Assembly (NCBI GenBank): GCA_029213065.1
Contig: JARGPH010000030.1
Span: 1 to 64,000, forward strand
DNA length: 64,000 bases
Source: Verrucomicrobiales bacterium
GTDB taxonomy: Bacteria; Verrucomicrobiota; Verrucomicrobiia; Verrucomicrobiales; DEV007
Reading direction: 5' to 3'
The number at the start of each line of letters is the position of its first letter. Within the stretch, counting starts at the first letter, position 1. The notes beneath the pieces are model-generated. The model was not told the DNA's origin and ran no database searches. It saw only the letters and a program-made list of their open reading frames with translations. The translations under genes were made by a program, and so were the position numbers. This document shows, in pieces, positions 1-64,000 of the stretch.

Positions 1-63
1 CAGCATCGCCGCCGCGACACTGGAGTCGACTCCTCCTGACATTCCTACCAATACACTCGCCAT
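1..63 (-). CDS. mnmA: MnmA tRNA 2-thiouridylase, first 21 residues only (cut by window edge)
   Basis: Reading the reverse strand from the ATG at 63 gives MASVLVGMSGGVDSSVAAAM and continues off the window. The SGGVDSS PP-loop (ATP pyrophosphatase) so close to the N-terminus, after a short hydrophobic strand, is the hallmark of MnmA, which adenylates and thiolates U34 of Lys, Glu and Gln tRNAs using sulfur relayed from a cysteine desulfurase. Other PP-loop enzymes such as ThiI, QueC or ExsB share part of the motif, but VLVGMSGGVDSSVAA is closest to MnmA. The start lies 9 nt downstream of the stop of the ABC ATPase gene on the same strand, so the two may be co-transcribed. Only the start is visible, so nothing can be said about the rest. 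Confidence 0.75.
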   Translation of the reverse strand, partial: MASVLVGMSGGVDSSVAAAML

Positions 64-72
64 ATCTAGATT

Positions 73-1584
73 CTAAGCAGCCGCCGGAGCACCGGCCGCC
101 CGAACGCCGGCCGCGAGCTTCATGACAGCTTCTTCACTTAACTCATCCCGCTGGAGTTCGCCAGACAATTGACCTTCGTGCATAACGAGGGCGCGGTCTG
201 ACATCCCTAAAATTTCCTCCATCTCACTTGAGACGAAAAGAATCGCAACACCTTGCGCGGCGAGCTCTTCCATCAGAGCGTAAATTTCCTGCTTCGCTCC
301 GATATCGATCCCGCGAGTGGGTTCGTCGAGGAGGAGCACCTTCGGTTTCATTGCGAGCCATTTCCCGAGTACCACCTTCTGCTGATTCCCTCCGGAAAGA
401 AAACGCACGATCTGCCGATCCGATGGCGTTTTAATGCGCATCCGCCCCATCATCTCTTTCGAAATCCCTCGCTCTGCCTCAAAGTTCAGAAATCCCTTCT
501 TTTGATCGCGCCCCACCGAAGCGAGACTGAGATTATCCGCCACTGCCATATCGATGATGAGCCCCTGCTGCTTGCGGTCTTCCGGAACGAGGGCGATCCC
601 CGAGGCAATCGCCTCACGCGGATTCTGCAGTGACACCGGCGTCCCCCCTACTTCAATACGGCCCTGAAGAGCGGGAGTGATTCCAAAAATGGTCTCAAGC
701 AGCTCCGTGCGCCCCGAACCGACCAGCCCTCCCAGACCGACAATTTCCCCGGCCTTCAATGAAAAGCTGATCGAATGCGCCGGATGCGCCGGGGTTCGCA
801 CGTCATCGACCGAGAGAAGCACCTCCCCTTTTGAATGCGGTTCGTGCGCGTAGAACTGCGAAAGCTCGCGCCCCACCATCATGCTTACCATGCGATCGTG
901 GGTGATATCGGCCTTCCCGATCTCCCCTGCATTTTCCCCATCGCGCAGTACCACGACGCGATCAGCCAACTCGATCACTTCGCTAAGCCGGTGCGAAATG
1001 TAAACCACACTGACACCGTCACTCTTCAATTTCTTTACCACTTCAAAAAGCCGCAGCGTCTCTTTTTGGGAAAGGCTCGAGGTCGGCTCATCCATGATCA
1101 ACAGCTTGGCATTCGTAGCAAGGGCCTTTGCGATCTCGACGAGCTGCTGACGACCGATCGTAAGATCCCCCACCAAAGTTGTCGCCGGAACCTCCAGCCC
1201 CACTTGCTCCAAATACTGCTGCGACTCCTCCTCGATTCTCGCTTCATCGATCAAGCCCCCTTTGGTCGGCTCGCGGCCAAGAAAGATATTCGCTCCCACC
1301 GTGAGATTGGTCGCGAGGTTCAGCTCCTGGTGGATCAACGCGATCCCGAGCGAAAGCCCCTCCTCAACCGAACGCACTCTCACTGCGGTGCCATCGATTT
1401 GAATGGTTCCCTCATCCGGCTCCTGAACACCGGCGAGAATTTTCATGAGTGTGCTTTTACCCGCGCCATTCTCCCCGAGCAGTGCGACGCATTCGCCCGC
1501 ACCGACCTGAAAGCTCACTTCATTCAGAGCTCTCACTCCAGGAAAACTTTTTCCAATTCCAGTGACTTCCAATAAGGGCTGCAT
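73..1584 (-). CDS. Sugar ABC transporter ATPase, tandem-domain (RbsA/MglA/XylG type)
   Basis: A 503-residue ATPase with two fused nucleotide-binding domains, the arrangement of monosaccharide importers of the ribose/galactose/xylose class. Domain 1 has Walker A GENGAGKST near residue 40, a signature LTIGRQQ and Walker B LLIMDEPTSS; domain 2 has a degenerate P-loop (GLVGSGRTE), signature LSGGNQQK and Walker B LLLDEPTRG. A degenerate second P-loop is normal in this family. The ATG at 1584 is chosen; a TTG two codons upstream is also open. The usual permease and periplasmic binding-protein genes are not adjacent: mnmA lies downstream and a divergent nuclease upstream, so partners must be elsewhere. 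Substrate cannot be read from the ATPase. Confidence 0.9.
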   Translation of the reverse strand: MQPLLEVTGIGKSFPGVRALNEVSFQVGAGECVALLGENGAGKSTLMKILAGVQEPDEGTIQIDGTAVRVRSVEEGLSLGIALIHQELNLATNLTVGANIFLGREPTKGGLIDEARIEEESQQYLEQVGLEVPATTLVGDLTIGRQQLVEIAKALATNAKLLIMDEPTSSLSQKETLRLFEVVKKLKSDGVSVVYISHRLSEVIELADRVVVLRDGENAGEIGKADITHDRMVSMMVGRELSQFYAHEPHSKGEVLLSVDDVRTPAHPAHSISFSLKAGEIVGLGGLVGSGRTELLETIFGITPALQGRIEVGGTPVSLQNPREAIASGIALVPEDRKQQGLIIDMAVADNLSLASVGRDQKKGFLNFEAERGISKEMMGRMRIKTPSDRQIVRFLSGGNQQKVVLGKWLAMKPKVLLLDEPTRGIDIGAKQEIYALMEELAAQGVAILFVSSEMEEILGMSDRALVMHEGQLSGELQRDELSEEAVMKLAAGVRAAGAPAAA

Positions 1585-1682
1585 CCTCAAACCCTAACGA
1601 TGTGAGCACCCACTTCCAGCCTTTTTTCGCGATCAATCGACAAGATTATTTCGTCGTCAAAGAAATGAGGCAATAGTGCGCC

Positions 1683-3878
1683 GTGGCCAACAATCCCTTC
1701 ACCGTCCTCAAAACACGCTACTACCTCGAACACTTCGAGGAGATGATCGATTTTGTCGAGTCTCATTACGGCCATGTCATTGATACTGAACACGAAACGT
1801 TCATCAACGGGTTCAGACAGCTCTCGCTCGATGCCCGTTGTCTTTATGTCCGTCTCGCGAACCGAAAGGGATCAGTCTTCCCGCTTGCCCGCCTCAAGTA
1901 CGAGGAGATAGCCTCCCTGCCCGATTCCATTGATGAACTGAAATCCTGCCACTTTGCCCGGGGCATCGACGAGTCCGACTACCGTGAGATTCTTGAATCG
2001 ATGACGCGCCCCGAGGTCGTCGAACTGGTAAAGAGCCACACCAACGGCTCCATTGCCGGAAGCTTGAAAATCAGTTCAGCGAAGAAGTCGAAGATCACTG
2101 CCTTCGCTCTCGAACATGTTCCGTTCAGGGAAAGTATTCCCGTTACGAGTGATCAGAGATTCGTCGTTCAGGACCGCATCAAAACCCTCGAATTCATCCT
2201 CTTCCTGTTTTTTGGAAACAACGAGGCCAATCTCACCAGTTTCGCGCTTCGTGATCTGGGAGTTGTGAAAACGGGACAGTTGAAAACCAAATTCGAGGCC
2301 CGGTTCAGTTCAGCGGAAGAAGCCCGTGCCTCGTTCTTCTACTCACGTCTTTATCCAACGATCAAAGAAGCTTCTGGAAACGAGCTTATCGCCCTCGCAG
2401 AACAACACAGCGACTGGCCCGATATCGGGGAGACCAGACTCGAATCGGTTCGCCACCGGTCGCTCCATCAACTGGGGCTCGCTCTCGAGAGAATCAACGA
2501 GACTGAAAAAGCGCTCTCCGTCTACGAAACTTCGCGCCAGTTTCCCGCAACTGAACGGCAAGCTCGCTTACTCTACAGCGAAGGGAGGAAAGAGGATGCC
2601 GAACAACTCCTCAACGCGCTGATCCGGGATCCCTCCAGTGACGGGGAACTCATCTTCGCCGAGGATTTCTACGAACGGAAGTTCAAGAAGAAGAAAGTCG
2701 GGCGCCTCACCGAACTGCTGCGCAGCGCGCCGGTTCTTCAGCTCGACGAATCCCTCCGTGATCGCCCTGAACAGGCCGCTATCCATCACTATGCGAGAGA
2801 AGGAATCCGGGCATTTCACACCGAGAATGCCATCTGGCAACACCTCTTCGGTGTATTCCTCTGGGACCTGATCTTCGATCCTGACAAAGCGGCACTCCAC
2901 AACAGTTTTGAGATGCGCCCTTCCGACCTCAAAAATGGCGTTTTCTACAGGAAGCGGTTGGAGGCACTACAGGAACGACTTCAACAGCTGAACGATCCTG
3001 ACACGGCCCTGTCTACCTTTAATAAAAACTGGGAAGAGCAATGCGAGACCCCGAACGGCGTCACCCAATGGCTGCCCGAATACCGGGAACTGGTCCGTGA
3101 ATTGATTCTACGGGCGAAGCCGGGAAGCCTCGCGACTGTCCTTGAATCGATGCTCAAAGACTATCGCACCTGCCGCAGCGGATACCCCGACCTCATGCTC
3201 CTGGACGGGGACGAAGTGCGTTTCGTCGAAGTCAAAGCGCAGGGTGACCAGCTGAGGCGGAATCAACTTCTCCAGCTCGAAAAGCTGCAGCGAACAGGGT
3301 TCAGTGTCGAGGTCAACAGGGTTGAATGGATCGTCCACCCCGAGCAGGACTATGTCGTCGTCGATATCGAAACCACAGGCGGCAATGCGAAGTGGAATCG
3401 TGTCACCGAGATCGGTGCCGTCAAAATTCGCAATGGCGAAGTGATCGACAAATGGCAGACCCTCATCAACCCCGAACGATCAATTCCCTGGCGCATCGTC
3501 GATCTCACCGGGATCACTGACGAAATGGTCGCCGAAGCTCCCATCTTCGCCCGGGTCGCCGACGAGTTTGAAGCCTTCATGGGAGAAGCCGTCTTCGTGG
3601 CCCACAATGCCAAATTTGATTACAGTTTTCTCAAAGAGGAATTCGCCCGTCTCGAACGGGGCTTTTACTACCCCACCCTCTGCACCGTCGTCGCCTCGCG
3701 TCGCTACTTTCCCGGACTGAAATCCTACGGTCTCTCGAAGCTCTGCACCCACTTCGAGATCGAATTGGAATCACACCACCGCGCCCTCTGCGATGCACAG
3801 GCCACTGCTGAAATTCTGATGCGAATCAATGAGAAGCGGATCCAGCAGATTGAGAGTGCGCCTTCCTGCGAGGACTGA
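1683..3878 (+). CDS. FAN1-like VRR-NUC nuclease fused to DEDDh 3'-5' exonuclease
   Basis: A 731-residue protein with a GTG start. Residues 1-110 resemble the N-terminal region of bacterial FAN1 (NPF...YLEHFEEM, VRLANRKGSVFPLARLKY). The middle is helical and TPR-like. A VRR-NUC catalytic core lies at about 499-550, with PDL near 501 and the EVK element followed by a conserved D..Q stretch near 514. A DnaQ/PolC-type exonuclease follows from about 555: DIETTG near 558, HNAKFD near 639 and the terminal HHRALCDAQATA near 697, giving D, E, D, H and D of the DEDDh site. FAN1 VRR-NUC enzymes cut branched and crosslinked DNA; DEDDh enzymes trim 3' ends. Joining them in one chain suggests coupled incision and trimming during repair. 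All catalytic motifs look intact. Confidence 0.85.
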   Translation: MANNPFTVLKTRYYLEHFEEMIDFVESHYGHVIDTEHETFINGFRQLSLDARCLYVRLANRKGSVFPLARLKYEEIASLPDSIDELKSCHFARGIDESDYREILESMTRPEVVELVKSHTNGSIAGSLKISSAKKSKITAFALEHVPFRESIPVTSDQRFVVQDRIKTLEFILFLFFGNNEANLTSFALRDLGVVKTGQLKTKFEARFSSAEEARASFFYSRLYPTIKEASGNELIALAEQHSDWPDIGETRLESVRHRSLHQLGLALERINETEKALSVYETSRQFPATERQARLLYSEGRKEDAEQLLNALIRDPSSDGELIFAEDFYERKFKKKKVGRLTELLRSAPVLQLDESLRDRPEQAAIHHYAREGIRAFHTENAIWQHLFGVFLWDLIFDPDKAALHNSFEMRPSDLKNGVFYRKRLEALQERLQQLNDPDTALSTFNKNWEEQCETPNGVTQWLPEYRELVRELILRAKPGSLATVLESMLKDYRTCRSGYPDLMLLDGDEVRFVEVKAQGDQLRRNQLLQLEKLQRTGFSVEVNRVEWIVHPEQDYVVVDIETTGGNAKWNRVTEIGAVKIRNGEVIDKWQTLINPERSIPWRIVDLTGITDEMVAEAPIFARVADEFEAFMGEAVFVAHNAKFDYSFLKEEFARLERGFYYPTLCTVVASRRYFPGLKSYGLSKLCTHFEIELESHHRALCDAQATAEILMRINEKRIQQIESAPSCED

Positions 3879-3892
3879 TTATATTACCCTCG

Positions 3893-5272
3893 ATGCACTC
3901 ATTGTTCTCCGCGTTCCTCCTCACCCTTTCCATCTTTATCTGCACCAAGGCGGCAACGGCGGGAGATTCTTTTTTCATCACTGTCACCGATTCAGCAAGC
4001 GGGCGGCCCGTCCCACTTGTTGAACTCCGAACCACGAATCAGGTGCGCTACCACACCGACAATCTCGGCGTGGTCACGATCGACGATCCTGAATTGCTGG
4101 GCGAAGAGGTTTTCTTTTTCGTGGAAAGTCACGGCTACACCTTTCCTGCCGACGCCTTCGGAATGGTCGGCACACGAATCGAACTGACGCCCGGAGGAAA
4201 AGCGGAACTCAAACTCACACGCATCAACATCGCTGAACGCATCTATCGGGTCACCGGAGGTGGACGGTTTGTGCATAGCGAGAAAGCAGGACTGGAGATC
4301 CCCCCTTTCCGACGCGGACTCAGAGCAGGAGTGCTCGGCTGCGACAGCGTTCTCAATGCGATCTACAAAGGCAAACTGTTCTGGATCTGGGGAGACACGA
4401 ATCGGCAGAGCTACCCGCTTGGGAACTTTCATTCGACCGGAGCCACCTCCGAAATTCCGTGGGATCCGGAAGAGGGAATCGATCTCCACTACTTCGAAAA
4501 TGAGGAAAGCTTTGTTCAGCCAATGGCAAAAATGCCGGGCGAGGGTCCTACCTGGCTGACCGGGTTGACCGTTCTCACTGACAAGGACGGGAAGGAGCAC
4601 CTCGGGGCGATGTATCAGAAAGTGAAGGGCTATCTGGAACTCTACGAAACCGGCCTTTGTGAGTTCGACGACGAGACGGGAACCTTTCAAAAGCACTTCG
4701 CGTTCGACGCCGGGGAAGAGCGGAAACATCTCGGCCATCCTTTTCCGTATGAGGACGAAGCCGGCAAGCAGTGGATCGTCTACGCCGACCCGCTCCCCAC
4801 CATGAAAATCCCGGCAAGCTACGAAGCGTGGCTCGATCCGGCTCAATACGAGCCGATCGAAACCAAATCCAGCTTTGTCGATTCCGATGGTATCGAAGTG
4901 ATTCCACATCGCGGGACGATTACCTGGAACGACTACCGGAAGCGGTGGGTCATGATCTTTTGCGAAACAAAGATCGGAACCAAAGTCTCGACTCCCTCTT
5001 TGCTTGGAGAAATATGGTATGCCGAATCACCAAGTCCCTTCGGCCCCTGGGATCGCTGTGTGAAAGTGATCACCCACGACCGCTATTCCCTTTATAACCC
5101 CAAACAACATCCCTACTTCGCAGCAGAAGGCGGAAAAGTGATTTACTTCGAGGGCACCTACACGACCACCTTTTCGAATGCGCCGGTTCCAACCCCTCGA
5201 TATGACTACAATCAGATCCTCTATCGCCTCGACCTCGGGGATGAGCGGCTCAGGGAGGCTCAATCTTGGTAA
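3893..5272 (+). CDS. Secreted beta-propeller-like protein with N-terminal carboxypeptidase-regulatory-like domain
   Basis: 459 residues with a signal peptide (about 1-22, cut near TAATAGD). Residues 25-110 look like a carboxypeptidase-regulatory (transthyretin-like) sandwich: VTDSASGRPVPLVELRT, then DNLGVVTIDD. From about 135 onward are repeated Trp/Tyr/Asp-rich blades (WIWGDTN, GPTWLTGL, GEIWYAES, VIYFEGTYT) resembling five-bladed glycosidase-like propellers of the GH43/DUF4185 sort. I do not recognise a specific activity. It begins 14 nt after the nuclease stop and precedes the PSD1 gene; the pairing with the PSD1/DUF1501 genes suggests polymer or sugar metabolism in the periplasm, by inference only. 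Confidence 0.65.
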   Translation: MHSLFSAFLLTLSIFICTKAATAGDSFFITVTDSASGRPVPLVELRTTNQVRYHTDNLGVVTIDDPELLGEEVFFFVESHGYTFPADAFGMVGTRIELTPGGKAELKLTRINIAERIYRVTGGGRFVHSEKAGLEIPPFRRGLRAGVLGCDSVLNAIYKGKLFWIWGDTNRQSYPLGNFHSTGATSEIPWDPEEGIDLHYFENEESFVQPMAKMPGEGPTWLTGLTVLTDKDGKEHLGAMYQKVKGYLELYETGLCEFDDETGTFQKHFAFDAGEERKHLGHPFPYEDEAGKQWIVYADPLPTMKIPASYEAWLDPAQYEPIETKSSFVDSDGIEVIPHRGTITWNDYRKRWVMIFCETKIGTKVSTPSLLGEIWYAESPSPFGPWDRCVKVITHDRYSLYNPKQHPYFAAEGGKVIYFEGTYTTTFSNAPVPTPRYDYNQILYRLDLGDERLREAQSW

Positions 5273-5331
5273 ATTGACCTACTTGAAGCCACCGGTTGAC
5301 GACCAATTATATAGGTGGATCTTGAGGATGG

Positions 5332-7800
5332 ATGAAATTGCGGCGCACCATTTTTTTCGTGTTTCCAGTTCTGTTGATCACAGACCTCTCCCTTGCTGTT
5401 GAATCCACCGACACCGCGTTCTTCGAATCAAAGATCCGTCCTGTCCTGGTCGAGAATTGCTACAAATGCCATTCCGTTGAATCGGGAAAATCAAAGGGCG
5501 GCCTCCTCCTCGATACGCAGGCGGGAACGCTTCAGGGAGGCGACAACGGCCCCGCGGTCGTTCCCGGAAAACCCGACGAAAGCCTTCTCGTCGCGGCGAT
5601 CTCTCACGCTCAACCGGATTTGGAAATGCCTCCGAAAAAGGCTCGATTACCGGACGGGGTCATTGCGGACTTTAAGCGCTGGATAGAGTCCGGGGCAGCC
5701 GATCCCCGCACCGAATCGACCGGGTCCCTTTCCCATGCGCCGACTGATCTGGAGTCAGGCAGAAAGTTCTGGGCCTTCCAAAAACCACAGCCGCCGCCAG
5801 TCCCTAAATCCGATAAAAACGCTCCCTGGCCGAAATCGGATACAGATCAGTTTATTCTGGCATCGTTAGAAAAAAAAGACCTCACCCCCTCCCCCGACGC
5901 AGCGCCGGCAGTCCTTCTGCGCCGGCTCCATTTTGATTTAACAGGCCTCCCTCCATCGCAAGAGGAACAAAGCGCGTTTCTGAAACGCGTTGATGAATCA
6001 GGAATCGACGCGGCCCTCGCCGAACGAACCGATCAACTTCTCGCCTCGAAATCATTCGGCGAACGCTGGGGAAGGCACTGGCTCGACGTGGCCCGCTTCG
6101 CCGAGTCCAGCGGCAAGGAATCGAACTTCACCTTCCCCGAAGCATGGCGCTACCGGGACTACGTCATCGATGCGTTCAACCGGGACATTCCGTTTGATCA
6201 GTTCATCGCCGAACAGCTCGCGGGAGATCTGCTCCCCGCAAAAGACGACGCAGAACGGGCCCGCCTCCTCATCGCAACCGGTTATCTCGCCATCGGACCC
6301 ATCAGCCTCAACGCGATGAGCAAAGAACAATCTCTCGCCGACGTCGCTGACGAACAAATCAACGCGAGCACTCAGGCATTCATGGCGACGACGGTGGCCT
6401 GCGCACGCTGTCACGACCACAAATTTGATCCGGTTTCAATGGAGGATTACTACGCCATGGTCGGCATTTTCCGGAGCAGCAAAACCTACTATGGAACTGC
6501 AGTCGGACCGGACAATCAGCTCGGGGGTGATTTGATCCATCTTCCCGACTCGCTCGATCTTCCCGTGTTTTACAAAGCGATCAAACCGGAGAAAGTCGCC
6601 GAACTGAAACAGGAGAAAATCGATCTCATCGAGAAAGAGAACGAAGCCAGAAAAAAAGCAGAGCAGGCAGTGAAAGAGGGAAAAGATCCCTCTGAATTTT
6701 TCAGCCTCCAAATGGCCATCGCAGGTCTCTGGCGCAAAGGTGCCATCGACGGTCAACTCTCCCTCGTCGGTGAAGAGGGCAATCCCAACACAATGTGCAT
6801 GGGCGTCACTGAAGGAGAGGAAATCAAAAATTCCCCGGTCTACGAACGCGGCGAACTCGCCACCCCGCTCGAATCGGAAGTCCCGCGCGGGTTCCCCGAA
6901 GTGGTTCAACTTTCCGACCCTCCGGAAATTCCCGACGATGAAAGCGGACGCCTCCAATACGCGGAATGGCTCACCCACCCCGACCACCCGCTCACCGCAC
7001 GCGTCCTCGCCAATCGGGTCTGGAAGCACCTCTTCCGAACCGGCATTGTCCGCACGACCGACAACTTCGGCTTCAACGGCGAGCGCCCCAGTCATCCCGA
7101 CCTCCTCGACCACCTCGCTCTTCAACTCGTCACCGAACACAAGTGGTCGGTTAAAGGACTCATTCGCGAGCTCGTTCTTTCCCGCAGCTACCGCCAGTCA
7201 TCCGACTTCCGCGAGTCGGCCTTCCTCAAAGATCCCGAAAACCGGCTCCTCTGGAGAATGTCGAAACGTCGACTCGACGCGGAGGAAATTCGAGACGCGA
7301 TCCTTTTCGTCTCCGGCGACATCAACCTGACACGTCCCGTCGCATCGATCATCGGACGCACCGGAGACCGCAACGCAGCCCTGCTCCCGTTCGCGAAAAA
7401 CATTCCGGCCGATCTCGACGGATCGGTGCATCGCTCCGTTTACCTTCCCGTGGTGAGAGACCGTCTCCCCGACGTTCTCGAGCTCTTCGACTTTGCTGAA
7501 TCCAGTCTCGTTACCGGAGACCGGGAGACCACAAACGTCCCGATGCAGGCTCTCTATTTCATGAACAGTGATTTTGTGGAAGAACGCTCGACCAGCTTTG
7601 CACAACGCGTCAAGAGCGACGCCGGGTCAGAACGAGAGGCGCAGTTCAAAGCCGCCTTTCAACGTTGCTTCAACCGGCGCCCCGATTCAGAGGAGATCGT
7701 CCTGGCCACTGAGTTTTTCAGCAACGAGCCTGGACCGGATTCTTTGAAACGCTACTGTCAGGCGCTCCTCTCCACCGCCACCTTCCGTAACCTCGATTGA
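5332..7800 (+). CDS. PSD1-type protein: planctomycete cytochrome c domain + DUF1549 + DUF1553
   Basis: 822 residues with a signal peptide (1-22). A single haem-c motif CYKCH lies at residues 43-47, in the surface-exposed cytochrome-like domain typical of PVC bacteria. The DUF1549 core follows (for example RWGRHWLDVARFAES near 245, and CARCHDHKFDP, a second CxxCH, near 360). A charged coiled-coil linker covers about 420-450, then DUF1553 (ANRVWKHLFRTGIVRTTDNFG near 560 to the C-terminus). The family is abundant in Planctomycetota and Verrucomicrobiota, is usually paired with a DUF1501 gene as here, and is linked to polysaccharide use, but its reaction is unproven. A GAGGA element sits about 5 nt before the ATG. 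Confidence 0.9.
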   Translation: MKLRRTIFFVFPVLLITDLSLAVESTDTAFFESKIRPVLVENCYKCHSVESGKSKGGLLLDTQAGTLQGGDNGPAVVPGKPDESLLVAAISHAQPDLEMPPKKARLPDGVIADFKRWIESGAADPRTESTGSLSHAPTDLESGRKFWAFQKPQPPPVPKSDKNAPWPKSDTDQFILASLEKKDLTPSPDAAPAVLLRRLHFDLTGLPPSQEEQSAFLKRVDESGIDAALAERTDQLLASKSFGERWGRHWLDVARFAESSGKESNFTFPEAWRYRDYVIDAFNRDIPFDQFIAEQLAGDLLPAKDDAERARLLIATGYLAIGPISLNAMSKEQSLADVADEQINASTQAFMATTVACARCHDHKFDPVSMEDYYAMVGIFRSSKTYYGTAVGPDNQLGGDLIHLPDSLDLPVFYKAIKPEKVAELKQEKIDLIEKENEARKKAEQAVKEGKDPSEFFSLQMAIAGLWRKGAIDGQLSLVGEEGNPNTMCMGVTEGEEIKNSPVYERGELATPLESEVPRGFPEVVQLSDPPEIPDDESGRLQYAEWLTHPDHPLTARVLANRVWKHLFRTGIVRTTDNFGFNGERPSHPDLLDHLALQLVTEHKWSVKGLIRELVLSRSYRQSSDFRESAFLKDPENRLLWRMSKRRLDAEEIRDAILFVSGDINLTRPVASIIGRTGDRNAALLPFAKNIPADLDGSVHRSVYLPVVRDRLPDVLELFDFAESSLVTGDRETTNVPMQALYFMNSDFVEERSTSFAQRVKSDAGSEREAQFKAAFQRCFNRRPDSEEIVLATEFFSNEPGPDSLKRYCQALLSTATFRNLD

Positions 7801-7801
7801 T

Positions 7802-9223
7802 ATGATGAACGCTCCTTTTATTCCCTCGAGACGGACGCTCCTGAAATCGATCTCCTCCGGCTTCGGCTACCTTGCCTACGCGAGTCTCGCTGCGGAGGAA
7901 TCCTCAAAAGCCGGCCGGAAAAACCTCTCGGTTCGCTCACCGCATTTTCCGGCGAGAGCCAAACAGGTCATCTTTCTGTGCATGAAAGGCGGCCCCTCAC
8001 ATGTCGATACCTTCGACTACAAGCCCGAGCTGCAAAAGCGAAACGGCGAGCCCTGGCGCGGCGGTCCGGCGCGACTTCTTTCATCCGCACAGGAATTCAA
8101 ACAGCACGGCGAATCGGGGTTACACATCTCCTCACTCTTTCCTCACCTTGCCAAAAATCATGCCGATGACCTTTGCGTCATCAACAGCATGCACACCGAT
8201 TTGCCGAATCATCCGCAGGCGTATGCTCAGCTGCATACCGGAAGCTTTCAGTTTGTGCGGCCGTCTCTCGGCGCCTGGTCACTCTACGGGCTGGGCTCAT
8301 CGAATCAAAACTTACCCGGATTCGTAACCCTGAATCCCCCGTCAGACATGGGGGGCGCCAACAACTACGGAAGCGCCTTTCTCCCCGCAATCTACCAGGG
8401 TGCCAAAATCGGAGGCGGCCAGCTCCCCGCGCTCTTTTCGGCCCTTTCGGGCAAAACGGAGGAACCCGGCCCTCCCATGAAAAACATCGACAACCCGCAC
8501 GTCTCCCGGAAAACGCAGCGGGCACAGATCGATCTCATCGCGGGACTCGACCAACGCAAACTGGAACACGATCACTACCATCCCGAAATCGAAGGATCGA
8601 TCCAGTCATTCGAACTGGCCTATCGCATGCAGGATGAAATTCCCGACGTTCTCGATATCCAATCCGAACCCGAGTCCATTCAAAAGCTCTACGGTGTCGG
8701 TAGATCCGGCGACGGTGATCGCTTTGCCAAACAATGCCTCCTCGCGAGACGCCTCGTCGAATCCGGAGTCCGCTTCGTGGAAGTGACCGCCCCGACGAGC
8801 TGGGACCATCACAGTCTTTTGAACCAAAACCTCGCGAAAAGCAGCGAGGTCACGGACCAGCCCATCGCAGCACTCCTGACCGATCTCAAAAACCGGGGGA
8901 TGCTCAAGGACACCCTCGTGGTCTGGTCCGGCGAATTTGGACGCACGCCCTACGCACAGGGGCTGGGTGACGGTCGCGACCACAACAACAAAGGCTACTC
9001 GATGTGGATGGCCGGCGGAGGAGTCAAAGGCGGCTACGCCCATGGATCAACCGATGACTTCGGCTACAAGGCGATCGACAAGCCGGTGCACATCCATGAT
9101 TTGCACGCCACTATTTTGCACCTCTTAGGATTGGATCACGAGAGGCTCACCTACAACTACGCCGGTCGCGAATTCCGTCTCACCGATGTGTATGGAAATG
9201 TAGTGACTGATATAGTGGCATGA
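7802..9223 (+). CDS. DUF1501 family sulfatase-like periplasmic protein
   Basis: 473 residues. The N-terminus contains a basic segment (RRTLLKS) followed by a hydrophobic stretch, a Tat-like export signal. The core has the alkaline-phosphatase-fold look of DUF1501: FLCMKGGPSHVDTFDYKP, later VVWSGEFGRTPYAQ and GRDHNNKGYSMWMAGGGVKGG, then HDLHATILHLLG near the C-terminus. DUF1501 members partner PSD1 proteins and are often called sulfatase-like, but the formylglycine Cys motif (CxPxR) is absent, so true sulfatase activity is doubtful. The ATG lies one base after the PSD1 stop, so the two genes are almost certainly co-translated. Confidence 0.9.
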   Translation: MMNAPFIPSRRTLLKSISSGFGYLAYASLAAEESSKAGRKNLSVRSPHFPARAKQVIFLCMKGGPSHVDTFDYKPELQKRNGEPWRGGPARLLSSAQEFKQHGESGLHISSLFPHLAKNHADDLCVINSMHTDLPNHPQAYAQLHTGSFQFVRPSLGAWSLYGLGSSNQNLPGFVTLNPPSDMGGANNYGSAFLPAIYQGAKIGGGQLPALFSALSGKTEEPGPPMKNIDNPHVSRKTQRAQIDLIAGLDQRKLEHDHYHPEIEGSIQSFELAYRMQDEIPDVLDIQSEPESIQKLYGVGRSGDGDRFAKQCLLARRLVESGVRFVEVTAPTSWDHHSLLNQNLAKSSEVTDQPIAALLTDLKNRGMLKDTLVVWSGEFGRTPYAQGLGDGRDHNNKGYSMWMAGGGVKGGYAHGSTDDFGYKAIDKPVHIHDLHATILHLLGLDHERLTYNYAGREFRLTDVYGNVVTDIVA

Positions 9224-9241
9224 TTGAGGGCTCACTTTAAG

Positions 9242-9255
9242 CGGGACAAATCCCG
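9242..9255 (+). terminator. Weak terminator-like hairpin after the PSD1-DUF1501 pair
   Basis: CGGGA, a CAAA loop, then TCCCG form a 5-bp stem, followed by a moderately T-rich stretch (CTTCCTTTAGTTT). It lies between the DUF1501 stop and the thioredoxin-like gene, so it may separate two transcripts. The stem is short, and the start of the next gene is only 23 bases away. Confidence 0.3.
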
Positions 9256-9278
9256 GCACTTCCTTTAGTTTAGAAAAC

Positions 9279-9980
9279 ATGAAAGCATCCCTCATTGCTA
9301 TCGCGATCCTTTCGCTGGCTCTCTCAGGAGCCGATGCGCGCACCTGGACGAGCGCCGACGGTTCAAAAACCTTCGAAGGGGATCTGCGGGCCTATGATGA
9401 AAACTCAGGTATCGTCACCGTTATTATCAACGGGCGGGCCGTGGAATTTCCCAAATCGAGGCTCTCGGCAGAGGATATCACTTTTCTCAATGAATCGGCC
9501 ATGCCCGAAGCGGCTGTGGGACCTGATACCGAAACGGAAATCGGAGCAAAAGTAGCGAAAGCGAAGCTGCAACGCCTTGAGGGCAAGCGTTACAAAAAGG
9601 CGGAACTCGAAAAGAATCCGAAATATTACATCCTCTATTACTCGGCTTCGTGGTGACCACCTTGTCGAGCATCTGCTCCACAGTTGGTGGAGAAATACAA
9701 CAAGGAAATCGCAGAGAATCCGAACGTAGAATTGATCCATGTTTCACTGGATCGATCCGAAGACGCAGCCGAGGACTGGGCCGAAACCAATCAATTCCCC
9801 TGGTTCTCAGTGCTGCCAAGAGACGTCGAGCGGAGTAAACTGACCGACTACATGACTCGAAACGCCGTTCCGCACTACTCCCTGAGAGCGGCTGATGGAA
9901 CAGAACTCGCGAACGGCTCAGCCGCTATCTTCAGCAAGTTAGCGGAACTCGGTGACGAGACGTCGAGCGCTTCCCAATAG
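9279..9980 (+). CDS. Probable selenoprotein: SHD1 domain + thioredoxin-like domain with Sec-Pro-Pro-Cys active site
   Basis: Read through the in-frame TGA at 9654-9656, this gene encodes 233 residues: signal peptide (1-20), an SHD1-like domain (about 21-72; RTWTSADGSKTFEGDL ... FPKSRLSAED), a charged linker, and a thioredoxin-like domain (about 105-220). The active site reads YYSASW-U-PPCRASAPQLV, so TGA stands exactly where tryparedoxin/nucleoredoxin-like proteins carry the first Cys of WCPPC (residue 126; resolving Cys 129). Protein-like sequence continues in the same frame for 107 codons (VELIHVSLDRSEDAAEDWAE, FPWFSVLP) to a TAG. A 13-bp hairpin begins directly after the TGA. It should act as a periplasmic thiol oxidoreductase. 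The alternative is a nonsense mutation of a Cys codon. TGA is a normal stop in neighbouring genes, so the genetic code is standard. Confidence 0.75.
9657..9690 (+). promoter_or_regulatory. Candidate bacterial SECIS hairpin directly 3' of the in-frame TGA
   Basis: Starting at the base after TGA, the RNA folds as CCACC / UUGU / (C) / GAGC / loop AUCU / GCUC / (C) / ACAG / (UU) / GGUGG: 13 pairs, one of them a U-G wobble, with one C-C mismatch and one UU bulge. The apical loop lies 15-18 nt after the TGA, near the lower end of the spacing known for bacterial SECIS elements. The loop lacks the G usual in the first two loop positions of E. coli-type elements, so SelB recognition would need to differ. 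The U-G pair holds only on the + strand, in keeping with function in the mRNA. Confidence 0.55.
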
Positions 9981-10056
9981 AAGGTGAGAAGGTGAGAAGG
10001 TGAGAAGGTGAGAAGGTGAGAAGGTGAGAAGGTGAGAAGGTGAGAAGGTGAGAAGG
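9979..10056. repeat. 8-bp tandem repeat (AAGGTGAG), nine full copies
   Basis: Nine perfect copies of AAGGTGAG run from 9981 to 10052, with a partial copy on each side; the leading AG belongs to the TAG stop codon of the Sec thioredoxin-like gene. The array fills most of the gap between this gene and the convergent gene ending at 10095. Perfect identity between copies indicates recent slippage. The unit contains a purine-rich AAGGTGAG stretch resembling a ribosome-binding site, but no gene starts after it. Confidence 0.95.
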
Positions 10057-10094
10057 CGCCCTCTCAGCCTGCACTCTCCCGGGTGACCGGTTTC

Positions 10095-10646
10095 CTACTC
10101 GCCCCAGAGCACAAGCCTTTCGGAGACAGGAGAATCCTCTGTCGAAATAAACCGTCCAAACTCATCGCGGTCAAAAAAGACCTCGATGAGACTTCCGCCT
10201 GCGGGGCCGTCCCCCAGTTTCAAGGCAGCGACGATGCGCTCGCCATCGTCAGAAACGGCGAGATGCCTCACCTCGACTTTGTCGATCCCGCCCAGTTGCT
10301 CGATGATTTGAGATTTAAATTCAGCCGTTCCCGAAGCCACTTTAACTACCGGGGACACTTTAGGTGAAGGTTTCAACCCGGTTTCATCAGCTCCCCCTTC
10401 CGCGGGAGAACCTTGCGAATCTTTTGCCGGAGCCCCGGCACTCTCCTCACCGCTGACAGCGCTCACCACCGAATCGGCTTTTTCGCCCATCCAATCCCCG
10501 AATTTGGGTAGATACTGCATCGTGAGCCAGAGGATACCGAGGACAGGCAGGAGCGTTAAGAGCGCCACCATCTGGTTCTTAGGTGCTGCCGACTCTTGCG
10601 AATCCACCCCGGTCGGCGATTCAGGTTCTTTTCCGAGTTCACTCAC
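10095..10646 (-). CDS. Small membrane-anchored protein, unknown function
   Basis: 183 residues. A short hydrophilic N-terminus is followed by one transmembrane helix (about 26-46, MVALLTLLPVLGILWLTMQYL), a Ser/Gly/Ala/Glu-rich linker (about 60-95) and a compact C-terminal domain (about 96-183) with alternating strands (KVEVRHLAVSDDGERIVAALKL, SLIEVFFDRDEFGRFI). The topology puts the C-terminal domain outside the cytoplasm if the N-terminus is inside. I do not recognise the family. It is convergent with the Sec thioredoxin-like gene and divergent from miaB, so it is a single-gene unit. Confidence 0.65.
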   Translation of the reverse strand: MSELGKEPESPTGVDSQESAAPKNQMVALLTLLPVLGILWLTMQYLPKFGDWMGEKADSVVSAVSGEESAGAPAKDSQGSPAEGGADETGLKPSPKVSPVVKVASGTAEFKSQIIEQLGGIDKVEVRHLAVSDDGERIVAALKLGDGPAGGSLIEVFFDRDEFGRFISTEDSPVSERLVLWGE

Positions 10647-10761
10647 GCAGCGAAATTACGCAGATGACGGGCTTGTTTCCAGAGGAAAAGGCGTCTAAAT
10701 TCGCCCCCCTTCCTCCTGCAGGAACCCAACACCTTCCGGTGTAACCTCAGATACAGACAGC

Positions 10762-12123
10762 ATGCCAAAAGTGTATTTAAAGACCTACGGATGTCAGATG
10801 AACGAACGCGACTCGGAACAGGTCGCGCAAATGTTCGTCGAACGCGGCTTCACGGTCACACCCGAAGCGGAAGAGGCGGACGTCGTTCTCATGAATACCT
10901 GCTCGGTGCGGGATCAGGCGGAGCAAAAGGCGATCGGACGGATGAATTACCTCGGGAAGCATCGCAAGACCAATCCCAACATCGTTTACGGATTTATGGG
11001 CTGCATGGCTCAGTCCCGCGGGGAGGAACTGATCAAACAATCCCCCCACGTCGATCTCGTTGCCGGCACCCAGAAATACCACCGCGTCGTCGACCATTGC
11101 GTCGAACTGATGCGAGCCAAGGAGGAAGCCAAAATGGACGATCTTCGTCGCTCCATCGTCGACATCGACGAAGAAGAGGAATCACAAAACACGATTCGTG
11201 ACCACGTCGACAAAGAACACGGCGTCAGTGAGTTCGTCAGTATTATGCAGGGCTGCAACATGAAGTGCACCTTCTGCATCGTTCCTTACACACGGGGACC
11301 CGAGCGTGCCCGCCCCATTCCTGAGATCGTCGATGAAATCCGTCGGCTCACCGATCAGGGCGTTCGCGAAGTCACCCTTCTCGGACAGATCGTGAACCTC
11401 TATGGTCGTCACGAGTTCCCCAAAGTGGACGACAAAAGCCCTTTCGTTCAGCTGCTCGAGGCAGTTCACGAGATCGATGATATCAAACGGATTCGCTTCA
11501 CCTCCCCTCACCCGATCGGCTACAAGGAGGATGTCATCAAAGCCTTCACCTATCTGCCCAAATTGGTCGACCATGTCCATTTCCCGATGCAATCGGGCTC
11601 CAATCAGATTCTCAAGCGAATGCACCGCCCCTACAAAGCGGAGCGATTCATCGAGATCTGCGACAAGATGAAAGAAGCCCGACCCGGCATCGCGATTTCG
11701 ACCGATATCATCGTCGGTTTTCCCGGGGAATCCGAAGAGGACTATCTCGCTTCGAAGAAAGCGGTCGAGCACGTCCAGTTCGACCAGGCCTACATTTTCC
11801 GCTACTCGCAGCGAAAAGACACGCCGGCTGCGGAAATGGACGGCCAATTGCCGGAGCGGGTTAAAGAGGAGCGGAATCAGGATCTGCTCAAGACCGTGAA
11901 CGAAATCGTGGAACGCAAGAACCACGCCCACGTCGGGGGAACCTACGAAGTGCTGTGCGAAGGCCCCAGCCGATACAACAAAGAGAAGCTCTCGGGACGC
12001 ACGCGAACCAACCGAATCGTTATTTTTGAAGGCGATGCCGACCGCATGGCGGGTCAGCTTTTCGATGTCAAAATCAACGAATGCACCGGCCACACCCTCT
12101 ACGGCGATCCGGTCTTGCATTAA
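10762..12123 (+). CDS. miaB: tRNA-2-methylthio-N6-dimethylallyladenosine synthase MiaB
   Basis: 453 residues in the MiaB order: an N-terminal domain holding the auxiliary cluster cysteines C11 (KTYGCQMN), C47 (NTCSVRD) and C81 (GCMAQ); a radical-SAM core with C165-x3-C169-x2-C172 (CNMKCTFCIVPYTRG); and a C-terminal TRAM domain (about 380-450, TYEVLCEGPS to NECTGHTLYGDP). The enzyme adds a methylthio group to i6A37 of tRNAs reading UNN codons, using two 4Fe-4S clusters and SAM. The motif usually reading LLGQNVN is LLGQIVN here. MtaB and RimO are related alternatives, but the ISTDIIVGFPGESEEDY segment and the TRAM ending favour MiaB. Confidence 0.92.
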   Translation: MPKVYLKTYGCQMNERDSEQVAQMFVERGFTVTPEAEEADVVLMNTCSVRDQAEQKAIGRMNYLGKHRKTNPNIVYGFMGCMAQSRGEELIKQSPHVDLVAGTQKYHRVVDHCVELMRAKEEAKMDDLRRSIVDIDEEEESQNTIRDHVDKEHGVSEFVSIMQGCNMKCTFCIVPYTRGPERARPIPEIVDEIRRLTDQGVREVTLLGQIVNLYGRHEFPKVDDKSPFVQLLEAVHEIDDIKRIRFTSPHPIGYKEDVIKAFTYLPKLVDHVHFPMQSGSNQILKRMHRPYKAERFIEICDKMKEARPGIAISTDIIVGFPGESEEDYLASKKAVEHVQFDQAYIFRYSQRKDTPAAEMDGQLPERVKEERNQDLLKTVNEIVERKNHAHVGGTYEVLCEGPSRYNKEKLSGRTRTNRIVIFEGDADRMAGQLFDVKINECTGHTLYGDPVLH

Positions 12124-12156
12124 GCCCTATCGGTCCGAATCTGAGCGATCTTTTTT

Positions 12157-12732
12157 ATGCAGGCGATTTTCAATTTCCTTTACGTTCCCGGCATCCCCCT
12201 GAAGACCATGGGAATCATCATCGGCCTCTGGCTGATTGTTTCGCATGCTGTTGCGCTGGCAAAGCCGGGGATCGTTCAGCCTTTTCTGAAACGCTTCCCG
12301 AGAAATGAAAATCTCGGTGCCGTTCTCGTCATCATCGCCTTCGCCTGGGCCTTCATTTACTGGTCCTGCATGGATCTCGGCGAGTTCTTCACGATCGAAA
12401 AGCCGGTCCAGCTTGTCATCATCGCTGTCTGTATTGGCGTGCTCGTTTATGTGAAGGAATTCCTCGCGGTAAGAGCGCTGGGATTTCTCATGATCCTTGC
12501 CGCTGCCCCCATCCTGAAATCGGCCTTTCTCAAAGAACCGGACACCCGACTTCTCATTGTCGCATTCGCCTACGTGATCGCCGTCAAAGGGATGTTTTAC
12601 GTGGGAATGCCCTACCTCCTTCGGGATCAGATCAACTGGGTTCTTGCTAAAAAGCCCCGCTACACCGCCGGTTTCGCGGGCGGTGCTGCATTCGGCGTGC
12701 TCGTTCTCGCCTGCGCCTTGATGTTCTGGTAG
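12157..12732 (+). CDS. Integral membrane protein, unknown function
   Basis: 191 residues, strongly hydrophobic throughout, with five or six predicted transmembrane helices (for example MGIIIGLWLIVSHAVALA, LGAVLVIIAFAWAFIYW, LVIIAVCIGVLVYV and AFGVLVLACALMFW). Short polar loops include a basic KPRYTAG segment. No family motif was recognised. It lies 33 nt after miaB on the same strand and may be co-transcribed with it, but nothing ties it to tRNA modification. Confidence 0.75.
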   Translation: MQAIFNFLYVPGIPLKTMGIIIGLWLIVSHAVALAKPGIVQPFLKRFPRNENLGAVLVIIAFAWAFIYWSCMDLGEFFTIEKPVQLVIIAVCIGVLVYVKEFLAVRALGFLMILAAAPILKSAFLKEPDTRLLIVAFAYVIAVKGMFYVGMPYLLRDQINWVLAKKPRYTAGFAGGAAFGVLVLACALMFW

Positions 12733-12807
12733 TCACGATCGTGTAAAAGGTGCACTTCAGTGCGTTCTCCCCCTTGAACAATCGCGATTCCTCGCGACAA
12801 TTTGGCT

Positions 12808-14235
12808 ATGTCCAAGCCGTTCATCCACGATGACTTCATGCTGCAATCCCAGGCAGCACGCGAGTTGTATCACAACTTCGCCAAAGACGAGCCGATCTTT
12901 GATTTTCACAATCACCTGCCACCCGATGAAATCGCCGCGGACAGGAAATTCGAGAACCTTTTCGACATCTGGCTCGCCGGTGATCACTACAAATGGCGCG
13001 GGATGCGCTCGAACGGGATCGACGAAAATCGCATCACCGGAAGCGCTTCGCCGCGCGACAAGTTCGACGCCTGGGCTGAAACCGTTCCACACTGCCTGCG
13101 CAACGCGCTCTACCACTGGACACACCTCGAACTCTCACGCTATTTCGGATTCGAGAAACTCTTTTCCCCCGCCACCGCCGATGAGGTTTGGGAAACCGGA
13201 AACGCCAAACTTGCCGAACCTGATTACTCCTGCCGGGGATTGCTGCGGACCAGCAAAGTAAAAGCGCTCTGCACCACCGACGACCCCACCCATTCTCTCG
13301 AGCATCACGTCGCGATTGCCGCCGATCCGACCATCGACACGCGAGTTTATCCGACCTTCCGCCCCGATCCCGCTCTGTGGGTTCACGAGGCTGAAGGTTT
13401 CAACGCCTACGCGGACAAGCTCAGCGAAGTTAGCGGCATCGACTGCTCGACTCTCTCCGGATTCCGGGACGCGCTCCGGTCGCGACACGACTTTTTCCAC
13501 GAAGTGGGGGGACGACTTTCCGATCATGGCCTCCATCATATTTTCGATGCGGAGTGCACTGACGAAAAAGCGACGGCGATCTTTGATCAAGTCCGCACCG
13601 GTCAATCCGCTGATGACTCTGATGCGGAAGCGTTCGGCGCTTACATGATGCTGTTTTTCGGCCAGCTCAACGCGGAGCGCAACTGGACGATGCAGCTTCA
13701 CATCGGGGCTGAGCGAAACAACAATGAGCGACTTTTCCAATCACTGGGACGCGACGTTGGTTGCGACTCCATGGCCGACGTCGACCACGCCGGAGCGGTT
13801 CGCCGTTACCTCAGCACACTTGATCTCCGGGGTCACCTCCCCAAGATCATGCTTTACAATTTGAACCCGAAAGACAACTACGCGCTTTCGGCGATGCTCG
13901 GGAATTTCCAGCAGGCCAAACCGGGCGACCCGCCCTGCCGACTTCAGCTCGGAACCGCCTGGTGGTTCCTCGACACCAAAGAGGGAATGGAGTGGCAGAT
14001 CAACACCTTCTCGAACACGAGCCTGCTCTCGCACTTCAACGGAATGCTCACTGACTCGCGGAGCTTCCTCTCATTCACCCGTCACGAATACTTCCGGAGA
14101 ATTCTCTGCAACGTTATCGGCGAGGACATTGAGAAGGGTGAAATCCCGCGTGAAATGGAGATGGTTGGCGAGATGGTGCGCCGTATCTGCTTCCGGAATT
14201 CCGTCGACTATTTCGGCCTCGAGATGGGTAAATAG
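12808..14235 (+). CDS. uxaC: Glucuronate/uronate isomerase
   Basis: 475 residues, the usual length of UxaC. It has the amidohydrolase-fold DFHNHLPP motif near residue 33, followed by the family's typical LAGDHYKWRGMRSNGI block, CTTDDPTHSLEHH near 155, a conserved MQLHIGAERNNN region and GTAWWFLDTKEGM near 390. UxaC interconverts D-glucuronate and D-fructuronate (and galacturonate with tagaturonate), the entry step of hexuronate degradation, in the cytoplasm. The ATG at 12808 was preferred to an in-frame TTG at 12802. No other uronate genes (uxaA, uxaB, kdgK) lie beside it in this window. Confidence 0.95.
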   Translation: MSKPFIHDDFMLQSQAARELYHNFAKDEPIFDFHNHLPPDEIAADRKFENLFDIWLAGDHYKWRGMRSNGIDENRITGSASPRDKFDAWAETVPHCLRNALYHWTHLELSRYFGFEKLFSPATADEVWETGNAKLAEPDYSCRGLLRTSKVKALCTTDDPTHSLEHHVAIAADPTIDTRVYPTFRPDPALWVHEAEGFNAYADKLSEVSGIDCSTLSGFRDALRSRHDFFHEVGGRLSDHGLHHIFDAECTDEKATAIFDQVRTGQSADDSDAEAFGAYMMLFFGQLNAERNWTMQLHIGAERNNNERLFQSLGRDVGCDSMADVDHAGAVRRYLSTLDLRGHLPKIMLYNLNPKDNYALSAMLGNFQQAKPGDPPCRLQLGTAWWFLDTKEGMEWQINTFSNTSLLSHFNGMLTDSRSFLSFTRHEYFRRILCNVIGEDIEKGEIPREMEMVGEMVRRICFRNSVDYFGLEMGK

Positions 14236-14334
14236 CGAACAGAGGAGAGAGCGCCGTGGTGATTACAAAAAAGAAAAAGATTTTCAGGGAGAGCCCCCTT
14301 ATGGTCTCAGGAACTCCTCCTTTTGTTTCCTGCC

Positions 14335-15174
14335 ATGTCTGATTCCTCTCCCATCTTTTTCGACAGTCACATGCACACACCGCTGTGCAAACACGCCGAG
14401 GGGCATCCCATTGAGTACATGGAACAGGGGGTCGCTCGCGGCCTCGCAGGAATTATTTTCACCTGTCACAGCCCGATGCCGAACGGGTTCTCGAGCCGTG
14501 TCAGGATGGCTCCGGAACAGTTTAACGAATATGTCGCCCTCGTGCAGGAGGCAATTGATGCTGCGCCGGATGGATTCGAAGTGCTCCTCGGAATGGAGAG
14601 CGACTTCTTCCCGGGGATGGAATCATGGCTTGAGGAATTGCATGCCCGTGCAGAGTTCCACTACATTCTGGGATCGGTTCACTGGCACATTCCGGAGTAT
14701 CGGGACGCCTTCTGGAACGGCGATACGGATGCTTTCCGCGCTCAGTATTTCGAGCACCTCGCAGAGTCCGCTGAAACAGGGCTTTTTGACTCACTCGCCC
14801 ACCCGGATCTGATCAAAAACGCGACCCCGTCGGAGTGGTCCTTTTCAGCGAGTCTCCCGCAAATTGAAGAAGCCCTCGATCGTATTGCAGCCACCGGTGT
14901 TGCCATGGAGCTGAACACCTCCGGGCTGAACAAAAGCTTCCCCGAAATGAATCCGGGACCTCAAATGCTGAAGCTGATGGCCGAACGCGGTATTCCCGTT
15001 GTGATTGGCTCGGACTCACACATCCCAACGAGAGTTTCCGAGAATTTCGGGCCGGCCCTGAATCAGTTGAAGGAAGCAGGCTTTGAAAACGTAAGCCTTT
15101 TCCGAAACAGAAAACGCCGTGATCTTTCGATCGACGACGTTCTCAAAAGTTTGCGCAAACCGACGCTGCTATAA
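14335..15174 (+). CDS. PHP-domain histidinol-phosphatase-like enzyme
   Basis: 279 residues of the PHP phosphoesterase fold. The N-terminal FDSHMHTPLCKHAEGHP gives the first metal-binding His pair; further metal ligands appear as HSPMPNGF, EVLLGMESDFFPG, GSVHWH, SLAHPDLIK and the final IGSDSHIP. The size and motif order match HisK-type histidinol phosphate phosphatase of Bacillus (L-histidinol-phosphate to histidinol), but many PHP phosphatases have other substrates and no his genes lie nearby. It follows uxaC by 99 nt. The ATG at 14335 was chosen over a TTG at 14323. Confidence 0.8.
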   Translation: MSDSSPIFFDSHMHTPLCKHAEGHPIEYMEQGVARGLAGIIFTCHSPMPNGFSSRVRMAPEQFNEYVALVQEAIDAAPDGFEVLLGMESDFFPGMESWLEELHARAEFHYILGSVHWHIPEYRDAFWNGDTDAFRAQYFEHLAESAETGLFDSLAHPDLIKNATPSEWSFSASLPQIEEALDRIAATGVAMELNTSGLNKSFPEMNPGPQMLKLMAERGIPVVIGSDSHIPTRVSENFGPALNQLKEAGFENVSLFRNRKRRDLSIDDVLKSLRKPTLL

Positions 15175-16050
15175 TTTGGCGCCGATCTCACCGATCTCCT
15201 TTGCGAGCTCGGTCATCTTCTCGACTTCCTGCCGATAGCCGTCTTCGTTGTTCTGAAGATAGAACTCGTCGCGCCGAATACGGCAGCTGGCCATTTTCTG
15301 GCGAAGGGCATCCATGCGGGCAAGAAGGGCATCCGTGTCATTCGCAGCTTGGGAAGGCGTTGGCTCTGCGATGGCCTTTTCGACCGGCGTGATCACAGGC
15401 TCTTTCGTCTCAAGCGCAGGAGGCTCAGGAATATCAACGACCCGGGCACCCGGCTCAATCGATTCGATCACAGGCTCAGAGACACTGACAATGGCATGAC
15501 GCTCCAGCGGCGGAGCCTCCGAATCGTCAAGAAGGCGCGCCTCAATTTCGCTGTAGAGTCGATCAACCGGCGGCTCGAAAATAGGAGCGGCGACATAAGC
15601 AATTCTCACAACCGCCAGACAAAACATGACAGCCACTGCCGACATCGCGACGACCGGGACCTTGGGATGAGCAATGAGGCGCTTCATCGACTCCGAAAAT
15701 TGAGAACGTGATTCCTGTTCATCCTCATCCGGAACCAGTTCAAAAACCGATTCAAAATTGCAAAGAACAAGGCTCTCATCATAGAGCCAAGAATAAAAGT
15801 TCAGAAGCCCCTTCGCCGTGATCAGCCCTGAAAACTCATTGTAAACCTCGCGACCGAGCCGCTCAAAAGTCTTCTCGCCATCGAAGCGGCACATCATGAC
15901 ATACTGCCACGGCTTCAGGGAATAGCGCTTCCCGTTCGAGGGCCGATAGGCCACCACGTGCTCGTCTGTGGGTGCGAACTGCAGCTCCTCCCGCATCCGA
16001 AGACGCAATGGAAAAATTTCACTCAAATTGCCTGGTAGTTCCGTTTTCAC
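15169..16050 (-). CDS. PqqD-like domain protein with one transmembrane helix and C-terminal coiled coil
   Basis: 293 residues with a GTG start. Residues 8-96 resemble the PqqD/RRE-like winged-helix region found at the N-terminus of PVC M50-peptidase and HlyD-type export proteins (FPLRLRMREELQF, the KRYSLKPWQYVMMCRFDG block, and a helix ending SWLYDESLVL). One transmembrane helix follows (about 131-153), then a Pro/Glu-rich periplasmic stretch (about 155-240) and a helical Lys/Glu-rich C-terminus (about 243-293). It lacks the HExxH of M50 proteins and the usual HlyD body. A promoter-like AT-rich gap of 119 bp separates it from the subtilase gene upstream. It overlaps the convergent PHP gene end by 6 nt. 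The domain assignment is by eye only. Confidence 0.6.
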   Translation of the reverse strand: MKTELPGNLSEIFPLRLRMREELQFAPTDEHVVAYRPSNGKRYSLKPWQYVMMCRFDGEKTFERLGREVYNEFSGLITAKGLLNFYSWLYDESLVLCNFESVFELVPDEDEQESRSQFSESMKRLIAHPKVPVVAMSAVAVMFCLAVVRIAYVAAPIFEPPVDRLYSEIEARLLDDSEAPPLERHAIVSVSEPVIESIEPGARVVDIPEPPALETKEPVITPVEKAIAEPTPSQAANDTDALLARMDALRQKMASCRIRRDEFYLQNNEDGYRQEVEKMTELAKEIGEIGAKL

Positions 16051-16169
16051 ACCTGTTGATTGTTAGACTTACAGTAATTATAATATTGTTTAATTAATAG
16101 TCTACTTTAAATATCACAAATATTAAAACTTGCGGGAAGGACCGTGAGCTTCGTTACCGGCTCGAAAGC
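16051..16169 (-). promoter_or_regulatory. AT-rich gap with probable promoter for the PqqD-like gene
   Basis: A 119-bp stretch far richer in A and T than its surroundings. On the reverse strand it contains a perfect TATAAT upstream of the GTG start at 16050. A TAGACT/AGTCTA inverted repeat with a spacer of about 33 bp brackets this box. I could not place a convincing -35 element, so the start point is a guess. Confidence 0.35.
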
Positions 16170-16946
16170 TCAGAGTTCCGCCGGCTTCGCGAGGACCGAG
16201 AGCAGCGGCTTAATCGCAGCGGGATCGATATCCGGAAGCGAAGAAAGCAGTCGGGCGATTTTTCCCGAAATGAGCGGAGCCGCATAACTGCTCCCGGTTT
16301 CGATTTTCGTCCCTCCCCCGAGCCAGGGAACTTCGACGCGCTCACCTTTTGCGAGAAATGAGACCATTCGGCCCTCTTTAAAAAAGAATTCGTCCCTCTC
16401 GCAATCAATCCCCCGAACACTGAGGACACTGGGAAAGTAGGAAGGCCATTCGCGGATCCCCGCATCCACATTACTGCAAGCAGCCACAATCTGGACACCG
16501 GACAGATAGGCCAGATCGACCCACTCTTTGTAATCCATCACATAGCGGGGCAGCCCTCGGCAACCAAAACTGCAGTTGATGACCTGATATCCCCGTCGGA
16601 TGGCCTGATTGACGCACTCGGCAATGACAAAGCTTCTTGCATGATTGCTACTGTCGAGAGCGCGAAAGCTCCCTATCTCGATTCCCGGAGCTTCGCTGAG
16701 GAGAAGGCTCGCAATCGCGGTTCCATGCCCGTATACATCGGTGCCGTCACCGTCTTCGATTCGCAAATTCACCCCGTCACAGGACACCGTGACATCATCC
16801 TGAAGCGAGACACCCGCCAGTGCCGGATGCGACACCTCAATACCGGAGTCGATGATCGCCACTTTGATGCCGCTCCCGTCCCCTGCCGACAGCGCTTCGC
16901 GGGCGACAGACAGATCGGGCCATCGTATTGGTCCTTCACCCGACAT
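16170..16946 (-). CDS. Compact cytosolic subtilisin-like serine peptidase (S8)
   Basis: 258 residues with no signal peptide and no pro-domain, so it is probably a cytoplasmic or cell-associated protease core. The catalytic triad is clear: Asp33 (VAIIDSGIEVSHP), His74 (VYGHGTAIASLL) and Ser220 (TGSSYAAPLISG), with the oxyanion Asn159 in AACSNVD. The start overlaps the end of the GAF gene by 11 nt (ATGTCGGGTGA spans both), so translation is coupled; a GTG one codon upstream is an alternative. Stand-alone subtilases of this kind occur in peptide-processing clusters (for example PatA-like proteins in cyanobactin loci). A regulated proteolysis role with the GAF protein is an inference. Confidence 0.88.
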   Translation of the reverse strand: MSGEGPIRWPDLSVAREALSAGDGSGIKVAIIDSGIEVSHPALAGVSLQDDVTVSCDGVNLRIEDGDGTDVYGHGTAIASLLLSEAPGIEIGSFRALDSSNHARSFVIAECVNQAIRRGYQVINCSFGCRGLPRYVMDYKEWVDLAYLSGVQIVAACSNVDAGIREWPSYFPSVLSVRGIDCERDEFFFKEGRMVSFLAKGERVEVPWLGGGTKIETGSSYAAPLISGKIARLLSSLPDIDPAAIKPLLSVLAKPAEL

Positions 16947-17532
16947 CACTTAGCCCGAGGGTCGAGGAAAGAAGCCGTCCATCGATGAGCCTCTCAACGA
17001 TGTTGGAAACCCTCACAAGGTGCTCTACGTGAGTTGAATTAAACCCATCCTGCGAATTGCCGGATTCCTGAAGCTGGACGCAGGAAAGGACGCCGCGAAG
17101 TTTGAAGCTGAAATAGAAAGGCACCGCAATCATCGCGGTGGTGTGTTTCGCTATTTTCCGGTCGAGAGTATCATCGTGCCCTTCGCTCGCCTGAATATCG
17201 TTTTCGCAATACGGCTGCTGCTGCGCATACACCATCGAAATAATGCCACTGCCAACCGGTTGCTTGAAACCAACGAGACTCGACGCGTCACTTCCCGAGT
17301 TTGCCACTGCAACGAGAAACTGCTCTTCCTGGTCCGCCAGCCAGACGGTCCCTTCGCAGCCGCCCACTTTGGAGTAGGCGGCTTCGAGAAGTGAAAGAGA
17401 AGTTTGATCGATCAGCTCAGCGACGCCCATCGGGTCGCTTGAGTGAAACCACGCCTCGAGATGTTGCTCAACCTCTGCCCCGAGTTGGGACAGGGCAGGA
17501 TTTCGAAGTAGGCGGGTTTTAGCACCAATCAT
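16936..17532 (-). CDS. GAF-domain sensory protein
   Basis: 198 residues with a helical N-terminus (1-55) and a GAF domain (about 56-180): EGTVWLADQEEQFLVAVANSG, GSGIISMVYAQQQPYCEND, then TAMIAVPFYFSFKLRGVLSC. GAF domains bind small ligands or sense redox state and usually control a linked effector. No output domain is present in this protein, so the effector is likely a neighbour: the S8 peptidase overlaps its 3' end. A 73-residue protein gene lies 17 nt upstream on the same strand. The ligand is unknown. Confidence 0.75.
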   Translation of the reverse strand: MIGAKTRLLRNPALSQLGAEVEQHLEAWFHSSDPMGVAELIDQTSLSLLEAAYSKVGGCEGTVWLADQEEQFLVAVANSGSDASSLVGFKQPVGSGIISMVYAQQQPYCENDIQASEGHDDTLDRKIAKHTTAMIAVPFYFSFKLRGVLSCVQLQESGNSQDGFNSTHVEHLVRVSNIVERLIDGRLLSSTLGLSDVG

Positions 17533-17549
17533 CAGGAATAGAAGGAACT

Positions 17550-17771
17550 CTACCCCTGAGAGCGAAGTTGCTCAACTAACTGATGCAGCGCTTTTTCGTT
17601 TCCGAGAATACTGGGAAGAATCTCATCGCGCTTCGCTTCATCAAGTTTACCTGCGGCGAAAAGTTGAATTTGTTCCATTTCCTCTGCAGTCAAAGTCGCG
17701 GAGGAATGACCGCTGACCTCGGGACCGAGATTTTCGAGGAACTGCGCAAGGATTGAGAAATCGTTATTCAT
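17550..17771 (-). CDS. Small acidic helical protein, first gene of the GAF-subtilase operon
   Basis: 73 residues and no cysteine. The sequence is predicted helical; residues 27-70 (ATLTAEEMEQIQLFAAGKLD onward) resemble the helical layout of short anti-sigma-factor domains but lack the zinc-binding His/Cys residues. It could equally be a substrate or leader-like peptide of the neighbouring peptidase; it has no Gly-Gly or clear modification motif. It precedes the GAF gene by 17 nt on the same strand and faces the large AT-rich gap, so it is probably the first gene of the transcript. Function unknown. Confidence 0.6.
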   Translation of the reverse strand: MNNDFSILAQFLENLGPEVSGHSSATLTAEEMEQIQLFAAGKLDEAKRDEILPSILGNEKALHQLVEQLRSQG

Positions 17772-18483
17772 GAGTTGGGAAGATTAAAGTGAGGAGTTTA
17801 TTCACAGGAACTGACGGCGCAATAATTTCGTTTATGCACCTTTATTTCACTTTTCGGAGAATATTTTGAAGATAAGCCCTTCAGGGACCAAACGACAATG
17901 CCCAAAAGATAAAAACCGCTTAAACTTATGGTTTTTATATTGACTTCACTTAATGGTCACTTAGAGTCTCCGAAGCAAACCTACGGTCAGAGATGACCTT
18001 AGATATTGTGTTGAGGGGTTATGAGAGCGACGTGAATTGAGAGATTCGCGTCGCTCTTCTTCGTTTCGGGGAGTTGCCGTCAGTACAGAAAAACGGCCCG
18101 ACACCAAGGTTTAACCCTCCTGCGCCGGGCCGCCCCGTTCCGCACAAATTCTTGATAAGACCGTAGCTGAGGCATTCTAAAACACCTCCAATCTGCGATC
18201 TGATTCGGTCGAACTAAAGACCAACCGAAACGAATATCTCGCACAGCCTAACACTGCCGCGACTGTATGCAACCAGAAAGGCTAAAATTTCACAATTTAG
18301 ACACTTATTTTTTAAACAATTCTCAAATTTTGAGCATTTTCGGCAATAAATTGAGAAAATCGCGGTTAATTCACTCGACAGATCGTAAACAAACCTCATT
18401 GTAAGGAAAGATTTATCATATTTGAGAATTAACTTCTTAGATTTGATATCTTTGACACGACACACACACCTTTCCCCACGATC
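17772..18483. other. 712-bp AT-rich intergenic region between divergent operons
   Basis: The only gap over 300 bp in the window. It separates the reverse 73-aa/GAF/subtilase operon from smc. The outer parts (17790-17960 and 18230-18470) are AT-rich and should hold the promoters of both units; I could not fix -35/-10 pairs. The centre (17980-18140) is less AT-rich and holds three inverted repeats, described separately. A reverse open frame at 18214-18552 runs into smc and looks non-coding. Confidence 0.7.
17980..18140 (+). ncRNA. Candidate structured small RNA (three hairpins, two with GAGA tetraloops)
   Basis: Hairpin 1: GGTCA-GAGA-TGACC at 17985-17998. Hairpin 2: a continuous 15-pair stem at 18024-18057 closed by a GAGA tetraloop, with two U-G pairs, then TCTTCGTTTC. 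Hairpin 3: CGGCCCG at 18094-18100 with CGGGCCG at 18126-18132. Both GNRA-type loops and both wobble pairs favour the + strand, since on the reverse strand the wobbles become A-C mismatches. Hairpin 2 with its T-rich tail could be an intrinsic terminator of a short + transcript. It does not match tmRNA, RNase P RNA or SRP RNA signatures that I know. Confidence 0.4.
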
Positions 18484-21400
18484 ATGCGCCTGAAATCTCT
18501 CGAGATTCATGGATTCAAATCCTTTGCTGACAAAACCAAGCTCGACTTTCACGAGGGAGTGACTGGCATCGTCGGGCCGAATGGTTGCGGAAAGTCGAAT
18601 ATCGTCGACTCGATGCGGTGGGTTCTCGGGGAGACCTCCGCCAAGGCTCTCCGTGGCGGGGAGATGGCCGACGTCATTTTCAACGGCACCGACAAGCGAT
18701 CCCCTCTCGGGATGGCGGAAGTGACCCTGACACTCTCAGGCTGTACCGGTATTCTCGACACGGATTACGATGAAGTCTCGCTCGGCCGCCGCGTTTTCCG
18801 CGACGGAAAGAGCGAATACCTCATCAACAAACAGCCCTGCCGTCTCAAAGACATCCACGGCCTCCTCATGGACACCGGCATCGGTCGATCCAGCTACTCC
18901 ATCATGGAGCAGGGCAAAATTGACATGTTGCTCAGTTCCAAGCCGGAGGACAGGCGCGCTGTTTTCGAGGAAGCTGCGGGAATCACAAAATATAAAACGC
19001 AGAAGAAGGAAGCCCTTCGCAAGCTCGACTACACCGAGGCCAACCTCGTTCGTATCCGCGACGTCATCGCCGAGAACGAACGCCAGATCCGTTCCCTTTC
19101 GCGTCAGGCATCGAAAGCGAAACGCTACCAGGGACTATTCGACGACGTCAAAACGCTGGAACTTCATCTCAGCCACAAGCAGTGGAGAGAACTTCGTGGA
19201 GAGAAATCCGAACTCACCACCTCAACTCGCAACCTTCGTCTCCAACAGGATGAACTCGAAGACGCGATTGAGAAACGCCAGGCAGAAATGGCGGCGGCCC
19301 GCGTCGAATATCAGGAAATTGAAAACCGCCTGACACAGCTTCAAAGCCAGCTCGCAAAACTCGACAACGAAGTCACCAATGCCAGCAACCGCATTGAATT
19401 CAACGGCGAGCGGACTCATGAACTCACCCTTCTCATCAAGAAGAATGAGGACGATCTCACTCAAACCGGTGAAAAGCTCGAACGTCAGAAAGCCGATATT
19501 GAAACGGCAAACCGTCAGCTCGAAACGGTCTTCGAACAGATTGAGAAACAACAGGCTTCTGTCGAGGCACTCGATCAGGAAACCCGTGATGCACGCGAAC
19601 TGAGAGAGAAACTCAACCTCCAGTTGCGCGAAATAGAGGAACAGAAGAGCACCCTCAAAAGCCGAATCGCGAGCCTCGAAGCCACGATTGAAACCAACGA
19701 AAGGCAGTCCGATTCAGACAGCCATCGCTCGGGCCAGTTGACGAACGAGTCGAGCCGACTCGAAGATGATCGCAAAGAACGCCAGAAGAGCGCCACTGAG
19801 CTGAAAGAGCAGATCAATCAGCATCAATCGTCAATCGACGAATTTTCGGAAACCCTCGCGGGGATGGAGCAAAAATACCATCAGGCGAAGCGTTCCGCCT
19901 CAGACCTGCAGGAAAGCCTCAGTACACTCCACAAACTGAGTGCCGAGAAAGGTTCCCGTCTCAACGTTCTGCAGCAGCTCATCGCGGACGGCGAAGGATT
20001 TGAGAAAGGAACTCAGGCAGTTCTCAAAGGGCTCAACGATCCCGACTACTTCAAAACACGGATCCGCGAACCTCTCGCCAATTCGATTGAGGTGGACGCC
20101 AAATTTGCCGAGGCTATCGAAGCGGCACTGGGACGTCGACTTCAGGCAGTGATTGTCTCCGACATGGAAGCTGCCGAAAAGGTTATCAACTCACTTCGCG
20201 ATGAGAAAATCGGACAGGCCTCTGTCATCGCCGAAGAACAGCTCATTGCGACCCGACGGGAAAAGCAGGGCCGTGCTCCGCTTGGGTCGATCGCATGGGC
20301 TGCGGATAAAGTTTCCTGCAAAGCGGACGTGGAGCCGCTCGTAACCAAACTTCTCGAGCAGGTCCTCATCGTTGAAGATCTCAACACCGCTCTGCGTCTC
20401 CGAAAAAAGAAACCGGGTGTCGCCATGGCCACCCTCGAGGGTGAGTTTATTTCCCCGGAAGGAATTATCCACGGTGGAAAGTCCGGGGACGACTCCGTTT
20501 CGGTGCTGAAGATGCAAACTGAAATCCGGGAGCTTCTCAAAGTCACCGAAGCTCTCAAGGAGGAAGTGGAAACCCGTCAGCTTCGCCGCGACGAACTCAA
20601 CGACCGCGTTGATCAGATCGAAGACGCCCTTCAGCAATCCCGCGAACGCCTCCAGCAAAAGCGCGTTTCAGCCTCCACTCTCGAAGGAAAGCTCGCCCTG
20701 GTGGAACGCGATCTCAACCAGCTCACGAATAAGATCGAAAGCCTCAACTGGGAGAAGAAAGAAGTCGACGAGCGCAGGGAGAAAATCACCGGGACCCTAC
20801 AGGAAAACATCGCCGAGCGCGACGAATCACTTTCGAAAGTGGAAACACTCGACCGGCAATCCGTCGAAACTTCCAGTCAGCTTCAGGAAGCCCGCATCCG
20901 GGAGGAGTCTGTCATGGAACGCGTCACCGAAGCGCGAACCACTCTCGCCGTCGAGGACGGGACGAGGAAGAACCTTGAAGAGCAACGTGCGCCCATGATT
21001 GCGCGTCAGCAGGAACTTGAGGAACTGATCGAGCGTCGCCGCGCCGAGATTACGAATTTTCAGGAGCGCATCGAGAATGCCGCGATTGAAACCACTGATC
21101 TTCAGGGCAAGATCGAACAATGGGCACTGGAGACCACGACACTGTCGGAAGAGCGCGCAACGATTCAGGAAGAGCGCTCCGGCTATTCAGAGCGCATTGA
21201 ATCCGGCGAAGAGGAACTCACCGGGAAACGCAAGTCCGTGCAAAAGGTCGCCGAGCAACGCGGTCGTGAGGAAGTCAAAGTGGCACAGCTCGATATCAAT
21301 CTCGAAAACATCGAGCGAACCTGCCGAAGCCGCTACCGCACTGAGCTCGAATTTTTCGAACCCGACAGCCACGCCCTCCTTCTCGCGATCGAAGAGCGTA

Positions 21401-22221
21401 AAAAGAACGGAGCGACCCGGTCACGCTCTCCCCTTCCCCGCGAAGAGGCGGAGGACGATGATGAGTCCGTCGATGCAGAAGGCAGCGAGGAGACCGAAAT
21501 GGAGATTGAAGATCCCGCCGAGCCCGATTGGGAGTTCGTCGAAGAGGTCGTCACACAGCTGCGCAATAAGCTCGATTCGATGGGCCCGATTAACATCGAT
21601 GCGATTGAGGAATTTGATGAGCTTGAAGAGCACTACAAATTCAATGTGCAGCAGCTCGAAGACCTCGAGAATTCCAAAGAAGAGCTTCTTCGCATGATCG
21701 CCCGTATCAATCGCGATACCCGCAAAATGTTCTCCGACACCTTCGCTAAGATCAGGAAGAATTTCCGCGACATGTTCAAAGAACTCTTCGGCGAAAAAGC
21801 GAAAGCCGACCTCCTCCTCATGGATGAGGGGGACCCGCTCGAATCGGGTATCGATGTCATCGCGAAGCCTCCCGGCAAAAAATTGCAGTCGATCAGCCTT
21901 CTCTCAGGTGGAGAACGTTCCATGACGGCGGTAGCGCTTCTCTTTGGTATCTTCATGGTCAAGCCCGCTCCGTTCTGCGTTCTCGATGAGCTCGATGCAC
22001 CACTCGATGAATCGAACATCACCCGCTTCATTCGCGTCCTCGACCGCTTTATCGGAAACAGCCAGTTCGTGATCGTGACACACAGTAAACGCACGATGTC
22101 GCGAGCCGACGTCATGTATGGAGTCTCGATGGAAGAGTTCGGTGTCTCGAAGACCGTCGGCGTCACCTTCTCGAAAGCAGATGAGGCAAAAGGACTTAAA
22201 TCTGCCGGTGTCGGCGGCTAG
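18484..22221 (+). CDS. smc: Chromosome segregation ATPase SMC
   Basis: 1245 residues, slightly longer than the usual 1150-1200. N-terminal head with Walker A GIVGPNGCGKSN (about 28-39) and the Q-loop/GRSSYSIMEQGKID region; two long coiled coils; a central hinge (about 500-670, KGLNDPDYFKTRIREPLAN onward, with GGKSGDDS near its end); C-terminal head with signature LLSGGERSMTAVALLFG and Walker B PFCVLDELDAPLDESN. SMC dimers load with ScpA/ScpB and extrude loops to compact and segregate chromosomes. An acidic insert (about 980-1015, EEAEDDDESVDAEGSEETEM) sits just before the C-terminal head. scpA and scpB are not in this window; parB lies 38 kb away. Confidence 0.96.
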   Translation: MRLKSLEIHGFKSFADKTKLDFHEGVTGIVGPNGCGKSNIVDSMRWVLGETSAKALRGGEMADVIFNGTDKRSPLGMAEVTLTLSGCTGILDTDYDEVSLGRRVFRDGKSEYLINKQPCRLKDIHGLLMDTGIGRSSYSIMEQGKIDMLLSSKPEDRRAVFEEAAGITKYKTQKKEALRKLDYTEANLVRIRDVIAENERQIRSLSRQASKAKRYQGLFDDVKTLELHLSHKQWRELRGEKSELTTSTRNLRLQQDELEDAIEKRQAEMAAARVEYQEIENRLTQLQSQLAKLDNEVTNASNRIEFNGERTHELTLLIKKNEDDLTQTGEKLERQKADIETANRQLETVFEQIEKQQASVEALDQETRDARELREKLNLQLREIEEQKSTLKSRIASLEATIETNERQSDSDSHRSGQLTNESSRLEDDRKERQKSATELKEQINQHQSSIDEFSETLAGMEQKYHQAKRSASDLQESLSTLHKLSAEKGSRLNVLQQLIADGEGFEKGTQAVLKGLNDPDYFKTRIREPLANSIEVDAKFAEAIEAALGRRLQAVIVSDMEAAEKVINSLRDEKIGQASVIAEEQLIATRREKQGRAPLGSIAWAADKVSCKADVEPLVTKLLEQVLIVEDLNTALRLRKKKPGVAMATLEGEFISPEGIIHGGKSGDDSVSVLKMQTEIRELLKVTEALKEEVETRQLRRDELNDRVDQIEDALQQSRERLQQKRVSASTLEGKLALVERDLNQLTNKIESLNWEKKEVDERREKITGTLQENIAERDESLSKVETLDRQSVETSSQLQEARIREESVMERVTEARTTLAVEDGTRKNLEEQRAPMIARQQELEELIERRRAEITNFQERIENAAIETTDLQGKIEQWALETTTLSEERATIQEERSGYSERIESGEEELTGKRKSVQKVAEQRGREEVKVAQLDINLENIERTCRSRYRTELEFFEPDSHALLLAIEERKKNGATRSRSPLPREEAEDDDESVDAEGSEETEMEIEDPAEPDWEFVEEVVTQLRNKLDSMGPINIDAIEEFDELEEHYKFNVQQLEDLENSKEELLRMIARINRDTRKMFSDTFAKIRKNFRDMFKELFGEKAKADLLLMDEGDPLESGIDVIAKPPGKKLQSISLLSGGERSMTAVALLFGIFMVKPAPFCVLDELDAPLDESNITRFIRVLDRFIGNSQFVIVTHSKRTMSRADVMYGVSMEEFGVSKTVGVTFSKADEAKGLKSAGVGG

Positions 22222-22249
22222 GCACGTTTCAATTCCGTCTCATCCTCTC

Positions 22250-22281
22250 GGCTGGAACTGGCGTCAAAAACCAGTTGAGCC
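22250..22281 (+). terminator. Hairpin between smc and the DsbD-alpha-like gene
   Basis: GGCT-(GG)-AACTGG, loop CGTCAAAAA, CCAGTT-(G)-AGCC: ten pairs with small asymmetries, placed 28 nt after the smc stop and 27 nt before the next start. No T-run follows, so it may be a processing or stability hairpin rather than a true terminator. Confidence 0.35.
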
Positions 22282-22308
22282 GCGGCCGTCTATCGGGAGA
22301 TTGAAAGA

Positions 22309-23196
22309 GTGAAACGTATTCAAAATCTGGTTCTTTTTCTGACCGTCCTCGCTTTCTGCAAAGGCACGGCCGAAGACAGTGCCGTCTTGAAGCCGGAAGG
22401 ATTCAAACGCATCGAACTGGTCTCTGCGGTCAAATCAGTGACGCCGGGTAAAGCCTTCCGGGTTGGATTGCTTTTCACCCTCGCCCCGGAATACCACACC
22501 TACTGGCGCGGCCCCGGTGTCGTCGGCGTTGCCCCCTCCTTCGAATGGGATCTCCCTGAAGGGTTCGAAGTTGGAAAAACTTACTGGCCGGCTCCCGAGG
22601 TCGTCGACATGGCGGGAATCAAAGCGAACGGCTATCACGGCGAAGCCCTCATCATTACCGAACTCACCCCGCCGGCATCGCTCGAAGCAAAAAAAGTCTC
22701 TCTCAAGGTTCGATCGGCGTGGATGGCTTGCGCCTCGTCCTGCCAACCCGGTGTGGGAGACTTCTCTATCACGCTTCCGGTTCATACCACGGACGCCCTC
22801 ACACAACCAAATTCGGCACTCGAAGAGAAGTTCAAAGAAACCCTCGAGGCAATCCCTCCTCCCTCCCCCGGCGATTGGGAGTGGCAAGCGACCCGGGAGG
22901 ATGCCACGATCAGTTTACAGCTCAATCTGCCGGACTCCGGGGAACCCCGCGAATTCGAGGGCGTTCATTTTTTCAGCGACGACATGCAGGTTGATTCCGA
23001 CGAACCCCAGGTCACCTCGACGCCTCAGACAGGTGGATTCGACCTCGTTCAAAAACTTCCCGTACCGGACTTTGCCCCGAAGAACCCGAAACAACTCTCA
23101 GGCCTCCTTTTCAATGCAAAAGGATGGCCCGGACTCGATTCCAAATACGTTGAAGTCAATATTCCCTGGACGCTTTCCCCAACAGAACATGAGTAA
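22309..23196 (+). CDS. Secreted DsbD-alpha-like (thiol:disulfide interchange N-terminal) domain protein
   Basis: 295 residues with a GTG start and signal peptide (about 1-22). The body matches the periplasmic DsbD N-terminal domain: KAFRVGLLFTLAPEYHTYWRG, APSFEWDLPEGFEVG, HGEALIITELTPP, then the Cys pair in WMACASSCQPGVGDFSITLPV (about residues 143-149). DsbD-alpha passes electrons from the membrane domain to periplasmic thioredoxin-like partners. The DsbD membrane and C-terminal domains are missing from this chain, so it works alone or with a separate CcdA-like protein. Its stop overlaps the SET-domain gene start by 8 nt (ATGAGTAA), implying coupled translation. Confidence 0.78.
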   Translation: MKRIQNLVLFLTVLAFCKGTAEDSAVLKPEGFKRIELVSAVKSVTPGKAFRVGLLFTLAPEYHTYWRGPGVVGVAPSFEWDLPEGFEVGKTYWPAPEVVDMAGIKANGYHGEALIITELTPPASLEAKKVSLKVRSAWMACASSCQPGVGDFSITLPVHTTDALTQPNSALEEKFKETLEAIPPPSPGDWEWQATREDATISLQLNLPDSGEPREFEGVHFFSDDMQVDSDEPQVTSTPQTGGFDLVQKLPVPDFAPKNPKQLSGLLFNAKGWPGLDSKYVEVNIPWTLSPTEHE

Positions 23197-23740
23197 AAAA
23201 TCAGCACTACTCGAAGGAGAGCGATGTGACTCCGAATTATGCGAAGTCCGGCAATCGGGAATTCATGGACGGGGACTTTTCGCCACCGCGAAAATCGAAC
23301 CCGAGACTTATATCATCGAATACATCGGCGAACGAATCGACAAGGACGAATCAAACGAGCGGGGCTGGCAGCAATTTGATATCGCGAAAGAAACCGGTGA
23401 AGCCGCTGTCTACATCTTCACTCTCGACGATGACTGGGACATCGACGGTAACGTTCCCGAAAATGCGGCCCGGCTCATGAATCACAGCTGCGATCCCAAC
23501 TGCGAAGCGTTCATCGAGGATGATAAAATCTGGATCGCCGCCCTTCGTACCATCGAGAAAGACGAAGAGCTGTTTTTTAACTACGGCTTCGATCTCGAAA
23601 ATTATAAGAGCCACCCCTGCTATTGCGGCACAGAACGCTGTGTCGGCTATATCGCCGGGGAGGATTACTGGTCGAAGCTGAAGAAGAAACTCAAGAAGGC
23701 AAAGAAGAAAAAGGCCAAACGCAAAGTCGCTAAGAAATAG
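23189..23740 (+). CDS. SET-domain lysine methyltransferase with lysine-rich tail
   Basis: 183 residues. SET core: RQSGIHGRGLFATAKIEPET (about 17-36), YIIEYIGERID, the catalytic pseudoknot NAARLMNHSCDPNCEA (about 94-109), EELFFNYGFDLENY, and a post-SET-like Cys cluster CYCGTERCVG (about 146-155). The last 20 or so residues are almost all Lys/Ala (KLKKAKKKKAKRKVAKK), a histone-tail-like, nucleic-acid-binding sequence. SET enzymes use SAM to methylate protein lysines; chlamydial members modify histone-like proteins. The start ATG overlaps the upstream stop by 8 nt. The tail could be a DNA-targeting element or the enzyme's own substrate. Confidence 0.88.
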   Translation: MSKKSALLEGERCDSELCEVRQSGIHGRGLFATAKIEPETYIIEYIGERIDKDESNERGWQQFDIAKETGEAAVYIFTLDDDWDIDGNVPENAARLMNHSCDPNCEAFIEDDKIWIAALRTIEKDEELFFNYGFDLENYKSHPCYCGTERCVGYIAGEDYWSKLKKKLKKAKKKKAKRKVAKK

Positions 23741-23770
23741 GCCGCCCCCCTTCTTGCGCGGAAGTTCGAA

Positions 23771-24361
23771 TCAGGGAAGTCGCAGCGACTGACCTTTTTG
23801 AATAAAGTCATCGGTGAGCCCGTTGACCCGCTTCAACTCAGCCACCGTGGTGCTGTACCGGTGCGAAAGGGCAAATAAAGTATCCCCGGTAACGACTGTG
23901 TGATATTTCGCCGCACCCGATCCACTCACGGAGGTAGCGGACGTCGGAGGAGTAATCGGAATCGAAGCGCTCGTGGTGGACCCGGAATCCATACTCTGGA
24001 TTGTCCCGGTCACTTCCGCATCCCGTGCCTCAGCAGCCTCAGCGTAGGTTGGATAAGGCGCAGGAGTCGAACTGCCGGTGTCCTCATCTGCATCCGCGGA
24101 AGCCAACGAAGCCTGCCGGGACGCACTTCTGGTTTTTCCCGTCGTATTGTTTTTCACCCAGTCCTTCCGGTAGGCGCCATTGTCATCAAAGGGATAGTCT
24201 TTCTTTTCCAACCCGTGACCCGCGGGCGTATTGAGCATCGCGGAATCGTATTCGACATCTTTATAGGTGCCGGGCCCGGTCTTACACTGAGTCAGAAAAA
24301 ACGGAGCTGATATCCCCGTCAGCAGGAAGGCCAGAGATCGTAAAGAGCGGGAAATTTGCAT
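23771..24361 (-). CDS. LysM-domain lipoprotein
   Basis: 196 residues. A signal peptide ends in a lipobox-like FFLTQC (Cys near residue 26), so this is a probable lipoprotein. A low-complexity Ser/Thr/Ala/Pro-rich stretch (about 75-150) leads to one C-terminal LysM domain (about 152-196: YHTVVTGDTLFALSHRYSTT, LKRVNGLTDDFIQKGQSLRL), which binds N-acetylglucosamine chains in peptidoglycan. No catalytic domain is present, so it is probably a cell-wall-anchored structural or adaptor protein. It is convergent with the SET gene and has its own AT-rich upstream region (24362-24474). Confidence 0.85.
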   Translation of the reverse strand: MQISRSLRSLAFLLTGISAPFFLTQCKTGPGTYKDVEYDSAMLNTPAGHGLEKKDYPFDDNGAYRKDWVKNNTTGKTRSASRQASLASADADEDTGSSTPAPYPTYAEAAEARDAEVTGTIQSMDSGSTTSASIPITPPTSATSVSGSGAAKYHTVVTGDTLFALSHRYSTTVAELKRVNGLTDDFIQKGQSLRLP

Positions 24362-24474
24362 GGCAAAAAAGACTTAACCAAAGGAACGCGTACCACCCCG
24401 TAAACCTTTGATGAAATATTCATAACAAAAGAGAACCTCAATAATACTCTCTAATTATTAAAAATAAAGTAATC

Positions 24475-25404
24475 TTAAGGAACCAGCTGTTGTTCCAGAT
24501 TACTGACTCTGAGCTGATCAAGCTGCTCCTGAGCTTCCCTGCCATATCCGGATTCAGGATCGATGTCGACAATTTCCAGCAAAGTCTCGATCATCCCTTT
24601 GACATTCGCCTGATTTTTCTGAACGCCGGCCTTATTCAAAAGCGCCTTCTGCTTCACCTCACCCTCAAGATCCCAATCCTGAATGTAATTGTCGGTCAAG
24701 GTCACCATCTTCCCCCACTGCACATCCTTCGCAAACACCTGCATCAGGCTGCTGTATTCCACATCTGCAAAAAGCCTCTGGTAATACTTCGTGAAACCCA
24801 GCGTGTCCTCCGGATCGGCCTCGATGAGGGCGTCGATCTCCTTCGTGTAATACCGCGCCGCGAGCGTTCCCGGCAATTCAGGAATGCCCTTGGAGAGAGC
24901 CTTTGCCTTCTCGATTCCCTCGAGCCCTTTGGCACGCTCAAGATGAGCGAGTCGCTCGCGATAAAAAGCCTCCATCGAAAGGGTCAGTTCAGCATACTCG
25001 GCGGGCGTCATCGGAACATACCCGTTGATCGCAAAAGGCGCTCCCTTCACACTTGTCATTACCACCGTCGGAAACCCTCTGACACGATAAGCGTCCCGCA
25101 AAAGAGCCAATTGTGAGGCGCCTTCTTTAGGAAGTCGGTTCCCCTCCGGGTATTCCAGCTTTATCAGCTCAAACTTCTCACCGGCAGGCCCCGTAAACTC
25201 GGGCTGCGAGAGGATTTCATCGTCAAAAATCTTACAGATATCAATCCAGTCCGTTCCCGTAAAAACCAGGAGCAGCAACGTCCCGCTTTTCTCCGCAGCA
25301 GTCACTCCGGAAGCATACGTATCGTGCCACTTCGCCCCCTCCTGAGCCGGTGCGGAAAGCGCAGCGAATGTTAGAACGAGCGATAGAAGAAGAGGAAATC
25401 TCAT
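24475..25404 (-). CDS. Secreted thioredoxin-fold protein with degenerate active site (IDIC)
   Basis: 309 residues from the ATG at 25404, which opens a good signal peptide (MRFPLLLSLVLTFAALSAPA). Residues 22-150 form a thioredoxin-like domain: WHDTYASGVTAAEKSGTLLL, LVFTGTDWIDICKIFDDEIL, GFPTVVMTSVKGAPFA (cis-Pro region). In the related PVC family the segment after FTGSDW is CxxC; here it is IDIC, so only the second Cys survives and disulfide exchange by the usual route is unlikely. The C-terminal half (about 155-309) is helical, TPR-like. A longer start at 25464 is open but would hide the signal peptide. Role unknown, perhaps a periplasmic chaperone or thiol binder. Confidence 0.75.
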   Translation of the reverse strand: MRFPLLLSLVLTFAALSAPAQEGAKWHDTYASGVTAAEKSGTLLLLVFTGTDWIDICKIFDDEILSQPEFTGPAGEKFELIKLEYPEGNRLPKEGASQLALLRDAYRVRGFPTVVMTSVKGAPFAINGYVPMTPAEYAELTLSMEAFYRERLAHLERAKGLEGIEKAKALSKGIPELPGTLAARYYTKEIDALIEADPEDTLGFTKYYQRLFADVEYSSLMQVFAKDVQWGKMVTLTDNYIQDWDLEGEVKQKALLNKAGVQKNQANVKGMIETLLEIVDIDPESGYGREAQEQLDQLRVSNLEQQLVP

Positions 25405-25557
25405 GAAACAGTTTAATTCGAAAGGGACAATAGTTCTTGTCGCGAAAGTAGCGAGATGCGACAAAGAATCTCACGAAAAAAGTTCCACGCAGTTGCGGCG
25501 AGGACGCTTTTGACCCACCCTCAAACGTAGAATAGCATCTCCAAAATTCCCACCAAA

Positions 25558-27210
25558 ATGATGAGAGCCCTTTTTTACCTTCTGTGCCTGGCCCTGCCCG
25601 GAACCTCCACCGCCTTCTCACAGGACGATAAAGTGATGGAACTCGGCAAAGCAACCTTCCAGACCTGTGTCGCCTGTCACGGCCCCGACGGCAAAGGAAT
25701 CAAGGCCGGCGACCTCCTCATGGCCCCCTCGCTCTACGATTCCGTTTTTGTGAAAGAGAATCACCCCGAACTCCTCACCGGAATCATTCTCAAAGGCATT
25801 CTCAAGGAGGATAACAAATACATTCAGGCGATGCTCGCACTCGAAGCCGCTCTCAATGACGAACAGATTGCAGCCCTGATCGCCTACGTGACAAAGGAAT
25901 ACGGAGGGAAACGTCGCTCCGTAAAACCGAATCAGGTCGCCAAATGGCGGAAAGAATACACTTCCCGCACCAGTCCGTGGAAACGCAGTGAGCTCGGAGA
26001 AATGGTTAAAGACGCCAACGCGCCTCAACTTGTCACTGATCTCACCTACTCCGTCTACGAGGGAAACTGGAAAAAGCTCCCCGACTTTGCGAGCCTCGAA
26101 CCCGTGGCAACAGGGAAACTCCCCAAAGGGCTCGTCACCTTGAAGCCGGCTGAGAAAATCAAAAAGGGATTCGGAATCGTTTTCGAGGGAAAACTGAAAA
26201 TTCCCCTGAACGGCCCCTACTTTTTCAGCCTCTCTTCCGATGATGGCTCCGCTCTCGTCATCGACGGGGAAACCGTGGTTGGAAACGACGGTATCCACCC
26301 TGTGAAAGAGGCCCGAATGAAGGAGGACCTCCAGGCCGGGGAGCACACCTTTAAAATCCTCTACTTTGATGGCGGCGGCAAGCGGGCTCTCGCTTTCAAT
26401 GTCAAAGGCCCCGGAGACTTCGGAACCGTCCATCTCTCCGAAGAGAGAGCCAAAGGCAAAAAGAAAGAGCAGAGCTACGATCCCATTCTTCTCAAACCTG
26501 TGAATGAAGGGGAAGCGATCGTGCACCGCGCCTTTCTCCCCGACTCCCGGCCCCGCGCTATCGGCGTCGGATATCCCGACCGCGTCAACGTCGTCTGGGA
26601 TGCCGACACCCTCAATCTTTCCTACGTTTACCGCGGGGAGTTCATGGATGCTTCACCCCATTGGAACGGTCGAGGCTCCGGCAGCAAACCCGTTGGAGTC
26701 GACAAGGTCATCACCGCACAAGGGCTCCCCTTTCAGGTCCTCGAAAGCCTCGACGAACCGTGGGAACCATTCTCTCAAACCAGGGTAAAATACGAGCGGG
26801 ACACCGCCGCTCCGGAGAAAGAGATCACGATCAATGTGAAGCACCCTGACTACCAGTTCCGCGGCTACCGCCTCGATCAAAAACGCTTCCCCACCTTCAA
26901 CTACGACTACCAGGATCTCAAGGTGACCGACCACTTCACCCCGAGGGAAATCGATGGTGTAACCTCACTCGTTCGAACCATCAGCGTTTCGGGCGATGCC
27001 AGAGAAAACACCTTTTTCCGCGTCGCCGACAGCGGAACCCAGGAAGGCGGACACGGCTGGATCGACATCGGCAACGAAATGCTCATTAAAATTGAGGGCG
27101 CTGAACCCGTCATCCGAAAAGTCGGAAAAGGGAATGAAACACTCGTTCCCATTTCAGCCAATTCCGCCATCACGATCAGCTACCGCTGGAACAATCCTGA
27201 GAAAAAGTAG
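25558..27210 (+). CDS. Secreted c-type cytochrome with PA14 domain
   Basis: 550 residues with a signal peptide (about 1-21). A mono-haem cytochrome c domain follows (C37-V-A-C40-H41 GPDGKG, with an axial Met candidate near LLMAPSLYD), then a PA14-type beta-barrel (about 190-300; PYFFSLSSDDGSALVIDGET, AGEHTFKILYFDGGGKRALAF), which binds carbohydrates. The C-terminal half (about 320-550) is beta-rich (FLPDSRPRAIGVGYPDRV) and often accompanies PVC membrane-bound dehydrogenases. The next gene, a propeller dehydrogenase, starts 38 nt downstream; the cytochrome is a plausible electron acceptor for it. Confidence 0.83.
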   Translation: MMRALFYLLCLALPGTSTAFSQDDKVMELGKATFQTCVACHGPDGKGIKAGDLLMAPSLYDSVFVKENHPELLTGIILKGILKEDNKYIQAMLALEAALNDEQIAALIAYVTKEYGGKRRSVKPNQVAKWRKEYTSRTSPWKRSELGEMVKDANAPQLVTDLTYSVYEGNWKKLPDFASLEPVATGKLPKGLVTLKPAEKIKKGFGIVFEGKLKIPLNGPYFFSLSSDDGSALVIDGETVVGNDGIHPVKEARMKEDLQAGEHTFKILYFDGGGKRALAFNVKGPGDFGTVHLSEERAKGKKKEQSYDPILLKPVNEGEAIVHRAFLPDSRPRAIGVGYPDRVNVVWDADTLNLSYVYRGEFMDASPHWNGRGSGSKPVGVDKVITAQGLPFQVLESLDEPWEPFSQTRVKYERDTAAPEKEITINVKHPDYQFRGYRLDQKRFPTFNYDYQDLKVTDHFTPREIDGVTSLVRTISVSGDARENTFFRVADSGTQEGGHGWIDIGNEMLIKIEGAEPVIRKVGKGNETLVPISANSAITISYRWNNPEKK

Positions 27211-27233
27211 CCCTCATCCCAACACGGCGACTC

Positions 27234-27269
27234 AACCCTGTTTACTCCATGACTAAACCCTGTTTACTC
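27234..27269. repeat. 14-bp direct repeat across the start codon
   Basis: AACCCTGTTTACTC occurs at 27234-27247, just before the ATG at 27249, and again at 27256-27269, inside the first codons. The copies are identical, so this is a recent local duplication. It may have moved the ribosome-binding site relative to an older start. Confidence 0.9.
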
Positions 27270-28736
27270 TCCCATCTCCCCCTCTTAGGTGCCCTTGCAT
27301 TGCTGACTTCCTCAGCCTTTGCCGACGCGCCGAAGGAGTCGGACTACTACGAAATCACCGGATTCCCCGCCCCTGAAGGTGAATCCATCGAAGGCGGTGC
27401 GATCGAGCTTCTGCCCCACGGAAAAATCGCCGTCTGCACCCGGCGCGGCCAGATCTGGACGATAGACAACGCGGCCGAATATCCTGACAAACCCGCCAAG
27501 TGGACCCTTTTCGCGGAATACCTCCACGAACCACTCGGCCTTGCCTGGAAAGACGGATGGCTCTACGCCGTGCAGCGCCCCGAAGTGACCCGGATGCGTG
27601 ACGAGGACGGCGATGGACGGGCCGATATTTTTGAAACCGTGAATGACGACTGGGGCATCAACGGCAATTACCACGAGTATACCTTTGGCTCACAGTTCGA
27701 CGATGAAGGCAATATCTGGTGCGCCCTCTGTCTCACCGGTTCCTTCACCGCCGACTCATTATTCCGCGGATGGATTCTTCGCGTCTCCGAAGACGGCGAG
27801 ATGACCCCGACCGCGAGCGGGGTTCGCTCCCCCGGCGGTATCGGATTCAACTTCGAAGGCGATGCCTTTTACACCGATAACCAGGGGGCATGGAACGGCT
27901 CAAGTTCACTGAAATGGATTAAACCGGGATCCTTCCAGGGCAATCCCAACGGAAACATTTACTTCGACTTTGCCGATGGGAAAGCCGGGAACCGCCCCGT
28001 CGATCCCCCCTACACCGAAGAGGGAAGCCGCATCGTCGTGGAGCGTGAGAAGATTGAGAATTTCATCCCGCCTGCCGTGGTCTTTCCCCATGCCAAGGTC
28101 GGTAACTCCCCCACTGGAATCGCAGCCGACATCAGCGACGGCAAATTCGGCCCCTTCGCCGGACAGACCTTTGTCGGAGAGCAAACCCACTCCAAGATTC
28201 ACCGGGTATTCCTCGAAAAAGTGAACGGTCTTTATCAGGGCGCGATGTTCCCTTTCCTCGAAGGATTTCAGTCCGGCAATATCGCGGTGCGCCTCGGCGA
28301 AGACGGCAATCTCTACACAAGCGGCTCCAACCGCGGCTGGGGAGCACGAGGCGGAATGCCCTATCACTTCGAACGCGTCAACTGGACCGGGGAAGTGCCT
28401 TTTGAAATCCACGAAATGAGAGCCAAATCCGACGGGTTTGAACTCACCTTCACCAAGCCCATCGACAAAGCCACCGCTGTGGACGGCTCCTTTGAAATGG
28501 AAGCCTACACCTACATCTACCAAAAAGCCTACGGCAGCCCTGAAGTCGATCAGGTCACGCCGAAAGTCACCGTCAAATCGGTGAGCGAAGATGGAAAAAG
28601 CCTCCGGCTCAAAGTCGAGCCAATGACGAAAGGCCACGTCCACGCTCTCAAGGCAGGAGGCCTTAAAAGCGAGGATGGAAGCGTTCCCCTGCTCCATGCA
28701 GAGGCCTACTACACGCTCAACGAGATCCCGAAGTAA
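27249..28736 (+). CDS. Secreted PVC-type six-bladed propeller dehydrogenase-like protein
   Basis: 495 residues with a signal peptide (about 1-25). The propeller spans about 35-370: YYEITGFPAPEGESIEGGAI, HEPLGLAWKDGWLYAVQRPE, a Ca-binding-like DEDGDGRAD loop, then GSQFDDEGNIW, VRSPGGIGFNFEGDAFYTDN and FVGEQTHSKIHRV. A C-terminal sandwich (about 385-490) is of the kind seen in large PVC membrane-bound dehydrogenases. The fold is shared with PQQ-dependent sugar dehydrogenases (glucose/sorbosone type). With the cytochrome-PA14 gene just upstream, an exported sugar-oxidation pair is likely, but the substrate is unknown. A 14-bp direct repeat straddles its start codon. Confidence 0.82.
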   Translation: MTKPCLLSHLPLLGALALLTSSAFADAPKESDYYEITGFPAPEGESIEGGAIELLPHGKIAVCTRRGQIWTIDNAAEYPDKPAKWTLFAEYLHEPLGLAWKDGWLYAVQRPEVTRMRDEDGDGRADIFETVNDDWGINGNYHEYTFGSQFDDEGNIWCALCLTGSFTADSLFRGWILRVSEDGEMTPTASGVRSPGGIGFNFEGDAFYTDNQGAWNGSSSLKWIKPGSFQGNPNGNIYFDFADGKAGNRPVDPPYTEEGSRIVVEREKIENFIPPAVVFPHAKVGNSPTGIAADISDGKFGPFAGQTFVGEQTHSKIHRVFLEKVNGLYQGAMFPFLEGFQSGNIAVRLGEDGNLYTSGSNRGWGARGGMPYHFERVNWTGEVPFEIHEMRAKSDGFELTFTKPIDKATAVDGSFEMEAYTYIYQKAYGSPEVDQVTPKVTVKSVSEDGKSLRLKVEPMTKGHVHALKAGGLKSEDGSVPLLHAEAYYTLNEIPK

Positions 28737-28759
28737 AAGCTACGGGGCTCTGGGCCCAC

Positions 28760-28814
28760 TGCGTCTCAGCGAGACGCATCCACCGGGTAAATGCCTTTTC
28801 CCCAAAAGGCATTT
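28760..28814. terminator. Two consecutive perfect hairpins downstream of the propeller gene
   Basis: TGCGTCTC-AGC-GAGACGCA (28760-28778, 8 pairs) is followed ten bases on by AAATGCCTTTT-CCCC-AAAAGGCATTT (28789-28814, 11 pairs). All pairs are Watson-Crick, so both strands fold equally. They lie 24 nt after the propeller gene stop and about 100 nt before the flippase gene. No long T-run follows; a dual terminator or mRNA-end stabiliser fits best. Confidence 0.5.
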
Positions 28815-28916
28815 CGCCACGTCCGGCTGCACTCACCACTCCCCGGGCCAACTCCGGAGATCCACTCTTGATATAATTTCCATAAATGCGATATTTTAAG
28901 GGAATTAGACAGTCTT

Positions 28917-30320
28917 GTGAGCACCCCGGCGACCAGCGATGAGAGTGATGAGCACCGCGATCGATCCATCCGATTGTCGGTTCTAACGTCCTTGTTGTCT
29001 AAATTCGGCACTATCATTCTCCGACTTGTCTCGATTCCCATCGCGATCCGCGTCCTCGGGATGGAGCAATTCGGAGTCTACACCGCGGTGACGCTTTTCG
29101 TGGCGATGATCGACATACTCCATGTTGGAATCGGTCCGACCCTGACAAGGGAGCTCTCCAAAGCGATTGCACAGGGAAAACGCCATCGGGAACAAACTGT
29201 TTTTGCGACCGGCGTTTTGCTCAGCACCGGACTCACTGTAATCGGTGTCGCCATCGCAGCATCGCTTTTGATCTTTCTTCCTGTCACGACCATTTTTGGG
29301 GAGGAATACAGAGGTGTTGCCGACACCATGATTACCGCGCTCTGGGTGGGGTTGGCGATCAGTGCTCTCGATATTTTTACGACTCCCTTTGAAATGAGCC
29401 GTGACGGCTACATGGAAACCCGATTCACGAATTCGTGGGGAGCCGCCGGCAACCTCCTCGCGGCAATCACCCTCGTCTCCGGGATCTGGTTCTTTCCGAC
29501 GATTGAATTTCTTCTCATTTCTGTCAACGGCATCACTGTGCTCGCCAAGATGGGCAATTCAATTCACCTCCTCATCCAGAGACCTTATCTGATACCGAGG
29601 TTTTCTCTTTTCAAAAAGAAGCTCGTCAAACCACTCGTGGTCGACAGCGGACTGTTTTCGATCACCTACATCCTCTCGGCAATCATCGAATACCACCTCA
29701 TGGTGTTTTTGATAGGACGTTTTGCGGGACCTCAGGCGGTGGCCGTCTACAACGTCATGATCACGATCCACCTCTCCCTCAACGGTGTCATGTCCATGTT
29801 TACGAAGCCCTACTGGCCTGCGCTCATGGATGCCTTTGAGCGCAAGGACCGCCCCTGGATTCTGAATTCTTCGAAGCGCCTTGCCTTCCTCGGCCTTGCT
29901 TTCAGCGTCGCGGTTGCGGCGGGACTTATCTTGCTCGGCCCTGTCGTTCTTCCACTCTGGGCAGGAGCGGACTTCATCAACGCAGCGCCCCCGGGCTTTG
30001 TCATGAATCGACTGGCTCTCGCCGCCTTTTCCCTCTACTTCGGAACGCACGTCTGGCGTCATCTCAGCCAAACCCTCGCCCTCGGAGCAGCCCCCGTAAA
30101 TTGTGTCGCAAAAGTGATCTTCGCCGAATCCGCCTTCATCCTGTGCGCTGCCTCCTTCATTCTCACTTCGACCGGAAACATTGCCCTCATCTATCTCGCG
30201 ATGGCCGTGGGTATGATGTGTTTCTCGGGCTGGCTCTTCCCCCGGATCTTCCTGCGGGGCCTGAAGTCAGAGAATATGCACGAACCCGATGCGCCTGATT
30301 CCGTTTCGATTCCCGTGTAG
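28917..30320 (+). CDS. Polysaccharide flippase (Wzx/MATE-like oligosaccharide exporter)
   Basis: 467 residues with a GTG start. About 12-14 transmembrane segments are visible, beginning with LSVLTSLLSKFGTIILRLVS and including LSTGLTVIGVAIAASLLIFL, LNGVMSMFTKPYWPALMDAF and LAFSVAVAAGLILLGPVVLP. The layout matches Wzx/PST polysaccharide flippases, which move lipid-linked sugars across the inner membrane. No glycosyltransferase cluster adjoins it here; the nearest glycosyltransferase is at 34.4 kb. MATE-type transporters are an alternative, but the ELSKAIAQG and KPYWPALMDA segments favour a flippase. Confidence 0.85.
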   Translation: MSTPATSDESDEHRDRSIRLSVLTSLLSKFGTIILRLVSIPIAIRVLGMEQFGVYTAVTLFVAMIDILHVGIGPTLTRELSKAIAQGKRHREQTVFATGVLLSTGLTVIGVAIAASLLIFLPVTTIFGEEYRGVADTMITALWVGLAISALDIFTTPFEMSRDGYMETRFTNSWGAAGNLLAAITLVSGIWFFPTIEFLLISVNGITVLAKMGNSIHLLIQRPYLIPRFSLFKKKLVKPLVVDSGLFSITYILSAIIEYHLMVFLIGRFAGPQAVAVYNVMITIHLSLNGVMSMFTKPYWPALMDAFERKDRPWILNSSKRLAFLGLAFSVAVAAGLILLGPVVLPLWAGADFINAAPPGFVMNRLALAAFSLYFGTHVWRHLSQTLALGAAPVNCVAKVIFAESAFILCAASFILTSTGNIALIYLAMAVGMMCFSGWLFPRIFLRGLKSENMHEPDAPDSVSIPV

Positions 30321-30567
30321 ATTTGCGCCGCCTTCGGAATCGGGATGACTGACTATCGGGGCAGGAATGTCCTGTCCTCAACTGATGTCGTCTGACCAAT
30401 CATGGGAGTAAAGCCTTGTCTGTCGTTCCGACAAAATGGGAAGTGCCGCTATGCTGGTATTACAGTGCTTCAGCGACCATTAACCGACTCAGCTGAAATG
30501 CATCTGAATGCAGAGTTACACCGCATTGATCAGGTTACAACGACATTCGTTGCAAATCACTGTTCTC

Positions 30568-31533
30568 TCACTTCGGGTTCTCCTCGACCGGCAAAAACTC
30601 GGAAAACTCGTCCGGCAGCTCTGCTTCGAAAGTCATCCGTTCCGCGGTGACAGGATGCGTGAATGAAAGTTTTGCGGCGTGGAGCATGAGCCGCTCCACC
30701 TTGATAACACCCTTGCCCTTCGCCCCGTAGATGGGATCGCCAAGAATAGGGCAATGAAGCGCCTCTTTGAGATGGACCCGAATCTGATGCGTGCGGCCCG
30801 TATGGATGATGCACTTCACGAGCGCCCAGCTCCCGAATTCATCGCTGTGCACGACTTCGAAATCGGTAATCGCCTCTTTCCCTGCCGGAGCCTCCAGCAC
30901 CGCCATTTTCTGACGATTCACCGGATGTCTCCCGACCTGATTGTGAATGGTGCCGCTGTCATTGGCAGGCACGCGATGAGTCACCGCAAAATAGACCTTT
31001 CCGGTTTCCCTACCTGAAAACTGAGCGACAAGGCTCTCGTAAGCGACATCGGATTTTGCAGCTACGAGACACCCTGATGTATCCTTATCGAGGCGATGGA
31101 CAATCCCGGGACGATCCGGATCAGCCAGCGTCGAGAGCCGACCACAGCAATGATGAAGGAGAGCGTTTACGAGCGTCCCTGATGAATTCCCCGAACCGGG
31201 ATGAACGACCATGCCGTGCGCCTTATTCACAACGATGACATCCTCATCTTCAAACAAAACGGTGAGGAGGATTTCCTCCGCTTCCGGAATATCCGAGGTC
31301 GGCTCGGGAATCGAAATGACAATTTCATCGCCCGACTCGACGGAGTAACGGGTTTTGACCCGCGATCCGTTGACGAGAACGGCACCCGATTTAATCAGCT
31401 CCTGCAGAACGGAGCGGGAAAGCCCCGAATGAGAAAGTTCCTCCCCGAGATAACGGTCGACGCGCCCCGACGCTCCTGCGGGAACAGTTAGTTCAATGCG
31501 GTTTGATCCCGCTGAGGGCGAAGCTTCACTCAT
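30568..31533 (-). CDS. rluD: Ribosomal large-subunit pseudouridine synthase, RluD family
   Basis: 321 residues. An N-terminal S4 RNA-binding domain (about 13-75: GRVDRYLGEELSHSGLSRSV, LIKSGAVLVNGSRVK) leads into the RluA/RluD catalytic domain with the signature GIVHRLDKDTSGCLVAAKS, where Asp of HRLD is the nucleophile (about residue 143). Other family blocks are IHTGRTHQIRVHLKEALHCP and LHAAKLSFTHP. RluD makes pseudouridines at 1911, 1915 and 1917 of 23S rRNA helix 69; RluC and RluA are relatives, so the exact sites are not certain. The ATG at 31533 follows an in-frame GTG. Confidence 0.9.
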   Translation of the reverse strand: MSEASPSAGSNRIELTVPAGASGRVDRYLGEELSHSGLSRSVLQELIKSGAVLVNGSRVKTRYSVESGDEIVISIPEPTSDIPEAEEILLTVLFEDEDVIVVNKAHGMVVHPGSGNSSGTLVNALLHHCCGRLSTLADPDRPGIVHRLDKDTSGCLVAAKSDVAYESLVAQFSGRETGKVYFAVTHRVPANDSGTIHNQVGRHPVNRQKMAVLEAPAGKEAITDFEVVHSDEFGSWALVKCIIHTGRTHQIRVHLKEALHCPILGDPIYGAKGKGVIKVERLMLHAAKLSFTHPVTAERMTFEAELPDEFSEFLPVEENPK

Positions 31534-31581
31534 CACGGCACCGTAATGATATCTCGGCGATGAGCGAACAGATTTTGCGAA

Positions 31582-32748
31582 TCAATCCAACTTGGGCGTG
31601 TAGATCGGCATTTCGAAATTAGGCCGCAGATCATCCACGACCTGCCAGGTCGAAAGGGTTCGGTATTTGCTCAGAGGAACCATGTTCAGCTCAATGGTCG
31701 ATCCTACCTCACGATTTGCTGCGCCGGTGTGCTTGCGATTGAAGACGATTCCATGGGCAACGCGAATGCGATCGAAGGGGTAGTTTCCCTTTCGATCGGA
31801 AAGCACCTCGTATTCATAAATCCCGAGAGCGTTCGCGTAATCAAGATCACTGAGGTTCTCAATCGATGACTTTTCGACAAGTTTCAGATCGAGTATCACC
31901 TCGGAAAGGGGCGAATTGGAACCTCCCACCGAAGTTCTCGCGGTCGACTGACTCGACGAAGGACGTCTCACCGGACTCAGAGGCACCGCCCGCACGATGG
32001 AAGGAGGGGCTTCAATCTTCGGCTTGCTCACCCGCATGTAGTCATTGAAATGACTCGACACTTTCGTCGCCCAGCCCCGTGCTTCCTCCGGCCCGTAGTG
32101 AATGCCGTCAGTTGCAGGATAAGGGTCCACAAACTCCGTCACTTTTCGACTCTCGAAAACCTGGCCCTCATACTTGTAGACGATGCTGCGCATAATAGAC
32201 GACAGCTCCTCCTGCAGAGCGACAGGATAACGTTTTTCGTGCGAGGACGGAGGCAAAACCCAATAGGACACCGCGCCACCCTTCGAAATGGCATAGCACA
32301 TCTGCTCAATCAGAGAACTCACTTCAGCGACATTGTCCGATTTGGCGCGACGCTTTGAACGCAAAGTCGCATAAAGGTTGATTCCGGTTTGCACGACAAC
32401 CACGTTCGGTTTCATATCATCGATCAAATCCTCGATCTTCGGGACCGCGCGAACATAACCCAATCGCTTTTCACCGGTCGGAGACTTCTCCCAGAAACCA
32501 ATCGTGCAGGGAAGCGGCTGGTATTCCTTCAGCCAGTAATAAGGACTCGCACCGCCGGCGACTACGGTATGAACCTCGAACCCGGAGGCGCGCATTGAGC
32601 TGTCCAGCGTTTGGCCAAACGCTCCAATACTCAGAGAATCACCGAGATAAAGAATCTTTGTCTTTCCCAACGCTGCCGAATCAGCACTGAAAAACACGCC
32701 GAAAAGAGCAGCAAAAAAGGGCAGGCGAAGGGCGGTTCCACGAGTCAT
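31582..32748 (-). CDS. Secreted SGNH/GDSL hydrolase-like protein
   Basis: 388 residues from the ATG at 32748, which opens a signal peptide (TRGTALRLPFFAALFGVFFS). SGNH-type blocks: ILYLGDSLSIGAFG (catalytic Ser, block I), VVVAGGASPYYWLK (Gly, block II), VVVVQTGINLYATL (Asn, block III) and DPYPATDGIHYGPEEARGWA (Asp/His, block V). These give the full SGNH set, so a periplasmic esterase or O-acyl transferase/hydrolase is likely. The C-terminal 130 residues (after VRAVPLSPVRRPSSSQS) form an extra domain of unknown type. Substrate unknown. Confidence 0.82.
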   Translation of the reverse strand: MTRGTALRLPFFAALFGVFFSADSAALGKTKILYLGDSLSIGAFGQTLDSSMRASGFEVHTVVAGGASPYYWLKEYQPLPCTIGFWEKSPTGEKRLGYVRAVPKIEDLIDDMKPNVVVVQTGINLYATLRSKRRAKSDNVAEVSSLIEQMCYAISKGGAVSYWVLPPSSHEKRYPVALQEELSSIMRSIVYKYEGQVFESRKVTEFVDPYPATDGIHYGPEEARGWATKVSSHFNDYMRVSKPKIEAPPSIVRAVPLSPVRRPSSSQSTARTSVGGSNSPLSEVILDLKLVEKSSIENLSDLDYANALGIYEYEVLSDRKGNYPFDRIRVAHGIVFNRKHTGAANREVGSTIELNMVPLSKYRTLSTWQVVDDLRPNFEMPIYTPKLD

Positions 32749-32872
32749 CTGGCGATTTATACGCCAAATTAAAAATAAACTCAAGATTGAATAGCATAAT
32801 TTTGAGAAAATTCGCTATTTTGAGAGTCAATTCCTCTAATCTCTGATAAAACTGCCCGAAATTTGAAAATCT

Positions 32873-33583
32873 TTAGAGATCGAGCCCTGCCGCGCACAGT
32901 TTCTGAAAATCGTCCCACTCCAACTCCAATCCCGCGTCAGCTTCCTCGATTGTTCTCATGGTCACCGATGCGATTTGCTCCTTCGCGCTTGTGAGAGCAC
33001 GGCTCACACGGGTCTGATCACATTGCCACATTTGAGCAATGACGGACTGACTGATCCCGTGAAGGTAGGACAGCTTCAGCATCAGAAGAACTCCCGGATC
33101 CAGCGAATCAAATGCCGCTTTAATCGCGCGGCCCATCAATGCGGAAAGATCCTCATCGAGAAGGTTCTCATCAAGGTTTGCGCCCTCGACCCGGTCAAAC
33201 TGATCTTCCGCCCCCGCATCATCCGCATCGGTATAAACGGGAAGTTCACCACGAAACTTGTCTCTCCGCTTAAGATCCAGCCACCGGTTCCAGGTAATGC
33301 GTATCAGCCAGGTGGAAAGCGACGACCGACCTTCAAACTTTTCCAAAAGCGGGCGGGTCTCCCCTTTCTTTCCGGCGCCGAAACACTCCGCGATAACGTC
33401 AGCAACGAGATCCCCGGCGGAAACCTTGTCCAGGCCGCGAGACATCATGACCCGCTCTAGCATGGGCTGATACTCTTCCTGAAATGCTTTTACAGCCGAC
33501 TCCTCTCCCGCAACAGCCCGATCGGTGAGATCAAGGTCTTCTGCGTGTTTCAGGGGTTTTACTTCCGAAGATGGATTCGTCAT
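32873..33583 (-). CDS. ECF-like RNA polymerase sigma factor
   Basis: 236 residues. Region 2 spans about 40-110 (AFQEEYQPMLERVMMSRGLD, SSLSTWLIRITWNRWLDLKR). A charged linker (YTDADDAGAEDQF) follows, then region 4 with a helix-turn-helix (about 165-205: LMLKLSYLHGISQSVIAQMW, RVSRALTSAKEQIA). No region 1.1 or 3 is visible. A C-terminal acidic extension (ADAGLELEWDDFQKLCAAGL) could be regulatory. No anti-sigma gene is adjacent: a LolD-like ATPase lies upstream and an SGNH hydrolase downstream. Many PVC sigma factors of this kind are linked to Ser/Thr kinases; one lies 4 kb away, but linkage is inference. Confidence 0.85.
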   Translation of the reverse strand: MTNPSSEVKPLKHAEDLDLTDRAVAGEESAVKAFQEEYQPMLERVMMSRGLDKVSAGDLVADVIAECFGAGKKGETRPLLEKFEGRSSLSTWLIRITWNRWLDLKRRDKFRGELPVYTDADDAGAEDQFDRVEGANLDENLLDEDLSALMGRAIKAAFDSLDPGVLLMLKLSYLHGISQSVIAQMWQCDQTRVSRALTSAKEQIASVTMRTIEEADAGLELEWDDFQKLCAAGLDL

Positions 33584-33645
33584 AAGATCCGGTAATCTAA
33601 CAACCTTGTCATAAAATGATCAACACTCGATCACGCCGATTTTGC

Positions 33646-34344
33646 TCAGGATTGCGGAATTACCACCATTTCATCCTCGATCACCACGCCATCCTGTAAA
33701 TGAATGCGACGATCAACTCTGTCGAGGAGGCGGTCGTCATGGGTGGAAAAGACGAATGCAGCTCCCCTTTCATGATTAATTTTCCGCATTAAATCGATAA
33801 TCAGGTTCGCATTATGGGTGTCCAGATTCGCGGTCGGTTCATCAGCAATGACCAAAGCGGGATCCGTGACGAGAGCGCGGGCAATCGCAACGCGCTGCTG
33901 CTGCCCCCCGCTCATCTTCTGCGGACGATGCCCCTTGCGATCTCCTAAATCCACCTCATCGAGAAGCTTTGAGGCCCGTTCTGCCGCCTCCGCCTTCGAG
34001 ACGCCGTTAATTTGAAGCGGCAGCATCACATTCTCAAGGGCTGTCAGAACCGGAACGAGATTAAAATTCTGAAAAACAAATCCGATTGCATCATTCCGCA
34101 GCTCGCTTCGTCTAGCATCAGTCAAGCCCGAGGCAGGCGTTCCGTTCACGAGAACCTCGCCCGAAGTCGGAGCGTCAAGCAATCCCATCAAATTACACAA
34201 TGTTGACTTTCCTGATCCAGAAGGACCCCACACCGCTACGAACGCTTTTTCCTCGATTTCGAGGCTAACCTCCCGTAAAGCATGTACTTCCGTATCACCG
34301 AAATGATAAGTCTTCCTGAGTTTCTGTATCTCGACAACTTTCAT
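33646..34344 (-). CDS. ABC transporter ATPase, LolD/MacB family
   Basis: 232 residues. Walker [11 protein letters not shown] (about 39-48), Q-loop, signature [15 protein letters not shown] and Walker [13 protein letters not shown], with the long form of the family ([20 protein letters not shown] at the N-terminus). LolD/MacB-type ATPases drive mechanotransmission permeases that release lipoproteins or export substrates; FtsE is a relative. No permease gene adjoins it. It is divergent from the glycosyltransferase at 34403, with 58 bp between starts, and 62 nt upstream of the sigma-factor gene on the same strand. Confidence 0.9.
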
Positions 34345-34402
34345 ATTAAAGAAGCAATATCACTTGCAGTCTAATCAGGCCGTTACATTTTGCACGGGGT
34401 AA

Positions 34403-36544
34403 ATGATCGAACGTATTCTTCTTATACTTTGGGGAGCCTGGCTGCTTTTCGTGCTGATCGCGGCTTTTCGCGTGATCGGCTTCAACATTGCCCGACGCAG
34501 GCAGGATCGCAAGTGGGCGGATAAAACCCGGAATCAGCGACCTACCGCCGTTATCGTCGCGGTTAAAGGGTTTGATCCCCGTGCCACCCCCCGCTTTTTC
34601 GATACGCTCTTTGCACAGGACTACGCGAACTACCGCGTCATCGTCTGTTTTGAATCATGGCAGGATCCGGTCGCGGTATGGCTCAGGGAGGAACTGGAAC
34701 TCCGCGAAGACGCACCGGTCTGGAATCACCCTGACAGTGATGCAAGTCTCTCAAGCATAACGCTGGTGTGTGCCGGTATCTCCAGTCAGGAGGGGCAGAA
34801 GGTTCACAATCAAATCGCGGCCTTCGGTCACCTCGCTGATAAAGATGAAGTCGTTGCCTTTGTCGATGCGGATGTCATTTTTCAAAAAGACTGGCTCGCG
34901 AGTCTCACCGCCCCAATCAACCTGAAGACGCACCCGCTCTCGACAACCTACCGGTGGCTGGTTCCGAAACGCCCCACCCTCCCCAATCAAATCGCCTCGG
35001 TTATTAACGGATCGATTACGACTCAGGGCGGCAGCGAAAGAACAAACGTTCTCTGGGGTGGTTCAATGGCTATCGCCCGAAGCGTTTTCGACAAGCTCGA
35101 CGTCGCCAAACTCTTCTCAGGCTCCCTCAACGACGACCTCCGCCTTTCAAAGGCAGCGAGAAAAGACGGCAATCGGATCGCCTTTGTACGCTCCCTCATT
35201 TTGCCCACGATTATTGATTTCACCTGGAAATCCTTCTTCGAGTTCGCAAAACGCCAATACACTCAGGTGAAGTTCTTCAGTCCGATTCTCTATACGGGCA
35301 CCAATATTGTCCTCGGGTTCTACATCCTCGGACTCGCCTCGCTGGTAGCCGCGCTCATCTACGGATATTTTAATGCGTGGATCCCGATCGCCGCGGCTTA
35401 TGTCATCGATCAGGTTCGGGCGCTCGCCCGTCAACAGGTCTACCTGGGTCTCTTTGAGGAGAACGGAATCAGACAAAAACTTTTTGCCGCGGGGTGGCTC
35501 GAACACATGCTCACGCCGTTCTGGATGTGCATTCACTGGCTGCTGCTTGTCAGCACCTGGACACAATCCCGAATCACCTGGGCCGGAATCAGCTACCGTA
35601 TCCAGTCCAATTCAAAAACCCGGATTCTGGATCGCCCCACGGTGACGGAACGTCTCCCCGCCGGAGTTGCCGGTCTGGCGCTTATTGCCGGGCTCCACGA
35701 CAAAAAGCGCCGCGGCTATACCCGCCCTGTCGAGACAATGCCTATGACTATCGGCAGCGATACATCGCCCGCCACCGAAACTCCCGGGTTCGTCGAAACT
35801 ACGCCACCGGAAACCGAACCGGAAGCGTCGGAAGCACCGCCAGCAGAGGAAACACTCGAAACGGCGGCCACCAGTGAAGCCAACCTTTCAGGAGTCGAAG
35901 AGTTTGGCTCGATCGACGATCCCTCCAAGGGGGACAGAATCACCGCTGAGACCGCTGAGACCGCTGAGACCGCTGAGACCGCTGAGACCGCTGAGACTGC
36001 TGAGACTGCTGAGACTGCTGAGACTGCTGAGACTGCTGAGACTGCTGAAAAAGAACCTGCGAACCTTCCGGTATGTCACCCCGGACTTTCAAACTTCGTT
36101 ACCCGCCTTGCCTCGGCACCTCGATTTAACGAGCTTAGAGCCGCTCGCGCCGCGAAGCTTAACCGGGTCACGGAGCACTCAGTCGATCAGGTCGCAGCCG
36201 CGAAAACCAAATCGCGCCTTCCCGCCTCAAAGCACTATCCTGTTCTCGAAAGACGGCCCGAATCATCGCCTCCTTCGGGAACCTCAACGCCACTTACCAG
36301 CTCGGCTCCAACACCCGAATCCGCAGATTCGCCCGCGCAGGAGAAGGATGTGCAAAAAACTGTCAGATCACCGAATCTGAACCGGTCATTCGCTGCTCAC
36401 CGACAGGGAGTTCCCGCCGGTCATCGGGGCGGAGAAACCATGAAACGCGCCTCCCGCTCTTCACGCGCTGCTCAGTCGAGTTGCGCCTCCCGCTGTGCGA
36501 TCACACCCCGTCCCGTCTCGAACAAAGCATCCGGCCGCCCCTGA
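34403..36544 (+). CDS. Membrane glycosyltransferase (GT2/GT21-like) with long repetitive C-terminal tail
   Basis: 713 residues. An N-terminal transmembrane helix (1-24) precedes a GT-A catalytic domain (about 45-270) with the VAFVDADVIF metal site and a NDDLRLSKAARKDG acceptor-site motif, like ceramide-glucosyltransferase relatives. Several transmembrane helices follow (about 290-400). Beyond residue 440 the protein is low-complexity: Pro/Thr/Glu-rich, then twelve Thr-Ala-Glu units (about 514-549), then a basic Ser/Pro/Arg-rich tail ending in a run of Arg/Ser. The tail is absent from normal family members of about 400 residues. Whether it lies inside the cell depends on the helix count, which I could not settle. 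Confidence 0.82.
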   Translation: MIERILLILWGAWLLFVLIAAFRVIGFNIARRRQDRKWADKTRNQRPTAVIVAVKGFDPRATPRFFDTLFAQDYANYRVIVCFESWQDPVAVWLREELELREDAPVWNHPDSDASLSSITLVCAGISSQEGQKVHNQIAAFGHLADKDEVVAFVDADVIFQKDWLASLTAPINLKTHPLSTTYRWLVPKRPTLPNQIASVINGSITTQGGSERTNVLWGGSMAIARSVFDKLDVAKLFSGSLNDDLRLSKAARKDGNRIAFVRSLILPTIIDFTWKSFFEFAKRQYTQVKFFSPILYTGTNIVLGFYILGLASLVAALIYGYFNAWIPIAAAYVIDQVRALARQQVYLGLFEENGIRQKLFAAGWLEHMLTPFWMCIHWLLLVSTWTQSRITWAGISYRIQSNSKTRILDRPTVTERLPAGVAGLALIAGLHDKKRRGYTRPVETMPMTIGSDTSPATETPGFVETTPPETEPEASEAPPAEETLETAATSEANLSGVEEFGSIDDPSKGDRITAETAETAETAETAETAETAETAETAETAETAETAEKEPANLPVCHPGLSNFVTRLASAPRFNELRAARAAKLNRVTEHSVDQVAAAKTKSRLPASKHYPVLERRPESSPPSGTSTPLTSSAPTPESADSPAQEKDVQKTVRSPNLNRSFAAHRQGVPAGHRGGETMKRASRSSRAAQSSCASRCAITPRPVSNKASGRP
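35942..36049 (+). repeat. Coding 9-bp tandem repeat, 12 copies (Thr-Ala-Glu)
   Basis: Six copies of ACCGCTGAG (35942-35995) are followed by five of ACTGCTGAG and one of ACTGCTGAA (35996-36049). The C-to-T change splits the array into two blocks, which suggests two successive slippage expansions from different parent units. The array keeps the reading frame of the glycosyltransferase at any copy number. Confidence 0.97.
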
Positions 36545-36599
36545 TAGGAGGACACCTTTTGAGCTTCCCGCCGGCTGCAGGAGTCGATATGATCCAGCC

Positions 36600-37526
36600 A
36601 TGAAGCTGTTTCTCCCTCTCCTTTTTCTATGCCTCGCGCTGTCTCCGGATTCACAGGCAGAGTCGCCGGCCTCGCGCACCTGGACCTCTCTAACCGGACA
36701 AAGCTTCGAAGGTTCGCTCACCTCTGCATCAGAGGATTCAGCTACGGTAAGACGATCCGACGGGAAAACCTTCGATGTCCCGCTTTCAAAGTTGTCGGAA
36801 GCCGACCGGGCTGTTGTCCGTCAGTACCTCACCGACCTCTCACGGGCGGAAGGCCTTTCAGAGGGACCCTTCGCTGACAAAATTACGGGCGAATGGGTTA
36901 AAGTCCCCAAAGAGGAGCAGGGACTCGTTTATCAAATTTTCGGCAGCTCAAAACTGAAACGATTGAAAGAACCCTTTCCCCTTTTCGTTCACCTCCACGG
37001 AGCCGGAGCACGCGCCGAAGACGTGGAAACGGGTAAAATTGAAATTGCTCCGGAACGACTTTCAAAAGAGGAGCTTTACGATGACTTCCCCTGCCTCATC
37101 ATCGTCCCACTCTGCCCTCCTGACACTTCGTGGGGTGATCACACATCGACGCTGGAAAAACTCATCGACACCCTGACAAACAGCCTTCCGATTGATCGCA
37201 ACCGCATCTATCTGTCAGGCTACAGCATGGGTGCCCGCGGCATTGGCTCACTCATCGAATCACGTCCCAACTTCTATGCGGCGGCACTGTTCGCCGACGG
37301 CGAGGCAAAAGAAAGCTGGGTGGATACAGTCGACACCGCTCTTTGGTTCACCTTTTCCGGCGAACGTGATTTAGCAGGCGCAGAGAAAGTCGCGAACGCC
37401 TACAGATCCGCCGGAAAGATCGCTCACTTTGAAGGATTTCCCGACCACACCCACAACCAGATTCACTGGACCCTGGCTAAGACTGAAGGGGTCTACGAAT
37501 GGTGTTTTTCCCAAGTCCGGAAGTGA
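36600..37526 (+). CDS. Secreted SHD1-domain alpha/beta-hydrolase (esterase-like)
   Basis: 308 residues from the ATG at 36600, which opens a signal peptide (MKLFLPLLFLCLALSPDSQA). An SHD1-like domain follows (about 24-80: SRTWTSLTGQSFEGSL, TFDVPLSKLSEADRAVVRQYL), similar to the one in the Sec thioredoxin-like protein at 9.3 kb. Then an alpha/beta-hydrolase domain (about 105-308) has an oxyanion region FVHLHGAGARAEDV, nucleophile elbow GYSMGARG (Ser near 216), an Asp candidate in FSGERDLAG and His in FPDHTHNQIHW. It resembles feruloyl-esterase/PHB-depolymerase-like enzymes (Esterase D type). Substrate unknown. Confidence 0.85.
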   Translation: MKLFLPLLFLCLALSPDSQAESPASRTWTSLTGQSFEGSLTSASEDSATVRRSDGKTFDVPLSKLSEADRAVVRQYLTDLSRAEGLSEGPFADKITGEWVKVPKEEQGLVYQIFGSSKLKRLKEPFPLFVHLHGAGARAEDVETGKIEIAPERLSKEELYDDFPCLIIVPLCPPDTSWGDHTSTLEKLIDTLTNSLPIDRNRIYLSGYSMGARGIGSLIESRPNFYAAALFADGEAKESWVDTVDTALWFTFSGERDLAGAEKVANAYRSAGKIAHFEGFPDHTHNQIHWTLAKTEGVYEWCFSQVRK

Positions 37527-37539
37527 CCGGAAAACGCGT

Positions 37540-39780
37540 CTATTGGCCGTCCTTAAAATACCGGTTAAACAGTTGCCGCTGCACAGTCGTCACTTCCTCC
37601 CCGTTCAAGACCCGGTCATAGATCGCGCACTCGAACATCACGTGCCCCTGCTCATTCTCAATCTTCGCGATCTGCTGACGACGGCCGATCGAAAACTTGT
37701 TAAAGCCTCCGATATCCCCTTCGAACGCTATCGCGTCAGTGGATTCCTCCCGGCCGCTTTTATCAATCTTGAAAAGCCGATGCGTCCGGTTTTTCACATC
37801 GCATACATAGCCAATCAAACCGGGCTCGTGATCCCACCAGCCGAGATCAACTTTCTGCCAGGGCTTACCGTGCCCAATACTAACACCGCCATAAACAGAC
37901 CCTGAATAGTCCGTCCCGATGACGAGGGAGCGCTCATCCCACGGGACCGCTCCAAACCGGATAATCTGCTCTTGCTCTAACATAAAGGTCATTGCAAGCA
38001 CGACAGAGATCCCGTTCGAGAAATCGAAGTCATTGCTCCGCACCTCCATGGATGACAGATTGTTGAGAAGAATACCGCGACGGACTTCATTCAATCCCGG
38101 AATACTTTCCGGGGTGTAAATTCTCACCATCGGGAGCGCATTCCCCTTCGTGTCTTTTTGCTCCCGAAGTAGAGATGCCAGAGGTTCAGGCCGCGCTAAA
38201 TTATACCAGGCTGCGATCCGGGTATCCGGCAAGGCGTTCGATTGATAATCCCGTCCGTAGGTCCCCGTCGAAGAAACAAAGCGCCCGACAAGTCCGTCCA
38301 TAACCGGCAACGCGGGAACGGAGAGCGCACCATCGGGAACAGGCAACGACTCCGGGTAAACCAAGTCCGCAGTTGAAGGCTTCGGATAAATGCTGCGCTT
38401 TGTCTCGACCGGCGCTTCGACAACAGCCGCTTTTTTTTCCTCCTTCACGACTTCAACAACGCCCTTATCGTCCCCATTATCACCGCTGCGCGAAAATGCG
38501 ATACCTGCGATGACAACAACTACTATCAAAGTGCCAATGGCGAGAGGGATAACGGGAAACTCTTTTTCACCGGAGCCACGGCTGTAGCCGGAGCCTCTCA
38601 CAGGACCGGAACCCGACGCAGTTCTCAACGCTCCCGTTGCCGGGCGGGTTGCGTCAACGGAAGGCGTCAGAGGAGTCTTGATTGCACCCGTCTGAATCGT
38701 GCGCGTTGGACCGGTTTGAATCGTCCGTGTCGGGCCTGTTTGAATTGTCCGTGTCGGGCCTGTTTGAATCGTCCGTGTCGGGCCCGTTTGAATCGTCCGT
38801 GTCGGGCCCGTTTGAATCGTGCGGGTTGGACCGGTTTGAATTGCGGGTGTCGTGACGGTTTGCTCCGGCATATCCTGAGGCGGCGCAACCGGTTCCGGAT
38901 CGCTGACTCTCACCGCCACCGGGATGTCTGAATCATCCTCACTCTCATAAGGGATCCCCTTCACTGCGTCCTGAAATTGCTTCATCGCATCCTTAGCGTC
39001 AGACGGGCGGTCATCAGGATCACGGGAAATCAATCGCATCACCCAGGCGGCAATGTGCTCCGGAAGATCCGGACGAATCTCCTCAATGGGCGTGCAACGA
39101 TGATTGATATGATTCATCGACGTCTCCGCAGGATTGCCCCCTTGAAAAGCAGACTCCTGAGTGAGCCCGCAATAGAGAACACAACCCAGTGAATATAAAT
39201 CAGTGCGCTGATCGAGTGGTTTCAACTCAAGCTGCTCCGGGGCAATGTAGTCAATCGATCCCAAAAAGGTGCCTTGATGATCCAGGGTCTGGGTCGATGG
39301 ATTTTGACTGAATTTAGCGAGACCAAAATCGAGAATCTTCACGAGAAACCGTTCCGACGGTGTCATCGTGAGCATGATGTTTGCCGGTTTGATATCGCGG
39401 TGCAGCAAATTGATCTCCCCGGCTGAAGCAAGCGCATCGAGGCACTGTTCCGCCACATCGATAAAATCCTCCACCGAGAGCGCCGCATCTTTAACGACCT
39501 CGCTAAGATCTTCGCCGTCAACCAACTCCATCGCCACAAATGGGCCGTCGGCGTCTTCTTCAATGGCGAATACGGTGACTACATTGGGGTGCTGGAACTT
39601 AGCCAATGCCCCGGCCTCCCGCTGAAGAGCGCCTTTTGACTCTTCATTGAGATTGGTATCTTCGAGATCGAGAAGTCGTTTCAGCGCAACCTCCCGGCCC
39701 ATCACGGTATCGTAGGCACGGTAAACGGTGCTCATTCCGCCGCGCCCCAATTTGCCCCGGACTTCGTAACGTTCTCCCAT
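37540..39780 (-). CDS. Transmembrane Ser/Thr protein kinase with extracytoplasmic lectin-like domain
   Basis: 746 residues. Kinase domain (1-275): Gly-loop LGRGGMST, Lys34 (VALKRL), HRDIKPAN (127-134, Asp129), DFG (151-153) and IAPEQ (179-183), a Hanks-type PknB-like kinase. A linker with six GPTRTIQT repeats (about 315-365) leads to a transmembrane helix (about 407-429: FPVIPLAIGTLIVVVVIAG). The extracytoplasmic part (about 430-746) has a concanavalin/LamG-like end (GISVVLAMTFMLEQEQIIRF, GFNKFSIGRRQQIAKIEN, CAIYDRVLNGEEV). It should sense an outside ligand and phosphorylate cytoplasmic targets. It is convergent with the esterase gene, 13 nt apart. Confidence 0.93.
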   Translation of the reverse strand: MGERYEVRGKLGRGGMSTVYRAYDTVMGREVALKRLLDLEDTNLNEESKGALQREAGALAKFQHPNVVTVFAIEEDADGPFVAMELVDGEDLSEVVKDAALSVEDFIDVAEQCLDALASAGEINLLHRDIKPANIMLTMTPSERFLVKILDFGLAKFSQNPSTQTLDHQGTFLGSIDYIAPEQLELKPLDQRTDLYSLGCVLYCGLTQESAFQGGNPAETSMNHINHRCTPIEEIRPDLPEHIAAWVMRLISRDPDDRPSDAKDAMKQFQDAVKGIPYESEDDSDIPVAVRVSDPEPVAPPQDMPEQTVTTPAIQTGPTRTIQTGPTRTIQTGPTRTIQTGPTRTIQTGPTRTIQTGPTRTIQTGAIKTPLTPSVDATRPATGALRTASGSGPVRGSGYSRGSGEKEFPVIPLAIGTLIVVVVIAGIAFSRSGDNGDDKGVVEVVKEEKKAAVVEAPVETKRSIYPKPSTADLVYPESLPVPDGALSVPALPVMDGLVGRFVSSTGTYGRDYQSNALPDTRIAAWYNLARPEPLASLLREQKDTKGNALPMVRIYTPESIPGLNEVRRGILLNNLSSMEVRSNDFDFSNGISVVLAMTFMLEQEQIIRFGAVPWDERSLVIGTDYSGSVYGGVSIGHGKPWQKVDLGWWDHEPGLIGYVCDVKNRTHRLFKIDKSGREESTDAIAFEGDIGGFNKFSIGRRQQIAKIENEQGHVMFECAIYDRVLNGEEVTTVQRQLFNRYFKDGQ
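38690..38848 (-). repeat. 24-bp coding tandem repeat (GPTRTIQT) in the kinase linker
   Basis: Six 24-bp units run from 38690 to 38833, with a seventh diverged unit to about 38848. On the + strand each reads GTTTGAATCGTCCGTGTCGG plus four bases, with few changes; units 1 and 6 share a different GTTGGACCG ending. They encode a Thr/Arg-rich linker between the kinase and the membrane helix, with possible autophosphorylation sites. Near identity points to recent expansion. Confidence 0.95.
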
Positions 39781-39921
39781 ATTAAAACCTGATATTGCTC
39801 CAACTTCGCCGGATTCTCCACAATTTCGTCATGATCCTGTCAAAAAGTCCATTCTTTACTGGCGCGGACGTGGACAAAACAGGATTCTACAAACCGGAAC
39901 GATCCGGCACAATTTCCCCAC

Positions 39922-40572
39922 ATGAAAAATACACTCTTTTCCCTGAAGCTCCTTTCAGTTTCAGTCGCGATCCTGACACTCTCTCATTCCTACGCCTTTG
40001 AACCGCCGCAAAACAGCGATTTGGTGATCGAAGACGACTTTGATCGAGACGTCTCCGGAAAAGGATGGAGCATCCAAACAGGGGCATGGACGATCGAGGA
40101 CGGGGTGCTTCACGGCGCGGAAATCCCCGCCGACAAACATTCCGCAGCAGCCCGTCGCGTCATCGTCACGGGGAACGCGGTCTACGAGATGAAATTCCGT
40201 TTCACCGGTGAAGGGAAGGCATTCCATTTCGGCTTCGATCCTGTCCGCGGCGCACTCGACAAACGCGGTCACCTTTTCTCGGTAATGATTACCCCGAATG
40301 ACTGGAAGATTTTGAAACACGTCAACAAAGACAAGCCGAAGGAGGATCCGAACGAGGTCCTCGCCTCGGCAGAAACACCCTTCAAAGTCGACGAGTGGTA
40401 TCATCTTCGTGTCACCACATGGGGAACTACAGTGAAGGCGATCATCAAAGGAATTGAACCACTTGATGCCAGTCATCCCACCTTCGGAGTCAAGAAGCCG
40501 ACCCTCGTCTTCCGCGCAATCGGCGACGGCATCGAAATAGACGACCTGCGGGTTTGGCAGGCTAAGGAGTAA
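39922..40572 (+). CDS. Secreted beta-sandwich protein (DUF1080 / 3-keto-disaccharide hydrolase-like fold)
   Basis: 216 residues with a signal peptide (about 1-25). One beta-jelly-roll domain: LVIEDDFDRDVSGKGWSIQT, GAWTIEDGVLHGAEIP, YEMKFRFTGEGKAFHFGFDP and DEWYHLRVTTWGTTVKAIIK. The order and the closing GDGIEIDDLRVWQ match concanavalin-like sandwiches common in PVC secretomes (DUF1080 relatives). Whether it is catalytic is unclear. It is followed within one base by the convergent end of the Gfo/Idh/MocA gene. Confidence 0.72.
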   Translation: MKNTLFSLKLLSVSVAILTLSHSYAFEPPQNSDLVIEDDFDRDVSGKGWSIQTGAWTIEDGVLHGAEIPADKHSAAARRVIVTGNAVYEMKFRFTGEGKAFHFGFDPVRGALDKRGHLFSVMITPNDWKILKHVNKDKPKEDPNEVLASAETPFKVDEWYHLRVTTWGTTVKAIIKGIEPLDASHPTFGVKKPTLVFRAIGDGIEIDDLRVWQAKE

Positions 40573-41556
40573 TTACTCCCCGCAGTCCCCACGCACCGAT
40601 TCGATGACCGACTCCATGACCCGGGCAAGCGCAAGAGTGTCTTCGTGAGAGTGACCGGGGCATTGGATCATGCCTTCATCCAGCGCCTTCATCGCTGCAA
40701 CGATTTCTCCTTTCACCATCCCGCCGGAGTCATCGTCGAGGCGGTCGACCACTTTGCCATCTTTCAGCAACTCGATCGAAGTCGCGGCGTGAAATTTGGG
40801 AATCCGGATTTCTCCCTCCGTTCCCAGAATTCTCGCGCCCATCGATTCTTCGCTCTGAATCGAACAGGTCATGCAGGAGCGGGCACCTCCGTGATGGGCA
40901 GCGATCATCGCGACCGATTCCTCAACGCCGGTGGGGGCCAGCTCCCCTGTCGCCTCGATCGTCTCGACTTCACCAAGGAGGAATCGCATGAGATGCAGTG
41001 GATAAATACCGACATCGAGAACAGCTCCACCTCCGAGCTCCGGATTCAGCAACCGGTCCGAGGGATCCTGTGACCCCGTGAAACAAAAGTCGGCATATCC
41101 CAGCTTCACCTCACCGATTCGTCCCCCATCGATCCACTCTTTCGCCCTCGCGATTACCGGAAGGAACCCGGTCTTCATCCCCTCCATCAGAAAAACGCCC
41201 TCATTCTCCGCATACGACAGCATTTCGCGAGTCGACCGGAGTGAAGGCGTGAGCGGCTTCTCACAAAACACTGCTTTTCCGTTCCTGATGGCGAGTCGCG
41301 CGATCTCATCGTGAAAGACATGGGGCACGGCTATATAGACGATATCCACCTCCGGATCTGCAACCAAATCTTCGTACGATCCATACGAGGACTTGAATCC
41401 GAAGTCCCTCGCAAAAGCGTCAGCCTTACTCTTTGAACGCGAAGCAACTGCTGCAAGTTCCGCCCCGGGAATCATGCGCAATTCTTCAACAAATTCTCTC
41501 GCAAACCGCCCCGGCCCTACCAGTCCCCATCCGTATTTTTGCTTCATCTTTTTCAT
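40573..41556 (-). CDS. Gfo/Idh/MocA-family NAD(P)-dependent oxidoreductase
   Basis: About 327 residues from the ATG at 41556 (an ATG at 41547 is equally good). N-terminal Rossmann fold with GLVGPGRFAREFVEEL (about 10-25) and the family signature FCEKPLTPS, where Lys is the catalytic residue of the EKP motif. The C-terminal sandwich includes GGAVLDVGIYPLHLMRFLLG (the D-x3-H type motif of sugar-binding). The family oxidises or reduces sugars and inositol derivatives. The closest type is the dimeric-dihydrodiol-dehydrogenase/glucose-fructose-oxidoreductase-like group. It is divergent from the sucrose operon at 41742, so a shared regulatory region is possible. Confidence 0.88.
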   Translation of the reverse strand: MKKMKQKYGWGLVGPGRFAREFVEELRMIPGAELAAVASRSKSKADAFARDFGFKSSYGSYEDLVADPEVDIVYIAVPHVFHDEIARLAIRNGKAVFCEKPLTPSLRSTREMLSYAENEGVFLMEGMKTGFLPVIARAKEWIDGGRIGEVKLGYADFCFTGSQDPSDRLLNPELGGGAVLDVGIYPLHLMRFLLGEVETIEATGELAPTGVEESVAMIAAHHGGARSCMTCSIQSEESMGARILGTEGEIRIPKFHAATSIELLKDGKVVDRLDDDSGGMVKGEIVAAMKALDEGMIQCPGHSHEDTLALARVMESVIESVRGDCGE

Positions 41557-41673
41557 ACCCTGAGCCGCTCCCGTCAATCTTCTCCCTGACGTCAAATCCT
41601 TAACCCGTTGGCCCTGAGAAGCTCAACTCGAAACGAGAAAATTTCGAACAATACTGGATTTTCCACTATTCTG

Positions 41674-41686
41674 TTTCATGATGAAA
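41674..41686. promoter_or_regulatory. Palindromic operator-like site upstream of the sucrose operon
   Basis: TTTCATGATGAAA is a perfect 6+1+6 palindrome placed 56 bp before the ATG at 41742, in the 185-bp gap between the divergent oxidoreductase and sucrose operon. An AATACT/AGTATT inverted repeat surrounds it. Such a site could bind a dimeric regulator, but the protein is unknown. Confidence 0.4.
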
Positions 41687-41741
41687 GTAGTATTCTCAGG
41701 TGGTGTGGCGCGTATAACAATACAACTCAGGGATACTTTTT

Positions 41742-44741
41742 ATGCTTCTATTTTCAACCGACATCGACGGCACTGTCTACGACAGTGATGAATCAGCACA
41801 ACTCTTTGCCACTTTCTGGGAGTCACTACAGGGAGGTCAATCGTCACCTCTCCTCGTCTACAATACAGGGCGCTCAATCGAGGACACCATCGAGCTCATC
41901 AAACGGACCCCGCTCCCTGAGCCGGACTATATCATCGGTGGCGTTGGCACCAAAATTATCGACTTCCGTCACGACGTCGCGATTGATAACTGGGATCTCG
42001 TTTTATCTGAGAACTGGGATTTCGACAAGGTAAGAGAAACCGTTCGCAATCATTGCCCCAGCCTCGAACCGCAACCTGACGAATGCCAAAACCCTCACAA
42101 GTGCAGTTGGTTCTGGCACGACAAATCGGCGGAAGAGATTACCGGGCTGCGGGAAGCTCTCGAAGCAGCGGGACTTGAAACACAGGTCGTCTACTCTTCC
42201 GATCGGGATCTCGACATCCTCCCCAGAAAAGCCAACAAAGGCAACGCGATTGCATGGCTCGCGGGACGCCTTGAGATCCCGCTCGATGAGATCGTGGTCG
42301 CCGGGGACTCCGGAAATGACCTTTCAATGTTTCTCGTCGGAAAATGCAATGGGATCGTCGTTTCCAATGCGGAAGCGGCACTGCTCGATGTCGCGTCAAA
42401 ACGAAACACCTTTGTTTCCAGTCTTCCCTGCGCAGCGGGAGTCGTCGAAGGCATTCAGATTCTCACCTCAAGCACCTCCCCTTCCTCCAACGAGACTCAG
42501 GAGGGCAAAAAACCCCGCGACCTTTACTTCGTTCACATTTCGATTCATGGCCTCATCCGTGGTGACAATCTCGAACTCGGTCGCGATGCCGACACCGGAG
42601 GTCAGTGTAAGTATGTTCTCGAACTGGTCAAAGCCATGGCGGAACATGAGCAGGTCGGTCAGGTCGACCTGTTTACCCGACGGGTCATCGATTCAAAGGT
42701 CAGTCCCGACTATGCCGTGCCCGTCGAGGCACTTGGAAACGGCGCCTTCATCAAACGCATCAAGGCCGGCCCCCGCCGCTACCTGAGAAAAGAAGCGCTC
42801 TGGCGTTATCTCGATAGTTTCATCGATCAGAGCCTCGCGCTCTTTCGCGCCAACGGACGCCTCCCCGACATCATTCACGCCCACTATGCCGACGCAGGCT
42901 ACGTGGGAAGTCGACTCGCCTCACTGCTGGGCTGTCCCTTTGTTTTCACAGGGCACTCCCTCGGTCGCTCCAAGCTCGAACGACTTCTCGAGAACGCCAC
43001 CGACAAAGGCGGCGTGGAACGACGTTATAATCTTTCCGCTCGCATCGAGGCCGAAGAATTGTCTCTCGACACCGCCGTGATGGTTTGCACAAGCACCCAC
43101 CAGGAAGTCGAGAAGCAGTACTCCGTGTATGAGTTCTACGCGCCTGAGAGGATGAAAGTAATTCCTCCCGGTGTCGACGTCTCACGGTTTTCACCACCCG
43201 GAACGGCACCGGTACCCGACGAAGTGGTCGGGAAAATTGAACGCTTCCTCGACGATCCGGATCGTCCTGTCGTCATCTCCATCGCACGGGCGGATGAGAA
43301 GAAAAACCTCGCGTCGCTGGTGCGCGCCTTTGGTGAAAGTGAAACCCTCCGGAACAGAGCCAACCTCATCATTGTCGCCGGAAACCGGGATCGCATTTCG
43401 GATTTGAATCCCGGTGCCCGGAAGGTGTGGACGGAACTCCTCCAGCTCATCGACGACTACGATCTCTATGGGTGCATCTCCATTCCGAAGCATCACGCTC
43501 CCGATGAGATCCCCGCTTTCTACCGCTATGCCGCCTCGAAAGAGGGTATTTTCGTCAACCCCGCCCTGATGGAGCCATTCGGCCTCACCATCATTGAGGC
43601 AGCCGCTTCCGGACTTCCTGTCCTCGCGACAAATGACGGGGGGCCCCGCGACATTCTCGGAAACTGTGAAAACGGGGAGCTGATCGATCCCGTCGACGTT
43701 CCCGCCCTCACTGAAAAGCTGGAACGGGCAGTCGGAGATTCAGATCTCTGGAAGCAGTGGTCGGAAGCCGGGCTCAAAGGAGTCAACCAACACTACACCT
43801 GGAAAGGTCACGTCGATCGCTACCTCGAAGAGGCCTCCGATCTCCTTGTCGATATTTCACAGCCGAACCTGATCACCGAAAAAATCAGAACATCGCTTCC
43901 GCTGAAAGACCGGATCATGTTCTGCGGCCTTGAGAACGAACTGCTCGATGGCGACGAAGCCGCCATTGCCCGCATTCGTGAACTCACCAACGCGAACCAA
44001 CCCACTCTCGGATTCGGTATCGTCACCGGTCGCAGCATCGAGATGGCGCGGGAACTGGTTGAAAAACACGGTCTCCCCGAACCCGACGTCTATGTCACTC
44101 AACTCGGAGCGGAAATCCATTACGGCAAGCGTCTCATTGTAGACGAGCCCTGGGAGAAACATCTCGCTCACCGGTGGGAGCCGGAAGCGATTATGAAAGC
44201 GCTCGAGTCGGTCGACGGTCTTGCGATCCAACCCGAGACAGGACGGCAACACCAATTTAAGATCTCATACGACTACGTAAAAGGAGTCGCCCCGCGGAGA
44301 AAGGAGATTCAGAAACTCCTCAGAGAGAACAACCTGCCGGTGAAAGTGATTCTTTCCGAAGGACATCTCCTCGATGTCATCCCCCTGCGCTCCGGAAAAG
44401 GACAGGCGATTCGCTACATCACAATGCGCTGGGGAATCCCCGCTGACCGCGTCCTTTTCTACGCCCGCCGCGGAAGTGATTACGAAGCTCTCTCCGGACA
44501 GTTTTTAGGCGTGTTAGGATCAGATCACTGCCTCGAATTAAAATCGACCACGAGCCTGCCGCGCGTGTATCTGGCGCAATCCCCGAATTTCATGGGACTG
44601 CTCGAAGGAATCGAGGCATATCATTTTGACGGGGACATCCAAATCCCTGAAAGTGCCCGCGGCCTGCAGGCTGAAACATCAGAGAATCAAGAAGCGGTCC
44701 TGTCACCTGACATGGTCGTCCACAACAACGACGAAGAATAA
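41742..44741 (+). CDS. Sucrose-phosphate synthase flanked by two HAD domains (SPP-SPS-SPP-like)
   Basis: 999 residues. HAD-1 (about 1-250) is a sucrose-phosphate-phosphatase-like domain with intact nucleophile motif D7-I-D9-G-T and C-terminal GDSGND (about 189-194). The GT-B glycosyltransferase (about 260-710) has the SPS-type start VHISIHGLIRGDNLELGRDA and DTGGQCKYV, and the donor-site EPFGLTIIEAAASGLPV near 610. HAD-2 (about 725-985) resembles HAD-1 but its first motif is FCGLENELL and its last is YARRGSD, so the catalytic aspartates are lost. It should make sucrose-6-phosphate from UDP-glucose and fructose-6-phosphate and dephosphorylate it in one chain. HAD-2 matches the inactive C-terminal domain seen in cyanobacterial and plant SPS. 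Confidence 0.9.
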   Translation: MLLFSTDIDGTVYDSDESAQLFATFWESLQGGQSSPLLVYNTGRSIEDTIELIKRTPLPEPDYIIGGVGTKIIDFRHDVAIDNWDLVLSENWDFDKVRETVRNHCPSLEPQPDECQNPHKCSWFWHDKSAEEITGLREALEAAGLETQVVYSSDRDLDILPRKANKGNAIAWLAGRLEIPLDEIVVAGDSGNDLSMFLVGKCNGIVVSNAEAALLDVASKRNTFVSSLPCAAGVVEGIQILTSSTSPSSNETQEGKKPRDLYFVHISIHGLIRGDNLELGRDADTGGQCKYVLELVKAMAEHEQVGQVDLFTRRVIDSKVSPDYAVPVEALGNGAFIKRIKAGPRRYLRKEALWRYLDSFIDQSLALFRANGRLPDIIHAHYADAGYVGSRLASLLGCPFVFTGHSLGRSKLERLLENATDKGGVERRYNLSARIEAEELSLDTAVMVCTSTHQEVEKQYSVYEFYAPERMKVIPPGVDVSRFSPPGTAPVPDEVVGKIERFLDDPDRPVVISIARADEKKNLASLVRAFGESETLRNRANLIIVAGNRDRISDLNPGARKVWTELLQLIDDYDLYGCISIPKHHAPDEIPAFYRYAASKEGIFVNPALMEPFGLTIIEAAASGLPVLATNDGGPRDILGNCENGELIDPVDVPALTEKLERAVGDSDLWKQWSEAGLKGVNQHYTWKGHVDRYLEEASDLLVDISQPNLITEKIRTSLPLKDRIMFCGLENELLDGDEAAIARIRELTNANQPTLGFGIVTGRSIEMARELVEKHGLPEPDVYVTQLGAEIHYGKRLIVDEPWEKHLAHRWEPEAIMKALESVDGLAIQPETGRQHQFKISYDYVKGVAPRRKEIQKLLRENNLPVKVILSEGHLLDVIPLRSGKGQAIRYITMRWGIPADRVLFYARRGSDYEALSGQFLGVLGSDHCLELKSTTSLPRVYLAQSPNFMGLLEGIEAYHFDGDIQIPESARGLQAETSENQEAVLSPDMVVHNNDEE

Positions 44742-44745
44742 CGAG

Positions 44746-45654
44746 ATGACTGAACCCGAAGGACCACCACCTCTACTCGCCGGGATCGAAGCCGGTGGAA
44801 CGAAATACGTTTGCGCCGTCGGAACCAATCCGGCTGAGCCACTCCTTGAAACCCGGTTTCCCACCGGCAACCCGGTGGAAACGATTGCACAGGCGGTGAC
44901 GTTTTTTAAAGAAGCGGCTGAATCTTATGGCCCGATCAGAGCGATGGGAATTGGAACCTTCGGGCCCGCGGATATCGATCCCCGATCCCCCGGTTACGGA
45001 ACGATCCTGACAACCCCGAAACAGGGATGGTCGGGATTCAATGTCGTTAACGCGATTCGAGACGGTATCAACGAGCCCATCCCGATCGCCTTCGAAACGG
45101 ACGTCAACGCGGCTTTATTCGGTGAAGCGGAGTTCGGAGCAGCGCGCCATCACCGCAACATCGCCTACATCACGATCGGAACCGGAATCGGCGGTGCCTT
45201 TCTCCACGACGGACAAATCATTCACGGCCGGATGCATCCCGAAATCGGTCACCTCATCGTGCCTGACCTCGATAAAGATTTCGGAAAAGATACCAACGTT
45301 TGTCCCTTCCACGCCTCCTGTCTCGAAGGCCGCGCCGCCGGTCCCGCGATCGAAGCAAGATGGGGAACTCCCGGAAGCGAACTCCCCGACGACCATCCCG
45401 CCTGGGAGCTTCAGGCCAAGTATCTCGCAATTGGATGCATTAACCTGACTGCGACCTGGTCTCCCGATATCATCATACTCGGTGGCGGCGTTTCTCAGAA
45501 ATCAGGTCTCCTCGACCGGGTCAGAGCGGAGTTCGAAGCGCTCTCCGGAAATTACTGGGCACTCCCCCCTCTTGATCTCTACCTGCAGACGCCGGCCCTT
45601 GATCAGCTCGCCGGAATCGTGGGATCGCTCTCACTGGCACAGCGATTGCTTTAA
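44746..45654 (+). CDS. ROK-family fructokinase
   Basis: 302 residues, starting 4 nt after the SPS gene stop. ATP-binding GIEAGGTKYVCAVG at the N-terminus (about 9-22), catalytic ETDVNAALFGEAEFGA near 108, the ROK signature YITIGTGIGGAFLHDG, and zinc-site residues H...C-P-F-H-A-S-C-L-E-G near 180-190. The GIEAGGTK start is typical of ScrK-type ROK fructokinases, which phosphorylate D-fructose to fructose-6-phosphate. That fits exactly the job of recycling fructose released by the amylosucrase encoded next. Glucokinase or mannokinase activity cannot be excluded from sequence alone. Confidence 0.9.
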   Translation: MTEPEGPPPLLAGIEAGGTKYVCAVGTNPAEPLLETRFPTGNPVETIAQAVTFFKEAAESYGPIRAMGIGTFGPADIDPRSPGYGTILTTPKQGWSGFNVVNAIRDGINEPIPIAFETDVNAALFGEAEFGAARHHRNIAYITIGTGIGGAFLHDGQIIHGRMHPEIGHLIVPDLDKDFGKDTNVCPFHASCLEGRAAGPAIEARWGTPGSELPDDHPAWELQAKYLAIGCINLTATWSPDIIILGGGVSQKSGLLDRVRAEFEALSGNYWALPPLDLYLQTPALDQLAGIVGSLSLAQRLL

Positions 45655-45662
45655 AGCACCCC

Positions 45663-47639
45663 GTGTCGACTCTTGCCTCTATCCCTTTAACCCGAATGGT
45701 AATTTCCAACAAACAGTGTGACGTCACACTTAGACGGATGCAGGCGCATCTGGAAAAGCGCTATCCTCAGGCCATCGATCTGCCCGAATGGGAAGGATTT
45801 GCGATACGGCTCAAGGAGACCTTTCCCACGCTGCTCAACGAGTTACTGACGATTTACGGACATCACTTTGATTTTTACTATCACCTCGAACGCCTCCTTG
45901 AAACGATGGCGGACGCCTGGTTGGAAAGGACGCCTGAGTGGAAAAGTATCGACGTGATGCGCGAGGCCGATCCTTCGTGGTATCAATCCGGACATCTCAT
46001 CGGGGCGATGGCCTACGTCGATCTTTTCGCGGATGACCTTCTGAATCTGCAGGCAAAGATCCCCTATCTGAAAGAACTGGGGGTCACGTATCTGCACCTC
46101 ATGCCCATTTACAAAAGCCCCGAGGGAGACGACGACGGTGGCTATGCGGTCAGCAGCTACCGCGAAGTCGACCCGAAACTGGGCACGATTGAGGACCTTC
46201 GCAACACCGCCGCCGAGTTTCGCTCCCAGGGAATCAGCATTGTCCTCGATTTCGTTTTCAATCACACTTCGGACGAACACGAATGGGCAAAGAAAGCCCG
46301 TGAAGGGGATGAAACCTACCAGGGCTATTACCTGATGTTCGACTCCCGGGATGAGGCACTCGAATACGAAGTGAACCTGCGATCCATTTTCCCCGACGAA
46401 CGCCCCGGTTCATTCACCTACATGAACCGACTCAAAAAGTGGGTTTGGACGACATTCCACACCTACCAGTGGGATCTCAATTACCGCAACCCGGAGGTCT
46501 TCAATGCCATGGCCGAGGAAATGTTGTTTCTCGCCAACGTAGGTGTCGAGGTACTGCGCATGGACGCGGTGCCGTTCGTCTGGAAACAGAAAGGCACCAA
46601 CTGCGAGAATCTGCCGGAAGCGCACACTTTGATTCGCGCCTTCAACGCCATCGCCCGGATTGTCGCACCGAGCATGGTCTTCAAGTCAGAGGCGATTGTC
46701 GCTCCCGACGAGATTCAAAAATACATGGGAACCGACGAATGTCAGATTTCCTACAACCCGCTCATGATGGCTCTCCTCTGGGAAAGCCTCGCAACGCGCA
46801 GCGCGAAACTGCTTCGCCACTCGCTTGCGAAACGCTTCGCCGTGCCGGAAGGATGTGCCTGGGTCAACTACGTTCGTTCCCACGACGACATCGGCTGGGG
46901 ATTTGACAACCACGACGCGCTTGACGTCGGGATTGATCCCCATGGCCACCGGAAATTTCTCACCGACTTTTACGTCGGGCGACACGAGTCCAGCTTTGCG
47001 AGAGGCGAACTGTTTCAGGAGGATCCCACGACCGGGGATGCCCGGGTCTGCGGAACCACCGCTTCGCTTTGCGGACTTGAAAAAGCCCTCGCGGAAAATG
47101 ATCCCGAAGAAATCGAGCTGGCGGTTCGCCGCATTCTCCTGATCCATGGCGTCACTTTCACGATTGGTGGAATTCCCCTGATCTATCTGGGCGAGGAAAT
47201 CGGAATGCTGAACGATCACAGTTACCGCGAAGACCTCGACAAAGAAGGTGATGCACGTTGGCTTCACCGGACCCCGTTTGACTGGAAAAAAGCCGAGGAA
47301 CGCACCGAAGATGACACCCTCGAGAAAACGCTCCACACCGGATTTTTGAAGCTTGTCCAAATGCGATTGAACAATGCCGCCCTCGCTCGCGGCGAAACTG
47401 AAATCGTCGACCCGGGCAACGAACACGTCCTCGGCTACTTCAGAACCACGAGCGAACAGAGCATCCTCTGCCTCGCCAATTTCAGCGACCAACCTCAGGT
47501 CGTGCCCGCCCCGCGTCTTCGTCAACTCGGACTGAAAAAGGTCCTCGTCGACATCATCGCCGGGCAAACCATCGTTGCCGCGAAGCAACTCGAGATGGAG
47601 CCGCTGCAGTTCATGGTCCTGCTTCGCCAAGGCGGGTAA
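45663..47639 (+). CDS. ams: Amylosucrase (GH13)
   Basis: 658 residues from the GTG at 45663 (the ATG at 45696 is an alternative), close to the 630-640 of Neisseria amylosucrase. The helical N-domain precedes a (beta/alpha)8 barrel with HLMPIYKSPEGDDDGGYAV, the nucleophile Asp in VLRMDAVPF (about 301), acid/base Glu in VFKSEAIVAP (about 342) and the transition-state Asp in VRSHDDIGWGF (about 409). The enzyme transfers glucose from sucrose to alpha-1,4-glucan, releasing fructose. It lies 8 nt after the fructokinase gene. The order SPS/SPP, fructokinase, amylosucrase is the sucrose cluster known in methanotrophs (sps-spp-fruK-ams), here with sps and spp fused. Confidence 0.93.
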   Translation: MSTLASIPLTRMVISNKQCDVTLRRMQAHLEKRYPQAIDLPEWEGFAIRLKETFPTLLNELLTIYGHHFDFYYHLERLLETMADAWLERTPEWKSIDVMREADPSWYQSGHLIGAMAYVDLFADDLLNLQAKIPYLKELGVTYLHLMPIYKSPEGDDDGGYAVSSYREVDPKLGTIEDLRNTAAEFRSQGISIVLDFVFNHTSDEHEWAKKAREGDETYQGYYLMFDSRDEALEYEVNLRSIFPDERPGSFTYMNRLKKWVWTTFHTYQWDLNYRNPEVFNAMAEEMLFLANVGVEVLRMDAVPFVWKQKGTNCENLPEAHTLIRAFNAIARIVAPSMVFKSEAIVAPDEIQKYMGTDECQISYNPLMMALLWESLATRSAKLLRHSLAKRFAVPEGCAWVNYVRSHDDIGWGFDNHDALDVGIDPHGHRKFLTDFYVGRHESSFARGELFQEDPTTGDARVCGTTASLCGLEKALAENDPEEIELAVRRILLIHGVTFTIGGIPLIYLGEEIGMLNDHSYREDLDKEGDARWLHRTPFDWKKAEERTEDDTLEKTLHTGFLKLVQMRLNNAALARGETEIVDPGNEHVLGYFRTTSEQSILCLANFSDQPQVVPAPRLRQLGLKKVLVDIIAGQTIVAAKQLEMEPLQFMVLLRQGG

Positions 47640-47660
47640 GAAACGCTATCTGATCAGCAT

Positions 47661-48404
47661 TCAGCGATACTCTTTCCGGTAGTGGAGCGGAGTCATCCCC
47701 ATGTGCTTGCGAAACTGCCGTGAAAACGCGGCCTGATCGTAGAAACCCAGATCAGTCGCAATCTGAGCGATCGGCTTGCGGGACCGACGCAGTTCATCGC
47801 AAGCTGCGTGCACTCGCATTTTGATGATGTATTGCTGCGGCGGAGTCTTGAGATGCTCCTTAAACTTCCGTTCAAACTGGCGTATCGAAATACCGCACAT
47901 ATCCTCCAGCTTCGGAATGGGAACATCACGGTAGAAATTCGCCCCGATGTAATTCAAGGCCGGTGAAAGATCCGATTCTGCGGGGAGAAGATCCCGCTGC
48001 TTGTCGTAGTCCTGAATCGTCCCCATCACACCGATGACGTTCCCGGATCTGGATTTCACGGGAATCTTATTAGTCAAAAACCAGGCAGGAATCCCCTGTC
48101 GACTGATGAAAAGCTCGAGTATTTCCAGCAAGGGCTCCCCCCTGCGGACCACTTCGAGGTCATCCTTTCTGAATTTTTCAGCAAGACTGCGGGGCAGCAG
48201 ATCAAAGTCCGTCACCCCCCAGAATTTCTCCTCGTTCTCATAGCCGTAGAGGTCCAGCAACCCGCGATTCGCCACGAGAAGGCGGCCTTCGAGGTCTTTG
48301 GCAAAAAACAATACCCCCGGCAAATGGTCAAAAAGGAGCTGAAACGAACTTCCCGGTGAAGCCGTTTCCAAAAATTCTCTTCTCAATTCACTACCCGATT
48401 TCAT
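47661..48404 (-). CDS. PAS-domain AraC-family transcriptional regulator
   Basis: 247 residues from the ATG at 48404 (an upstream in-frame start at 48527 would add 41 residues and is not supported). A PAS sensor domain (about 20-135: FQLLFDHLPGVLFFAKDLEG, IPAWFLTNKIPVKSRSG, VIGVMGTIQDYDKQRD) precedes an AraC/XylS DNA-binding domain with two helix-turn-helices (about 150-247: IPKLEDMCGISIRQFERKFK, IAQIATDLGFYDQAAFSRQF). It is convergent with amylosucrase, 21 nt apart, so local regulation of the sucrose operon is possible but unproven. The PAS ligand is unknown. Confidence 0.9.
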   Translation of the reverse strand: MKSGSELRREFLETASPGSSFQLLFDHLPGVLFFAKDLEGRLLVANRGLLDLYGYENEEKFWGVTDFDLLPRSLAEKFRKDDLEVVRRGEPLLEILELFISRQGIPAWFLTNKIPVKSRSGNVIGVMGTIQDYDKQRDLLPAESDLSPALNYIGANFYRDVPIPKLEDMCGISIRQFERKFKEHLKTPPQQYIIKMRVHAACDELRRSRKPIAQIATDLGFYDQAAFSRQFRKHMGMTPLHYRKEYR

Positions 48405-48501
48405 TTGCAAGATTCCTACGTTGGACAACGTATCTGAAGAACCGCTCAATTTTGCTTGAGCGCTAGAAAATCCGGAAATGCGAACTAAACTGTGAATTAT
48501 C

Positions 48502-49419
48502 ATGAGTGAAGAATACGATCCCGACAAAACTCTCGAAGAATTTGGCTACAAACCACAGAGCAAGGGCAAAACGATTGTCATCGTCCTGCTTCTCGTTCTC
48601 CTCGCCGCAGCAGGAGGAGCCATTTATTACGTCGGAAATCTCTGGAGCGGCGAGCAGTCGAAAGTGCTCGGGCTCGAGCAGCAGATGAAGACCGTGACCG
48701 TCCGTATCAGCGAACTGGAGAACAAAAATGCGGAACTTTCATCCCTTCTCGCCGACAAACAGGCTGAGACTGAGCGCATGCGCGAAGAGTGGACCACTCA
48801 AGTGGAAACCCTCAAAACGCAGCACAAAGACCAACTTCAGCGCACCTACGCGCAGATGAATGAAGTGGTTTACGACAGCCGTAAAACCCTCGCCTACATC
48901 GGCGATATCGAGACACGTCTCCGTGACGGTCAGAATATCGACGCCACCGAAGCGGCAAAGCTGAGCAGTGTCATCAACGGCCTCGCCTTTCTCCACGAGC
49001 AATACAAAAAGCCGATGGGCGAATTCCGTGAGCTGGACAGCTACTTCTCCGGACAGCTCGCGTCGATTCCCTCGACTGCGGTCGACCCGATCGATTCGAC
49101 ACCGCTCGCGAAGCGGATCTTCAAGAACAAGCAGTTCAAAGAAGAGCGCGCTGAATACTACCAAAATCAGGGAAAACGCTCCGCTCTCACTGAAGCGAGA
49201 GGCCGCGTTGCCTCCGCCTACCGCAGTGCCCAGCAGCAAATGCAAAGCCTCTCACTCGACATCAACACCTACCTCAGCCAACTCGACAAGATCGTCGAAA
49301 GCAATGAGCGGGGCGCCGCTGATGTTGACGAGTTTTTCAACAAGTCGAAGGAGATCCTCAAGATTCATGACAAGATCATGAGCATCAATCCTCCCAAGCC
49401 CGACCTCGTAAAGCCGTAA
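48502..49419 (+). CDS. Membrane-anchored coiled-coil protein, unknown function
   Basis: 305 residues. A short N-terminus holds the DPDKTLEEFGYKPQS motif, then one transmembrane helix (about 24-45: TIVIVLLLVLLAAAGGAIYY) and a long periplasmic coiled coil (about 55-110: LEQQMKTVTVRISELENKNA). The C-terminal two thirds is helical and acidic, with segments AYIGDIETRLRDGQNIDATE and ARGRVASAYRSAQQQMQSLS. It has no known catalytic motif. It is divergent from the AraC gene and convergent with the cysteine desulfurase gene, so it is a single unit. A scaffold or sensor role is conceivable. Confidence 0.7.
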   Translation: MSEEYDPDKTLEEFGYKPQSKGKTIVIVLLLVLLAAAGGAIYYVGNLWSGEQSKVLGLEQQMKTVTVRISELENKNAELSSLLADKQAETERMREEWTTQVETLKTQHKDQLQRTYAQMNEVVYDSRKTLAYIGDIETRLRDGQNIDATEAAKLSSVINGLAFLHEQYKKPMGEFRELDSYFSGQLASIPSTAVDPIDSTPLAKRIFKNKQFKEERAEYYQNQGKRSALTEARGRVASAYRSAQQQMQSLSLDINTYLSQLDKIVESNERGAADVDEFFNKSKEILKIHDKIMSINPPKPDLVKP

Positions 49420-49434
49420 GACTGCAAGGCCTCT

Positions 49435-50565
49435 TTACTCAAGCTCTACCGCAACAGCAGCGAGAGCATCGGAGAGCGCGAGCCAGTCTTCAGCAGTGGT
49501 TTCCCAGCCACAGCTAACCCGAAGCACTCGCGACATCTCCTCAAAATCGAGTCCCATCGCCGCCATGACGCGCGATGGATTCCCCTGCCCCGCACTGCAG
49601 GCGGAGCCCGTCGAGACGCAAAAGCCCCGCTGACTGAGACGGGTGAGCCACTTCAAATTCTTCGAATGCGGGAGAACCAGCATTGACGTGTTCCAAAGCC
49701 GCCGTGATTCTTTCCCCGGAATCCGGCAGCCGAGTTCCGATTCGACCCGCGCTTCAAAAAGATCCCGGCCCATGCTGTCGGACTTGAGAGTCGTCTCGCG
49801 CTCCTTCAATGCCGTCACCATCGCGGCAATCGCAGGAAGATTCTCGGTTCCCGCTCGCCGGCCCTCCTCCTGAGGCCCACCGGTGAGCCCGTGAAAGCGA
49901 CCTCCATCCAGCTCATCCTCCGGAAGAACGAGAAATCCCACCCCCTTGCCGCCGCCGAACTTGTGTCCACTTCCGGTGACGTAGCCGCAGTCGGCAATCG
50001 TCCCGCACGGGAGCTTTCCAAACCATTGCGCCGCATCGGTATGCAGAGTCACACCGGATTCACGACACAAGCGCGAAATTTCCTCCCAAGGCTGAATGAT
50101 TCCCGTCTCATTATTCGCCGCCATCACCGAGACCACTTTGACCTCGCCACTCTTGAGCCCGCCCTCCAATTGATCTAACAAAACAACACCTGACACCGGG
50201 TCGACAGAAAGTTCACGCACCCGGCTCTCCCCGAAATACTTCGCAACAGGAGCGACAACGCAGGGATGCTCAATCGCTGAAACCACAATCGCCCCGTCAT
50301 GACTCGACGCGAGATACTCCACCACCGCATTGTTGGCCTCCGTCGCGCCTGACATGAAGATAATCCGCTCCGGATCGTCAACCGCGAGTTCATCTGCAAG
50401 CTCCTCGCGATAGTGCTCAAGCAGGTGCTTCACCTCCCCCGCTTCCCGATACAGGCTCGAAGGATTCTGCCAATGCTTATCGGCCATCTCCGCCAGGACA
50501 ACCTTTGCCGCAGGCAGCATCGGAGTCGTCGCATTGAAATCAAAATATCCGGACAAGTCGCTCAT
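49435..50565 (-). CDS. Cysteine desulfurase (NifS/IscS family)
   Basis: 376 residues, the usual length for NifS/IscS. PLP-enzyme blocks: YFDFNATTPMLPAAKVVLAE at the N-terminus, SGATEANNAVVEYLASSH, VMAANNETGIIQPWEEISRL, the PLP Lys in GSGHKFGGGKG (about 195-205) and the catalytic loop CVSTGSACSAGQGNPSRVM (Cys near 322). The enzyme converts cysteine to alanine and hands the sulfur to Fe-S clusters or tRNA thiolation, the partner of the MnmA encoded at the left edge. It could also supply selenium for selenoproteins in bacteria that use Sec. The cls gene on the same strand ends 12 nt upstream of its start. Confidence 0.92.
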   Translation of the reverse strand: MSDLSGYFDFNATTPMLPAAKVVLAEMADKHWQNPSSLYREAGEVKHLLEHYREELADELAVDDPERIIFMSGATEANNAVVEYLASSHDGAIVVSAIEHPCVVAPVAKYFGESRVRELSVDPVSGVVLLDQLEGGLKSGEVKVVSVMAANNETGIIQPWEEISRLCRESGVTLHTDAAQWFGKLPCGTIADCGYVTGSGHKFGGGKGVGFLVLPEDELDGGRFHGLTGGPQEEGRRAGTENLPAIAAMVTALKERETTLKSDSMGRDLFEARVESELGCRIPGKESRRLWNTSMLVLPHSKNLKWLTRLSQRGFCVSTGSACSAGQGNPSRVMAAMGLDFEEMSRVLRVSCGWETTAEDWLALSDALAAVAVELE

Positions 50566-50577
50566 TTTCCCTCTTCC

Positions 50578-52041
50578 TTACAACACCGGAGCAGCGAGAC
50601 GAGCCAGGCGAACTCCAACGCGAAACCACCAGTTCCTGCTCGTAAATTCATCGCCACCGACTTCGCGCGACACGAGAAAATCCTGCTCTAACATAGCCTC
50701 AACCTGACTCGCCATATCACGGCATAAAATTACGGCGGTCACTTCAAAATTTAAACGCATCGACCGGTTATCGAGATTGGCCGTCCCCACCGCTGACATC
50801 TCTTCATCCACGAGAACCACTTTCTGGTGAAGAAACCCCGGCTCATAACGAAAGATCCGGACCCCGGCCGCTTCCATTTCCCCGAGGAACGAGAAAGTGG
50901 CGAGCCAAGGAATGTACTTATCCGGCTTGTCCGGAATGAGAATTCGCACATCGACCCCGCGCAACGCGGCCATTTGCAGTGCCGATCGTATTGATTCATC
51001 TGTCACAAAATAAGGCGAGGCAATCCAGACCCGCCGAATCGCTCTCGTGATCGCATTGAGGAAGAAAATTGTCCCCCCTTCAATCTGCTGAATGGGACCG
51101 GTCGGCAATGTCAGGACAATCGATTTTCCAGCCCCGCAGTGGCTCCCATCCCCTTCAATGACGCGATTCCAGTTCAGAGTCGGCATGATCCCTGTCGCCC
51201 AGTAGTAGTCAGCGAGAAAAATCATTTGGAGACTCAGCACCGCCGGCCCCGAAATCTGCACATGGGTGTCCCGCCACTCTCCATACTTATCGGAATACCC
51301 GAGATACTCATCCCCGACATTATGCCCTCCGACGAAGCCGATCGCTCCGTCCACAATGACAATCTTCCGATGATTTCTGAAATTAATCTGGAAGCGGTTA
51401 CTCGGTCCCTGCGTCGAATGGAATTCATGGATCTCCACCCCGCCCGATCTCAGCGACGCCACGTAATCTTTCCCGAGAGCATGACTCCCGATCTCGTCGT
51501 AAACAAAATACACCTTCACCCCGCGATCCGCGCACTCGAGCAGCTTGTGCCGGAGGCGAGTTCCCAACTTGTCATCCTTCACAATGAAGAATTGAATCAG
51601 AATATATTCCGTCGCGTTGTCCAGCTCGCGAAAAATGGCCTCGAACGTCATCTCACCGTTAATGAGCAGACACACTTCGTTCCCTGTCGTAAAACGCCGC
51701 TCACTCAACTTTTCGAGAACTCCGGCGTAGCGAGCCTGCTCCGGATTCAATTCCGCAAAGTGAGGGCTCAACGTTTCAATCAAATCGAGATAGACCCTTT
51801 CATTCGCATCGTGGGCCTCTTTCCGCTTTTCCACATACCCCCGGAACTCACGCCGCCCGAGAATCCAATAGAGAGGGACCGCGATAAACGGAAGCGCAAT
51901 GATCGCCATGGCCCAGCCCCACGCGCCCGCCGCCGAGCGCGCCTTCATCACCACATTGATGATCGCGGCGATTGCAAGAATCTCCCAGCCGAGAAACAGA
52001 AGCGTTCCGACAACGGCTTTTTCTGAAAACTGTTCAAACAT
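50578..52041 (-). CDS. cls: Cardiolipin synthase (phospholipase D family)
   Basis: 487 residues. The N-terminus has two transmembrane helices (about 10-60: VVGTLLFLGWEILAIAAIIN, AWGWAMAIIALPFIAVPLYW), as in ClsA. Two HKD motifs: RNHRKIVIVDGAIGFVGG (about 225) and FLHQKVVLVDEEMSAVGTAN (about 404), the catalytic pairs of the PLD superfamily. It condenses phosphatidylglycerols into cardiolipin at the inner membrane. Its ATG overlaps the TGA of the response-regulator gene by one base (TGATG), so translation is coupled to that gene, an unusual arrangement for cls. Confidence 0.93.
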   Translation of the reverse strand: MFEQFSEKAVVGTLLFLGWEILAIAAIINVVMKARSAAGAWGWAMAIIALPFIAVPLYWILGRREFRGYVEKRKEAHDANERVYLDLIETLSPHFAELNPEQARYAGVLEKLSERRFTTGNEVCLLINGEMTFEAIFRELDNATEYILIQFFIVKDDKLGTRLRHKLLECADRGVKVYFVYDEIGSHALGKDYVASLRSGGVEIHEFHSTQGPSNRFQINFRNHRKIVIVDGAIGFVGGHNVGDEYLGYSDKYGEWRDTHVQISGPAVLSLQMIFLADYYWATGIMPTLNWNRVIEGDGSHCGAGKSIVLTLPTGPIQQIEGGTIFFLNAITRAIRRVWIASPYFVTDESIRSALQMAALRGVDVRILIPDKPDKYIPWLATFSFLGEMEAAGVRIFRYEPGFLHQKVVLVDEEMSAVGTANLDNRSMRLNFEVTAVILCRDMASQVEAMLEQDFLVSREVGGDEFTSRNWWFRVGVRLARLAAPVL

Positions 52042-52433
52042 CAGGCTCCCGTATAGGAATCGATCTTCTTCAAGAGACTATCGAACGGAAAAATGGGTTT
52101 TTCCTGCAAATCATCGCATCCCGCCGCAGTAATTTTTTCCTGATGATGAGCCATTGTATGTGCCGTCAGGGCAATGATCGGAATGGAAGCGAGTTCCCCG
52201 TTGGCTTTGATCTGACGCGTCGCTTCGAGTCCCGCATTGGGATCAGGCTGAGCGTCGGGAGCCGTCGGGAGCTCCAAATCCATCAGAATCAACTGAGGCC
52301 GCTCCGCATCGGCTTTTTCCACAGCCGTCTGCGCATCCGTCGCCACAGAGATCTCGTGGCCGTGGTGCATCAGCAAACGCGTAAGCAGGCTGATATTATC
52401 TGCATCATCTTCGACTAATAGAATTTTCGCCAT
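52041..52433 (-). CDS. Stand-alone response-regulator receiver with an insertion beside the phospho-Asp
   Basis: 130 residues, only a CheY-like receiver with no output domain. Acidic pocket EDD (8-10), phospho-acceptor Asp52 (LILMDLELP), switch Thr in IIALTAHTM and Lys in LQEKPI. Between LELP and GLEATRQIKA lies an insert of about ten residues (TAPDAQPDPN), absent from ordinary receivers, beside the phosphorylation site. It lies upstream of cls with a TGATG overlap, so the two are co-expressed. No kinase is adjacent. It may act by binding a partner protein. Confidence 0.88.
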   Translation of the reverse strand: MAKILLVEDDADNISLLTRLLMHHGHEISVATDAQTAVEKADAERPQLILMDLELPTAPDAQPDPNAGLEATRQIKANGELASIPIIALTAHTMAHHQEKITAAGCDDLQEKPIFPFDSLLKKIDSYTGA

Positions 52434-52618
52434 AACTTTCTAATTTTTAACGTTTTAAAACACCCCGGAACCGGTCATTCGGTCCCTGTTTGAAAGAATA
52501 TTCCTAAAAAGATCGAACAAATTTCACACCACTGACTCTAACTTAACTGTAACTCCTAGAGCAAGAGGAGATCCTCCTTATAGCAAAAGGTTTTATAGTT
52601 ACAAAACAAGCGGTTCCT

Positions 52619-52649
52619 TGCAGGGTTCACCCATTCGGTGAGCCCTGCA
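52619..52649 (+). terminator. Strong intrinsic-terminator-like hairpin
   Basis: TGCAGGGTTCACC, a five-base CATTC loop, then GGTGAGCCCTGCA: a 13-pair stem with one T-G pair, followed by TTCGTTTTGTCC. The wobble pair holds only on the + strand, and the T-rich tail follows on +. The neighbouring genes are both on the reverse strand, so it either ends the C45-like gene's transcript imperfectly or terminates an unseen + strand small RNA starting in 52440-52610. Confidence 0.65.
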
Positions 52650-52696
52650 TTCGTTTTGTCCTCAAAGGTTCGTTTGGGAAAAATAAAGGTTACGAC

Positions 52697-54616
52697 CTAT
52701 CTGGGAGCGACATTGGCCTGAGTCAGGTTTCCACCTGAGCTCAACAACTCGCCCAGATTGTATTTCGTGTAACGCGTGTGACTCGCGACATTTTCCGAAT
52801 CCGCATTGGCGACCCAGAAATCGAGAGAACCGGGTTCGAAAAGGACCGACTGAATGTTCGACTTCATGCACACGGGATGAGTCATCAGATCGCGCGCCGA
52901 ATCCGCATCAAACGTGCCGTAGCCGTCTTTAACCCGACGCGAGAGCTCCGTGTACCGATCACCCGCGGACATCAGAACGGTGTCCTTCACCGGATTCGGA
53001 AGGAGAGGATGAGCCGCCCCCGGAAGAATCGTTTCGAAAGTCTCCGGCGTCGCGGCGATTCCGACCGACTTCCCTGACTTTGCATCCGAGATCACATAAT
53101 AATACTCACAGGTGCGGGGCCCACGTTCAAAAATAGCGACGGCTTCTTCGAGGGTATCCGCCTTTTCCATCACCTCGCGCATGAGCTGAGCCATCGCCTT
53201 CCCGTCCCAGTTTCCCTCGCCGCGCCCGCCCATTTCACCGATCGCAATATGCTTTTCGTTCATTGCCGTGACCGAGCCAATGAACCCGGCGTAGCCGACA
53301 TTGACCCAGGCATTCCCCTCGTCAGGCTCATAAATCATCACGACCGCATTTTGCTCCAGCCCAACGCCCCGCATGTAGTCGAGGACGCGACCGTGATACA
53401 TTTTGCCATCGACCGTGGCGCTGCCATGAAGCGCAAACCCGCTGCAGTGAAACAGTTCCGGAAAGAAATTCGAAAGCCGCGACTCCTCTTTATCAAGCCC
53501 CGAGGCGAGCGCGAGCGCATCCATTTCACGGAGGTAGCGTGGATCCGTGTGGGGGTGCAAACGGGACACCGCCTCCTCGATCTCGCCGAAAAACCAACGC
53601 CCTTTAGCGAACGAGCTTCCCACTCCGATCCCGTAGAGAATACGATCAGTCACGGCACGGATCTCATCTTTCAGCAGCTCGCCATGTTGAGTCCCCATTT
53701 CCTCGGGCGTTCCTTTGAGAAAGAGCACTCTCGTCCCATCGTGATCTTCGAGACGGCCCGCTCCGGAGTGCGCGAGGACGGTTCGTTTTCCAGTCGCCGG
53801 AGGAAGCGTTTCCGCTTTGCTGTTCAAATTCGAAAGCGTCACCTCTACGAACTTCGCAAGATGGGAAAGGGCAACCCGCTCCGGTTCCGGCACTTCACGC
53901 GCCTCGTCCCAGCCGATCTCCACTCCTGAATCAATGCCGGCTTTCCAGTCCTCAAAGTCGACCTGCACATCGAGCTCCGCGCCATCCTGAACCCGAACCG
54001 ATTGCGGATGCCCTGTCGAGTCATCAAAAGCAAAGGTGAGTTCAAGCGATTCCGGGAGGTCAAACTTTCGCGCCGCAAACGGCTTCAGGCGGGCACGAAT
54101 CACTTCCGCCCCGCCTTCGCCCGCTCCCGCCTCTGCAGAGAGCATCGCAGGGAGAAGACGCATCCGGCTCCGACTGACCGGCAGCGAAAATGAAGGCAAC
54201 GCAACCGGATCAATGCTGTCGGGCCTCCCCGAGAAACGAGGCACATCGTTGACGCCGACGATGGCCATATCCTGATGCGGCACGAAAATCCTCACCTCCT
54301 GCCCGTCGCGTGCGATGTGATACGTTTCACCATCGACCGCGGCACTGAGAAAGAGTTTGTCCGGAGCCTGATAGCTGAAGCGAGCGCCCTGCCCCGCGAG
54401 TTCTTCAGGGATTCCGGAAACCTTCGAAAATGAAAATTGCCCGGATACCAGCGGTGCAACTGCAGAGGAAGGCTCAATCAACTCATGAATCCGGCCGAGG
54501 TGCTTCGCCAATGAGCGGGATTCGGCACTCGTCAAAACACCAAACCAGAGAATCACAGCAAGCAGACAAATTGCGGCAATACTGCCAACCAAAAACCGGG
54601 CGGGATTCTTTTTCAT
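52697..54616 (-). CDS. Membrane-anchored C45-like acyltransferase/amidohydrolase (Ntn-hydrolase fold)
   Basis: 639 residues. An N-terminal signal/transmembrane segment (about 7-28) is followed by a DUF2092-like periplasmic domain (about 45-270: KVSGIPEELAGQGARFSYQA, SLELTFAFDDSTGHPQSVRV). The C-terminal domain (about 300-639) resembles the C45 peptidase / acyl-CoA:6-aminopenicillanate acyltransferase group: LFLKGTPEEMGTQHGELLKD, then the likely catalytic Cys in PELFHCSGFALHG (about 391), YHGRVLDYMRG, MNEKHIAIGEMGGRGEGN. Members cleave themselves to free the Cys. Substrate unknown, possibly acylated amino acids or lipids. Confidence 0.78.
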   Translation of the reverse strand: MKKNPARFLVGSIAAICLLAVILWFGVLTSAESRSLAKHLGRIHELIEPSSAVAPLVSGQFSFSKVSGIPEELAGQGARFSYQAPDKLFLSAAVDGETYHIARDGQEVRIFVPHQDMAIVGVNDVPRFSGRPDSIDPVALPSFSLPVSRSRMRLLPAMLSAEAGAGEGGAEVIRARLKPFAARKFDLPESLELTFAFDDSTGHPQSVRVQDGAELDVQVDFEDWKAGIDSGVEIGWDEAREVPEPERVALSHLAKFVEVTLSNLNSKAETLPPATGKRTVLAHSGAGRLEDHDGTRVLFLKGTPEEMGTQHGELLKDEIRAVTDRILYGIGVGSSFAKGRWFFGEIEEAVSRLHPHTDPRYLREMDALALASGLDKEESRLSNFFPELFHCSGFALHGSATVDGKMYHGRVLDYMRGVGLEQNAVVMIYEPDEGNAWVNVGYAGFIGSVTAMNEKHIAIGEMGGRGEGNWDGKAMAQLMREVMEKADTLEEAVAIFERGPRTCEYYYVISDAKSGKSVGIAATPETFETILPGAAHPLLPNPVKDTVLMSAGDRYTELSRRVKDGYGTFDADSARDLMTHPVCMKSNIQSVLFEPGSLDFWVANADSENVASHTRYTKYNLGELLSSGGNLTQANVAPR

Positions 54617-54771
54617 TCCTCACAATGACTTAATTCCCAAAAGGGTTCAATCAGCTAAAAAGCAAAATAGCGTATCCCCATTGGCGAGATCAAGGTCGCG
54701 TTGCCGCGTCCGCCATAGCGCCACCGCTTGGCATTGGCAGAAGACCGGATCGGGCACTAGAATGGGAGCGC

Positions 54772-56295
54772 ATGATTTCTTTCCTTTTGCGCCGTTCTCA
54801 CCAAACCCAACAGGGTATGGTCACTGACCTGACCCTGTTGAGTCTTCCCATTCTCGCTGCGACCGCTCTGCTTTTCGACACGCCCGCCACAGCTGCAGAA
54901 TTCACTGATCCGGCGCCGCCGGAAGTTCACGATGTGACGGCCGCCGCGGCGACGGAGTCGGCAGGATTCGACGAACTTACGTTTTTTGCCGCCCCGAAGC
55001 CACTTTCGCCGGACGCGGTCACCGCGAACTGGCCCCGGTTTCTCGGCCCGACTGATGACGGGAAAACCACGGAGACGATGCTGCTCGATTCCTTTCCTGA
55101 AAGAGGACTCACGAAAGTGTGGGAAATCGAGAAAGGAACCGGCTACACCTCCCCGGTGATCGTCGACGGACGGCTCGTTTTCTTTGACCGCATCGGTGGA
55201 GAGGAAATCACCGACTGCCTTGATCCTGAAACGGGGAAACGCTTCTGGCGGCACCGTGACGAGGTGAGCTACACGGACCGCTACGGATTCAGCAACGGTC
55301 CCCGTGCCAGCGCCGTCATTGCCGACGGGAAGATCGTCACCCTTGGCGTTACGAGCCGCCTCACCTGCCTCGACCTCGCCTCCGGACAGCTCATCTGGCA
55401 GCGGGACCTCGCTTCGGAATTTGAAATCGCGAGCTACTTTTTCGGACACGGATGCTGCCCGATTATCACTGAAGGAAAAATCATCGTTCCGCTCGGAACC
55501 TCAGATCAAATGAGCGTTGCCGCCTTCGATCTCAAGACCGGCGCTCTCGTCTGGGGCACGAAGCACGAATGGAATGCCGGCTACGCATCACCTGTCATCG
55601 CGGAACTTCAGGGTGAGCCGAGGCTCCTTGTGTTCGCAGGAGGCGAAAGCGATCCCGCCACCGGAGGCCTCCTCTGCATCAATCCCGCCACCGGCGAGCT
55701 TCTCGATGCCTTCCCTTGGAGAGCGGACAAATACGAAAGCGTCAATGGCTCGACCCCGCTCGCAGCAGGGAAGGACCGCGTCTACATTTCCGATGCCTAC
55801 GCGATCGGCGGCATCATGCTCGAACTCGATGAGAATCTGAAATGGAAGGAAGTCTGGCGCGCCCCGGACTTCGGAATGCACTGGGTGAGCCCGCTCTTGC
55901 TCGACGGCAACCTTTACGGCTTTCGCGGTCGCAACGAACCGGATGCGTGGCTCGCCAGTTACAAGGTCGACTCGGGCGAAGAAAACTGGAGAGAGGATAT
56001 CCAGTGGAAAATCCCGCTGGAGAGCGGCCGCGACTACAACATGCGCTATTTCCGCGGCAACCTTCTCCACGCCGATGGCAGGAATTACGCGCTCGGAGAA
56101 CTGGGATCGCTCGGCATTCTTGATCTCTCCCCTGAAGGTGTCAAAGAGATCGATCGAACCCAGCTGTTCATCGCCCGCTCGACCTGGTCACCCCCGGTGA
56201 TTCACAAAGGGTTGCTTTACATCTCACAGCACGAACCAAGTATGACAGGCAATCCACCGCGTTTGATCTGCTACGATTTCAGGCGCAGCGAGTAG
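54772..56295 (+). CDS. Secreted PQQ-like beta-propeller protein
   Basis: 507 residues. Export signal near the N-terminus (TLLSLPILAATALLFDTPAT; an ATG at 54817 opens it most directly). The propeller repeats carry the PQQ-type blade ending: FDLKTGALVWGTKHEWNAGY, DLASGQLIWQRDLASEFEIA and YKVDSGEENWRED. The first blade opens with NWPRFLGPTDDGKTTET, typical of PVC quinoprotein-like/BamB-like proteins. Catalytic PQQ and Ca ligands are not apparent, so a structural or binding propeller is as likely as a dehydrogenase. It is divergent from the C45-like gene and convergent with the sialate esterase. Confidence 0.82.
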   Translation: MISFLLRRSHQTQQGMVTDLTLLSLPILAATALLFDTPATAAEFTDPAPPEVHDVTAAAATESAGFDELTFFAAPKPLSPDAVTANWPRFLGPTDDGKTTETMLLDSFPERGLTKVWEIEKGTGYTSPVIVDGRLVFFDRIGGEEITDCLDPETGKRFWRHRDEVSYTDRYGFSNGPRASAVIADGKIVTLGVTSRLTCLDLASGQLIWQRDLASEFEIASYFFGHGCCPIITEGKIIVPLGTSDQMSVAAFDLKTGALVWGTKHEWNAGYASPVIAELQGEPRLLVFAGGESDPATGGLLCINPATGELLDAFPWRADKYESVNGSTPLAAGKDRVYISDAYAIGGIMLELDENLKWKEVWRAPDFGMHWVSPLLLDGNLYGFRGRNEPDAWLASYKVDSGEENWREDIQWKIPLESGRDYNMRYFRGNLLHADGRNYALGELGSLGILDLSPEGVKEIDRTQLFIARSTWSPPVIHKGLLYISQHEPSMTGNPPRLICYDFRRSE

Positions 56296-56375
56296 GTTCT
56301 GCATCCCCAAGAAGGCACAAAGGACGCGAAAAAAGGAGCCGAACTTCAGCGTAAAGCCCGTTTCACGTTCCCACC

Positions 56376-56428
56376 GCGCGAAGCGCCTCAGAAACCAGGA
56401 ACTTTTCACCTTTTACAGCGCGAAGCGC
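56376..56428. repeat. Two copies of GCGCGAAGCGC in a convergent intergenic gap
   Basis: GCGCGAAGCGC occurs at 56376-56386 and 56418-56428, each able to form a 4-5-pair stem with a GAA loop. They lie between the convergent PQQ-propeller and sialate-esterase genes. The second copy extends to AGCGC-GAA-GCGCT. They may be short bidirectional terminator elements. Confidence 0.55.
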
Positions 56429-56433
56429 TACCC

Positions 56434-57987
56434 TCACCAGGAGTCCGTCCGGAACGGACTCGCGGGCAAACCTTCTGCATTTCCGAAATTGGCACCCTCA
56501 GGATTGTTTGACCAGGCGTAGCGAACCGCTCTCGGCTCGGCCACTTTCCCGCTGGATACGACCAGTGTATTTCCGTCAATCAACGCTGTCGCCGGCACAA
56601 ACTCGCCATCAGCTCCCGCGATTTCAAAATACTTGAGCGGGTCTCCATCGAGGGACGCAAGTCCTCCCCCGGGATGCTTGAACGAAACAATCGCTTTCGC
56701 CCCTTCAATTTGCAGGGACTCAAAAACCGGTCCCGAGAAAACAATGTTCTCCCCGTAGGTATTGGCTCTCGCAAATCGGGCGAGCCGCTCCCCGATCGGC
56801 TTTTTATCGCGCGGGTGAATGTCCTCCGCTTCGCCCTTGTCGATAGCCACGACCATTCCGGTGTTCGTTCCCTCCTCCCAGAATTTCAACATCTGCTCAC
56901 GTACAATGGGCCACCCCTCCGGATCGCCGTTGGCAAAATTGGGAAGCTGCACCATATAAAACGGAAAGTCCCGTCGTTCGATTTTTCCATGGGAGGCAGC
57001 GGCCCAATCGGCCCTCCAGTCCTCGACGAGAGCAAACATGAGATCCCGGTAGCCAACATTGAAAGGTGGCCTTGAGTTTGCCTCACCCTGATACCAGATC
57101 ACCCCGCGAATCGCGTAAGGCTGAAGTGGCGCGACCATCGCATTGTAGTGACCGGCGGGCCGCTTCACATGATCGGGCCCGAGCGGTTCCCGCGGTGCTC
57201 TTTTCACAAACGACTCACCGGCCTCTTTTGCCGCGTCGCGTTTGACGATCCATTTTGCGAGTGACTCTTTATACCGGGCCATCGCATCGGGGTGATTCCG
57301 AACTGTCACACTCCAGTAATCCCGCGTAACAGCCGCAGTGGGATCGGAAGCAAGCGTTTCCGAATTGATCCAGGAATAGGCATTGGTCCCCCCGTTCGCG
57401 GCTTGGATCAATCCTACAGGTACGGAGCGGTCTGCGCTGAGACGGGCTCCGAAAAAGAAAGCTGCCGCAGAGAATTGACTCACCGTTTCAGGGGTCACCA
57501 GTTTCCACTCGGCATCGACTTCAGACAAAGGTTCGCTCGTCCCCTCAACCGGCGCTTTGAACAGCCGTATATTCGCATATTCGCCACTCGCCGCCGCAGC
57601 GACCGCCTCATCTGCAGAAAGACTCGAACGGACTGCCATCGCCATGTTCGACTGCCCCGAGCCGACCCAGACTTCACCGATGAGAAGCCCCTCAACCACA
57701 ATCGTCTCCGCGCCCGAAGTAACCGTCATAGACTGCCCTTTCGCATTGGCGAGCAAAGGATCCAGGATCGCAATCCACTCCCCGTTCTCGTCGGCTGTCA
57801 CCTCATGAGACTGAGCTTCAAAGGCCACCGTGACATTCGCAAGTGGATCGGCGGAACCGAACACAGGAACCGGCAACTCCTGCTGGAGCACCCCCTGATT
57901 GGTGAAAAGGGAGTTTAGTTTCAACGAACCGGCATACAGGCCGGAAGTCAGACAAAAGCTCACCAGCGCAGTGAAAAGAAATTTCAT
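56434..57987 (-). CDS. Sialate O-acetylesterase-like protein (SASA family)
   Basis: 517 residues from the ATG at 57987, which opens a signal peptide (MKFLFTALVSFCLTSGLYAG); an upstream start at 58020 is open but less likely. SASA-family blocks: LFTNQGVLQQELPVPVFGSA, GEVWVGSGQSNMAMAV (catalytic Ser in GQSNM), GLIQAANGGTNAYSWIN, GVIWYQGEANSRP and the Asp/His region VAIDKGEAEDIHPRDKKPIG. The enzyme removes O-acetyl groups from sialic acids or plant and algal sugars in the periplasm. Members in PVC bacteria often act on xylan or sulfated glycans, so the substrate is open. Confidence 0.9.
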   Translation of the reverse strand: MKFLFTALVSFCLTSGLYAGSLKLNSLFTNQGVLQQELPVPVFGSADPLANVTVAFEAQSHEVTADENGEWIAILDPLLANAKGQSMTVTSGAETIVVEGLLIGEVWVGSGQSNMAMAVRSSLSADEAVAAAASGEYANIRLFKAPVEGTSEPLSEVDAEWKLVTPETVSQFSAAAFFFGARLSADRSVPVGLIQAANGGTNAYSWINSETLASDPTAAVTRDYWSVTVRNHPDAMARYKESLAKWIVKRDAAKEAGESFVKRAPREPLGPDHVKRPAGHYNAMVAPLQPYAIRGVIWYQGEANSRPPFNVGYRDLMFALVEDWRADWAAASHGKIERRDFPFYMVQLPNFANGDPEGWPIVREQMLKFWEEGTNTGMVVAIDKGEAEDIHPRDKKPIGERLARFARANTYGENIVFSGPVFESLQIEGAKAIVSFKHPGGGLASLDGDPLKYFEIAGADGEFVPATALIDGNTLVVSSGKVAEPRAVRYAWSNNPEGANFGNAEGLPASPFRTDSW

Positions 57988-58106
57988 CGAAAAATATCTC
58001 TGCTCCTCGCTCAAGCGCAACGCCCAATTTTGTCAGGTAAAGAGCCCATTCTTCGTTTCCTCTCTTCCCTGCTGGACTTCATTGAGATTCGGTTCGACCT
58101 GTCTGG

Positions 58107-58748
58107 ATGGTAGCATTTCGACTTTTCAACATCCCGATTCGCATTCAGGGAATGTTCTGGCTTCTCTGTCTCTTCATCGGGATGAATTATCTTCAAGCCG
58201 GTGGGAGCAGGGGAATCGGCATGTTTCTCATTTTCGGGGTTTCACTCTTCGTCACCGTTCTCTGGCACGAACTCGGCCATGCCTGGGCGAGAAAGAAAAA
58301 TGGAGCCCCGCATTCGGAGATCGTTTTGCACGGATTCGGCGGCTACTGCGCCGGACCGGGAACGTTTTCACGTCCGCAATCGATCTTCATTTCCGCGGCC
58401 GGCCCACTCGCCAATTTCGTCCTCGCCGCGGCCGCCTTTCTTCTCATACAGGCCCCCGGAATGGAGGGCTTCTGGCCAAAATTCGCGCTCAGCACGCTGA
58501 TCACGATCAATCTCTTTCTCGGGATCCTCAATCTACTCCCCATCTTCCCAATGGACGGCGGTCAGATTCTCGCAAACATCCTCGGACCAAAGCACACCCG
58601 GACGGTTTTCATCATCGGGTTGGGGCTCGGCGGAATCCTCGCCGCCTTCTTCCTCATGACCGGAAATATTTTCGGCGGCGTTATTTTCGGGATGCTCGCC
58701 TTCCAGAACTGGAAAGGGATGCAGGGTCAACGCCCCTCGTTCCCATAG
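58107..58748 (+). CDS. M50-family site-2-type membrane metalloprotease
   Basis: 213 residues with four to six transmembrane helices. The metal site is the classic H54-E-L-G-H58 (VTVLWHELGHAWARKKNG) plus a downstream LPIFPMDGGQILANILG, where Asp (about 148) is the third ligand. Short single-domain members of about 200 residues resemble SpoIVFB/Rip-type proteases lacking PDZ and CBS domains. They cut transmembrane segments of regulators such as anti-sigma factors. No obvious target adjoins it. The end is convergent with the M28 peptidase gene. Confidence 0.9.
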   Translation: MVAFRLFNIPIRIQGMFWLLCLFIGMNYLQAGGSRGIGMFLIFGVSLFVTVLWHELGHAWARKKNGAPHSEIVLHGFGGYCAGPGTFSRPQSIFISAAGPLANFVLAAAAFLLIQAPGMEGFWPKFALSTLITINLFLGILNLLPIFPMDGGQILANILGPKHTRTVFIIGLGLGGILAAFFLMTGNIFGGVIFGMLAFQNWKGMQGQRPSFP

Positions 58749-58765
58749 CCCGCAAAAGAGCGCCA

Positions 58766-59773
58766 CTACGGCATCAAATATTTCTCAACGAGCTGCAAAG
58801 TAACCCGTCCTGTGATCTCCAGGCTCTCAGCACTGATCTCACTGAGGGTGTCCTTCTGCGTGTGCCAGTAGGGAAAATCAAAATCGATCAAATCAATCGT
58901 GGGAATACCCGCGACGACATTGAGGGGAACATGATCATCGACGATATAATCCGGGCTGATCCCGATGTGTGATCGCAATTCCAAATCATCCGACGCGGAA
59001 AGAAGCGAACGGGAAATCTGATCAACCCGCTCCTGAACTTTCTCAATGTCCACGAGGTAGCCGCTCTCTTTCGCTTCAGCGAGTTCACGGAGGCCGGAAC
59101 GGGGAATACGCACTCCCGCGCGAATGTTCAGATTCTTATCACCGACCATATCGAGAAGAATTCCCCACTCAGGCCGCGTTTTGCGATTCTCCGCGACAAT
59201 TTGCGCCGCGTAGTGCTTACTCCCGAAAAGCCCGTCTTTCCCCGTGATATTGGAGCCAAAGGCCTCTTCCCCGTCGAAAAAGACGAGTTCGATTTCGTTC
59301 GCAACCTGAGGATTCAACCCGAGAACCCTTGCGAGTTCGATGAGTAAACCGGTGCTCGATCCCGCATCATTCGCGCCGACAAATTCAAACGTCTCAAAAT
59401 ACTTCGTATCGTAATGCGAGCAGAGCAATCCGCTCACCTCGTCGTCCCGGCGATCAGCACCGCCGAACCGGGCCCGAAGATTCACGAAGGTTTTCCTCCC
59501 CTGCTGGGTTGAGCTTTCAAAGGATTGACGTTCCACCGACCACCCGAGATCGCCGAGTGATTTCTCGATGTAACGACGGGATGCCTCGATGGCATCAGAT
59601 CCAGCGGGACGCGGTCCGAATCCAACGAGGGCCTCGACATGGGCGAAAGCTTTCTCTCCCGAAACCTCTTTCTGAAGGGCTTTGGCTTCGTCGTATTCGA
59701 ATTTTGCGCCTTCTGAGCAGGCACAGAGAATGCCCGCGATGACGATTGCCGTAAACGGGGAAGCGAGTTTCAT
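58766..59773 (-). CDS. M28-family lipoprotein peptidase / glutaminyl-cyclase-like
   Basis: 335 residues with a lipobox (GILCACSEGA, Cys near 19). The M28 co-catalytic zinc pattern: LLCSHYDTKYFE (His/Asp), GANDAGSSTGLLIELARVL (Asp), FFDGEEAFGS (Glu), a bridging region IGISPDYIVDDHVPLN, and a final His in YWHTQKDTLSEIS. The WHT..DTL ending and overall length fit the glutaminyl-peptide cyclotransferase branch, which converts N-terminal Gln to pyroglutamate; aminopeptidase activity is the alternative. It is anchored to a membrane facing the periplasm. Confidence 0.87.
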   Translation of the reverse strand: MKLASPFTAIVIAGILCACSEGAKFEYDEAKALQKEVSGEKAFAHVEALVGFGPRPAGSDAIEASRRYIEKSLGDLGWSVERQSFESSTQQGRKTFVNLRARFGGADRRDDEVSGLLCSHYDTKYFETFEFVGANDAGSSTGLLIELARVLGLNPQVANEIELVFFDGEEAFGSNITGKDGLFGSKHYAAQIVAENRKTRPEWGILLDMVGDKNLNIRAGVRIPRSGLRELAEAKESGYLVDIEKVQERVDQISRSLLSASDDLELRSHIGISPDYIVDDHVPLNVVAGIPTIDLIDFDFPYWHTQKDTLSEISAESLEITGRVTLQLVEKYLMP

Positions 59774-59799
59774 GAGCTAAAGGGTTGCCGCAAAAAGGG

Positions 59800-60717
59800 T
59801 CAGTCCACGCTCACACCCATGAGTTCGAGAACGCGACCGAGGTCTTCGTTCCCGTAATACTCAATCTCAATTTTCCCGCGTTTGTCGCCGTGAGTGATCG
59901 CGACGTTGGTCGCATAGCGGCTCCGAAGCTGATCCTGAATCTGGCGGATATAAACCTCAGCCTGCGGGGAAATCTTAGGCTTCGCGGTCTTTTTAGGAGT
60001 GCTCTTGCCGTTAATCTGGTCGGAAACCAATTTCTCGGTATCGCGAACATTCATCTTCTTCCGCACGACCATGTCGGCAACCATGCGCTGCTCGGCCCTG
60101 GTCTTGATGCCCAGAATCGCCTTGGCGTGACCGGCGCTGATCATTCCCCGCGAAACCATCGTCTGAACCTGCTCATCGAGATCGAGAAGTCGGATCGCGT
60201 TGGAAACGGTTGCACGATTCTTTCCGACCCGCTGAGCGATTTCCTCCTGCTTGAGCCCGAATTCCTTTGCCAGCCTGTCGTAGGCGACCGCTTCTTCGAG
60301 GGGATCGAGGTCTTCGCGCTGAAGGTTCTCGATCAACGCCATCTCGAGGACGTCGCGATCAGAAGCTTCCCTCAGAATCACGGGAACCTCGGTCAGTCCC
60401 AGCTTCGTCGAAGCCCGGAAGCGTCGTTCACCGGCGATGAGCTCATATTTCCCATCCACCTCGCGAACGATGAGCGGCTGAATAATACCATGCTCGCGAA
60501 TCGAATCGACCAGCTCGTTGAGCTGATCTTCCTGAAAATGTGTCCGCGGCTGCAGCGGAGAGGGCACCACTTTACCCAGAGCCACGCTGAGGACCCGATC
60601 TCCGGGCTCGATAATGTCTTCTCCACCCGTCGGGGGAGGAGACATGGAAGACGGGGCTTTGATAAGAGCGTTCAGCCCTTTACCAAGCCCCTTTTTCGGT
60701 GATTTACCTGCAGGCAT
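59800..60717 (-). CDS. parB: Chromosome partition protein ParB
   Basis: 305 residues. The N-terminus GLGKGLNALI is the usual ParB start (it binds ParA). The CTPase/ParB domain (about 38-130) has LQPRTHFQEDQLNELVDSIR, YELIAGERRFRASTKLG (C-motif GERRFRA) and MALIENLQREDLDPLEEAVA. The helix-turn-helix KEFGLKQEEIAQRVGKNRAT reads parS. A C-terminal dimer domain ends the chain. ParB spreads from parS to load SMC near the origin; smc lies 38 kb away in this window. parA is not adjacent and no complete parS (TGTTTCACGTGAAACA) was found here. Confidence 0.95.
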   Translation of the reverse strand: MPAGKSPKKGLGKGLNALIKAPSSMSPPPTGGEDIIEPGDRVLSVALGKVVPSPLQPRTHFQEDQLNELVDSIREHGIIQPLIVREVDGKYELIAGERRFRASTKLGLTEVPVILREASDRDVLEMALIENLQREDLDPLEEAVAYDRLAKEFGLKQEEIAQRVGKNRATVSNAIRLLDLDEQVQTMVSRGMISAGHAKAILGIKTRAEQRMVADMVVRKKMNVRDTEKLVSDQINGKSTPKKTAKPKISPQAEVYIRQIQDQLRSRYATNVAITHGDKRGKIEIEYYGNEDLGRVLELMGVSVD

Positions 60718-60757
60718 ACCTAGCGTGGAAAATGGTTAAACCCGGCAACCAGAATTT

Positions 60758-61144
60758 CTACTCGATGATTCGAACATTGGGAGTCGCCGAAGGATCAACC
60801 CCGGCGCGAGCTGCCGCGTCCATTGCCGCGTGCTGCTCATCGGTGCAGGCTGAATCAATCGGTGCATCAGCCTCTTTATCGCTGCTGCCGACGACTCCGT
60901 TTTCGATCATCCAGGCCTCGACTTCCTCGCCGCTGACATCAGGAAGCATCGTTCCATTCACGATGACACAGGGAGAGAGCGGCTGACCGCTTTTCTGCTC
61001 CATTTCCCAGCGGAACGCGGGATTTTTAATGATATCCTTCTCCTCGAACGGGAGTTCATATTTCCGGAAAATGGCGCGTACGCCCTCGCTCCATCCGCAA
61101 AAGGTCTTCAAATAAGCGGTGATTTCGATTTCTTGATCTGCCAT
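60758..61144 (-). CDS. Glutaredoxin-like protein with C-terminal extension
   Basis: 128 residues. Thioredoxin fold with a monothiol active site CGWS (FCGWSEG near 15-21) and a cis-Pro region SGQPLSPCVIVNGTMLPDVS, as in glutaredoxins. The C-terminal 35 residues (SSDKEADAPIDSACTDEQHA onward) are a charged extension with one more Cys. Monothiol glutaredoxins often carry Fe-S clusters. It lies 40 nt upstream of parB on the same strand, so the two may be co-transcribed with no clear functional link. Confidence 0.78.
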   Translation of the reverse strand: MADQEIEITAYLKTFCGWSEGVRAIFRKYELPFEEKDIIKNPAFRWEMEQKSGQPLSPCVIVNGTMLPDVSGEEVEAWMIENGVVGSSDKEADAPIDSACTDEQHAAMDAAARAGVDPSATPNVRIIE

Positions 61145-61300
61145 AACTTGAGTGTCGGTTAAATTTCACTAAACTGATAATCCAGCCCACCCTGAATCGC
61201 AAACGATCTCCCGACGCATCAGCGACGATTTCGCGGTTTTCAGAGGCCAAATCCCGCCTATACTGGGTTTAGTTTCCGATTCAACCGGTCCTCCCGTCAA

Positions 61301-62656
61301 ATGAAAGCGCTTCCCAGCTCATTGCTCCTGCTTCCCCTCACCGCCCTCCTGGGCCTGACCGGTTGCGAAAAAGTCTCGTCCTTCGCCGATTCTTTCAAGG
61401 AAGCCCTCGATCGTGATACCTCGACCGAAATCGCAGAGGCGATTCCACCCGAGGACATTCCCCCTCCCCCGGAGCCTGTCAAAATGGAGCCGATCGTCAA
61501 CAAGGAGGCCCGCGTCTCGATTCTCGGCTATCACGATTTTGTCGAAGGCAAATCCGACAATGACATGAAGTTGAACATCGATGATTTCCGCAATCAGTTG
61601 CAGGCGATCAAGGATGCGGAACTGCCGGTCATCAGCATGCGCCAGTATCTGAACTGGAAGCAGGGCAAAGGGAAGATCCCCAATGAGTGCGTCATGATCA
61701 CGATCGACGATGGCTGGAAAGCGACTCACACCCTCGCGATGCCGGTGATGAAAGAATTCGGCTACCCCTTCACTGTCTTTCTCTACAAAAATTACATCGG
61801 CGTCGGAGGCCGTTCCCTGACGCATGAGGAAATCAGAGAGCTCGCCGCGAACGGGGGCACCATTTCCAGTCACTCAGTCAGTCACGAAAACATGTCCAGT
61901 AAAGGAGGGCGATCCGAAGCCGCCTACCTCGAATGGCTCCGCGTCGAGCTCGAAGAATCCTATGAATTCCTTGTCGAGAATTTTGGTGACACCGGAGCTC
62001 TTGAGAAAACCTTCGCGTTTCCCTACGGCATCTACAATGACCGGGTTCTCGAGCTCGCGGAAGAATTTGGCTACGAAGCCTGCTTCACCGTGAACGGGAA
62101 GAAAACCGACTGGGAAGTTGAAGACATGGAAGTAGGTCGCTACGTCGTCCACGGAACCACCCTCGCCAACTTTGACCCGGCAATCAGTTTCGGCGGTGGC
62201 AATATCACTTCAACAGGGCGCAAGCTCATGACCGAATCCAAAGATGAAACGGGCGAGAAACAGTCCCCCCTTGTGACGGTGCTCCCGCCCGCCAATTCCA
62301 CGATTGGAAACCGCCTTCCCCTCATCGAGGTCGACCTTTCCAAACTGGAAGGCATCGTCGCAGACAGCATCTCAATGCGCGTCACCGGGTTTGGAAAAGT
62401 GCCTCATACATTCGATCCCGACAGCGGCATTGTCAGCTATCAGATTCCCCAGCGACTCCGAAGCGAAGACTGCGGCGTGCAACTGGGCTTCCGACACGCC
62501 GGCAATACCGAAGCTGAGATCATCGGCTGGAACTTCACAATCGATCTCACCGCCGACTACCTCTCAGACGACACAACCAAGCCCGGCGAAAACACTCCTC
62601 TTTCCACAGAAAACGACGATAAAAAGAATTCCGGGAAACCCACCGCCTCCCTCTAG
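61301..62656 (+). CDS. Polysaccharide deacetylase lipoprotein
   Basis: 451 residues with a lipobox (LTGCEK, Cys about 22). NodB homology domain (about 65-270): the catalytic/metal Asp pair in CVMITIDDGWKATHTLAMP, metal His in GTISSHSVSHENMSS, and FAFPYGIYNDRVLELAEEFG. Carbohydrate esterase family 4 enzymes remove N- or O-acetyl groups from peptidoglycan, chitin or xylan. The C-terminal 180 residues (TVLPPANSTIGNRLPLIEVD onward) form an extra beta-rich domain absent from minimal family members. A low-complexity Asp/Asn/Lys-rich tail closes it. Confidence 0.88.
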   Translation: MKALPSSLLLLPLTALLGLTGCEKVSSFADSFKEALDRDTSTEIAEAIPPEDIPPPPEPVKMEPIVNKEARVSILGYHDFVEGKSDNDMKLNIDDFRNQLQAIKDAELPVISMRQYLNWKQGKGKIPNECVMITIDDGWKATHTLAMPVMKEFGYPFTVFLYKNYIGVGGRSLTHEEIRELAANGGTISSHSVSHENMSSKGGRSEAAYLEWLRVELEESYEFLVENFGDTGALEKTFAFPYGIYNDRVLELAEEFGYEACFTVNGKKTDWEVEDMEVGRYVVHGTTLANFDPAISFGGGNITSTGRKLMTESKDETGEKQSPLVTVLPPANSTIGNRLPLIEVDLSKLEGIVADSISMRVTGFGKVPHTFDPDSGIVSYQIPQRLRSEDCGVQLGFRHAGNTEAEIIGWNFTIDLTADYLSDDTTKPGENTPLSTENDDKKNSGKPTASL

Positions 62657-62659
62657 CAA

Positions 62660-62719
62660 TCCCTCCTCTCTACTTTCTACTCCCTCCTCTCTTCTCTTTT
62701 TCTCTCTACTTTCTTCTCA
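62660..62719 (+). other. 60-bp polypyrimidine tract before ffh
   Basis: From the deacetylase stop to just before the ATG of ffh the + strand is almost all C and T, with only a few A. It contains the near repeat CCTCCTCTCTACTTTCT ... TTCTCTCTACTTTCTTC. No Shine-Dalgarno element precedes ffh. Such a tract could bind ribosomal protein S1 or form triplex DNA. Confidence 0.85.
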
Positions 62720-62723
62720 AAAC

Positions 62724-64000
62724 ATGTTCAGCAATCTCTCAGACAACCTGCAGGAAACCTTCAAAAAGCTTCGCGGCCACGGAAAGCTATCCGAGAAAAA
62801 CATCACCGATGCCCTTCGCGAAGTTCGACTCGCGCTCCTCGAAGCAGACGTGGAATTCTCCGTCGCAAAAGAGTTCATCGCCAAGGTAAAAGAAAAGGCA
62901 CTCGGGGAAGCGGTCCTCAAAAGTATTCAGCCGGGACAGCAGATCGTTAAGATTTTCAACGACGAACTCGCTGAACTCCTCGGCGGCGACGCCGCTCCGC
63001 TCGACCTCAATCCACCGGCCCGAATCCTCATGGTCGGTCTCAACGGTGCCGGTAAAACGACGACCTCAGCCAAGCTCGCCCTCCATCTTCGCAAAGACGG
63101 ACGCCGCCCGCTTCTCGTCGCCTGTGACCTTTACCGCCCTGCTGCGGTTGAACAGCTCGTGACCCTCGGCAAGCAGATTGACATCCCCGTTTTTCAGCCC
63201 GAGCCCGGCGAGAAAGATGTTCTCAAGGTCGCCAAAGCCGCCTTGAAATGGGCCGACGATCAAAACGGAACCGCGATCATTTTTGATACCGCAGGACGCC
63301 AGGAAGTCGACGATGCTCTCGTCGAAGAGCTCAAGCAGCTTCACCGTTTCCTCGAACCGAAGGAAACCCTTCTCGTCGCTGACTCCGCAACCGGTCAGCA
63401 GGCCGTCAACGTCGCGAAGACCTTTGACGAAATGATCGGAGTGACCGGTCTCGTCCTCACAAAACTCGACGGTGACGCACGCGGTGGTGCCGCCCTTTCA
63501 ATGCGGACCGTGACGCAGAAGCCGATCAAATTTGTCGGGGTCGGCGAAAAAGTCTCCGACTTTGAAGCCTTCGTTCCCGACCGCATGGCCGGACGAATCC
63601 TCGGGATGGGCGACGTCGTCGGACTCGTCGAAAAGGCCGCCGAGGCGATCGATCAGGACGAGGCGATGCGCATGGCCGAGCGGATGAAGAAGAACGTCTT
63701 CGACTTCAATGACTTCCTCTCGCAAATGCGGATGATGAACAAAATGGGCGGCATGCAAAGCATCCTCGGCATGGTTCCCGGCATGGGAGACAAGCTCAAA
63801 GGCGTCAATCTCGATGAGAAGCGCATGAAGCACATGGAGGCCATCGTCCTGTCAATGACACCAAAAGAGCGCACCAGACCGGAGATCATCAAGGCCTCCC
63901 GTCGCAAGCGCATCGCATCGGGAAGCGGCACCTCCGTGACGCAGGTGAACGGGCTCCTCAAACAATTCGGCCAGATGCGCAAGATGATGCGCAACAAGGG
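62724..64000 (+). CDS. ffh: Signal recognition particle GTPase Ffh (SRP54), 3' end beyond window
   Basis: 425 residues visible from the ATG at 62724, with no stop before the window edge. The helical N domain (about 1-85: FSNLSDNLQETFKKLRGHGK, ALREVRLALLEADVEFSVAK) is followed by the G domain with the GLNGAGKTTTSAKLA P-loop (about 106-120), VACDLYRPAAVEQL, FDTAGRQEVDDAL (G3) and LVLTKLDGDARGGAALS (G4). The M domain starts near 325 (NFV/FDFNDFLSQMRMMNKMGG) with its Met-rich signal-peptide groove and RNA-binding RRKRIASGSG. It delivers nascent membrane proteins to SecYEG with FtsY and SRP RNA. It lacks an obvious Shine-Dalgarno site. Confidence 0.97.
   Translation, partial: MFSNLSDNLQETFKKLRGHGKLSEKNITDALREVRLALLEADVEFSVAKEFIAKVKEKALGEAVLKSIQPGQQIVKIFNDELAELLGGDAAPLDLNPPARILMVGLNGAGKTTTSAKLALHLRKDGRRPLLVACDLYRPAAVEQLVTLGKQIDIPVFQPEPGEKDVLKVAKAALKWADDQNGTAIIFDTAGRQEVDDALVEELKQLHRFLEPKETLLVADSATGQQAVNVAKTFDEMIGVTGLVLTKLDGDARGGAALSMRTVTQKPIKFVGVGEKVSDFEAFVPDRMAGRILGMGDVVGLVEKAAEAIDQDEAMRMAERMKKNVFDFNDFLSQMRMMNKMGGMQSILGMVPGMGDKLKGVNLDEKRMKHMEAIVLSMTPKERTRPEIIKASRRKRIASGSGTSVTQVNGLLKQFGQMRKMMRNK

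Follow-up and report, generated by a model that had tools for sequence, protein, structure and literature searches.

The DNA analysed here (the window) is a stretch of 64,000 nucleotides from a Verrucomicrobiales genome of 5.9 Mb (80 contigs, 96% complete), in which a forward-strand reading frame that starts with an ATG at 9279 is interrupted at codon 126 by a TGA. There are 125 codons on the 5' side of this TGA and 107 on the 3' side, with no further in-frame stop, and the context is SASW-U-PPC, so that the TGA takes the place of the first Cys of a W-C-P-P-C motif and aligns with the redox Cys of homologous proteins. The similarity to thioredoxins runs through the codon, with Pfam Thioredoxin_8 spanning residues 115-199 (1.7e-14), while the Pfam families AhpC-TSA and Thioredoxin also match across it. 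An earlier reading of the letters alone (the sequence-only reading) had described a frame open on both sides of a TGA at the first Cys of WCPPC, with sequence homology continuing past it, and both points were borne out. The TGA is very probably a selenocysteine (Sec) codon, and the apparently truncated gene would almost certainly give a full-length protein. The features of the locus are listed in Table 1.

Table 1. Features of the SHD1-like/Sec-thioredoxin gene in the window, with putative roles and the evidence for each.
Feature	Positions	Strand	Details and evidence
SHD1-like / Sec-thioredoxin gene	9279..9980	+	233 residues with TGA read as Sec; TAG stop 9978-9980
Probable signal peptide, residues 1-20	9279..9338	+	MKASLIAIAILSLALSGADA; Lys, hydrophobic run, ADA (direct reading)
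SHD1-like beta domain, residues ~21-73	9339..9497	+	Pfam 13 bits, model
Thioredoxin-like domain, residues ~87-232	9537..9974	+	Pfam, profile and fold matches, model
TGA read as Sec126 (very probable), residue 1 of the U-P-P-C redox motif	9654..9656	+	Frame reading and homologues
TGT, second redox Cys (residue 129)	9663..9665	+	Invariant in 32/32 aligned proteins
Predicted SECIS hairpin	9676..9692	+	6 bp, 25 nt after TGA, -9.1 kcal/mol; covariation
Parts of the predicted SECIS			Stem CUCCAC (9676-9681) / GUGGAG (9687-9692), apical loop AGUUG (9682-9686)
Pro198, thioredoxin cis-proline position	9870..9872	+	At least 90% conserved; invariant in one alignment

Two genes, one of the PSCyt1/PSCyt2/PSD1 type and one with DUF1501, lie 5' of the Sec-thioredoxin gene (window 5332-9223), and the 3' neighbour is a reverse-strand gene without a Pfam match at E≤0.01, beyond which follows a frame that we take to be MiaB. 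Matches to DUF1501 were also present in the gene upstream of the thioredoxin gene at L027, L052 and L053 (all Cys orthologues), and PSCyt matches at L025, L026, L032, L052, L053 and L202, with a PSCyt/PSD1 gene alongside DUF1501 in L052 and L053; the absence of such neighbours means little, since most loci were available with a flank of about 1.5 kb or less. Genes of the DUF1501 and PSCyt/PSD1 types are numerous in these genomes, and the shared DUF1501 neighbourhood is possibly due to chance; we do not propose that the genes are functionally linked. Inside the stop codon of the Sec-thioredoxin gene begins a tandem repeat with a perfect 8-bp unit (AGAAGGTG, window 9979-10056, 9.8 copies).

Homologues were searched for in 95 genomes (that of the window and 94 relatives), which gave at least 39 copies with a TGA, and in 286 genomes of the class, which gave at least seven new ones; with at most 10 candidates scored per genome in the class search and 7 in a search of the phylum, and weak matches unlisted in the 95-genome search, further Sec copies may exist. 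In all 46 listed copies with a TGA, this is the first residue of U-x-x-C, at the same codon as in the window, and the codon for the second redox Cys is retained in all 46. The comparison set of Cys homologues consists of 34 copies, of which 11 came from the 95-genome search, 20 from the class search and three (L052-L054) from a contig scan that gave 79 loci and yields Cys forms only, as its search pattern demands a Cys codon. Left out of these counts were L204 (a TlpA-type Cys protein without a TGA row), L177 (no motif by the pattern used), one match to the pattern in L054 that was due to chance, and the Cys matches of L055-L130. Two Cys copies from different genomes of the genus of the window (L027 and L038) are identical in the tree alignment to L053 and L054. 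The alignment of orthologues at the TGA codon, which the sequence-only reading had proposed, thus gave a shared TGA in orthologues from the same genus, family and order, with Cys instead in some near relatives.

The phylum search (E 1e-12) found matches in 71 of 387 genomes, and its TGA copies were that of the window and five in G253, G257 and G325, all within the order of the window; among the matches listed for the 44 matching genomes outside this order there was no copy with a TGA. The SHD1-fused Sec family was therefore seen only in Verrucomicrobiales among the genomes sampled. Viral contigs gave distant matches only (27 loci, best E 2e-9) and were excluded from the analysis. A second clade of Sec-thioredoxins was noticed in relatives (13 rows: L187, L189-L194, L196-L199, L201 and L202), mostly with the motif YHSASWUG[AG]C, where the SECIS stem has been rewritten with the pairing retained in many rows. 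Adjacent duplicate Sec-thioredoxin genes were also observed, at L034 (502 and 1472) and at L035 (1867 and 2362), the latter with L200 close by on the same contig.

The protein is probably exported, as predicted from its N-terminus, and probably combines an SHD1-like domain with a tryparedoxin/ResA-like domain. AlphaFold2 was applied to the window protein, using 24 Cys relatives and with Cys standing in for Sec; the model (pLDDT 88.7, pTM 0.64) has an N-terminal helix and a small beta domain (residues 21-73), which a linker connects to a thioredoxin fold. The signal-peptide region is modelled as a helix (5-14) of low pLDDT, and the SHD1-like domain as four strands and a helix, mostly of high pLDDT. 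Residue 126 stands immediately before helix 127-144, with the UxxC motif opening the active-site helix, and the cis-proline position is conserved; Pro198 presumably acts as the thioredoxin cis-Pro. The top PDB matches were a Wuchereria thioredoxin and tryparedoxins, followed by ResA, StoA and others, while 13 NCBIfam families matched at E≤1, none above its curated cut-off. The claim of an N-terminal SHD1 domain stood in part: SHD1 (PF03983) matches at E≤0.01 in 14 of 32 aligned members (best 1.1e-7), while the window copy scores 13 bits, under the Pfam gathering cut-off of 23.7, and hence we speak of an SHD1-like domain.

With such an N-terminal part, the UGA might also be a selenium-responsive switch, at which translation would stop under scarcity of selenium, leaving a 125-residue SHD1-like fragment for export, and would run on to the full enzyme when selenium is plentiful, with both products functional. 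This would agree with the resemblance of the part 5' of the TGA to a self-contained domain with its own signal peptide, and with UGA recoding being incomplete in some cases (30-40%, in an excerpt of PMC4513850), but the SHD1-like part is absent from several Sec homologues (L037, L041, L042 and the second copy of L035), and the Cys versions have no stop at that codon, making such a double role unlikely.

From the TGA onwards, 48 nt were aligned without gaps. Columns 23-39 of this alignment (window 9676-9692) form a compact hairpin of which 92.8% of 276 cells are paired in the 46 Sec copies, a level reached by 0/500 shuffles, compared with 31.5-60.5% in six slid registers. Cells with both sides changed numbered 38 against a shuffle mean of 7.5 (0/500 shuffles as high), and the covariation score of 0.436 was likewise reached by 0/500 shuffles, while two of five covariation measures lay within the shuffle range, these being the number of pairs with a double change (5/6, reached by 79/500) and the number of further pair types (reached by 26/500). 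The stems vary widely (CUCCAC/GUGGAG, CGAAGC/GCUUCG, CUGCAC/GUGCAG, UUUCAC/GUGAAA), and the loop is AGUUG in 34/46 copies, AGUUA in 5/46 and another five-base variant in 7/46; L200 has only one of the six pairs in this register. Among the 34 Cys homologues, 30 of them distinct, the same pairs are 55.6% paired and show two double-change cells, and RNAalifold recovered the compact hairpin in the Sec set and predicted no pair and no consensus structure for the Cys set. As the hairpin also encodes the conserved peptide APQLVE, its conservation may be partly driven by the protein; the Sec copy L037 and the Cys copy L038 share APQLVE with different synonymous codons at 4/6 positions.

Published limits for bacterial SECIS elements (bSECIS) are a loop of 3-9 nt, a stem of 4-16 bp, an MFE of -7.5 or lower, a G in loop positions 1-2 and a spacing of 16-37 nt (excerpt of PMC13188914), and the hairpin of the window falls within all of them (5 nt, 6 bp, -9.1 kcal/mol, AG, 25 nt). 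A looser form of this rule was passed by 37/46 Sec copies, with 9/46 failing, and by 3/34 Cys copies; by MFE over columns 19-42, 11/46 Sec copies are weaker than -7.5 and 8/34 Cys copies reach -7.5. A SECIS model (R1) searched against the genome of the window at E≤1 matched this gene alone and no second gene, not even the selD gene or a deiodinase-like candidate described below, which makes R1 specific to this Sec-thioredoxin family.

The sequence-only reading had instead pointed to a stem of 13 pairs starting at the base after the TGA (9657-9690), which as the functional SECIS of a Sec protein would be an alternative to the compact hairpin. It is computable, being the minimum-energy structure predicted for 9654-9710, at -16.2 kcal/mol, and the better fold from the TGA onward, with an energy equalled by 6/200 shuffles. 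Across the 46 Sec copies, however, it is 59.5% paired versus 59.0% in shuffles, and between 24 and 35 of the 46 lack pairing at columns 4-6 and 15, so that it is not a conserved element. Longer stretches around the TGA (9600-9750, 9620-9720, 9630-9730 and 9639-9710) have the compact hairpin in their MFE fold, and this is also the best fold (-9.1 kcal/mol) when 12 or 15 nt are trimmed from the UGA, as they would be under the ribosome, though with 9 nt trimmed a third fold is slightly better (-9.8 kcal/mol). Judging from covariation we take the SECIS to be the compact hairpin at 9676-9692, and a role for the 13-pair stem in its place is very improbable; a structured hairpin was thus rightly expected, but the conserved one is shorter and lies further downstream.

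All four genes of the Sec machinery (selA, selB, selC and selD), for which the sequence-only reading had proposed a search, were found above cut-off in the genome of the window. Contig C52 carries selA (501 bits), selB (291.8) and selD (379.9) within 11 kb of one another, and a tRNA-Sec (60.6 bits, gathering cut-off 47) which ARAGORN types as tRNA-SeC with the anticodon tca. The selD gene (G000:C52:244838-245767; L019:788-1876) has an in-frame TGA of its own, in LSSCAGUASK, and the selenophosphate synthetase is probably itself a selenoprotein in this genome. Elsewhere in the genome, a redoxin-family frame with a TGA in FGCLTUPPF (G000:C65:21947-22339; L233:1402-2100) matches Pfam T4_deiodinase with 31.6 bits (cut-off 27), and is a candidate deiodinase-like selenoprotein.

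The selA search covered the same 95 genomes, with the Sec genomes G253, G257, G325, G330 and G349 of the class search lying outside this set. A selA match was obtained in 48/95 genomes (46 above cut-off), among them 31/31 genomes with a Sec copy (29 above cut-off, the matches in G038 and G055 being partial and below it) and 17/64 genomes without one, giving a Fisher p of 5.8e-13, which is uncorrected for kinship and overstates the evidence because the genomes are related. In G030, G028, G012, G072 and G093 selA is present, yet the best listed copy has Cys, and L027 and L038 are Cys copies in selA-positive relatives. A tRNA-Sec above cut-off was found in 25/31 Sec-copy genomes; the other six, all with selA (G002, G004, G017, G026, G041 and G050), gave none above cut-off, nor did ARAGORN detect a tRNA in the regions flanking their selA genes. 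This search used strict filters and 39 scored candidates per genome on fragmented assemblies, and the six misses may stem from the filters, the few candidates scored or assembly gaps. It is unfit as a test of co-occurrence, since tRNAs of the ordinary kind obtain scores as well (those for Leu, Ser and Gly in the genome of the window) and above-cut-off matches occur in genomes without selA. Two above-cut-off tRNA-Sec matches were observed about 0.6 kb apart in the relative G010 (C73:119883-119977 and 120585-120679).

For the part 3' of the TGA, comparison with the nearest relative (L023) gave dN 0.14 and dS 1.29, and other pairs gave 0.03/0.58 (L030-L031) and 0.10/1.30 (L025-L026). The comparison took in both sides of the TGA for a total of ten pairs, where 6/20 dS values were uncomputable and five exceed 2.5, so that the close pairs carry the weight; dN is below dS wherever dS could be computed, pointing to purifying selection 3' of the TGA, and the decay that the sequence-only reading had named as evidence against selenocysteine left no sign there. 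A tree of 80 rows made with a quick method and rooted at the midpoint, in which five long terminal branches were flagged (four of them the Sec rows L195, L196, L200 and L202), needs seven Sec/Cys changes, at least five of them by well-supported branches, against a shuffle mean of 26.1. The Cys rows L038/L054, L027/L052/L053 and L032 are nested among Sec rows in this midpoint-rooted tree, which would most simply be read as losses of Sec to Cys accompanied by loss of the SECIS.

These results also bear on whether the TGA is an ordinary nonsense mutation or a sequencing error in a gene for a Cys thioredoxin, as might be thought with TGA one base away from TGC and TGT and with Cys homologues in existence. 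Such an accident would have to explain the identical position of the TGA in every listed Sec copy, a dN well below dS 3' of it, the co-occurrence with selA, a hairpin that covaries in Sec and not in Cys copies, and the presence of a TGA in just 2/29 AhpC/TSA-type matches of the genome; we give it hardly any credence, and the earlier judgement that a random nonsense mutation was not to be expected here was well founded. A reading of TGA as Trp or Cys, genome-wide or through a suppressor tRNA, is equally implausible, as nothing was found in its favour beyond the alignment of the TGA with Cys, whereas TGA terminates the neighbouring gene (9221-9223) and the orthologue frames L026 and L030, and the tRNA found with the anticodon TCA is the tRNA-Sec.

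Thioredoxin-like proteins with a Sec UxxC motif are known and abundant (excerpts of PMC13188914, PMC2398784, PMC1088965 and PMC9312934), and Sec machinery and selenoproteins have been reported in Planctomycetes (excerpt of PMC4807772). The known bacterial Sec proteins nearest to the window protein are the UxxC classes Trx (PF00085), Trx-like 1 (COG0526), thiol-disulfide isomerase-like (cd02966) and Prx-like (PF00578), with which it shares the thioredoxin fold, the UxxC motif and a predicted SECIS 3' of the UGA (excerpts of PMC13188914, PMC2398784 and PMC1088965). It differs from them in its probable export, its N-terminal SHD1-like domain and in scoring above no NCBIfam cut-off, with Thioredoxin_8 as the best Pfam match. 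Tryparedoxins carry a WCPPC motif and are among its best solved relatives by profile and fold, but the named ones are eukaryotic Cys proteins, and use of trypanothione is not expected here. The thiol-disulfide oxidoreductases ResA, StoA and TlpA, which are exported, are further structural relatives with a thioredoxin fold, from which the window protein is set apart by Sec in place of Cys, by the SHD1-like domain and by reaching no curated family (30.7 bits for NF041202 StoA, far below the cut-off of 210). The bSECIS of the E. coli fdhF type is a small stem-loop whose loop contains G and U. The predicted SECIS of the window is similarly a small stem-loop 3' of the UGA (general model in an excerpt of PMC13188914), but has a near-invariant loop of its own. 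Among the matches listed from excerpts of the open-licence selenoprotein literature there was no SHD1-fused Sec-thioredoxin family, which does not prove its absence, and no open-licence paper combining SHD1 and selenoprotein was found. As thioredoxin folds with a Sec-containing UxxC motif are already known, the suggestion of a new selenoprotein architecture applies to the fusion and the lineage and not to the principle.

Taken together, the open frame, the position of the codon, the covarying hairpin, the Sec machinery, the co-occurrence with selA and the purifying selection support, at the level of sequence, a reading in which we have high confidence, namely that the gene encodes a probably exported SHD1-like/thioredoxin selenoprotein, with the UGA decoded as Sec through a compact SECIS, which would act as an extracytoplasmic oxidoreductase. 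SelB carrying Sec-tRNA(Sec) would bind the short hairpin with the loop AGUUG just 3' of the UGA, and Sec would be inserted there in place of termination. Outside the cytoplasm, the protein would then act as a selenol-disulfide oxidoreductase, in which Sec126 would attack a substrate disulfide or oxidised thiol and Cys129 would resolve the selenenylsulfide. The fold suggests that it works in the direction of a reductase, with electrons probably supplied by a DsbD-type membrane protein, and there is one DsbD_TM gene in the genome of the window.

More tentatively, and with rather less than even confidence, the Verrucomicrobiales may possess a lineage-specific extracytoplasmic selenol redox system, made up of exported Sec-thioredoxin paralogues (those fused to SHD1, those with UxxC alone and the UGxC clade) which would share one type of SECIS with a near-invariant loop and would have undergone repeated duplication and conversion to Cys, while the SHD1-like domain would perhaps direct the redox part to specific partners at the surface. 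With its covariation and its near-invariant loop, the hairpin provides a usable search model for this Sec-thioredoxin family, and the Sec/Cys pair L037/L038, with the same APQLVE peptide, makes both the requirements of the bSECIS and the advantage of Sec testable. Within a single bacterial order one can trace this thioredoxin family together with its Sec codon and SECIS, and also how the SECIS was lost in the Cys versions.
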